Below, in pieces: positions 1 to 36,319 of a stretch of DNA of 36,319 nt. The translations under genes and the position numbers were made by a program. Positions within the stretch are counted from its first letter, which is position 1. Every line of letters starts with the position of its first letter. This DNA is from Candidatus Bathycorpusculum termitum (GTDB lineage Archaea > Thermoproteota > Bathyarchaeia > Bathyarchaeales > Bathycorpusculaceae). The DNA is taken from NCBI GenBank assembly GCA_031254875.1, contig JAIRTW010000037.1:1-36319 (forward strand), in the 5' to 3' direction. The notes under the pieces were generated by a model. The model was not told where the DNA came from, did no database searches, and saw only the letters and a program-made list of their open reading frames with translations.

Positions 1-1267
<1,267 letters not shown>

Positions 1268-1969
1268 AAGAAATTAAGCATGTATGTGCTTTATCTGGAG
1301 GAGCAAGGAGAGCATTTAGACTATACGTCAAAGCCCCAAAATAGCATCCAAAGTAGCTGACAAACGGGTTTCAATTTTATTTTTATTTAACCTAATCTAT
1401 AGGTTAATTTGAGTGTGTTCATGAATATACCTTTGATGTTTTGTAGTGATGCATAGGTCATGGTTGCTAAAAATGTCAGATGTGCCAAGTTGTTAACCCT
1501 GTGGTGTTGTCAGGAACAACTTTACATCTGATAAATCAGCCAATGACGGTGTGCATATTTATTGTTGTCACACTCAAATGGGTGGATGTGTGGATTTACC
1601 AATAACCTGCCCTGATTGCGCGGTAACACTTTTGTGAACCTATCCCCTCAATATACATTTTATATTGTTTTAGGTGCTTGATTTTTTGGTAGAGTTATTG
1701 GGGTTGTCGTAGCACAATCGCCAAGCACCCAAGCCGCTGCTCACCGTTTGTCGTGATCAACGGCCTTGAGAAGTCAAACTTGTTTTTTGACCCCAAAAGC
1801 CATTCTCATTGAGCACTTTGTTTGATCTCCTGACACTTCGCCTCTCAGGTAGACTCACCAATTCCTTAACTCAGCGGTAAACAAGCAAATAACACTCACT
1901 CAACCACAACGTCTCAAACTAGATGTTACCGAAAAAACATCAGGTCACCGGTATATCTAAGTCACCCTC
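1268..1969. other. Gene-free region downstream of 16S rRNA
   Basis: About 700 nt with no convincing coding frame, no tRNA-Ala and no start of a 23S rRNA. The next gene is on the opposite strand and ends at 1970. The region holds a T-rich stretch and a perfect 8-bp inverted repeat (separate entry), and otherwise AT-rich sequence in which I see nothing assignable. The 16S gene therefore appears to be a stand-alone transcription unit. Confidence 0.6.
1370..1407 (+). terminator. Probable 16S transcript terminator: T-rich run plus inverted repeat
   Basis: A T-rich stretch (ATTTTATTTTTATTT, 1374-1388) runs into a perfect inverted repeat, TTAACCTA (1387-1394), loop ATCTA, TAGGTTAA (1400-1407). Archaeal termination is favoured by T-rich tracts. 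It lies about 100 nt after the mature 16S end, a plausible distance. The assignment is inference; the hairpin could instead be an RNA-processing element. Confidence 0.4.
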
Positions 1970-3064
1970 TCAAAAAAGGGGTGTTGGGAGTTTTCTTTTA
2001 GCGCCCGAGATGGTTTTCTGTTTAAGCATAGTTATCGCGATAGTTAGTGATAGGACTAAAACCGCTGTTAAGAGGCCTGTTGCTGGATTGAGATTGAGTG
2101 TTGCCTGTCTGGGTCCCACATGGTCAGTTGAGGCAATTGCGCTTGTACAGAACCATGAAATTGATTGGTCTGCTGTGATTCCGCCGCCGACTGAAACGTG
2201 GTCTATACCTGGATTGTGATTGTTGGTTAGGTTAGTTGCGTTGAGCGTTTCTATATTGTTTAGGTAGAAGCGGACTTCGCCGTTTCCTGCGCCTTGCACC
2301 GCTTTGAGTTCAACTAGATACCAGGTGTTAGGCGACACTGTTGCGGTGGAGTTAATATTGTAAATTTGGTTTCCGTCAGCGTAGGCCAGATTCCAGTATG
2401 ATGCTCCATTTCGGTGTATAACGCTTAGGGCGCAGACGCCGTTGGAGGGAGTAAAGTTGTCCTCTATTGCAGAGTTATACATACCGCCAGCGCCGACTAT
2501 GCTACCGTCTTGTTGGGGCAGATTGCCAAAGTAGAGGTACCAACGCCAGTTGAGGTTGCTGTAGGTTCTGTTAAACCACTTATAGACGTATCCCCAGCAG
2601 GCATCTGTGGGGCCGTCTGTGGAGCATTCTAATGTTTTGTCTACAACCATGAGGTTGACACCATATCTATCAATGTTTGTCCAAGCGCTTGTATCTCCTA
2701 ATTCAAAACCGTCACTGAAAACTACTGATGCGGGATTTGGCGTAGGATATGGTTCTGGGGTAGTATCTGGGATTGGAATAGCTGTGGGTGTGGGTGTTGG
2801 TGTTGTGGTGGGTGTTGGTGTTGTGGTGGGGGTGGTTGTCGGTTTGGTTGTTGGCGTTGGTGTACTTTGGGTTGAGTTTGTGGTGGTGCTTGGACTTGGT
2901 GAAGCGGAAGGATGGTTGTTGGGCGAGGCACTGGGTGTTGAAGTGGTGTTATCGGCGTTAGGGGAATTGGTTCCGGTGTCGGTGTAGAGGGTAATGGCTC
3001 CGACGACGGTTGCTAAGATAACGGCCGCTATGATTGCGGTGATAATTTGGGTGTTTCTGTTCAT
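1970..3064 (-). CDS. Thr/Pro-rich cell-surface protein with a concanavalin/LamG-like domain
   Basis: A 364-residue exported protein. Residues 8-28 form a hydrophobic signal/anchor. Residues about 33-112 are a low-complexity Ser/Thr/Pro linker with TPT-type repeats, as in heavily O-glycosylated stalks. Residues about 113-320 read as a beta-sandwich, starting SDGFELGDTSAW and rich in aromatics and Gly, similar in style to concanavalin A/LamG-like binding domains. Many N-x-S/T sequons are present (NRT, NFT, NST, NAT). A second hydrophobic helix near 326-346 is followed by a basic tail, so the protein is probably anchored at the C-terminus. I see no PGF/PEF-type sorting motif. The start has TGGAG about 9 nt upstream. 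The ligand is unknown. It is transcribed toward the 16S gene. Confidence 0.8.
   Translation of the reverse strand: MNRNTQIITAIIAAVILATVVGAITLYTDTGTNSPNADNTTSTPSASPNNHPSASPSPSTTTNSTQSTPTPTTKPTTTPTTTPTPTTTPTPTPTAIPIPDTTPEPYPTPNPASVVFSDGFELGDTSAWTNIDRYGVNLMVVDKTLECSTDGPTDACWGYVYKWFNRTYSNLNWRWYLYFGNLPQQDGSIVGAGGMYNSAIEDNFTPSNGVCALSVIHRNGASYWNLAYADGNQIYNINSTATVSPNTWYLVELKAVQGAGNGEVRFYLNNIETLNATNLTNNHNPGIDHVSVGGGITADQSISWFCTSAIASTDHVGPRQATLNLNPATGLLTAVLVLSLTIAITMLKQKTISGAKRKLPTPLF
2793..2828. repeat. Perfect 18-nt tandem repeat (two copies) in the Thr/Pro linker
   Basis: GGTGTTGGTGTTGTGGTG occurs twice back to back (2793-2810 and 2811-2828), inside a longer degenerate GT-rich tract of about 2780-2900. 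On the coding strand it gives Thr-Pro repeats of the surface protein. Such tracts change length easily by slippage. Confidence 0.8.
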
Positions 3065-3245
3065 TTTTTATATCTCCAAAATTAAGCAAGTCAGCATATG
3101 ATTTCTTGTCTGACAAAATAGTGTGCTTTTGGTTGATTATTAACTAATGTGACTGTGTTATACCTACAGCAAACCTGCTTCATGGGTAAAAGCGCTTAAT
3201 CGGTCTGCATAGCTGGTTGGCCGCTAAGCAGAATTAACGTTTCGG
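3065..3245. other. Short intergenic region upstream of the surface protein
   Basis: This 180-nt gap lies between two minus-strand genes. It holds the leader and promoter of the surface protein gene, with an A/T-rich stretch and the TGGAG Shine-Dalgarno near 3074. No other feature is seen. Confidence 0.4.
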
Positions 3246-3746
3246 CTATGATATGTATTCGATGCCGTAGTTTGCATCGATGGATTTAAGAAATGCTCTA
3301 CGGAGTTCTTCTCCATAGAGCCCTGTTTTCTTAAAATTTGCCGCTTCATCCGCTAATTCATCACTACTAACAACTTGACGTAGCCAATTCTCAAAGTCGT
3401 CGCGGTAGAGGTGAAAATCAAGTGAATCCGAATCCACCTGCTTAATTTGATAATAGAATTCCTCTAGCGAAATTGCACTAAACCCCCCGGGCTTATCAAT
3501 ATCCGTATAGAATTGAAACGCTTTCTCCTGTGGAACAGCGACGAATGCCTTGAGGGTGTTTTTTCCTTTCTCGGTTAAGCCGTATCCGGAGCCTAATTTA
3601 CGTAAAAAGCCCTCATTTGTTAATGCTTGGACATTTGCAATTGCCTCGCCGGGAGTTAACTTTACGGCTTCTGCAAACATGTTTAAGTCCATACGGTTGG
3701 TGGCTTCATTCATAATTTTGAGGATTTTACGCTGTTCATCCTTCAA
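3246..3746 (-). CDS. Winged-helix protein with a C-terminal domain of unknown function
   Basis: A 166-residue soluble protein. Residues 1-65 read as a winged helix-turn-helix of the archaeal type, with MNEATNRMDLNMFAEAVKL, an inter-helix turn, then the wing region ending LGSGYGLTEKGKNTLKAF. The second half (about 75-160) is acidic and aromatic, containing GGFSAISLEEFYYQIKQV and a Leu-rich helix. It resembles uncharacterised archaeal domains found alone or next to DNA-binding domains. It is divergent from cutA with about 115 nt between them. A DNA-binding role is inferred from the fold; the targets and ligand are unknown. Confidence 0.75.
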   Translation of the reverse strand: MKDEQRKILKIMNEATNRMDLNMFAEAVKLTPGEAIANVQALTNEGFLRKLGSGYGLTEKGKNTLKAFVAVPQEKAFQFYTDIDKPGGFSAISLEEFYYQIKQVDSDSLDFHLYRDDFENWLRQVVSSDELADEAANFKKTGLYGEELRRAFLKSIDANYGIEYIS

Positions 3747-3862
3747 GAATCGTACCTCAACCTCTATAATAGCGAAGAGAACAATTTATGTTTTAATGCC
3801 TCCTTCTTGGTGTTGGATAAAGCTATTTTACCCTCCCAGCCCTAAACATTAAAGGGATATAT

Positions 3863-4186
3863 GTGACCACAGATTTCATCGTGGTTTTGGTGACAACCAA
3901 AAATAAGGCAGAAGCAGAAAAAATCAGCCAAACTCTCCTTGAGCAAAAGCTGGTTGCCTGTGCTAACATAGTCAGTCCTCTCGTATCCCGCTTCCTTTGG
4001 CAGGGCAAAATCGACAAGGCAGAGGAATGTCTAATAATAATGAAGTCAAGAGCAGACTTGTTCACCGAAATACTACAACATGTAAGGATATTACATAGTT
4101 ACGAGGTGCCCGAAGTTTTAGCTTTGCCAGTTGTTTTTGGTTCAACGGATTATCTGGATTGGATACAAAGTGTTCTCAAACAATAG
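3863..4186 (+). CDS. cutA: CutA-family divalent ion tolerance protein
   Basis: A 107-residue protein matching the usual CutA length and layout: an N-terminal beta strand (FIVVLVTTKNKAEAEKIS), the conserved LVACANIVSPL segment, FLWQGKIDKAEECLIIMKS, and the C-terminal YEVPEVLALPV. CutA proteins form compact trimers and have been linked to copper and other divalent-metal tolerance, but their exact role is unsettled. The chosen start is GTG at 3863, preceded by AAAGGGA at 3851-3857. An ATG at 3861 is out of frame. The gene is single, divergent from the winged-helix gene. Confidence 0.93.
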   Translation: MTTDFIVVLVTTKNKAEAEKISQTLLEQKLVACANIVSPLVSRFLWQGKIDKAEECLIIMKSRADLFTEILQHVRILHSYEVPEVLALPVVFGSTDYLDWIQSVLKQ

Positions 4187-4200
4187 CCTTCTGGATAATC

Positions 4201-4210
4201 TTTATTTTTA
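4201..4210 (+). promoter_or_regulatory. TATA-like box for a leaderless transcript
   Basis: TTTATTTTTA lies 21-30 nt before the ATG at 4231, and no Shine-Dalgarno match is present. This is the spacing expected for an archaeal leaderless mRNA. Inferred from sequence only. Confidence 0.4.
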
Positions 4211-4230
4211 TCTGCCGCTTACTGTAACTT

Positions 4231-5514
4231 ATGCCCATAACGCCTGATGCGAAACGAAAAATCATCGGCGTCACAACATTACTTGTAATCTTTACTATCC
4301 TTGGCTCCTTATTTGTCCTTGAACGGCCCCAAAACCCCAACTTAACAGCATATGAGGTACAGGCACAAAAAATCTTTGAGGACACCAAAAGCCAATTCGA
4401 ACGTATCCGTAACGTCACCCTGCCTCCAAACATTAAACTATCCGTCTACACAAAACAGCAGGCCATAGAACGCTGGGGCAAAGGCTTCTCCAGCTTGGAT
4501 ACAGCCCGCATCCTAAGACAAGAAAACATCTACAAAAGCTTGTTTTTGATGGCAGAAAACGATAATCTCGCCGATGCTGTCGCAGAATGGACCGCCGGCT
4601 GGACTGCAGTCTCATTCGACAACGAAATATATGTGATTTATGAAAACTTTTGGCCCTGGGATATACCTGATGCTGCAGTCACCTTGATACATGAGCTTAC
4701 ACACATCTGGCAGTCTGGTCTCCCAGCTCCAACCAGTTACGACACCGACAGAGCCCACAGCGCATTGCTAGAAGGCGATGCCTCCTACATGGGCGACTAC
4801 TACAAAGCCCAGTACAACAACAGCATAATCTCTGCAGTCCCTGATTCCCGTAGCCGTTTACCTGTTTCTATAGATGTTTTCCAGCTGAACCCTATCTATC
4901 CAAGTGTTCCCGACACGGTCACTGAACTGAATTGGTTCCCCTATATCAGGGGCAAAACATTCGTATCTACACTTGTTAACGACAGCGGTTGGGACAGACT
5001 GAATCGTTGCTACACACCCCCCTATACGCCCAGCACAACCGCGCAGATTCTTCACCCCGACAAATACTTTGCTGGCAAAACAGCAATTTCTGTCTTTGTA
5101 CCAACACCTGCCGATGACAGCTGGACCAGAATACCGAGCCCCTATGGATACCCCTATGACACTTACGGTGAATACTTCATCTATGCTATGCTAAGCCGTT
5201 GGCTCAACGACAGCCAAGCGCAGAATGCGGCGGCTGGCTGGAGTGGAGACAGCTTCACCTACTACGAAAAGAACCACGATTTCTTGTTTACCTGGAACAT
5301 TACCTGGGACAGTATTCAAGCCGCTTCCGAATTCAATCAGGCTTTCATAGATATGTTGAACCTTGCCCAAGCAAACTCTCAAGGCGTCAATGCCTGGTTT
5401 ACAAACGACAGATATCTCACCTTGACTTGGAATCCAAACACACAATCAACCCTAATTATCTGCTCAACAAACCAAACCGTTGCAGCGTCATCTTTTTTCA
5501 CCTACCAACCTTAA
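4231..5514 (+). CDS. Membrane-anchored protein with a gluzincin-like HExxH motif
   Basis: A 427-residue protein with one hydrophobic segment (about 10-30) that should anchor or export it; the rest would lie outside. The sequence shows HELTH at residues 154-158 in TLIHELTHIWQSG and a Glu at 181 in ALLEGDASYMGDYY. HExxH with a Glu 23 residues after the second His is the zinc-ligand pattern of gluzincin metallopeptidases, so a zinc peptidase-like fold is a reasonable inference. I cannot assign a MEROPS family. The C-terminal half is rich in aromatic and polar residues, with WNITWDSIQAASEFNQAF as a recognisable helix. The start follows a TATA box with leaderless spacing. It ends 2 nt from the convergent polyferredoxin gene. 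Confidence 0.75.
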   Translation: MPITPDAKRKIIGVTTLLVIFTILGSLFVLERPQNPNLTAYEVQAQKIFEDTKSQFERIRNVTLPPNIKLSVYTKQQAIERWGKGFSSLDTARILRQENIYKSLFLMAENDNLADAVAEWTAGWTAVSFDNEIYVIYENFWPWDIPDAAVTLIHELTHIWQSGLPAPTSYDTDRAHSALLEGDASYMGDYYKAQYNNSIISAVPDSRSRLPVSIDVFQLNPIYPSVPDTVTELNWFPYIRGKTFVSTLVNDSGWDRLNRCYTPPYTPSTTAQILHPDKYFAGKTAISVFVPTPADDSWTRIPSPYGYPYDTYGEYFIYAMLSRWLNDSQAQNAAAGWSGDSFTYYEKNHDFLFTWNITWDSIQAASEFNQAFIDMLNLAQANSQGVNAWFTNDRYLTLTWNPNTQSTLIICSTNQTVAASSFFTYQP

Positions 5515-5516
5515 AG

Positions 5517-7298
5517 TTAAGGTGTAGATTCTGGAGGATTTCTTTCATTATCCAAGTTGTCTGCCCTTAGTTTGCCGTTATCCAGCCAGTTCCTGGAGCG
5601 GCATACTGTTTTTCCAACGAACTTGAATTTCAGGGCGTCCTCATAGGGACACATCTCTACGCAACGCAGACAGCCGATACATTGTGAAGTCATGACGTCC
5701 CCCTCTTTTTGTTCATAAACTTCCTTGACTTGTGTGGGGCAGACACGTTTACAGACACCACATTTGGTGCATTTTTCTTTATTCTTCTCTAAACGCACAG
5801 CTGAAACCCATTTGAAAGGCGGGAATCGGTTGAACAATGCGATTAAACCGCCCAACGGGCAGATTCTGCACCATGAACGTCTGATGAAGAAACCTGCCGC
5901 TGTAACTATGGCCAGTATAATCAGATTTACTGAGGTAAGATACATACCCAACTGGAAGAATTCTCCGGTTCCGGTGAATATCCACCGAGTCTGAAGTATA
6001 CCTGCTTGATTTTGCATCAACAGGCACAACGGCTTCATAGGACACACTGTACAAAACGGTGCTGAAAAGTAAGTATATGTGAATCCACCCTGTTCGGTTC
6101 CAGGGATAAGCTGTGTACCTGTGATGGCATATGAAGCAAACAACACACTTAAGATAAGCATGGCCGCTAATATGACGTAGCTGAGCTGATGAAAATGCTT
6201 GTTGAATCGATCTGAAAGATCAACACGCTTGATTCGCAGTCGTTTTCTAAGGTATGTTAAGGCATCGAGATATAAGCCAAAGGGACATACCCAACCGCAC
6301 CAGAGCTTGCCCAATAGGAGCGAAGCCAAGATTATCGCACCTACAACTATTGCTAAACGCACTATCCCCGAAGTATTGTAGTCTACACCCCAACCATGAC
6401 CTGCCTCTAGAAATGGATAAATATACACCTGTAGCTCCCAAAGTGCACAGCTCACCGTTCGTCCGCATGGATAGTAACAGGCAAAAAAGGGTGCTGGAAA
6501 ACCATCTGGCATGGAAACACCTAAAACATCTGTTCCAAGCAGAAAATCATGCACGGCAATCTGTCTAACTGGGCGCGGCAAGTTTTGATGGTCAACAAAC
6601 ATACCAAAAAAAAGTAAAAATACCAGCAAAATCTGAATGCAAATTCTCAGAGAACTAATTTTACGTGTTTTCTTCTTTAAGCCTGTTAGCGCTACTATAA
6701 CTCCGATACATGCTATTGCTGCGGCTGTTATTAGAAGAGGGGTGCTCATTTTCCATGGATTTTCAAAATCGGTTAGTTCTTCTGTGGCTTTTGAGGGATC
6801 TGTTACTATTGCATGGTGCCTATCGCTTATGTGTCCATGAATGGGGAATATGTTCCAGTATCCTGCCATGTCCAGTGCCTGTGTGGCGTTGAATTCACCC
6901 GTTTGTGGATCAGCGAGCACATACTGGTCTATCCAGCTGTAGTCTGGTCTGACATAGCATATCCTAACGGTGGTGTTTGGTTCTGGTGGGGAAACATGTC
7001 CTATTATCGTGACTGTCTGGTTGATGTCTAATGCAGTTTTGTCTATGGTTGCAGTTATGTGCGGACCATGGCAGGGTAGGGGTGTCTGAGGTGCCAGGAT
7101 CTGTGGGTTTGGAGTGGGGGTGGCTTGTATCAGCACTATGTCAGTTGAGTTGTTAAATAGTGTCTGCCGAAGCCATTCTTCGGTGAGTACGCTGGGATTT
7201 GTATTAGGCGTTTCTGATGTGACTGCTGAGACTGAACTAATTGCAAAGATGAGAATAATCGCGGTAACTGTGAAGGTGTACTTGGATAGTTTACGCAT
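5517..7298 (-). CDS. Membrane polyferredoxin (NapH/YccM-like) with an exported N-terminal domain
   Basis: A 593-residue protein from this start. A signal peptide (about 1-26) is followed by an extracytoplasmic Ig/carboxypeptidase-regulatory-like domain (about 60-180, with ITATIDKTALDINQTVTI), then several TM helices. Cys motifs in order are CYYPCGRTVSC, CGWVCPFG (near residue 333), CTVCPMKPLC and CRICPLGG. They are followed by two ferredoxin motifs, CTKCGVCKRVCP (near 509) and CIGCLRCVEMCP, which should hold two [4Fe-4S] clusters in the cytoplasm. NapH-type proteins pass electrons between quinols and extracytoplasmic enzymes; the partner is not in this window. An upstream in-frame ATG at 7340 exists. 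I chose the ATG at 7298 because GAGGTG lies 4 nt upstream and the signal peptide begins there; the TATA box near 7365-7375 also favours it. Confidence 0.88.
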   Translation of the reverse strand: MRKLSKYTFTVTAIILIFAISSVSAVTSETPNTNPSVLTEEWLRQTLFNNSTDIVLIQATPTPNPQILAPQTPLPCHGPHITATIDKTALDINQTVTIIGHVSPPEPNTTVRICYVRPDYSWIDQYVLADPQTGEFNATQALDMAGYWNIFPIHGHISDRHHAIVTDPSKATEELTDFENPWKMSTPLLITAAAIACIGVIVALTGLKKKTRKISSLRICIQILLVFLLFFGMFVDHQNLPRPVRQIAVHDFLLGTDVLGVSMPDGFPAPFFACYYPCGRTVSCALWELQVYIYPFLEAGHGWGVDYNTSGIVRLAIVVGAIILASLLLGKLWCGWVCPFGLYLDALTYLRKRLRIKRVDLSDRFNKHFHQLSYVILAAMLILSVLFASYAITGTQLIPGTEQGGFTYTYFSAPFCTVCPMKPLCLLMQNQAGILQTRWIFTGTGEFFQLGMYLTSVNLIILAIVTAAGFFIRRSWCRICPLGGLIALFNRFPPFKWVSAVRLEKNKEKCTKCGVCKRVCPTQVKEVYEQKEGDVMTSQCIGCLRCVEMCPYEDALKFKFVGKTVCRSRNWLDNGKLRADNLDNERNPPESTP

Positions 7299-7308
7299 TA
7301 CACCTCTC
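7299..7308 (-). promoter_or_regulatory. Strong Shine-Dalgarno site deciding the polyferredoxin start
   Basis: Reading the minus strand into the ATG at 7298, the sequence is CGAGAGGTGTA-ATG. GAGGTG is complementary to the 16S tail CACCTC at ideal spacing. This argues for the start at 7298 rather than 7340. Confidence 0.7.
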
Positions 7309-7380
7309 GAGTTCACGGTTGCCTGTTGCATCGATAGCACACCAAGGTTACCCCTTGTTGCCTTAAAAATTTTCGCATAA

Positions 7381-7675
7381 GCCTCTCATTGTGAAGATAA
7401 ATCTTAACTGTGGTCTATTATCCTCTGTTACTTGATTACTTGGGGGCGAGCGTTTTTAGTAGGGTATAGCATGATTGACATCAAATCAGCCTGCGGCAGG
7501 ACATACAACACAGTAGCACCTCAAGGTGGTGGGTCAGTCTCTTTTATGCCCCTTCTTGTAGTTACCTCCAAAAAACTACGTGGTTATTAAAGTCGTTTTT
7601 TGTCGTCAGAAACCTCTTGATACCCGCCATTTCGTGCATCATCTACTTGCAATTTATCGCCTTGGTACTGCAAAT
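7381..7675. other. Intergenic region between the polyferredoxin gene and the trp operon
   Basis: About 295 nt between divergent units. The polyferredoxin promoter lies at its left edge (AAATTTTTAAGG on the minus strand, about 7362-7373). A small inverted repeat, GTAGTT (7558-7563) / AACTAC (7574-7579), encloses an ACCTCC loop. The reading frame open from 7617 here is an upstream extension of trpE without protein-like content. Nothing else is recognised. Confidence 0.4.
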
Positions 7676-7701
7676 TTATTTGTACATAAATGTACAAATA
7701 A
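7676..7701 (+). promoter_or_regulatory. trp operator: palindrome of two TGTACA boxes
   Basis: A perfect inverted repeat with 11-bp arms, TTATTTGTACA (7676-7686), spacer TAAA, TGTACAAATAA (7691-7701). It contains two TGTACA hexamers one helical turn apart. TGTACA is the known TRP-box recognised by the tryptophan-responsive repressor TrpY of Methanothermobacter. The site abuts the trp TATA box, so a bound repressor would block TBP/TFB. No trpY gene is in this window. Confidence 0.75.
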
Positions 7702-7703
7702 GC

Positions 7704-7712
7704 CTTAAATAT
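7704..7712 (+). promoter_or_regulatory. TATA box of the trp operon
   Basis: CTTAAATAT directly follows the TGTACA palindrome. Transcription would be expected to start near 7733-7738, upstream of the GTGGAG Shine-Dalgarno (7738-7743) and the ATG at 7754. Inferred from spacing. Confidence 0.55.
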
Positions 7713-7753
7713 TACATAATTGTATTGTTACGCTCCAGTGGAGTATGGCATAA

Positions 7754-9164
7754 ATGGGGAATCGTATTTGGCACGCAAACCACGGCTATCAAGCCGCTTA
7801 ACTATGTTAAATTCAATTACACAGACCATCCCATAGAAATTTATTCAAAACTCCACCAAAAATATCAAACAGCCTATCTCCTCGAATCAATCGAGGGCCC
7901 CCAAAAACTTGCACAATACAGCTTCTTAGGGTTCGACCCCAAAATCACCATAACCGCCAAAAACGGCGCCGTAACCATCACCAATACCAAAACCGGCGAA
8001 GCCACCATACAGCAAACTTGTGACCCTCTCAAACTTATCTATCAGCAACTGTTACCCTACCAAAACGACATGGTGGACTTTCGTTTTGTCGGTGGCGCAT
8101 TAGGCTACATCAGCTATGACGCCATCCGCTATATCGAAAACTTGCCCAATTGCAAACCTGACCCCTTGGGTTTTCCTGATATGGAGCTGGGCATTTTTGA
8201 AGATGGCTTCGTACTCGATCATACAATCAACCAGGCATATTATTACTTCCGAAGCGAAAACCGCCTTGGCGAAATCGAGGCGTTGCTCAAAGAACCCCCC
8301 AAAAAAGAGACCCCCTTCAGCTATACCGAACCTCTGGCTGACACTCAAAAAGCAGATTTCGAACAGGCTGTCAAAAAAGCCAAACAATACGTTACCAACG
8401 GGGACATCTTTCAGGTAGTGCTTTCCAAGCGCTTCAAATTCCAGTACAGTGGGAGCCTGTTGAGCTTCTATAGGAGCCTGCGCCAAATTAACCCTTCGCC
8501 CTATATGTTCTACTATAAAACGGGTAGCCGCCAAATCGTTGGCGCAAGTCCAGAAATGCTGGTCCGTGTCGATAACCATAAAGTCATCACATTCCCCATC
8601 GCCGGTACAGTACCCAATACTCCAAACCCTGAAGAGAACCAGCGGTTGGGCAAAGAACTGCTCTCTGATCCCAAAGAACACGCTGAACACATCATGTTGG
8701 TCGATTTGGCACGAAACGACATCGGCAGAATCAGCAGGTACGGTAGCGTAAGTGTACCCGAATTTATGCAAATTCACCAGTTCAGCCATGTTCAGCACAT
8801 AGTCTCCCAAGTGATGGGCGACTTACAAGACGGCTTAGAAAGCTTTGACGCCTTAAAAGCAGTGTTTCCAGCCGGCACAGTCTCGGGCGCACCAAAAGTT
8901 CGAGCCATGGAAATCATCGAAGAACTCGAACCCTCACGACGCGGACCATACGCCGGCGCCGTGGGCTACTTTAGCTGTAACGGCAACGCCGACTTTGCCA
9001 TAACCATACGCACCCTCTTCGCCGAAGGCAACACTGCCTACATCCAGACGGGCGCCGGTATCGTCGCCGACTCCAACCCTGAGAAAGAGTGGCTTGAAAC
9101 CAATCACAAAGCCAAAGCGCTGATGAAGGCACTGGAGCATGCCATAGGAGGCAGACAGCAATGA
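7754..9164 (+). CDS. trpE: Anthranilate synthase component I, with an apparent +1 frameshift at its start codon
   Basis: TrpE makes anthranilate from chorismate with glutamine-derived ammonia supplied by TrpG. The frame shows the Trp feedback motif LLES-x10-S (LLES at 7878-7889, Ser at 7920), the core PSPYMFYYKTGSRQIVGASP, and the C-terminal chorismate-binding signature FPAGTVSGAPKVRAMEI followed by EELEPSRRGPYAGAVGY. The start is odd. The conserved frame has no ATG, GTG or TTG between the expected transcription start and the conserved region. The only in-frame candidate, TTG at 7725, precedes that start. ATG at 7754, with GTGGAG upstream, is one base out of frame. Removing one G from the GGGG at 7756-7759 would join it, giving MGIVFGTQTTAIKPLNYVKF and a 469-residue protein. 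It overlaps trpG by ATGA. Confidence 0.93.
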
Positions 9165-9745
9165 AGGTCTTAATCATTGACAACTATGACAGCTTTGTCT
9201 ACAACCTCGTCCAATACATTGGAGAACAGGGCGCAGAAGTGTTAGTTTACCGAAATGACCAAATAACCCTCCAAGAAGCTACCGCTCTAAAGCCTGATCA
9301 CATAGTTATCTCGCCCGGACCCGGCAACCCCAAAGACGATAAATTCTTCGGTATCTGCAAAGCCATACTGCTAAACCTCAGTCCAGCTATCCCCACCTTG
9401 GGCGTCTGTTTGGGACATCAAGGCATTATTCATGTCTATGGCGGCAAAGTTGTTCACGCCAAAAAACTCATGCATGGCAAAACCTGCGCCATACACCACA
9501 ACGAAACTGCCCTTTTTAGAGGTGTCCGTAACCCCTTCAACGCCGCTCGCTACCACTCGCTGGCAGGCGAACGCAGCTCCCTCCCAGACTGCCTCCAAAT
9601 CACAGCCGAAACCATCGACGACGGCGAAATCATGGGCGTCCGCCACAAGGAATACCCCATCTATGGCGTCCAATTCCATCCTGAAAGCATCATCTGTGAA
9701 GACGGAAAAGTGATCATCAAAAACTTCTTGGAGACTAAACCATGA
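9161..9745 (+). CDS. trpG: Anthranilate synthase component II (glutamine amidotransferase)
   Basis: A 194-residue class I glutamine amidotransferase that hydrolyses glutamine and passes ammonia to TrpE. Visible motifs are the N-terminal IIDNYDSFVYNLVQY, the oxyanion loop SPGPGNPKDD, the nucleophile Cys83 in LGVCLGHQGI, and the His-Glu pair in VQFHPESI near the C-terminus. The length is normal for a stand-alone TrpG. It starts inside the trpE stop (ATGA, 9161-9164) and ends in the same way on trpD, so translation is probably coupled. A PabA-like use for folate cannot be excluded, but the operon points to tryptophan. Confidence 0.97.
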   Translation: MKVLIIDNYDSFVYNLVQYIGEQGAEVLVYRNDQITLQEATALKPDHIVISPGPGNPKDDKFFGICKAILLNLSPAIPTLGVCLGHQGIIHVYGGKVVHAKKLMHGKTCAIHHNETALFRGVRNPFNAARYHSLAGERSSLPDCLQITAETIDDGEIMGVRHKEYPIYGVQFHPESIICEDGKVIIKNFLETKP

Positions 9746-10794
9746 TTCGGGAAGGCATCCAAAAACTCATCGAAGGCACCAACCTCACCTATGAAGAGTC
9801 ACGTGCAGTTATGACAGAGGTTATGTCAGGAAAAGCCACCAATGCACAAACGGCGGCGTTTCTCACAATCTTGCGCATGCGGGGCGAATCCGTCGAAGAG
9901 CTCCTTGCTTTTGCCTCGGTTATGCGGGGACACTGCCACCAAATCCGCCCCAAAATACAGGGCAGATTGGTAGATACCTGCGGCACTGGCGGCGACAAAC
10001 TCAAAACATTCAACGTTAGCACCACCGCAGCATTTGTCATCGCAGGTACAGGCATTCCGGTGGCAAAACACGGTAACCGTGCAGTTACCAGTAAAAGCGG
10101 CAGTGCCGATGTACTCGAAAAGCTGGGATTAAACCTCACACTAAAACCCCAAACAGTCGAGGCCATCATCGAGCAGATCGGCGTGGGTTTCATGTTTGCG
10201 CCCCTCTTCCACCCCGCCATGAAATACGCCGCGGAAACCCGACACGAAATCGGCATCCGTACTATCTTTAACTTATTGGGACCCCTGACTAACCCTGCAT
10301 GCGCCAGTGCACAGTTGTTAGGTGTCTACGACTCAAAGCTGGTTACACCAATAGCTTATGCTCTACAGAAGCTGGACTGTGACGAAGCGATGGTTGTGCA
10401 TGGATTAGATGGACTCGATGAAATTTCCACTGTGGGCAAAACCCTCATCGCGCACCTAAAGGAGGGGAGTGTCGTTAAAACCGAGTTTTCTCCTTCCGAT
10501 TTTGGAATCAAAAAAGCCGAAATATCCGAGTTGTATTGTTCTTCAGTTGAGGAGAACGCAGAAATCCTGTTTAGAATCTTAAACGGCAAAGCCGTTGACG
10601 CCCAGCTCGATGTTGTTTTGGTCAACAGCGCCGCAGGAATCCTGATCGGAGGAAAAGCCGATAGTTTCAAGGAAGCTATCGAATTAGCCCGCAAATCCAT
10701 AGAAAGCGGTGTTGCATACGGGAAGCTCAAAGAGCTGGTTAGAGCCTCCGGTGGCAATTTGGAGCCGCTTGAGATGCTGGAGGAAAAACAATGA
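9742..10794 (+). CDS. trpD: Anthranilate phosphoribosyltransferase
   Basis: A 350-residue enzyme that transfers phosphoribose from PRPP to anthranilate, the second step of the pathway. It has an N-terminal helical domain (about 1-70), then the PRPP-binding loop VDTCGTGGDKLKTFNVSTT, the anthranilate-site segment AKHGNRAVTSKSGSADVLE, and RTIFNLLGPLTNPA, all typical of TrpD. VVHGLDGLDEIS is the conserved late motif. Full length. ATGA overlaps couple it to trpG and trpC. Confidence 0.97.
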   Translation: MIREGIQKLIEGTNLTYEESRAVMTEVMSGKATNAQTAAFLTILRMRGESVEELLAFASVMRGHCHQIRPKIQGRLVDTCGTGGDKLKTFNVSTTAAFVIAGTGIPVAKHGNRAVTSKSGSADVLEKLGLNLTLKPQTVEAIIEQIGVGFMFAPLFHPAMKYAAETRHEIGIRTIFNLLGPLTNPACASAQLLGVYDSKLVTPIAYALQKLDCDEAMVVHGLDGLDEISTVGKTLIAHLKEGSVVKTEFSPSDFGIKKAEISELYCSSVEENAEILFRILNGKAVDAQLDVVLVNSAAGILIGGKADSFKEAIELARKSIESGVAYGKLKELVRASGGNLEPLEMLEEKQ

Positions 10795-11567
10795 GCGACT
10801 TCTTTGATACCCTTGCTAGGGATGCGAAAGACACCATAGAGAGCGGATACTACCAAAACCTATCGATCTCAAAACATCCCAAGATCAGCCTAAAAGATGC
10901 AATTCAAACCTGCAAAACCACCCCTGTCATAACTGAGATCAAAGCGGCCTCTCCCTCAGCGGGAATCATACGTGCAGAGATCAATGCCGTACAGCTTGCA
11001 CAAGCGATGCAGCGAGGTGGTGCAGTTGGCATATCGGTTCTAACAGAACCCAAACACTTTCACGGTTCCATAGAGACGCTCACTAAAACTCGTGAGGCTG
11101 TGCAGTTGCCCATACTCATGAAAGACATAATCCTTAGTCCCATCCAAGTTGAAGCCGCCGCAAAAATAGGTGCCAATGTTATTCTTTTGATCAACGCTCT
11201 CTTTGAACGGGGATACGGCCAAATGGACCTCCATGAAATCATAGCGTATGCACATGCTCGGGGGTTGGAGGTTTTGCTGGAAACGCATAATGAATCCGAG
11301 TTTCTCTTCGCAGATCGAACCCACGCAGATCTTATCGGTATTAACAACCGCGATCTTGCCACCCTAAAAATTAACTTAGCTACAACCCAGCGGATTCTTG
11401 AAAAACATAAAAAACCCCAACGAATAATTATAAGTGAAAGCGGAATCCAAACCTCTCGTGACCTGCAGTTTTTGCGCGGTTGCGGTGCAGACGCTTTTCT
11501 CATAGGTTCAAGTATCATGTTAACTGACGATGTTGAATCTAAAGTTAGGGAGTTTGTTAAAGCATGA
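10791..11567 (+). CDS. trpC: Indole-3-glycerol phosphate synthase
   Basis: A 258-residue (beta/alpha)8-barrel that closes the indole ring from CdRP. Motifs are [15 protein letters not shown] (catalytic Lys region), [63 protein letters not shown] and a C-terminal phosphate-binding FLIGSSIM. It is monofunctional: the fused TrpF domain seen in some bacteria is absent, and no trpF follows. It overlaps trpD and trpB by ATGA. Confidence 0.97.
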
Positions 11568-12760
11568 AGTTAAGCAGTTATCCCTTGGATGGGAAATACG
11601 GTAAGTACGGCGGACGGTTTGTCCCTGAAATCCTCATGGAAGCCATAGCTGAACTGGAAGAAGCCTACGTACAGGCACGTGCTGATCCAGAGTTCCAGCG
11701 GCAGCTCGATTATTATCTTGTTGAATTTGTCGGTAGACCCACACCGCTATACTATGCTGAGAATCTCACCCGCAAACTGGGCGGAGCAAAAATCTATCTC
11801 AAGCGTGAAGATCTCGCGCATGGGGGTGCCCACAAAATTAACAACACCTTGGGGCAAGCGTTGTTGGCAAAGCGGATGGGTAAAACCCGTGTCATCGCTG
11901 AAACCGGTGCGGGGCAGCATGGCGTTGCTACCGCTATCGCATGCGCGGTGTTGGGGCTCAAAGCTATTGTGTTTATGGGTACAGATGACTGTGAACGCCA
12001 GCGTCTAAATGTTTTCCGTATGAAACTTCTCGATGCTGAGGTGCACCCAGTCGAGTCCGGTTCCAAAACCCTCAAAGACGCCATAAACGAGGCATTCCGT
12101 GACTGGGTGACCAAGCTTGAATCTACCTACTACCTCATTGGCTCTACTATGGGACCCCATCCATACCCCATGATAGTGCGAGACTTCCAAAGTGTGATTG
12201 GCAAAGAAATCAAGCAACAGTTCACGGCCGCAACAGGTAGATTGCCAGATGCGCTGGTTGCGTGCGTAGGCGGCGGTTCTAATGCTATGGGGACCTTCTA
12301 TCCCTTTGAAGATGACACAGACGTGAAACTCTATGGTGTCGAAGCTGCAGGCGAAGGTATCGAATCCGGTAGACACGCCGCAACCTTAGCCGCTGGGCAG
12401 GAAGGCATTTTCCACGGCATGTACACCTACATTATCCAAGACCAAAACGGGCAAATTGAAAACACCACAAGCATCTCAGCTGGTCTCGATTATCCCGGAG
12501 TCGGCCCCGAACATTCCTTTCTAAAAACCATCAAACGCGCCGAGTATGCTTATGCCAACGACAAAGAAGCCGTTGATGCGTTTTTGTTGCTCTGCAAAAC
12601 CGAGGGCATTCTCCCCGCGCTTGAGTCTTCACATGCGGTGGCTTATGCTGTGAAACTGGCGCCCCAAATGCGCAAAGATCAATCCATAGTCGTCACACTT
12701 TCAGGCCGAGGCGACAAAGACGTAGAAACAATCGCAAAGTATACAGGTGTACAGATATGA
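11564..12760 (+). CDS. trpB: Tryptophan synthase beta chain (TrpB1 type)
   Basis: A 398-residue PLP enzyme that joins indole and serine. It starts with the canonical [20 protein letters not shown] and has the PLP lysine at residue 91 in [16 protein letters not shown]. It also has the phosphate-binding [12 protein letters not shown], the alpha-subunit contact region [13 protein letters not shown] (here [13 protein letters not shown]), and the C-terminal [13 protein letters not shown]. The length and N-terminus are those of the TrpA-associated TrpB1 form rather than the longer TrpB2. It is coupled to trpC and trpA by ATGA overlaps. Confidence 0.98.
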
Positions 12761-13566
12761 CTGCCATATCAGAAAAGTTTCAAAAGGCAAAAGCAAACGG
12801 CGAAGGCCTGCTCATCGGTTACATCACCGCAGGCGACCCGACGCCGGAACAGACCCCAAAAATTGCAGATGCATTAATTCGGGGAGGCATAGACATCCTT
12901 GAACTGGGCTTACCGTTTTCTGATCCCATCGCTGATGGACCCACCATCCAGGAAGCAAGCCTCCGCGCACTCAACGCCGGCACTACACCTCTAAAAGTGC
13001 TCGACATCGCTGAGCAAATCAAAACAGAACATAACATACCCCTGGTGGTGATGACTTACTATAACCCTGTATTTCGCCATGGCGTCGATAGCTTCCTTAG
13101 TCAAGCCAAAGTAGCCGGTGTAGACGGCTTTATCGTACCTGATTTACCCCTTGAAGAAGCTGGAGACTACCGAAAAGCCGCAAAAACACAAGGGTTGGAT
13201 ACGATTTTCCTGGCTACACCCGCCACATCCAATGAACGACTCAGAAAAATCGTCGATGCATCATCGGGCTTTCTCTACTTGGTATCACGCTTCGGCGTCA
13301 CAGGCACCCAAACATCCATAGCGGATTCAACAATGCAACTCATTAAGCACGTACAGCCATTTACAGCGGATAAAGTTCCACTGGCGGTGGGCTTTGGCAT
13401 CTCTAAACCCGAACATGTTCAGCAGGTCATCGCGGCGGGAGCGGATGCAACGATCGTGGGAAGCGCATTCATAAACATCGTCAAAAACAATGCTCAAAAT
13501 CTCAAAACGGCTCTACAAGAGCTTCAAACATCTGCTATGGCATTAAAATCCGCGACAAAACTCTGA
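12757..13566 (+). CDS. trpA: Tryptophan synthase alpha chain
   Basis: A 269-residue barrel that splits indole-3-glycerol phosphate and channels indole to TrpB. Catalytic Glu and Asp are seen in [19 protein letters not shown]. Other motifs are [50 protein letters not shown] and the late [10 protein letters not shown] followed by ATIVGSAFI. Full length and intact. It is the last gene of the operon, and a T-rich run follows. Confidence 0.97.
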
Positions 13567-13583
13567 TTTTCCATCTCTTTTTT
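13567..13583 (+). terminator. T-rich terminator of the trp operon
   Basis: TTTTCCATCTCTTTTTT directly follows the trpA stop. Pyrimidine- and T-rich tracts terminate archaeal RNA polymerase. It also separates the operon from the SRP RNA promoter. Confidence 0.5.
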
Positions 13584-13590
13584 GGATAAG

Positions 13591-13598
13591 TTTTATAG
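13591..13598 (+). promoter_or_regulatory. TATA box of the SRP RNA gene
   Basis: TTTTATAG is centred about 25 nt before the predicted SRP RNA 5' end near 13619, a typical archaeal spacing. Confidence 0.55.
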
Positions 13599-13618
13599 TT
13601 GGATATGTCTCTCTATTT

Positions 13619-13940
13619 GCGGCGATGGATCTTAGGCGGTGGGTTAGGGGTCCATTGTACCGTAAATCCCCTACATGACGGGCTGACATCTGCGGATGAG
13701 GCGTCAAAGGCCGCTCGGATCTTCATTTCCGAACCAGTGACTATCCGTCCTTTGGGGCTGGCGGTCAACGGGCGGTTTCCGTAGGGAAGCTGTTTCGTTG
13801 TTTAGCAGGCGAACCCGGCTAGGCTCGGGAGAGAGCAACCTAAGTTTGGACGTCATGCGCTCAAAGGGGTGCGGGTACGAGCGTAGGACTTGAGGTATTC
13901 AGGCGGAGTCTGGGCGTCAAACCGTGGCGGTCCATCGCTA
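13619..13940 (+). ncRNA. ffs: Signal recognition particle (7S) RNA, archaeal type
   Basis: A structured RNA of about 320 nt, the usual archaeal SRP RNA length. The ends pair as archaeal helix 1: GCGATGGA (13622-13629) with TCCATCGC (13931-13938), then CGGT (13637-13640) with ACCG (13921-13924). The Alu-domain core TGTACCGTAAATCCCC lies near 13658. Helix 6, the SRP19 site, reads GCGGTTTCCGTAGGGAAGC near 13771. The helix 8 / SRP54 site lies at 13811-13840, with AGG, a GGGA tetraloop and GAGCAACC. This aligns with the usual GTCAGG...GGAA...AGCAGCC but with several changes. It would bind SRP19 and SRP54 for membrane targeting. Confidence 0.92.
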
Positions 13941-14372
13941 TTTCCTGTTTCTATCATTTTGGATTTGTTAAGGAATATTTTGATCATTTTTATCGGGTAA
14001 GTGTGCTGAGAAAGGGGGGACTTTGTTGGCGCTTGTTTCGTCTTTGTTTGATACTTATTGAAACCTCAACCTGTCTTTTATCGGCTGAGAAGTTGCTCTC
14101 AGAGATTATGGTAAAATGTTGCGATAAAAATCAACGCAGAAACCGTTCGTACAAAAATATTCGTCCAAACATTCACTTTATTAGTTGACACCAAAAAGAC
14201 TGAGTGTATTGAAAATTTTAAAAACACTGGCCAAGAGTATCGTTATGTGCTCATCATGCAAAGAGTACATGGTTTTGAATAGTTGAGATGCCTGTGTGGT
14301 GTAATTTTTGGCAGTTTGTAACTATGCTTGTTTTATGTAGTCGCGCCCTTTACAAAAATGGTATGGGGTGGT
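13941..14372. other. Gene-free region after SRP RNA
   Basis: About 430 nt. T-rich patches just after the SRP RNA (TTTCCTGTTT, 13941-13950; ATTTTGGATTTG near 13956) are its probable terminator. A 61-codon frame at 14003-14188 has no domain-like content or Shine-Dalgarno, and I do not call it. No tRNA is seen. Confidence 0.5.
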
Positions 14373-14900
14373 TTAAGTGGTTTTTTTATAGTTTTGTCTA
14401 CTGGGTTTTCGCTTTTTAATGACTTTTTTTACAGTTTTGGCTATTACTGGGGTTTTTGTTTTTTTGGTGTTTTTTTGGGGTTTGGCGGCTTTTTTGGTGT
14501 TTTTTTGGGGTTTGGTGTCTATTTTCTTTACGACGTTCCACGCGGGGTAGTTATCATGTTCATTTTTATATTTTTCTAACAGTTCTTGTTGTGTGGCTTT
14601 GGGGTCGTCGGTCAGTATCCAGCTTATGGCGGCTTTTTCGATGTAACCTTCATTGAAGAGAGTAGCGTGGATTTTTTGGGTAGTTTTACTGCCGTATCCT
14701 GCTAAGTAGCCTCCAAAGATTCTTTTTGCGAGTTTTTTGGTTTTGCCGATGTAGAGAATATCTGATTTTGATTTGTCAATTAGTGTTGTATCTGCTATGA
14801 TTATGACACTATTTGTATTTTCTGGGATATTGCTGAGTTGGAGTCCTTTTAGAGGACGGAAGTCAACAAAGCCGTTTTCTTTTAGTGTAAGCGAGTTCAT
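14373..14900 (-). CDS. GIY-YIG nuclease-type domain protein with a Lys-rich repeat tail
   Basis: A 175-residue protein. Residues about 30-115 resemble the GIY-YIG fold: a SVIIIADTTL strand in the GIY position, ILYIGKT at 48-54 for YIG, Arg60, and GGYLAGYG at 63-70. The family includes UvrC-type and homing nucleases. I cannot confirm a catalytic Glu, so it may be inactive or only structural. Residues about 130-175 are basic and built on a tandem 10-residue unit (KPQKNTKKAA, KPQKNTKKTK), followed by more Lys/Arg. Such a tail would bind nucleic acid without sequence specificity. It is a single gene with no evident operon partner. Confidence 0.75.
   Translation of the reverse strand: MNSLTLKENGFVDFRPLKGLQLSNIPENTNSVIIIADTTLIDKSKSDILYIGKTKKLAKRIFGGYLAGYGSKTTQKIHATLFNEGYIEKAAISWILTDDPKATQQELLEKYKNEHDNYPAWNVVKKIDTKPQKNTKKAAKPQKNTKKTKTPVIAKTVKKVIKKRKPSRQNYKKTT
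14461..14520. repeat. 30-nt tandem repeat encoding the Lys-rich tail
   Basis: TTTTTGGTGTTTTTTTGGGG recurs with a 30-nt period (near 14461 and 14491), each copy followed by TTTGGxG. On the coding strand it gives the duplicated 10-residue Lys/Asn/Gln unit. It is probably a recent internal duplication. Confidence 0.75.
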
Positions 14901-15000
14901 GAGTCCTTATTAAGAAAGACGCTTGATTTAATCGTTCCTATATATTATACTGCCGTCTATAGAATTTATTTTCAAAGCCCTTACCCGCTACCTGCAAATA
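14901..15000. other. Intergenic promoter region of the GIY-YIG gene
   Basis: AT-rich sequence with TATATATTATA-like runs (14939-14950) and CTATAG near 14957. It probably carries the minus-strand promoter of the GIY-YIG gene. No other feature is seen. Confidence 0.35.
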
Positions 15001-15171
15001 ATGATAGTGTGTGTTACTTCCATGAACAAAAAGGTGTTGCTGTTTGAATTCGAGGGTTGTTCAATAAAAAAGCGAAAAGTGTCGTCGTTAAAGGTTTTCA
15101 GGGGAAGCGCAGGTGCTGAAGGGCACTCTTATAAGCTACGAAAAGAACCTTTTATTTGGCCTTATCTATAA
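15001..15171 (+). CDS. Possible small basic protein upstream of ppk1
   Basis: An open frame of 56 codons (alternative ATG at 15022 for 49 residues). It reads MNKKVLLFEFEGCSIKKRKV, then VSSLKVFRGSAGAEG and ends in KEPFIWPYL. It is Lys/Arg-rich with a plausible amphipathic start. No family is recognised and no clear Shine-Dalgarno is present. It is on the same strand as ppk1, 73 nt before it. It could equally be chance in a promoter region. Confidence 0.3.
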   Translation: MIVCVTSMNKKVLLFEFEGCSIKKRKVSSLKVFRGSAGAEGHSYKLRKEPFIWPYL

Positions 15172-15244
15172 ACTGGGCATCCAAACCTTTAGTTATTTAT
15201 GATAGTGCACGAAAACATAAACACAGCTGGAAGAAAGAAAACTC

Positions 15245-17374
15245 GTGTCAAACATCTCAAGTTACTCTACGAAGAGATCCACTCTTATTCAAGAAAAAAA
15301 ACTGGATGACACAAGTTACTATCTCAACAGGGAGCTTAGCTGGATAAGGTTCAATGCGCGTATTCTTGAAGAAGCACGAGACGAGTGTCATCCATTGCTT
15401 GAACGTATCAAATTTCTAGCAATCTGTGGAAGCAACCTCGACGAGTTTTTTATGACAAGGATGGCTCGTCTGATTAAAAAGATAGCTAAAGAATCCAAAG
15501 AACGGTCAGTGGATGGAATGACCTCCCTAGATCAGGTTTTGGCTGTCAGCGCAGAGATTTCTCCCCTGCTTGAGAAGCATGCCGTCTGCTGGAAAAACGA
15601 GCTTCTGCCCGCTTTAGCCAGCGAGAACATAACAATTCTAAAATACATCGAAGTATCGGAAAAATCTAAAGATATCCTGCGGAACTACTTTAAAACCACT
15701 ATTTTGTCCCAGATAAAAATATTTAAAGAAGAATCTGAAGCGTCGTTAATCGAGAATCTGCAGGTTTATCTATGCGTAGAATCAAAAACCAAGGAATTCC
15801 ATTCAATTGTGGGGTTCCCCTCAAGGTTTGGCAGGCTCCTAAAAATTCCCCAGAACCCCTACCGTGAACTAATCGAACATAATTTTGTTTTCATAGAAGA
15901 TCTTATCATAAACTGTTTAGATTTAATATTCCCAAACACACAAGGCTTAACTGCTTACCCGTTTAGACTAACTCGCAATAGCGAAATAGAAATCATAATG
16001 GATGATTCAGATTTTTTGGGTTCAATAAAGAAGGGGCTCACAAAAAGAAAAACTGGTTTTCCCAGCAGACTTGAATTTGACATGCAGACCCCTGTCACTT
16101 TGAGGAAAACCTTAATGGATTATTTTAATTTGCCCGCCCCATTAACTTTCACATTTGACGGTCCGCTTGGGCTAGTCGATCTTTGGCGTCTCTACAAAAT
16201 CCCCCGCCCCGACCTAAAAGACAGAGTATTTCTTCCCTCTCTTTTACCCTTGCTGACTCCTGAGAAAAGTCTGTTTACCACGATCACTAAGCGTGATATC
16301 GTGCTCTATCATCCCTATGACGGGTTTGAGATAATCATTGCTTTACTTAAGGAAGCTGCTCAAGACCCCTTGGTCGAAGACATCTGCATTACCCTGTATC
16401 GTATGGATGCAAATTCCTCCATCGTGGATGCCCTTATGATAGCTGCGCAAAATGGCAAAAAAGTAACCGCTATTGTCGAGTTAAAGGCCAAGTTTGACGA
16501 GGAAAACAATATCCTGCTGGTTTCAAAGCTCAGACAGGCCGGCGTCGTCACAGTTTATAATTTCCCCAACTTTAAAGTCCACGCTAAACTCTGTCTCATA
16601 GTCAGGCGGGAAAAGGCGGGGTTGGTGAGATACTCGCATGTTGGTTCAGGCAACTATAATGCGGTAACCGCTAAAATTTACGGTGACATAGGTTACTTGA
16701 CAGCTAATCCCGAAGTCGGTTTAGAACTCGAAGCGCTTTTCCACAGTCTAATCAACGGGTTGCAGGAAAAAGACTTCAAGCATCTACTGGTATCACCTAA
16801 AAGCCTTAAGAATGAACTTTTATCGCGGATTGATCGTGAAATTGCTGTTCACCAAAGGACGGGCAAGGGGTATTTGGCGTTTAAACTCAACAATTTGGAG
16901 GATAAAGACATCGTCAAAGCTCTCTATCGTGCGTCTATGGCTGGAATTAAAGTGGAGCTCAATGTCAGAGCGCTGTGTGTTCTATGTCCCGGAATAACGG
17001 CGGTAAGCGAGAACATCTCTGTAATCTCCATCGTCGGACGCTTTTTGGAACATGCCCGCATCTACTACTTTGAAAACGGCGGCGAAAGTGAACTCTTAAT
17101 CGGCAGTTCCGATATGATGATTCGTAACCTCAAAGATCGTGTAGAGGTTCTCTTCAGCGTTCCCGATCCCCAGATACGCCGAGAAATCTTTAATTACATA
17201 CTTAAAATCCACCTCAAAGACAACGTTAAAGCCCGAAAACTCCTCTCAGACGGTAACTACCAAAGAGTCACCCCTAAACCTGGTGAGGCAAGCATTAACT
17301 CGCAGTTCTGGCTAATCCAAAACCGAGGTATCTGGCATGAATACGCAGCCTACCTTCCAACCGTGTACAGTTAA
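15245..17374 (+). CDS. ppk1: Polyphosphate kinase 1
   Basis: A 709-residue enzyme of normal PPK1 size that reversibly makes inorganic polyphosphate from ATP. Domains in order are the N domain with YLNRELSWIRFNARILEE, the head domain, and two phospholipase-D-like C domains. The catalytic His that becomes phosphorylated is His465 in YSHVGSGNYN, preceded by FKVHAKLCLIVRR; a second conserved His603 lies in FLEHARIYYFENGG. ITLYRMDANSSIVDAL is another family segment. The start is GTG at 15245, with only a weak GGAAG upstream. Its end overlaps the next gene by 38 nt, so the two are almost certainly co-translated. Confidence 0.96.
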   Translation: MSNISSYSTKRSTLIQEKKLDDTSYYLNRELSWIRFNARILEEARDECHPLLERIKFLAICGSNLDEFFMTRMARLIKKIAKESKERSVDGMTSLDQVLAVSAEISPLLEKHAVCWKNELLPALASENITILKYIEVSEKSKDILRNYFKTTILSQIKIFKEESEASLIENLQVYLCVESKTKEFHSIVGFPSRFGRLLKIPQNPYRELIEHNFVFIEDLIINCLDLIFPNTQGLTAYPFRLTRNSEIEIIMDDSDFLGSIKKGLTKRKTGFPSRLEFDMQTPVTLRKTLMDYFNLPAPLTFTFDGPLGLVDLWRLYKIPRPDLKDRVFLPSLLPLLTPEKSLFTTITKRDIVLYHPYDGFEIIIALLKEAAQDPLVEDICITLYRMDANSSIVDALMIAAQNGKKVTAIVELKAKFDEENNILLVSKLRQAGVVTVYNFPNFKVHAKLCLIVRREKAGLVRYSHVGSGNYNAVTAKIYGDIGYLTANPEVGLELEALFHSLINGLQEKDFKHLLVSPKSLKNELLSRIDREIAVHQRTGKGYLAFKLNNLEDKDIVKALYRASMAGIKVELNVRALCVLCPGITAVSENISVISIVGRFLEHARIYYFENGGESELLIGSSDMMIRNLKDRVEVLFSVPDPQIRREIFNYILKIHLKDNVKARKLLSDGNYQRVTPKPGEASINSQFWLIQNRGIWHEYAAYLPTVYS

Positions 17375-19682
17375 CTCCAGTTACTGCCGCTTCGGCGCCC
17401 AAACCCTGCTAAAACTTTTAGATGGCTATAATGACTTAATTGTTGGCGTCATAGATAATCCAGATATAGAGTATGTGCATAAAACGCGGGTAGGTTCCCG
17501 GCGGCTGAGCGCAGTGTTAACGCTTTTTGAGGGATGCTTCTCCAAAAAAGAATACACAACATGGTGCCGCGACATCAAAAAGGTTACACGGTTACTTTCC
17601 CAAGCCAGAGACCTCGATGTTCAAATCAGCCTTGTGGAGGGTTACCTAAAAAAACTTGATACCGTTACAGATAAAACCGGATTGAATGCGTTACTAAAGG
17701 ATCATAAAAATCGTCGAAAAAATATACAGGCGACGGTTGTCAACGGTTTAGAAGAACTCAAAGCCGCTCAAACATTGGCTAAAATCAGAGAGCACTGTGA
17801 GGATTTAACAGCGCAACAAAATGATTATGCAAACATTGATTCTGGACAGGTGCTTCAAAGAGCCCACCGGTACATAAGCCTTAGGCTGAATGACTTTCTC
17901 TCCATGAAACCGTACGTTTACCTCGAAAATGAGACGCTCCATCATCACCAGATGCGTATCTACGCCAAAAAACTTCGCTACACCCTGGAGTGCTTTGCTT
18001 CGCTCTACGAAAACAAGCTTGAATCTGAAATTCAGCGGATCAAGGATTTTCAAGATACATTAGGCGAAATGCATGACTGCGACGTCTGGCTTGGTTACAT
18101 AACACCGTTCAGTAGAAAACTGCAGGAGCGCGCTAAACTCACAATTGCAAAAAAACCAACCCGTATGGTCTCCGATAAGTCACTACAGATTTTCGAAGCC
18201 TACATCCAGGACAGAAGGAAGAAATACTACCGCCAGTTTGTAGATTGCTGGAATCAATCCATGAAAGATCGCCTCTTTGATCAATTCACCGATAAATCCC
18301 ACCGGGGGATTCAGGCGGCATTGCCGGAAAAAACTCGCCAATCCCTCACCAACCCTAATGTTAAACTCGCCGTTCTATCTGATGTTCACGCTAACCTACA
18401 GGCATTGCAAAAAGTCCTCCAAGACGCCAAAATACGTGGGGCAGAAATTTTTGTTAACGCTGGAGATTCTGTGGGATTTGGCGCCTGCCCCAATGAAGTC
18501 GTTTCGTTGCTCTGCGAAAAAGAAGTGTTGAGCATCGCTGGCAACTATGATGTGGCGGTGATAGAAAACCGAAGCGACGCGAAGAACCAGAAGAAAACAG
18601 CTTTCAAGTACACCAAAAAATCGCTCTCCAAGGCATCTAAAAATTATCTGACCTTGTTGCCCCGAGAGCTTCGATTAGAGGCAGGGGGCAAACGGCTTCT
18701 TATAGTGCATGGAAGCCCCAAATCAATTGATGAACACCTCTATTCTGACACCCCCCCTGAACAGATGCAGAGTTTAGCAAAGATAGCAGATGCCGATATT
18801 GTGGTGGTTGGCCATTCGCATATACAGTTCCAACGTGAAGTGAACGGAACGGTTTTTGTGAATCCAGGAAGCACCGGGAGACCAAGCGACGGAAATCCGC
18901 AGACAGCTTATGCGCTTTTGAGTTTTAACCCCTTCAAAGTAGAGCTAATCAGATTACCCTATGACGTAGAAAACGCCGCATACGCCCTACGCAAATGTGG
19001 TCTGCCGGAGAGTTTTGCCCAGATGCTTTTCCGCGGTGTATCAATAGACGCAGTAGTCAAAGACGATAAAGTCAAAAAAGCCGAGCTGAAAACCAACTGC
19101 GGTGCCGCGGTGGCGGCTTGCGAGCGGTTTTCTGGGGGGCTTCAATCAGATATCAAACATTACCAGCAGGTCACCCGTCTCGCTTTAGCCTTGTTTGACG
19201 AGTTAGTCGGCGTTCACAAACTAGGCAAGCAGGAGCGTTGCTGGCTTGAGTGTGCTGCTGTGCTTCATGATGTGGGCTTATCAAAGGATGGTGGGCCGCA
19301 CCATAAGGAGTCGATGCAACTTATCCTAAACAGCACACAGTTGCCTTTTCCCTCAAAGGAGAGGAGAATTATCGCTAGTATCGCAAGGTATCACCGCAAA
19401 GGCCTGCCTAAACCCAAACACTACAACCTTGCCTCATTGGACCACAAATCGGTGCATTCTATCTGTGTGTTGGCTGCGCTTTTGCGTTTAGCTGATAGTC
19501 TTGATTACCGACATAAAAGTTGCGTTAAAACGCTGTGTGTTATGGTCAGCGCAAAAAAGGTAACGGTGGAATGTCTCGCTGAGGTGGATTTGTTGCTGGA
19601 GTTGCAGGTGTTCAATAAAAAGAAGGATTTGTTTGAAAAAATTTTTAAAAAGAAAGTGGTGTTGATATGGAATCAACAGTGA
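17337..19682 (+). CDS. Three-domain protein: CHAD + calcineurin-like phosphoesterase + HD
   Basis: A 781-residue protein combining three modules. Residues about 15-310 are a CHAD domain, a helical bundle with conserved His that binds polyphosphate granules: His48 in VHKTRVGSRRL, His202-204 before QMRIYAKKLRY, His246 in EMHDCD. Residues about 344-525 are a YfcE-type metallophosphoesterase with its metal ligands: D349/H351 (LSDVHANL), D377 (NAGDSVGFG), N403 (GNYD), H458 (HGSP), H493/H495 (GHSHI). Residues about 600-780 are an HD domain (LHDVG, His644/Asp645; ARYHRKG) closely similar to the C-terminus of the adjacent Ppx. GAGGT at 17325-17329 fixes the start inside ppk1, and the end overlaps ppx by 16 nt. 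The substrate is unknown; polyphosphate or a nucleotide is likely. Confidence 0.93.
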   Translation: MNTQPTFQPCTVNSSYCRFGAQTLLKLLDGYNDLIVGVIDNPDIEYVHKTRVGSRRLSAVLTLFEGCFSKKEYTTWCRDIKKVTRLLSQARDLDVQISLVEGYLKKLDTVTDKTGLNALLKDHKNRRKNIQATVVNGLEELKAAQTLAKIREHCEDLTAQQNDYANIDSGQVLQRAHRYISLRLNDFLSMKPYVYLENETLHHHQMRIYAKKLRYTLECFASLYENKLESEIQRIKDFQDTLGEMHDCDVWLGYITPFSRKLQERAKLTIAKKPTRMVSDKSLQIFEAYIQDRRKKYYRQFVDCWNQSMKDRLFDQFTDKSHRGIQAALPEKTRQSLTNPNVKLAVLSDVHANLQALQKVLQDAKIRGAEIFVNAGDSVGFGACPNEVVSLLCEKEVLSIAGNYDVAVIENRSDAKNQKKTAFKYTKKSLSKASKNYLTLLPRELRLEAGGKRLLIVHGSPKSIDEHLYSDTPPEQMQSLAKIADADIVVVGHSHIQFQREVNGTVFVNPGSTGRPSDGNPQTAYALLSFNPFKVELIRLPYDVENAAYALRKCGLPESFAQMLFRGVSIDAVVKDDKVKKAELKTNCGAAVAACERFSGGLQSDIKHYQQVTRLALALFDELVGVHKLGKQERCWLECAAVLHDVGLSKDGGPHHKESMQLILNSTQLPFPSKERRIIASIARYHRKGLPKPKHYNLASLDHKSVHSICVLAALLRLADSLDYRHKSCVKTLCVMVSAKKVTVECLAEVDLLLELQVFNKKKDLFEKIFKKKVVLIWNQQ

Positions 19683-21253
19683 AAAATGCAGAAAACGTTG
19701 TGGGATTCATTGACATTGGCACAAACGCTATACGCCTTTTGGTGGCAAGAATTAACCACAATTTTTCCTACACCACCATAAGCCGAGAAAAAGAGATTGT
19801 TCGTCTAGGTGAGGGTGAATTCAAGGACCATATCCTAAAACCCGGAGCGATGGAACGCGCTATATTTGTTTGTGGAAAATTTGTCGATTTAGCCCGAACG
19901 TATGGTGCTGTAGAAATCATCTCGGTGGGGACCTCAGCGATTCGTGAAGCTGCCAACCAAGCGGAGTTTCTCAAAAATCTCAAAGCAAGAACCGGTTTAA
20001 CTGTTAGAGTAATCTCCGGTGAGGAGGAGGCGCGTCTTATCTGGTTGGGTGTCTCCAGTGGTATAGATATCGGTGCCAAAAAAGCGCTCTTTATTGATTT
20101 AGGCGGTGGTAGCACTGAAATCGCCATCGGAAATCAGCATGAATGCTTCTATATCAGTAGTCTCCGTTTAGGTGCAATCCGGCTAACCGCTCAGTTAATT
20201 GGGGAAGGCTGGGCTGGTCCCATAGAAAGTAGTCTCTACAAGAAAATGAGGCATTATGCTTGTAGTCAAATCAACGTAGTGAAACCCCACGTTTTAGAGT
20301 ATGGCATCCGAGTGGCGTGGGGTTCTTCGGGTACTATAATTAACTTGGCTGAGATCGCAAATAAGCTATTTAAGAAAGCCGATTCCAGTGATGAGGCGCT
20401 GGTGTTGACCCGAAAAAACCTCAAGAAACTGGCGACTGTTCTATGTTGGTTGCCCCTTGAGGAGCGCAGAAAGGTGCCTGCTATAAACCCTGAGCGCGCT
20501 GACATAATCGTTGCGGGTGCTGCAATCATAGAAACGGTCATGGAAAAATTTGGGTTGGAAGAAATCCGTATAAGTCACAGAGAACTCCGTGATGGTCTTC
20601 TCGTAGAGTACTTGTCTACTTTTGAGGGTTTTCGGGAGCTCCAGAAGGAACCTATGAGAAACCAAAGCATCCTTCATCTGGGCCGGTCCTGCAACTTTGA
20701 TGAGAAACACGCTGAAACCGTTGCGGTATTAGCGCTGGAACTCTTTGACAGCGCTAAAAAAATAGAGCTCCACCATCTGGGTATGAGAGAGCGGGATCTG
20801 CTAAGACATGCGGCGTCTCTTCATGATGTTGGTGACTTTCTCTCTTTTAATGACCATCATATACATTCTCATTACATCATAAATAACGCGGGGCTTCCAG
20901 GTTTTGACAAAACAGAAATCCAGCTGATGGCAAACATTGCAAGGTTTCACCGCAAAAAGTTCCCCACAAAAAAAGTCTTAAAAGCCGAGGAGGGGATGGA
21001 TGAAAAAAGCAAAGAAGTTGTTGCAGTGCTTTCGACGCTTTTGAGGCTTGCAGAAAAACTTGACCGAAGTCACTGCGGACTGGTTAAGAAGGCCGAGTTT
21101 GTTAAGGGCGGCAAAGACCAAGTTGTTTTGAGGTTCTACTCAGACAGTGATTGTAGCTTAGAAGAGTGGAGTGTGGTTCAGAACCAGTCAGCATTCTACT
21201 GTGCGTTTGAGAAGCAACTAAATGCACAGTGTATAGTAACGCTCAACCCATAA
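19667..21253 (+). CDS. ppx: Exopolyphosphatase of the Ppx/GppA family with C-terminal HD domain
   Basis: A 528-residue protein with an actin-like ASKHA core. It has the phosphate-1 loop FIDIGTNAIRLLVA at about 14-27, SVGTSAIREA, EEARLIWLGV, and the phosphate-2 loop FIDLGGGSTEIAIG near 143-156. The C-terminal part carries an HD domain (AASLHDVG, ANIARFHRKKFP) as in long Ppx/GppA proteins. The family removes terminal phosphate from polyphosphate or hydrolyses pppGpp. The neighbours ppk1 and the CHAD protein favour polyphosphate. It overlaps the preceding gene by 16 nt and faces ppk2 with a 9-nt gap. Confidence 0.95.
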   Translation: MESTVKNAENVVGFIDIGTNAIRLLVARINHNFSYTTISREKEIVRLGEGEFKDHILKPGAMERAIFVCGKFVDLARTYGAVEIISVGTSAIREAANQAEFLKNLKARTGLTVRVISGEEEARLIWLGVSSGIDIGAKKALFIDLGGGSTEIAIGNQHECFYISSLRLGAIRLTAQLIGEGWAGPIESSLYKKMRHYACSQINVVKPHVLEYGIRVAWGSSGTIINLAEIANKLFKKADSSDEALVLTRKNLKKLATVLCWLPLEERRKVPAINPERADIIVAGAAIIETVMEKFGLEEIRISHRELRDGLLVEYLSTFEGFRELQKEPMRNQSILHLGRSCNFDEKHAETVAVLALELFDSAKKIELHHLGMRERDLLRHAASLHDVGDFLSFNDHHIHSHYIINNAGLPGFDKTEIQLMANIARFHRKKFPTKKVLKAEEGMDEKSKEVVAVLSTLLRLAEKLDRSHCGLVKKAEFVKGGKDQVVLRFYSDSDCSLEEWSVVQNQSAFYCAFEKQLNAQCIVTLNP

Positions 21254-21262
21254 GCTGAGTTC

Positions 21263-22153
21263 TTATTCTTTTTCCAGTTCAGCTTTAGCTTTAGCCAGAG
21301 CCTCTTTTTGGGTTTCACTCAACACTGGATACTTTAAGTTCAGTTTTTCAATCTCTGATGTAATAACATCTGAGATCACCGCGTGTGCAACCCATTTCCT
21401 GTCTGCTGGCACAACATACCATGGTGCCCATTCTGTACTGGTTTTGTTTAGCATTTCCTCATAGACTTTTTCGTACTCTGGCCATTTAGACCGTTCCTCA
21501 ATATCGGTTAGGGAAAACTTCCAAGCTTTATCTGGATTTTCAAGGCGTTTGAGCAAACGTTTTTTCTGTTCTTTCTTTGAGATGTGAAGATAAAATTTGA
21601 GAACCAAGGTTCCGCCTCGAGTGAGATGGCGTTCAAGGAGGTTTATGTCCTCGTAGCGTTGCTCCCAAAACAGTGCCTTATTCTTTATCGGTGGTAGCTT
21701 TTGTTTGGCAAAGATCTCGGGGCGGACCTTAACAATCAGCACGTCCTCGTAGTAGGAGCGGTTAAAGATGCCGATACTACCCCGTTCAGGAAGCACTTTT
21801 ATGTGGCGCCACAAAAAATTATGCTTGAGTTCTTCAGTAGAGGGCGTTTTGAAACTGGTAACTCGGCAACCCTGAGGGTTAACTCCGGACATAACATGGC
21901 GGATGGTGCTGTCTTTACCTGCCGCGTCCATACCTTGCAGAATAATCAGCATGGCATAGGTATCGCTTGCCCAGAGCAGTTCTTGTTCGCTTATGAGTTT
22001 CTGTCGGTTTTCCTCAAGAAGAGCCAAGGCCTGCTGTTTTAGGTCTTTACGTTTTTCCTGTTTGGCCCATTTTGGAAGCCAGCCTGAGTCGTAATTTTTG
22101 AGGCGTATGGTTTTCCCCGCTGGCACCTTGAAGTCTTGAGCGTCTATAGACAT
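21263..22153 (-). CDS. ppk2: PPK2-family polyphosphate:nucleotide phosphotransferase
   Basis: A 296-residue P-loop kinase. Walker A-like GMDAAGKDS lies at residues 74-82, followed by TIRHVMSGVNPQG, FLWRHIKVLPERG, FNRSYYEDVLIVKV, and the lid region HISKKEQKKRLLKRLENP. These are hallmarks of PPK2, which phosphorylates nucleoside di- or monophosphates using polyphosphate. The length and the N-terminal extension fit the single-domain class I-like proteins. The nucleotide preference cannot be read from sequence. Transcription is opposite to ppk1-ppx, from a promoter shared with the histidine kinase region; an AT-rich TATA candidate lies at 22221-22235. Confidence 0.93.
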   Translation of the reverse strand: MSIDAQDFKVPAGKTIRLKNYDSGWLPKWAKQEKRKDLKQQALALLEENRQKLISEQELLWASDTYAMLIILQGMDAAGKDSTIRHVMSGVNPQGCRVTSFKTPSTEELKHNFLWRHIKVLPERGSIGIFNRSYYEDVLIVKVRPEIFAKQKLPPIKNKALFWEQRYEDINLLERHLTRGGTLVLKFYLHISKKEQKKRLLKRLENPDKAWKFSLTDIEERSKWPEYEKVYEEMLNKTSTEWAPWYVVPADRKWVAHAVISDVITSEIEKLNLKYPVLSETQKEALAKAKAELEKE

Positions 22154-22310
22154 GAAATCGTCCCTGCTGAAGGTAGACGGTAGTTCCTAATAATCGCTGT
22201 GGTAGGGGCGCCATCGGTGCGTATATAAATATTATAGAAAAGCTAAAAAACACCTAGCGATCATAAGCTTTAATTGAGCGGCACAGCAAAACGGGTTGCG
22301 CTGACTGCTG

Positions 22311-22320
22311 GTTATAAACC
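22311..22320 (+). promoter_or_regulatory. TATA-like box of the histidine kinase gene
   Basis: GGTTATAAAC is about 30 nt before the ATG at 22347, and no Shine-Dalgarno is present there. This fits a leaderless transcript and supports that ATG over the TTG at 22326. Confidence 0.4.
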
Positions 22321-22346
22321 GTAAGTTGAACAAAGAGAATCTCACC

Positions 22347-23915
22347 ATGACAGAAACGATCTTGCTTACACAAAAAAAACAAAGCGATATCGAAACCACC
22401 GTTGAACAGCCAATGCCTCGTAGCCAAACCATCTATCAAGGCTTATTTACACACATGAGTGACGGCTTTGCCTACTGCAAAGTAATCTTTGACAAATCTG
22501 GCCATGCTGTAGATTATATCTTCTGCGACGTAAACAAACCCTTCCGACGCATAACCAAATTAGGCGATATACCCGTAATTGGAAAGAAAGCCTCGGAAGT
22601 GTATCCCTGGTTTAAAGAAACCTGTATAGATTGGGTAAAACTCTGCGGTAAAGTCGCCCAAACCGGGAAAGGTAAATGCGTCATACTTGAGGGATACTGT
22701 AAACCGCTGGATCGGTGGTTTTCATCCAACGTTTACTGCCCCGAAAAAGGCTATATAGCCATGATAAATAAAGATATCACAGCCCGCAGAAAAACCGAGC
22801 AGGCACTTAGGGTAAGCGAGAAACAATATAAGAAACTCGCCAACAGCATAACTGACCCCTTCTTCGCATTGGATTCATGCTTAAAATTTAACTATTGGAA
22901 TAAGGCAACTGAAAAATTCACAGGCATAAAATGCGCTGATGCTTTAGGGAAACATTTCTTTTGTGTTTTTGGAAAAAACCGCATTTCCCGCAGATTTGCA
23001 GGTATCTACCGTGACGTGATGAAAACAAAGAATCCCCGGACGTTTAGTAGCAAGTTACCTAAAGCAGGCGCCGGCACCTTTTTTGAGATTGAAGTGTACT
23101 CCACCGGTAACGGTATCTCTGTTTTGGCTAGAGATATAACCGAACGCAAAAAAACACAGATTTCCATGGAAGAATACACTAAACGGCTAGAAGAACTTGT
23201 CAGAATACGCACAGAGAAACTCAACAATGCCGAACGACTAGCCGCGATTGGGGAAACAGCCGGTATGATTGGTCATGATATCCGCAATCCCCTGCAGAGC
23301 ATCATCGGTGAATTGTTTTTGGCGAAAGATGAACTCAGCGAGTTTCCGGATACAGACGTCAAGATGCGTCTTATGGAATGCGTCAATGCTGTCGAGGAGC
23401 AAACGCTCTACATCAACAAAATTGTTGCTGACCTCCAAGATTTCGCTAAGCCGTTGACTCCATGCATAGCCGAAACCAGTCTTGAAGAAACCATCCGGGC
23501 CGTCAGTTTAACGCTTGATGTGCCCAAAAACGTTCATATTAGCTACTCGTCGGTTAAGCCGTTTCCGATGCTGAAAACCGACCCCCTATTTATCAAGCGC
23601 ATACTGAGTAACCTTATCCGCAACGGCATACAAGCCATGGAAACCAAAGGCGGCGAATTAGCGGTGCATACCTCCCTAAGAGACAAATTCGTCATAGTCA
23701 CTATCTCCGACACGGGAACCGGTATCTCCGATGAAGTGAGAGATAAAATCTTCAAACCGTTATTTACCACAAAATCGAAGGGGCAGGGTTTTGGCTTGGC
23801 GGTGGTGAAAAAACTGGCAGAGGCGTTGGGTGGGAATATCCGCTTTGAAACTCAGGTGGACAGGGGCACAACTTTTATCGTTGAGATTCCTATGCGTCCA
23901 AATAGCTTAATCTAA
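22347..23915 (+). CDS. PAS-domain sensor histidine kinase (orphan)
   Basis: A 522-residue soluble kinase from the chosen ATG. A PAS domain (about 25-150) ends with INKDITARRKTEQ. A second PAS (about 155-265) ends with VLARDITERKKTQ. A coiled-coil linker leads to the HisKA box GMIGHDIRNPLQSIIGEL, with phospho-acceptor His at residue 310. The HATPase has N box LIRNGIQAME, G1 ISDTGTGIS and G2 GQGFGLAVVKKL. There are no membrane helices, so it senses a cytoplasmic signal. No response regulator lies in the window. It is next to ppk2 and converges on phoU with a 9-nt overlap of the 3' ends; a phosphate role is only inferred. An in-frame TTG at 22326 would add 7 residues. Confidence 0.92.
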   Translation: MTETILLTQKKQSDIETTVEQPMPRSQTIYQGLFTHMSDGFAYCKVIFDKSGHAVDYIFCDVNKPFRRITKLGDIPVIGKKASEVYPWFKETCIDWVKLCGKVAQTGKGKCVILEGYCKPLDRWFSSNVYCPEKGYIAMINKDITARRKTEQALRVSEKQYKKLANSITDPFFALDSCLKFNYWNKATEKFTGIKCADALGKHFFCVFGKNRISRRFAGIYRDVMKTKNPRTFSSKLPKAGAGTFFEIEVYSTGNGISVLARDITERKKTQISMEEYTKRLEELVRIRTEKLNNAERLAAIGETAGMIGHDIRNPLQSIIGELFLAKDELSEFPDTDVKMRLMECVNAVEEQTLYINKIVADLQDFAKPLTPCIAETSLEETIRAVSLTLDVPKNVHISYSSVKPFPMLKTDPLFIKRILSNLIRNGIQAMETKGGELAVHTSLRDKFVIVTISDTGTGISDEVRDKIFKPLFTTKSKGQGFGLAVVKKLAEALGGNIRFETQVDRGTTFIVEIPMRPNSLI

Positions 23916-24551
23916 GCTGATTTTTTGGCCGGTTACGATATAGACTATGGATTCGCAGACGTAGACGGCGTGGTCGGCTATACGCTCAAAGTATCGTATT
24001 GCCAGTATGCTTGAGGCGACGCATTTGTTGCTGGTTTCCTCTCGGTCGAGTAGTTTGCTAAGGAAGTCAAGAAACATTTTGTCGACTTCGCGTTCTATGG
24101 GTGAGATGGTTTTGGCGAGAATCACATCATGTTTGCGGAGGGCATCAATGCTGGTTTTAACCATGAAGAGGACTTTGTCGCCCATCTCGGCAAGGTAGTC
24201 CCGTGTCCAAGTTTCACACTGCTTTAAGCCGCGTAACTGGTCGTTTATGCTAGATATGTCTAGAGCATATCTACCATAGCGGGCAAAGTCGTTACCGATT
24301 TTCATATAAGATTTGATGGCCCGCAGGTCTGAGGCGACAGGTTGGAAACGGGCGATTAACTCAAACGTTTTATCTTCCACTTTCCCTGCCATGGCAAGGA
24401 GTACATCTGACATTTCCTTTACCTGTGTTTGTACGTTTCTACCCTCGAGATAACCCCGTATGGACAACGATAGGGCTTCGTAGGTTAACTCGCCCATCCG
24501 TATTAACAGTACTGATTGTTCTTCTAATCCCCGGTCGATTATTCTGCTCAT
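23907..24551 (-). CDS. phoU: Phosphate uptake regulator PhoU
   Basis: A 214-residue all-helical protein made of two PhoU repeats (about 8-95 and 110-205), each with the E/DxxxD-type metal-binding helix pair; RYFERIADHAVYVCE is the signature of the second repeat. PhoU restrains the Pst transporter and transmits its state to regulators. It is the last gene of pstSCAB-phoU, 8 nt after pstB. Confidence 0.95.
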   Translation of the reverse strand: MSRIIDRGLEEQSVLLIRMGELTYEALSLSIRGYLEGRNVQTQVKEMSDVLLAMAGKVEDKTFELIARFQPVASDLRAIKSYMKIGNDFARYGRYALDISSINDQLRGLKQCETWTRDYLAEMGDKVLFMVKTSIDALRKHDVILAKTISPIEREVDKMFLDFLSKLLDREETSNKCVASSILAIRYFERIADHAVYVCESIVYIVTGQKISLD

Positions 24552-24559
24552 ATCCTTTC

Positions 24560-25321
24560 CTATCCGAATTCTCCTGTTATATATCTCTCTGTTAACTGGT
24601 TTTTGGGTGACTCAAAGATATCTTTGGTTGATCCGAATTCAATGAGGTTGCCCAGATACATAAAGGCGGTGTAGTCGGAGACGCGGGATGCCTGTTGCAT
24701 GTTATGGGTGACGATAGCTACTGTGTAGTTCTTCTTTAACTCCACGACCAGCCGCTCGATTTTAGCAGACGCAATAGGGTCCAAAGCTGAAGTGGGTTCA
24801 TCCATCAAAATGACTTCAGGTTGCAAAGCAATAGCGCGTGCAATGCATAGCCTCTGTTGTTGCCCGCCTGAAATGCTTGTACCTGGCTTTTTTAAATCGT
24901 CTTTCACTTCATCCCAAAGCGTTGCCTGCTGTAAGCTATACTTAACCACTTCATCGAGGTTCTTGTCTTTGCGGGCGCCGGTTAATTTTAAACCCGCCGC
25001 AACGTTATCGTAAATCGACATGGTGGGGAAGGGGTTGGGTTTCTGGAAAACCATACCAACTCGGCGCCGAATCATCACTGGATCCACGATTGGATCATAG
25101 ATATTTTGGCTGTCAAGAAGTATCTGTCCTGACATCTTAGCCGTTGGTGTCAATTCATGCATTCTATTGAGTGTGCGAATAAATGTAGATTTTCCACATC
25201 CGGACGGTCCAATGATGGCAGTGATAGCGTTTGCTTTTATCGAGAGGTTTATGTCTTTTAATGCCTGCTTGGTGCCAAACCATGCGTTTAAATTTACACT
25301 CTGTATTTTTATATTATCCAT
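24560..25321 (-). CDS. pstB: Phosphate ABC transporter ATP-binding protein
   Basis: An ABC ATPase of about 253 residues. Walker A is GPSGCGKST, the Q-loop segment is [20 protein letters not shown] (typical PstB), the signature is ISGGQQQR, and Walker B is [12 protein letters not shown], followed by the switch His in VTHNMQQ. It powers phosphate import with PstA/PstC. A GTG at 25330 overlaps the pstA stop (GTGA). The ATG at 25321 has AAGGTG about 6 nt upstream, so I prefer it; the difference is three residues. Confidence 0.96.
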
Positions 25322-25326
25322 TCCGT

Positions 25327-26193
25327 TCACCTTGTAACTTTGTTGTGGTATCGACCTCTGCTAGCTAATCTGACGCCTATGTTAAGAGTTAAAACTATTA
25401 AAATCAACACTAACGCTGCGCCCCACGCTTGAGTTTGTGCTGCTTGAGTGTGCAACTGCGAATTAATGAAGATGCGTAGCGGTAATGCATCCATCGACTC
25501 ATTGAATCCTCCAAAGAAGAAGCTGCTGCCCATGATTGTAAGCAGGATGGGTGCGGTTTCGCCAGCTATTCGTGCTACCCCCAGAAGGATACCTGTGATC
25601 AAGCCGCCTTTTGCTGAAGGCAAAACAACACTGATGATTGTTCGCCATCGGTGTATGCCCAATGCCATGGAAGCTTCACGGACGCTGTTTGAAACCAATT
25701 TGAGTGACTCCTCTGTGGTTCTTGCTACGATGGGAATCAGTATAAATGATAATGCCACCGCTCCTGCGATCGGTGAAAATCCGCCTATTAAGCCAACAAC
25801 GATTAGGCTGTAAGCGGTGATGCCTACAATTATGGAGGGGAACCCGGTTAGTATGTTGTTGATGGACCGTATCCAGGAGGCATATTTGTTAGTTCCGTAT
25901 TCGGCAAGGTATACGCCAGTCAATACGCCAATCGGGATACCGATAGCGCCTGTTAACCCTATCAGTATCATTGTTCCCTGTATAGCGGGTCCGATGCCGC
26001 CGCGCAGGCCTTTTCCAGTTAAGAACTGTAGGTTTATAGCAGGGGCACCTCGCACTATGACCTCAAAGAGGATGCTTAGCAGAGGAACAATGGCTATTAT
26101 AACACAGATTAGGCAGAGTATATAGAAGAATTTGTTTTTAAACTTACGAAGACGGTAACTGTGGAGGTTTAACTTCTCAAACAGGTTAACCAA
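25327..26193 (-). CDS. pstA: Phosphate ABC transporter permease PstA
   Basis: A 288-residue membrane protein with about six TM helices. The coupling (EAA) region is [30 protein letters not shown]. The segments [14 protein letters not shown] (here [14 protein letters not shown]) and [11 protein letters not shown] are typical of PstA. It forms the phosphate channel with PstC. Pst permease order is kept, 2 nt after pstC. Confidence 0.95.
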
Positions 26194-26195
26194 CG

Positions 26196-27128
26196 TTACT
26201 CGACGGCGCCTCCTTTAACTTTTAGAACACGAGTCATCATAACATGTGCTGCTACGTTTATGAGTAAACTGATTGCGAGCAGAACCAACCCCGCGCCTAT
26301 ATATGCAGAGCTCAGAAGAGCTGTCTGTGAATCAAAGAAGCCGCCAGCAATCAGAGAAGGCAAAGTCTGGCCCGTCTGAAAAAGTGAAACCGGCATACCG
26401 CTGGCTCCAGAAGCATTGCCTATAACCATAGTTACTGCCATAGTTTCACCTATCGCTCTGCCTAGACCCAAAATTATAGCGCCAAATATGCCGGAGCGTC
26501 CATAGCTGAGGACCCAGTGGCGAATAACTTCCCATTTTGTAGCACCGATACCGTAGGCAGCTTCTCTAATAGAGTTTGGTACTGCGCTGATGACTTCTCT
26601 TGAGACCGAAGCTACGGTTGGAATGATCATGATGGCAAGGATGAGTCCGGCGGTGAGGAAGCCATAGCCGGTGGGGGTTCCGCTAAATAGGGGGAACCAG
26701 CCCAGATGAGTGTTTAGGGGTGTCTCGATGTAGTCTAGAACCCAGAAGCGTAGCACAAGCATGCCCCAAAGACCATAAATTACACTGGGAACGGCTGCTA
26801 ACATTTCTACAAGGTAGGAGAAGGGCACGCGTATGGCTCTAGGGGCCATCTCTACGATAAAGATGGCGATGCCTAAACTCAGGGGGACCCCTACCAGTAG
26901 GGCAATGCCTGAGGTTATAAGCGTTCCAAGGATGGCGGGCAAGACGCCAAACGATGGTATGTCGAAATTCCAGTTTCTTCCAGATATAAACCCAAATCCT
27001 GATGTAGCAAAAACGTTTGCTGAGCCAGTGATAAGGACGTAAGTGTTAAGTAACAATATAACTATGGCTGATGCGGCGATTACTGCAACTAAGACCTTGA
27101 AGATATTGTCGCCGGTTAGCTTGATCAT
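26196..27128 (-). CDS. pstC: Phosphate ABC transporter permease PstC
   Basis: A 310-residue membrane protein with about six TM helices. FLISGRNW (here FISGRNWNFD), MLAAVPSVIYGLWGMLVL and the coupling loop EAAYGIGATKWEVIRHWVLS, followed by GRAIGETMAVTMVIGN, are characteristic of PstC. It partners PstA. The gene follows pstS after 79 nt. Confidence 0.95.
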   Translation of the reverse strand: MIKLTGDNIFKVLVAVIAASAIVILLLNTYVLITGSANVFATSGFGFISGRNWNFDIPSFGVLPAILGTLITSGIALLVGVPLSLGIAIFIVEMAPRAIRVPFSYLVEMLAAVPSVIYGLWGMLVLRFWVLDYIETPLNTHLGWFPLFSGTPTGYGFLTAGLILAIMIIPTVASVSREVISAVPNSIREAAYGIGATKWEVIRHWVLSYGRSGIFGAIILGLGRAIGETMAVTMVIGNASGASGMPVSLFQTGQTLPSLIAGGFFDSQTALLSSAYIGAGLVLLAISLLINVAAHVMMTRVLKVKGGAVE

Positions 27129-27207
27129 GCGGATCTGCCTGAACTAAAGGTGCAAAGAAAAAAAAGGTTTTGGCTATAATAGATATAGTGCATATTTTCA
27201 CGTTCGT

Positions 27208-28293
27208 TTAGTGTGTAGGTACTGCTTCGCCGTTGAATGTTATTGAGTTCAGCGTTTTTTCGTTGGTCTGTACCATATTCGCTGGTAGTGGTGCATACTG
27301 TAGTGCAGAACCCAGTTGCTGGCCATCATGTACAACATACCAGATGTATTGAACGATTGCTGTTGCTTTCTCCATAGTCATTCCGTTGATTACGCCGAGG
27401 TCTTTGTAGATGAGTATGTAGGTCGGAGTGACTATGGGGTATGCTTGATCGCCGTTGGTGTTGAGTATGGCGAGGTCTTCCCAGCTGTCACTTCCTAAGG
27501 GTAGTGGAGATGGTAGCGCTTGAGCTGCGGTAGTTGTGGCTTCAAGTGTTGGCTGAATAAAGTTGCCTGCGGGGTTTTTGATTGCGGCAACTGGAACATT
27601 GTTCTCTAGTACATATGATAGTTCGATGTAGCCGATTGCATAGTTTGTTGTAGTGATTGTGGCTGCTACGCCTGAGTTGCCGCTTTGGCCTATTCCGACT
27701 GGCCATTCAACGTTGGTGTTTGCTCCGATTTGTGTCTTCCAGGTGTCGCTAACTAGTGAGAGGTATTTTGTGAACCAGTTGGTTGTCCCTGAGCCATCTG
27801 CTCTGTGGACAACAACTATGTCGTGGTGTGGTAGAGTCAAATCGGGGTTGATTGCTGTTATGGTGGGGTCGTCCCAAGTTTTTATTGTTCCTAAAAAGAT
27901 GTCGGCTATTATTGGGCCGGTGAGTTTTAGGCCTGAATCGATGCCGGGTATGTTGTAGGCTACTGTGATTGCACCGATGGTTTCTGGGATGTGGAGTATA
28001 TCTGGAGCGGTTGTTCTCTGCGCGCTGGTTAGAGGCGCATCGGAACATGCGAAGTCAACGATTTTTTTTGTTAAGTCACTGACGCCTCTGCCGCTACCTC
28101 CCCCTTGATAGTTAATTTGTACATTAGGCTTTATTAGGTCATATTCGATGATTGTGGCGGTTAGGAAGGGTTGTGGGAAGGTTGCGCCGGAAGCTTTGAT
28201 TGATATGGTTGGCGCCGATAGGTAAGTGTATGCAGCTACTGAGCCGATTATTATTACAATAACTGCAATTCCTATCATGTAGGTCGCTTTCAT
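27208..28293 (-). CDS. pstS: Phosphate-binding protein PstS
   Basis: A 361-residue substrate-binding protein. It has an N-terminal membrane anchor (about 5-27) and lacks a lipobox Cys, so it is probably tethered by an uncleaved helix. Phosphate-contacting segments are KASGATFPQPFL, INYQGGGSGRGVSD, FACSDAPLT and VVHRADGSGTTNWFTKYL. It captures phosphate outside the cell for PstCAB. It is the first gene of the operon, with a GAGGG Shine-Dalgarno about 12 nt upstream and a TATA box (TATATAATAG, minus strand 28331-28340). Confidence 0.95.
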   Translation of the reverse strand: MKATYMIGIAVIVIIIGSVAAYTYLSAPTISIKASGATFPQPFLTATIIEYDLIKPNVQINYQGGGSGRGVSDLTKKIVDFACSDAPLTSAQRTTAPDILHIPETIGAITVAYNIPGIDSGLKLTGPIIADIFLGTIKTWDDPTITAINPDLTLPHHDIVVVHRADGSGTTNWFTKYLSLVSDTWKTQIGANTNVEWPVGIGQSGNSGVAATITTTNYAIGYIELSYVLENNVPVAAIKNPAGNFIQPTLEATTTAAQALPSPLPLGSDSWEDLAILNTNGDQAYPIVTPTYILIYKDLGVINGMTMEKATAIVQYIWYVVHDGQQLGSALQYAPLPANMVQTNEKTLNSITFNGEAVPTH

Positions 28294-28330
28294 GTATTTT
28301 TTACCCTCAGAGTTTTGTATTTACCTTCTG

Positions 28331-28372
28331 CTATTATATAGGAACTCTCCATAAAATTTATAGTCTATATAG
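28331..28372. promoter_or_regulatory. Divergent pst / abrB-phoU promoter with CTATATAG elements
   Basis: Between the divergent genes lie CTATTATATAG (28331-28341) and TTATAGTCTATATAG (28358-28372). They include the minus-strand TATA for pstS and a probable plus-strand TATA for the AbrB-PhoU gene. The repeated palindromic CTATATAG may also be a regulator site. A similar CTATATAG...CTATAG lies before the HAD gene at 29833-29849. Confidence 0.45.
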
Positions 28373-28409
28373 ATATAACTAATATAATGATAAAATACCA
28401 AAGAATAAC

Positions 28410-29474
28410 TTGGAATCAAGCTTGACAACCAAAGAAGCAGAAAAACTAAACGAAGGGCAACGTAAACTACAAGTTACCGGCGGATCAACCTTTATCCTTT
28501 CTCTGCCCAAAGACTGGGCAACCAAAAATGAGCTCAAACGCGGTAGCTCCATGATTGTACGCGAAGAAGATGATGGCTCACTATCTATATCCCCCACCAG
28601 TCTCCCCCAGAAAGGAAAGCAAGATGAAGCATTCATCAAAGTTACCCCAAACGACAACCCTGACGCTATCATGAGAACAGCCATCTCTGCATACCTAAGT
28701 GGCTACAACATAATTCATGTCAGGGCACAAAGCCAAAAAGTTCTATCCTCAAAACTTAGAAACCACCTTAAAACTTTTGCTAGGCACTATCTTGTCGGCA
28801 CGGAAATAGTCACAGATACCTCCACGGACTTGACACTTCAGGTGTTGCTGAATTATCCTGAGCTTACTGTGCAAAACGCTTTGAGTCGCATGGCAATAAT
28901 TGCATCGTCGATGCATAAAGACGCCATGCAATCACTTAGAAAACTCGATCATTCCAGCGCAAAAGCAGTCATCGAAACAGACCGCGAGGTCAACCGCTTC
29001 AGTCTCTATATAGTGCGGTTGTTAAAGTTGGCGGTTTCTAATCAAAGAGTCGTCAAAGAAATCGGATTGAATAGCCAAAGAGACTGTTTAGGCTATAGGC
29101 TTATCGCTAAATCTGTTGAACGCAGTGCTGACCATGCCACAAAAATTGCTGAAAATACGTTGCTCTTAAAAGAAACCGTTAACGAGGACTTACTGAACAA
29201 AATTACTCAGCTAAGTGCGTTAGCTAACACGATGTTTGAGCATTCCATGGAGGCCCTGTTTAGGCATGATTTCCACATAGCAGAGCGTGTGATTGAACAA
29301 CTGGAGCAGGTGCATCAATTTGAAAAAGAAGCAGTTCTTTGCTCTCAAAATGTAAAGGTTGAAGAAGTCGTTAACTTGAGGTTGCTTATCGAGAGTGTCA
29401 GGCGCACTGCGGAGTATGCAAGCGATATCTCAGAAGTGGTGCTTAACTTAAACGTTGAATCCGTCCTAAGCTAA
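28410..29474 (+). CDS. AbrB-PhoU fusion, archaeal phosphate regulator
   Basis: A 354-residue protein. Residues about 15-60 are a SpoVT/AbrB swapped-hairpin DNA-binding domain (RKLQVTGGSTFILSLPKDWA, then LKRGSSMIVREEDDGSL). The rest is helical, with two PhoU-type repeats that include RLIAKSVERSADHATKIAE and LLIESVRRTAEYASDIS. The domain order is known in archaea and suggests a regulator that reads Pst/PhoU status directly at DNA. It is divergent from pstS with a 116-nt shared promoter, so it is a good candidate regulator of pst. The start is TTG at 28410; a second TTG at 28422 is possible. Confidence 0.92.
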   Translation: MESSLTTKEAEKLNEGQRKLQVTGGSTFILSLPKDWATKNELKRGSSMIVREEDDGSLSISPTSLPQKGKQDEAFIKVTPNDNPDAIMRTAISAYLSGYNIIHVRAQSQKVLSSKLRNHLKTFARHYLVGTEIVTDTSTDLTLQVLLNYPELTVQNALSRMAIIASSMHKDAMQSLRKLDHSSAKAVIETDREVNRFSLYIVRLLKLAVSNQRVVKEIGLNSQRDCLGYRLIAKSVERSADHATKIAENTLLLKETVNEDLLNKITQLSALANTMFEHSMEALFRHDFHIAERVIEQLEQVHQFEKEAVLCSQNVKVEEVVNLRLLIESVRRTAEYASDISEVVLNLNVESVLS

Positions 29475-29550
29475 TCCGCACTTTTTTCTTTAGTCCAACA
29501 AGTTGTTTATGAAAAGAGGATCCATGCAACATCATAGCTTGAACGCTGAA

Positions 29551-29592
29551 ACAAAAAAATTTAAGCCCGCAGGTTGCGGGTTTATGTTTTGA
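29551..29592. terminator. Bidirectional hairpin terminator between convergent genes
   Basis: A perfect hairpin CCCGCA (29566-29571), loop GGT, TGCGGG (29575-29580). TTTATGTTTT follows on the plus strand, and TTAAATTTTTTT follows on the minus strand. It sits between the AbrB-PhoU gene and the small Cys protein gene, and looks like an intrinsic-type terminator working both ways. Confidence 0.65.
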
Positions 29593-29766
29593 TTATTGGG
29601 TTGCTAGTACGAGGCGGATTATCTCTTTGTTTGGGGCAATACTTGAACTGTCAATCAGGTGGGCTGTGCCATCTGGACAGTAGACTTTGTCACCTACTCT
29701 GGCTTTGTAGTAGCGTATGCTACACTCTTTTAGTTTGGAGCATCCATCACAGTCTCTTGATAACAT
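29593..29766 (-). CDS. Small Cys-containing protein, function unknown
   Basis: 57 residues from this start. Cys residues lie in DCDGCSKLKEC near the N-terminus, followed by a short beta-rich segment GDKVYCPDGTAHLID. C-x2-C-x5-C plus a later Cys could bind zinc or an Fe-S cluster. I know no named family. The ATG at 29766 is preceded by GTGGAG about 8 nt upstream. The longer GTG start at 29781 would use that Shine-Dalgarno as codons, so the shorter form is preferred. It is divergent from the HAD gene. Confidence 0.6.
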   Translation of the reverse strand: MLSRDCDGCSKLKECSIRYYKARVGDKVYCPDGTAHLIDSSSIAPNKEIIRLVLATQ

Positions 29767-29810
29767 ATAGTTTATCTCCACTTGTTCAAGAGTGAATACA
29801 CCAGCGCCAC

Positions 29811-29849
29811 CTATAGATATGCTCTTAATAATCTATATAGTCACTATAG
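29811..29849. promoter_or_regulatory. Intergenic CTATAG-type elements before the HAD gene
   Basis: CTATAGATAT (29811-29820), CTATATAG (29833-29840) and CTATAG (29844-29849) lie between two divergent genes. They may simply be TATA boxes for both directions. Their likeness to the pst intergenic elements suggests a shared regulator, which is inference. Confidence 0.35.
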
Positions 29850-29916
29850 TTGTAGTTAGATCACGGCCCACAAACTGAGGGGAACCTTTAAGAAACAAGA
29901 ACCCCAAAACAATCCG

Positions 29917-30573
29917 ATGCAACCAGACAAGTTGAAAGCAAAAGGGATATTTCTAGATTTAGACGGTACACTCGTAGACTCTACCGCCGCATACATAGAA
30001 GCTGCCAAAATCAGCTTCCACACCCTTGGCAAAGAGGTGCCATCCGCTCAAATAATGCTGGAAATTCCCCGCCGCATCGAACAGCGCCAAAGCATCAACG
30101 ATCTCACCGGTGGTTGTGCAGAACAATTCATGCCTATATACCTAAAAGCCTTCTATGCTGCCACAGAGAGGTATGTCAAACTTTTACCTAACGTGGCTTT
30201 GACGCTTGAGGGTCTTGCAGAGAAAGCTAAACTGACCTTAATCACTATGCGTCATGTCCCCAACCAAGTTATCCAAAAAGAACTCGACTATTTGGGTGTC
30301 TCTCAATACTTCGCCTTGATTGTAACTGCGCTGGACACAACAAAGCCTAAGCCTTCACCTGAAGCATTAAACTGGTGTGTCAAAACCTTGGACTTAAAGA
30401 TGTGTGACTGTATCATCGCAGGCGACTCAGTTAACGATATGCGGGCGGGGAAAGCGGCAGGTTCACGCACAGTAGCGGTACTCTCGGGGCTCTATGGATG
30501 CGAGGAACTATCTAAAGAACAGCCGGATCTAATGTTACCCGACATCACCCTGTTGCCCGAGCACATAGAATAA
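29917..30573 (+). CDS. HAD-superfamily phosphatase (phosphoglycolate phosphatase-like)
   Basis: A 218-residue hydrolase. Motif I is DLDGTLVDS with nucleophile Asp14 and acid/base Asp16. A helical C1 cap follows (about 20-85). Motif II is the Thr in LTLITMRH, motif III is the Lys in TKPKPSPEAL, and motif IV is IIAGDSVNDMRAGKAAG. The cap and motif spacing match the Gph/PGP-like subfamily I. The substrate is unknown. The proximity to the phosphate genes and the similar promoter elements make a phosphate-scavenging role possible but unproven. No Shine-Dalgarno is near the ATG. Confidence 0.9.
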   Translation: MQPDKLKAKGIFLDLDGTLVDSTAAYIEAAKISFHTLGKEVPSAQIMLEIPRRIEQRQSINDLTGGCAEQFMPIYLKAFYAATERYVKLLPNVALTLEGLAEKAKLTLITMRHVPNQVIQKELDYLGVSQYFALIVTALDTTKPKPSPEALNWCVKTLDLKMCDCIIAGDSVNDMRAGKAAGSRTVAVLSGLYGCEELSKEQPDLMLPDITLLPEHIE

Positions 30574-30697
30574 CTATTTTGACGTTATATCAATCCGATA
30601 TATTGCGGTTTTTAGCCTAAGGCAGTTATAGGCGTTTTAAATAAGTTTAATTAAAACCAATCTACATGATGATGGAGAGGGTTCAGCGGGAATCATA

Positions 30698-31303
30698 ATG
30701 AGCTTTGTTGAAATCATGATAGGGGAAAAACTCAAAGAAGCCGATCCAGCCCTAGATATAATGGGTTCAGACCGCAAGGTGTTGCAGATAGCCTGCCAGG
30801 ATTTTACGAACTACCTTAAATTCAGGTGGAACTTGATGGGGCAAGAAGCAAGCCAATGTGAAATGGTTGAGCGGCTGGAGACACTTATCAAAGAAAGCCC
30901 TGAGGAATTAGCTGCGTTTTTGGCAATTTGGTGCAACATCTGGTTTAAGAAATGGAAAGAACGGGTAAAGTTACTTATCGGTAACCAGAGTGCTAATCGA
31001 TTGAACCAGATGACCAAAACCATCAATACCGCCGAACCTCTGTGGCAAAATATTGAGTGTAAACAGGAATTCCAAGAACTAATCGTTGCAACGCTTATCA
31101 AAAACGGTGAAATCTGTGGAACAGAAATCCTCGCAGAAAATCTTCTCAAGTTAGAATTGGGCGAAAACTGCACCCAAAATCTAAACGAAACCGAAAGAGT
31201 GTTTGTTGCCCTAAACAATACCCTGCGCAAAGCCCGTGAAATGGCGCGGAGCCGAGGACCATTGATTTTCGTAAAAGTTGACAAGGGCTACTATAACATC
31301 TGA
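30698..31303 (+). CDS. Hypothetical protein, helical, archaeal
   Basis: A 201-residue soluble protein that I do not recognise. It is predicted mostly helical and charged, with Trp/Cys-rich helices in the first half (AAFLAIWCNIWFKKWKERVK). It ends in a basic strand-like tail (AREMARSRGPLIFVKVDKGY). There is no signal peptide or membrane segment. A TATA-like TTTTAAATAA lies near 30637-30646. It stands alone, between the HAD gene and the convergent L37e gene. Confidence 0.7.
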   Translation: MSFVEIMIGEKLKEADPALDIMGSDRKVLQIACQDFTNYLKFRWNLMGQEASQCEMVERLETLIKESPEELAAFLAIWCNIWFKKWKERVKLLIGNQSANRLNQMTKTINTAEPLWQNIECKQEFQELIVATLIKNGEICGTEILAENLLKLELGENCTQNLNETERVFVALNNTLRKAREMARSRGPLIFVKVDKGYYNI

Positions 31304-31305
31304 AT

Positions 31306-31326
31306 AAACATCTTTTTCTTTCTTGC
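31306..31326 (+). terminator. T-rich terminator after the hypothetical gene
   Basis: A T-rich run (CATCTTTTTCTTTCTTGC) a few nt after the stop at 31303, in front of the convergent L37e gene. Confidence 0.4.
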
Positions 31327-31425
31327 TGTGGTTTATATTTCATCTCCTAACGTTTTTAGGATATGCGCTGTAATTTTGTCAAAATAATTGCAAATTGAAC
31401 TTAAAATTAAGTTGAAAAATGTTGT

Positions 31426-31623
31426 TTAGCGGACGGTTGCAACTCTTGCGCGTTGCAGAGTTTTAGTCCGCCAGTTGTAGCGTCTCATGGTGGCTTGAGC
31501 GCCATAGCCGCATGCACTACAACGTTTGTGACGTACGTGGTATGCACGTCTGCCGCATCGACGACATTTTATATGGACAACACGCCCCATGCGTTTGCCC
31601 ATTGAAGGAGTACCCTTGCCCAT
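31426..31623 (-). CDS. rpl37e: Ribosomal protein L37e (eL37)
   Basis: A 65-residue basic zinc-ribbon protein of the large ribosomal subunit, found only in archaea and eukaryotes. It starts MGKGTPSMGKR. Zinc ligands are Cys20/Cys23 (CRRC) and Cys35/Cys38 (CSAC). RYNWRTKTLQRAR is typical of the family. It follows the LSm gene by 5 nt with an AGGTGAG Shine-Dalgarno, the common archaeal LSm-L37e pair. Confidence 0.97.
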   Translation of the reverse strand: MGKGTPSMGKRMGRVVHIKCRRCGRRAYHVRHKRCSACGYGAQATMRRYNWRTKTLQRARVATVR

Positions 31624-31628
31624 CTAAC

Positions 31629-31856
31629 TCACCTAGGCGGGGGCGAAATAAGGACTACGTTATCTCCGCGAACGATGATGAGTCCTAACTTCTTTTGATC
31701 TTCAACGGCAGTAGTGTCTTCGGTCTCTTCTAAAACCAAGTTTAGATGCTGATCGAATCCCTTGAGTCTGCCTCTGAGGCTTTTGCCGCCTTTTAGGCGG
31801 ACCAACACAATTTTGCTGAGGTTCTGTTCAAGGATTTCGGTTGTCATTTCGCTCAT
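31629..31856 (-). CDS. LSm / Sm-like archaeal RNA-binding protein
   Basis: A 75-residue Sm-fold protein. Sm1 covers about 12-45 (VLVRLKGGKSLRGRLKGFDQ, then HLNLVLEE) and Sm2 covers 58-71 (GLIIVRGDNVVLIS, with the RGDN RNA-binding loop). Archaeal LSm proteins form heptameric rings that bind U-rich RNA. It is the first gene of a two-gene unit with rpl37e. GAGG about 8 nt upstream of the ATG supports the start. Confidence 0.96.
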   Translation of the reverse strand: MSEMTTEILEQNLSKIVLVRLKGGKSLRGRLKGFDQHLNLVLEETEDTTAVEDQKKLGLIIVRGDNVVLISPPPR

Positions 31857-32485
31857 TTTGGAATCCTCTTGTGATTTTATCTCTTCTATACTTTATCTCT
31901 CAACATTTAAACCTATCTCATAGTCATAATGGGGATTAACTGTTGGACAGGTTGTGGCCCATTCCAAAGATACATCTGGACCCGGCGACAGAAAAACAAA
32001 CTGCCTTCTTATACAAGCAACCCTAAACAGGCATAAGTTCAGTTGTTGCTCAGTATTGAATTTTTCACCATATATGCCCACGGATTAAAATATAGAACTC
32101 ATTGAAATTTCACCCCCTCACTAATCGAGCCGTTCAAAAAACACTACCCAATATCAAACCTTAACCAACCCCTCTAGCGTGTGATGGGCAAGCGAATACG
32201 CCTGGACTTCTTTAAAACAGCACCTCCTAACCACAAGATGTGAAAAAAAGAAACGGTATACTTTAGTTGCCTTCCCTAATCCCATGTCAAAACCGACTCT
32301 ACGTCCACTGAGGTTGCTCCAAACTATAGTACACGTCCTCTGACTTCCGTTGCAAATCGTCTACTTGTCGCTATCCTTATTTGTATGTTCTAAAGATGCT
32401 GATTGTTCTGTTTCATCATAAAACTAGCCTTGCTATTTTCTAGCTTGCACTTATAAGCGTGTTTATACTTCATCTGGCACAATGC
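31857..32485. other. Long gene-free region between divergent genes
   Basis: About 630 nt. The first 50 nt hold the minus-strand LSm promoter. A 62-codon minus-strand frame (31893-32081) has no domain-like content and starts inside AT-rich sequence; I do not call it. The middle is AT-rich with no tRNA and no convincing hairpin. It may hide a small RNA that I cannot identify by reading. Confidence 0.5.
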
Positions 32486-32498
32486 GGGTGAACGGCCA

Positions 32499-33101
32499 AT
32501 GGCGACACCGATAGATTTTATAATAATCTTTGTGATGTCCTTTAGCTTAAATCTGATACCGTTTGCCGGTCCTTCAAATCTGCTAATTGCATCCACAGCC
32601 GCTATAGGCTTAGGCAATGCTGATCCCCTCACGCTCATATTCGTCGGCGGCTTCATCGCTCTGGGTTCCACTTTAGCCAAAGGCGTCCACTACATGGTTA
32701 CTTTCTTTATAAGTGGAAAACTTGCCGAAAAAAGACGGCAGAAACTTGATGCAGACGCTGCAAAAATTAAGCGTTGGGCTTTTCTGTTGCTTTTCGTTAC
32801 AGCGGCGACGCCGATTCCTGACGAACCAATCGTTATATCGCTGGGACTCATGAAGTACAAACCCGCAAAGTTTTTCGTCGCTTACTTCCTGGGAAAATTC
32901 GCAATCGGAATTATGGGGGCGTTCTTAGGTGGATTTGCCATAGACATCTTTGGTGATTTTATGAGTTCAGAAGCCATAATCGCTATCTCCATAGTATTGA
33001 CCGTCATCTTTACCATCATCTTGCTTAAAGTCGACATTAGCAAACTAGCTGAGAAGTATTTACGCCGAAAACCAAAAACAGATCAGGAAAAAACTAAATA
33101 A
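32499..33101 (+). CDS. DedA/VTT-like membrane protein
   Basis: A 200-residue protein with four to five hydrophobic segments. The middle carries the re-entrant-loop type motif LNLIPFAGPSNLLIAS near the N-terminus and TAATPIPDEPIVISLGLMKY, then KFFVAYFLGKFAI. This pattern matches the DedA/VTT (SNARE-associated Golgi) superfamily, whose members include lipid scramblases and putative proton-dependent flippases. The substrate is unknown. GGGTGA 7 nt upstream supports the ATG. It is 4 nt ahead of the PUA gene, so the two are probably co-transcribed. Confidence 0.8.
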   Translation: MATPIDFIIIFVMSFSLNLIPFAGPSNLLIASTAAIGLGNADPLTLIFVGGFIALGSTLAKGVHYMVTFFISGKLAEKRRQKLDADAAKIKRWAFLLLFVTAATPIPDEPIVISLGLMKYKPAKFFVAYFLGKFAIGIMGAFLGGFAIDIFGDFMSSEAIIAISIVLTVIFTIILLKVDISKLAEKYLRRKPKTDQEKTK

Positions 33102-33105
33102 CTCT

Positions 33106-33633
33106 ATGTACGCACATAAGCAGATGTTTATGCCCACAAAACAGCGCCGATATCCCCTCAAAGCCAAAGATGCTAAACAGATCATAGAGTCTGCTCAGCA
33201 TAAACTCAAACTCAACTTTGACGAGCTGTTTGGTGCTAAAGCAGGCGTGGAAATTGTCGAATCTGATGTGGGCTTAATCTATCTCATCTCCGGAAGGCCA
33301 ATCCTATATAAAAGTGGTGATCGCATCTTGCCGACACTGCTCTTTGCTGAGTTCACCGCTAAAGCCCCTAAAATCGTCGTGGACATGGGTGCAGTTCCCT
33401 ATGTGTGTAAGGGTGCGACAGTTATGGCTCCCGGCATTGTCCGTGTGGAGGGCGAGTTTGCGGCGGGGGATTTAGTTTTGGTTACTGATATAAAACATGG
33501 GAAAGCGTTGGCGATAGGCGAGAGCATCATGGATGCAGATGTTGCACGGCAGACTGAGAAGGGTCCGGTTGTTAAAGTCTTGAATTACGTCGGTGATAAA
33601 ATTTGGGACTATATAAAAATACTCTCAGAATAA
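33106..33633 (+). CDS. PUA-domain RNA-binding protein (MCT-1/Tma20-like)
   Basis: A 175-residue protein with an N-terminal pre-PUA domain (about 10-85) and a C-terminal PUA domain (about 90-170). The latter includes KIVVDMGAVPYVCKGATVMA, PGIVRVEGEF and GDLVLVTDIKHGKALAIG. This two-domain layout is that of the archaeal relatives of eukaryotic MCT-1/Tma20, which are linked to translation recycling. Alternative in-frame ATGs at 33124 and 33130 would shorten it by 6-8 residues. The family start often lies near MPTKQRRYPL, so 33130 is quite possible. Confidence 0.9.
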   Translation: MYAHKQMFMPTKQRRYPLKAKDAKQIIESAQHKLKLNFDELFGAKAGVEIVESDVGLIYLISGRPILYKSGDRILPTLLFAEFTAKAPKIVVDMGAVPYVCKGATVMAPGIVRVEGEFAAGDLVLVTDIKHGKALAIGESIMDADVARQTEKGPVVKVLNYVGDKIWDYIKILSE

Positions 33634-33746
33634 ATAGACACAAAAAACCGGCTGTTTAACGTCGAGATATTTTAAAACAGAAAATGTGGATTATTTCTAT
33701 CTCAAATCATTAAAAGTATTATTATTGCATAATAAAGCCTTAGAAC

Positions 33747-34658
33747 ATGAAAAAAGTTTTTATAAGTCAACCACCAAGCTATAACTTGGTGTCTTTATTG
33801 CTTTCTTTAATAATAGCAATGTTGACGTTACAGGAAACATTTGACAGCTTCTTCGCTACAATTGCATCAGCACTGCCAAGCATAATCGGCGCAATCATCA
33901 TAATCGCCATTGGAATCGTCGTAGGCTGGTTCGTGGGTAAAATAGTTAACAAAATAGTCAACCGGACAGTAGAACGGAACTTTGATAGGAGCGAAATAGG
34001 TCGAACACTAAAAGGCTCAGGATTCGATTTATCCAACTTTGTCGGGGGCCTCCTCTATGCTTTCATCATAGTCTTAGCCATAACTATAGCAGTCGGATTG
34101 CTAGACATCCCCGGAGCCGCAGGGACATTCATAGCACAGATCGCAGCATATCTTCCAAGGCTCATAGGCGGCATCCTTGTCATAGTCTTAGGCATCGTAC
34201 TTGTGGATTTCTTAGCTCAGCTTGTGGGACGCATAATCCGGCCTATGTTTGGATCCAGTAAAGTCGAAATCGCTGATATGCTCAAAAACCTCTTGTTCAT
34301 CGGACTTATTGCCATAATCCTAAACATCGCCTTTGACCTATTGCTGTTCACCGCCGGAGGCTTAGTGTACTCACTCATCATCGGCTTTGTTATCATAGGT
34401 GTAGGCATAATCCTAACAGACGGACTGATTAAATCAATAACCACTGAACATGAAGAATTCCTCCCCATCGCAGGCTACGCAAAATTCATCCTCTACACCA
34501 TCTTCCTGCTTATCGGTACAGGCGCAATCTTTTCCACGTTTACCGGAGTAACTAGCATAATCGGCACAATCGCATGGGGCTTTGCAATCGCACTAGCAAT
34601 TGTTCTAGTTCCAATAGTCTACGCTTTAGCTAAACGGATGCAGTCAGCAGTCAAATAA
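33747..34658 (+). CDS. Multi-helix membrane protein with conserved TM-helix repeats (MscS-associated type)
   Basis: A 303-residue protein with seven to eight hydrophobic segments. It shows the repeated unit typical of the conserved TM helix family: LPSIIGAIIIIAIGIVVGWF, then LPRLIGGILVIVLGIVLVDF about 95 residues later. These repeats occur in proteins near MscS-type channels. The MscS beta domain itself is not visible, so channel activity is not established. A TATA-like AAAAGTATTA lies about 30 nt before the ATG at 33747 and would give a leaderless start. An internal ATG at 33819 (MLTLQETFDSFF) is an alternative. Confidence 0.8.
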   Translation: MKKVFISQPPSYNLVSLLLSLIIAMLTLQETFDSFFATIASALPSIIGAIIIIAIGIVVGWFVGKIVNKIVNRTVERNFDRSEIGRTLKGSGFDLSNFVGGLLYAFIIVLAITIAVGLLDIPGAAGTFIAQIAAYLPRLIGGILVIVLGIVLVDFLAQLVGRIIRPMFGSSKVEIADMLKNLLFIGLIAIILNIAFDLLLFTAGGLVYSLIIGFVIIGVGIILTDGLIKSITTEHEEFLPIAGYAKFILYTIFLLIGTGAIFSTFTGVTSIIGTIAWGFAIALAIVLVPIVYALAKRMQSAVK

Positions 34659-34680
34659 CCCTCTTCTCTCTCTTTTTTGT
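34659..34680 (+). terminator. Pyrimidine-rich terminator
   Basis: CCCTCTTCTCTCTCTTTTTTGT directly follows the stop codon. A second T-rich tract (CATTTTTTATTTTTATG) lies near 34755-34771. Confidence 0.45.
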
Positions 34681-34879
34681 GATGATCCTAAACGCAAGTT
34701 CAATAGGTTCTTCATCTAAAATGACGGGGACATCTCAGAGACCTTGTTAGAAACATTTTTTATTTTTATGACCAAGTAGCAGGCTGATTTGGAACTATAA
34801 AAGCAGGCTACAGTACAGTTTGAGGTTGGTTTAGGTATACCTGGGCGGCGGATGCACTCAGTCCTTGGGTAATGGCCCG

Positions 34880-35410
34880 CTAAGTTGCCTCGTCTTGGGT
34901 TTTTCTGTAGAACGCTTTATCGATAGTTCGGACGTCGAGGTTGTGTTTGGCGGAGGTTTTACGCAGGGCCGATAGAAGACGCAGATAATTCTGTGGCGTG
35001 TAGAGTCCCGGCGGTGCGTTGCCCAACAAGCCCCTCCAAGAGGCGTGGTCGAAAATACCATAACGGACAGGGTCAAAGAAGGTTAAGATAATGCTGGCGA
35101 GTACCGGCGAAATACCCTCCAATGTTGTTAGGCAGTTAATGCGATAGAGGTCGTCGGCGTTTGGAAGACTTAGGCTTTGGCTGGTTATGCGTTGGACTTT
35201 TTCTTCGGTGTTGCGTATGACAAGCTCCTGGACACGTTGTAACTTTTCTGGTTCCGCTTTAAATTTCCACTCCACCACCAACGCGAGATCCTTCACACTA
35301 AGCGCCTTGTTTTTCCGGAATTTTGCACCTAATTCACGTTCTCGTTGCGCCTGCCAGCCGTAGGCTTTGTCGTATTTACGGCTCCACATGAGATAATCAG
35401 GCTTATCCAT
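34880..35410 (-). CDS. Helix-hairpin-helix-like hypothetical protein
   Basis: A 176-residue soluble protein. The N-terminal half is charged and helical. Residues about 95-135 contain LTTLEGISPVLASIILTFFD followed by a conserved-looking GIFDHASWRGLLG. This resembles the HhH-GPD arrangement of DNA glycosylases, where a hairpin is followed by a catalytic-region Asp. A DNA-binding role is possible, but glycosylase activity is not shown: no lysine nucleophile or Fe-S Cys set is visible. It is on the minus strand and single. Confidence 0.7.
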   Translation of the reverse strand: MDKPDYLMWSRKYDKAYGWQAQRERELGAKFRKNKALSVKDLALVVEWKFKAEPEKLQRVQELVIRNTEEKVQRITSQSLSLPNADDLYRINCLTTLEGISPVLASIILTFFDPVRYGIFDHASWRGLLGNAPPGLYTPQNYLRLLSALRKTSAKHNLDVRTIDKAFYRKTQDEAT

Positions 35411-35811
35411 AAGTTATCTGAAACGTAATGTATACCGGCACATTTCTATTTTGCTCTAAAGCAAACACATTCTTTATCCATAAAAAATCGTGTTATTTAA
35501 ACCGATAAAGGTGAGATGAACAAAATGGAGATGCACTAAACCTCAAATAATGGATTGCTGGAAGAATGCCAACGGGAAGCAACCAAGAAGAATCTATGAA
35601 TATGCATAACTAAATCCTTCACCTGTATGCTGGCTGTCTAAAGAAAAGAAACCAGAATCTAAAATTAACCGATTAACTTTGGTTTTTGGGTGTTTGAGTC
35701 TGATAGTGTTTTGGTGCTTTAATGGATTTTATGTGTGTAGTGTGATGGCATACATGTGACCGCTTATATGTACAGCAACGTTCCAGTACTGCCTGTTTGG
35801 GAAGCATTTAT
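35411..35811. other. Gene-free region before the terminal surface-protein gene
   Basis: About 400 nt of AT-rich sequence. It has only very short open frames (for example an 8-codon one beginning ATGAACAAAATG near 35516). It should carry the divergent promoters of the flanking genes. A single TGTACA occurs near 35769, which is not significant alone. No RNA gene is recognised. Confidence 0.45.
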
Positions 35812-36319
35812 ATGGACAGGAATATTAAAAAATTCAAATTTAAGTTATCTAATTTCCGTACAAGTTTGTTATTTGTTTCTTTACTGTTTGTGTTGTTGTT
35901 TTCTTCAACGCCTTGTGTGTTGACGGCACAAGGTGCCGAATTCAATGTTGTTTCTGTTAAGGATCCGGATATGCTTAGGTCTGCTGTTAGCACTGCCGCG
36001 GAGAGTGGTGTGCCGGTTGTTATTGTCTTAGAAAACGATATTACCCTAACTGAAACGGCACTTACTATTTCTCATAACGCAGATGTTACATTAACAAGTA
36101 ATAATGCATTAGTACGTGAGAACGGGGTTGAATTTTTTAGGTTAATTGGCGTAACTGACGCGAATACTATTCTTGTTGATGACCGTGGAGTGCTGAGACT
36201 CGAAGGGGTAATTGATGTTCTTGGTCATATAGAGGGTGAGAAAGTAATTACTCTTGAGGCCACTTGTACTGCTGAGGGCGCTTGGGAAATCAGTTGTATC
36301 GTTTGTGATGAATTACTTG
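35812..36319 (+). CDS. Secreted surface protein, N-terminal part (runs off the window)
   Basis: An open frame from ATG 35812 to the last base, with no stop (169 codons visible). A signal peptide is clear: a basic start (MDRNIKKFKFKLSNF), a hydrophobic core LLFVSLLFVLLFSS and likely cleavage after LTAQGA. Next comes a beta-rich segment (DPDMLRSAVSTAAESG, IVLENDITLTETALTIS, LRLEGVIDVLG), as at the start of right-handed beta-helix adhesins. Then comes a C-x(n)-C-x2-C motif (ATCTAEGAWEISCIVCDELL), reminiscent of repeat modules in bacterial surface proteins. No Shine-Dalgarno is seen. The size and full domain content are unknown because of truncation. Confidence 0.75.
   Translation, partial: MDRNIKKFKFKLSNFRTSLLFVSLLFVLLFSSTPCVLTAQGAEFNVVSVKDPDMLRSAVSTAAESGVPVVIVLENDITLTETALTISHNADVTLTSNNALVRENGVEFFRLIGVTDANTILVDDRGVLRLEGVIDVLGHIEGEKVITLEATCTAEGAWEISCIVCDELL

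Follow-up and report, generated by a model that had tools for sequence, protein, structure and literature searches.

A single gene of the archaeon Candidatus Bathycorpusculum termitum, encoded between ppk1 and ppx, joins a CHAD domain, a metallophosphoesterase (MPE) domain, and an HD domain in one protein. Fused or encoded by adjacent genes, these three parts (hereafter "the module") travel together also in other phyla and usually lie next to genes for polyphosphate synthesis, which suggests a widespread machine, apparently not described before, that degrades or controls polyphosphate in many anaerobes. As far as sequence comparison goes, the link of the module to polyphosphate is strongly supported by the conserved polyphosphate contacts of the CHAD domain, the operon in which the gene lies, its co-occurrence with ppk1, and similar loci in other phyla. 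More tentatively, we favor the reading that the fusion protein is a CHAD-tethered metallo-hydrolase that cuts polyphosphate and would either feed or replace Ppx.

A CHAD-MPE-HD fusion gene between ppk1 and ppx

Within the window, i.e., the whole analyzed stretch of 36,319 nucleotides, the fusion gene occupies positions 17337..19682 of the forward strand as an intact frame for 781 amino acids, exactly as it had been delimited in a first-pass annotation. Its ATG at 17337 follows 7 nt behind a Shine-Dalgarno-like GAGGT (17325..17329, forward strand) that can be read directly from the sequence, and the first residues from this ATG align with the starts of several orthologs. Pfam confirmed that CHAD, phosphoesterase, and HD parts are united in one protein, with all matches above the curated cut-offs: The CHAD domain (residues 34–252, 17436..18092; PF05235, E 2e-41) is followed by Metallophos_2 (PF12850, residues 343–529, E 4e-26) as part of an MPE domain spanning residues 343–568 (18363..19040) and by an HD domain of the Ppx domain III type (residues 602–727, 19140..19517) that was matched by both Ppx-GppA_III (PF21447, residues 602–741, E 3e-17) and HD (PF01966, residues 607–724, E 1e-6). 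The protein ends with a part resembling Ppx domain IV (residues 728–781, 19518..19679). No match was obtained in the fusion protein for PF02541, which covers the ASKHA domains I/II of Ppx/GppA, or for an N-terminal CYTH/TTM domain.

The earlier description of the gene as sandwiched between ppk1 and ppx with overlapping frames was borne out. Polyphosphate kinase 1 is encoded directly upstream on the same strand (15245..17374, 709 amino acids; Pfam as well as NCBIfam TIGR03705 with 696 bits vs. a cut-off of 466), and the 3' end of its gene runs 38 bases into the fusion gene. Downstream, a complete Ppx with domains I–IV (19667..21253, forward strand, 528 amino acids; PF02541 and PF21447) overlaps the 3' end of the fusion gene by 16 bases. 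Most fused loci, and the window with them, show this overlapping or adjacent arrangement with ppk1 and ppx.

The fusion is conserved in Bathyarchaeia

The fusion protein was detected in 22 of 257 Bathyarchaeia genomes and is uninterrupted in 17 of them, while in the other 5 the two halves lie on different contigs (3 genomes), the gene is cut by a contig end (1), or the frame is broken within CHAD (1). Orthologs down to 42% identity retain all three domains, and mean identity among orthologs is 51–64% in the domains and 30–31% in the linkers. An artifact of assembly or annotation that joined separate genes, which the first-pass annotation had named as a possible objection, can be practically dismissed: The parts do occur as separate adjacent genes in several phyla, but the fusion is unbroken in these 17 genomes despite their divergence, among them assemblies of one and three contigs (G149, G007), and in other phyla. 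We regard the separate adjacent genes as natural versions of the same set.

Module and ppk1 occur together in 21 of the 257 Bathyarchaeia genomes, the module alone in 1 (a partial genome), ppk1 alone in 2, and neither in 233 (Fisher p 1.6e-27, uncorrected for relatedness); ppk1 is thus present in 21/22 module genomes, and the module in 21/23 ppk1 genomes. Behind ppk2, some Bathyarchaeota additionally carry another, diverged fusion gene (L037:8614-11049, L034:11685-14192, and L036:5701-8313), and the first of these, in genome G022, has lost most MPE ligands and shows HE instead of the HD motif.

The CHAD domain retains the polyphosphate-contact residues of CtCHAD

The AlphaFold model of the fusion protein (pLDDT 94.6, pTM 0.88) was compared to solved structures using Foldseek. 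Its CHAD domain, composed of two four-helix bundles, resembles the complex of CtCHAD with polyphosphate (6qva, TMt 0.74). Mutating CtCHAD residues H253, R256, R260, R296, R418, and Y419 lowers polyphosphate binding (PMC6537752), and these align with H48, R51, R55, R91, R214, and Y215 of the fusion protein, each of which is missing from at most one of 87 sequences. The domain shares both fold and contact residues with the phosins CtCHAD and SsCHAD, which differ in that the described proteins have neither MPE nor HD and bind polyphosphate without cutting it. For a homolog from Methanomassiliicoccus, the model gave good domains but an uncertain arrangement (pLDDT 92.4, pTM 0.53, from a smaller alignment), and the idea that all homologs form one rigid body is not supported by this pTM, with the smaller alignment to be kept in mind.

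A SapH-like metallophosphoesterase and its possible substrates

The seven metal ligands listed by the first-pass annotation (D349, H351, D377, N403, H458, H493, and H495) are indeed found at these residues of the MPE, and 77 of 86 sequences have the full set. Five of the 9 exceptions carry one substitution and one carries two, while one sequence is truncated, one contains an ambiguous residue, and in one, the second fusion copy in G022, most of the site is gone. The label "YfcE-like" fared less well: NCBIfam yfcE (TIGR00040) is narrowly passed (63.2 vs. 56.25 bits), but in fold and sequence the domain is nearer to 3rqz, 1nnw, and SapH (3qfn), which reach TMt 0.77–0.82 with the maximum for 3qfn, than to YfcE-type 3ck2 (0.66) or MJ0936 (1s3l, 0.73). 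The SapH-type fold is present including a C-terminal extension to around residue 568, and we do not favor the MPE as a YfcE ortholog. SapH (Spr1479), 1nnw, 2gju, and 3rqz match the fused domain in fold and length, but none of them has a CHAD or HD domain, and they are not known to be encoded in polyphosphate operons. In a tree, module and stand-alone MPEs are split on one branch with a support of only 79, too low for us to propose that the module MPE arose once.

Among the solved relatives for which an activity is named, the closest is SapH, an asymmetric Ap4A hydrolase and phosphodiesterase, and this activity rests on the title of the PDB entry since our search of the open-access literature on SapH biochemistry returned nothing relevant. 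The named activity can be read in two ways. By the PDB title, SapH cuts a phosphoanhydride bond inside a phosphate chain, which is in line with a hydrolase of polyphosphate; on the other hand, the substrate is a dinucleotide, and the MPE family is promiscuous, both of which speak against this reading. The main rival to polyphosphate cleavage is therefore a scenario that we consider rather unlikely, in which the MPE acts on a nucleotide (Ap4A, another dinucleoside polyphosphate, or a nucleotide-capped polyphosphate) that PPK or ADP/ATP cycling forms as a by-product, and in which CHAD does no more than position the enzyme at the granule. It is in keeping with a nucleotide substrate that homologs weakly match models of symmetrical Ap4A hydrolases and that in some Anaerolineae the gene following CHAD encodes the same MPE fused to a SAM hydroxide adenosyltransferase / SAM hydrolase, an enzyme that releases adenosine (L061:6964-8538 and L063:7063-8664 and, judged by length, also L062, L064, and L069; an Asp replaces the equivalent of N403 in L063, L064, and L069). 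However, the constant partners of the module are polyphosphate proteins and not nucleotide enzymes.

An old relative of Ppx domain III with a complete set of metal ligands

The C-terminal region of the fusion protein resembles domains III and IV of Ppx/GppA in the form of an HD fold followed by a small alpha/beta end (3rf0, a C-terminal fragment of Yersinia Ppx, matched over around 200 residues; TMt 0.73). Calling it a "Ppx-type HD" is too narrow, given that it comprises Ppx domain III plus IV and not HD alone, and it differs from Ppx/GppA by the missing ASKHA domains I/II, a full set of metal ligands, and its position in a separate clade. The set H608, H644, D645, H655, H686, and D720 (H-HD-H-H-D) is complete in 63/67 module HDs and in all five HDs encoded by free genes, but in none of the 51 HDs of Ppx at module loci, where the last Asp is lost in 50 (replaced by Glu in 47 and by Asn in 3 more). 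The Ppx encoded in the window is no exception, its own HD having Glu where the last metal-ligand Asp would be expected, and no complete set was found among the solved Ppx proteins that we aligned.

In a tree, a single branch divides module HDs from Ppx HDs (support 98/98), and this split is unchanged when the free HDs are added (support 98). The separate groups rule out that the HD arose by recent duplication of domain III of the adjoining Ppx. From the complete ligand set and this split, we conclude that the module HD is related to Ppx domain III but separated from it long ago, and that it is predicted to be better equipped for metal than its counterpart in the adjoining Ppx. An apparent HD-CHAD fusion at L109 was judged to be a chance match, with no Pfam HD and a very long branch.

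The intact site raises the question of whether the HD is the main catalyst, i.e., a phosphohydrolase acting on polyphosphate or a signal nucleotide with the MPE as an accessory. This reading, which would also account for the free HD genes that have neither CHAD nor MPE beside them, appears quite improbable to us: Several Anaerolineae have CHAD and MPE but no HD of the module family anywhere in the genome (G278, G279), and the HD derives from the Ppx-III family, whose members are not known to use this domain for catalysis.

Gene arrangements in other phyla

Named genomes were scanned as well, and since only the top 80 out of at least 514 matches were retained, the following counts among 79 loci are not frequencies. 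The full fusion (23 loci) was found in Bathyarchaeota, Thermoplasmatota including Methanomassiliicoccales, Candidatus Methanoliparales (Methanolliviera), and one member of the Synergistales. CHAD followed by an MPE-HD gene (14 loci) occurs in Synergistota, Planctomycetota, Omnitrophota, Elusimicrobiota, Methanoperedens, and others, CHAD-MPE followed by HD (8 loci) in Methanomicrobiales, and three separate adjacent genes (5 loci) in Anaerolineae such as Leptolinea tardivitalis; at the remaining loci, one part is missing in the fetched stretch. These two- or three-gene versions often adjoin ppk1. The statement of the first-pass annotation that CHAD usually stands alone or with CYTH is correct for described proteins, which the literature knows as stand-alone CHAD and as CYTH/TTM-CHAD (PMC6537752, PMC10892726, PMC6973038), but CHAD-MPE-HD is recurrent in public genomes.

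Parts of the module can also be found apart. Of six Methanomicrobiales genomes with CHAD-MPE and no adjoining HD, five have a free module-type HD gene elsewhere, and in two of these five the free HD lies directly behind another ppk1 with CHAD-MPE at a different place (L143:1-3056, L144:262-3004). CHAD and HD can persist without the MPE, as seen from the ligand loss of the L037 paralog and from a Methanoregula copy without MPE (L104), which also weighs against polyphosphate hydrolysis as the role of the module. These free HD genes behind ppk1 and the survival of a paralog without MPE ligands, together with the overlap of the fusion gene with ppk1, would also suit a regulator or scaffold in which CHAD senses polyphosphate and the protein controls PPK1 or Ppx, with HD and MPE binding a ligand or removing a signal and without bulk degradation. 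We consider such a role unlikely because two nearly fully conserved sets of metal ligands are unusual for a pure scaffold.

Many module-bearing genomes have no detectable Ppx

No Ppx (PF02541) match was obtained in 14 of 26 module-bearing genomes, while nine control genomes were positive. Of these 14, which are mostly incomplete metagenome-assembled genomes but include the cultured strains of Leptolinea and Levilinea, 11 have ppk1, and in 12 the Ppx-type domain III of the module is the only one in the genome. In two Methanolliviera genomes and one of Methanoperedens with ppk1 but no Ppx, PPK2 was not detected either. The absence of Ppx proves nothing by itself, since PPK1 or PPK2 running in reverse can also consume polyphosphate, and many genomes have Ppx and module together. 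The case of Leptolinea, whose module comes with PPK2 but no detectable ppk1, counts against a role in polyphosphate hydrolysis.

A candidate polyphosphate-degrading machine

Cleavage of polyphosphate by a CHAD-tethered hydrolase is supported by the conserved CHAD contacts, the complete MPE ligands, the ppk1/ppx context, and the genomes lacking Ppx, and two known systems offer precedents: CHAD enhances the polyphosphatase to which it is fused in YgiF (PMC6537752), and yeast PPN1 is a calcineurin-like endopolyphosphatase (PMC6973038). The granule-tethered phosphatase suggested by the first-pass annotation may reasonably be inferred. By analogy to CtCHAD and SsCHAD, the CHAD domain would hold the polyphosphate chain, and the di-metal SapH-like MPE would cleave the phosphoanhydride bonds of this bound chain, probably at internal positions, to yield short chains and new ends. 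The HD domain with its full ligand set might then either be a second hydrolase that trims these ends or guide the chain by binding it, and Ppx, where present, would finish the short chains; in genomes without Ppx, the module may be the main route of breakdown besides kinases running backwards. The overlap with ppk1 could couple the production of the proteins for synthesis and breakdown. A bolder version, possible but doubtful in our eyes, is that the module constitutes a new prokaryotic class of polyphosphate-degrading enzymes with two metal centers, a CHAD-guided endopolyphosphatase of calcineurin type and an active hydrolase of the Ppx-III-type HD, which fully replaces Ppx in several anaerobic lineages.

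E. coli YgiF, a TTM/CYTH-CHAD short-chain inorganic polyphosphatase, is like the fusion protein in joining CHAD to a metal phosphohydrolase, but its catalytic triphosphate-tunnel (CYTH) fold lies at the N-terminus, and it has no MPE or HD. PPN1 is comparable as a phosphoesterase of calcineurin type that acts on polyphosphate, but it is eukaryotic and has no CHAD or HD. In Haloferax volcanii, a Mn/Co polyphosphate-degrading activity unlike the known ones has been described without an assigned gene (PMC13318637); its metal preference would suit MPE or HD. A survey of archaeal polyphosphate metabolism does not mention CHAD (PMC6864096). The first-pass annotation did not know the three-part architecture as a described enzyme, and we likewise found no description or characterization of CHAD with MPE or HD in the open-access papers that we searched. 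What appears to be new here, judged from predicted domains, is a CHAD-phosphohydrolase fusion similar to YgiF in principle but with a different catalytic fold and a second metal domain.

Microbial polyphosphate breakdown is generally ascribed to kinases and exopolyphosphatases. According to a paper from 2026, little is known of how archaea metabolize polyphosphate, and no known genes for its breakdown are present in many haloarchaea that possess those for synthesis (PMC13318637). The module is a concrete and widely distributed candidate for this breakdown. Should polyphosphate indeed be cut by it, this would account for breakdown where Ppx is missing, prokaryotes would gain a polyphosphatase of calcineurin type, and the Ppx-type HD domain would acquire a role in its own right. 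Since some cultured strains carry the module as two or three genes, each part can be tested alone.

Genomic surroundings of the locus

The nearest named relatives, Candidatus Bathycorpusculum, place the genome in the Bathycorpusculum group of the Bathyarchaeia, a genus reported from digesters and sediments as well as from peat and the guts of termites (PMC10684969). Past ppx, the window encodes PPK2 on the opposite strand (21263..22153; PF03976, TIGR03709) and, as assigned by Pfam and NCBIfam, a histidine kinase, phoU and pst genes, and an AbrB-PhoU protein, which places the locus in a setting of phosphate storage and uptake. In the latter protein (28410-29474), encoded next to the pst-phoU genes, a DNA-binding domain of AbrB/MazE type is fused to PhoU. 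Four open reading frames of 176–427 amino acids (1970-3064 and 34880-35410 on the reverse strand, 4231-5514 and 30698-31303 on the forward strand) had no Pfam match at 0.001. Upstream, an archaeal SRP RNA (13623-13937) lies between trpA and ppk1, and a partial archaeal 16S rRNA (1-1267) is located at the contig edge.
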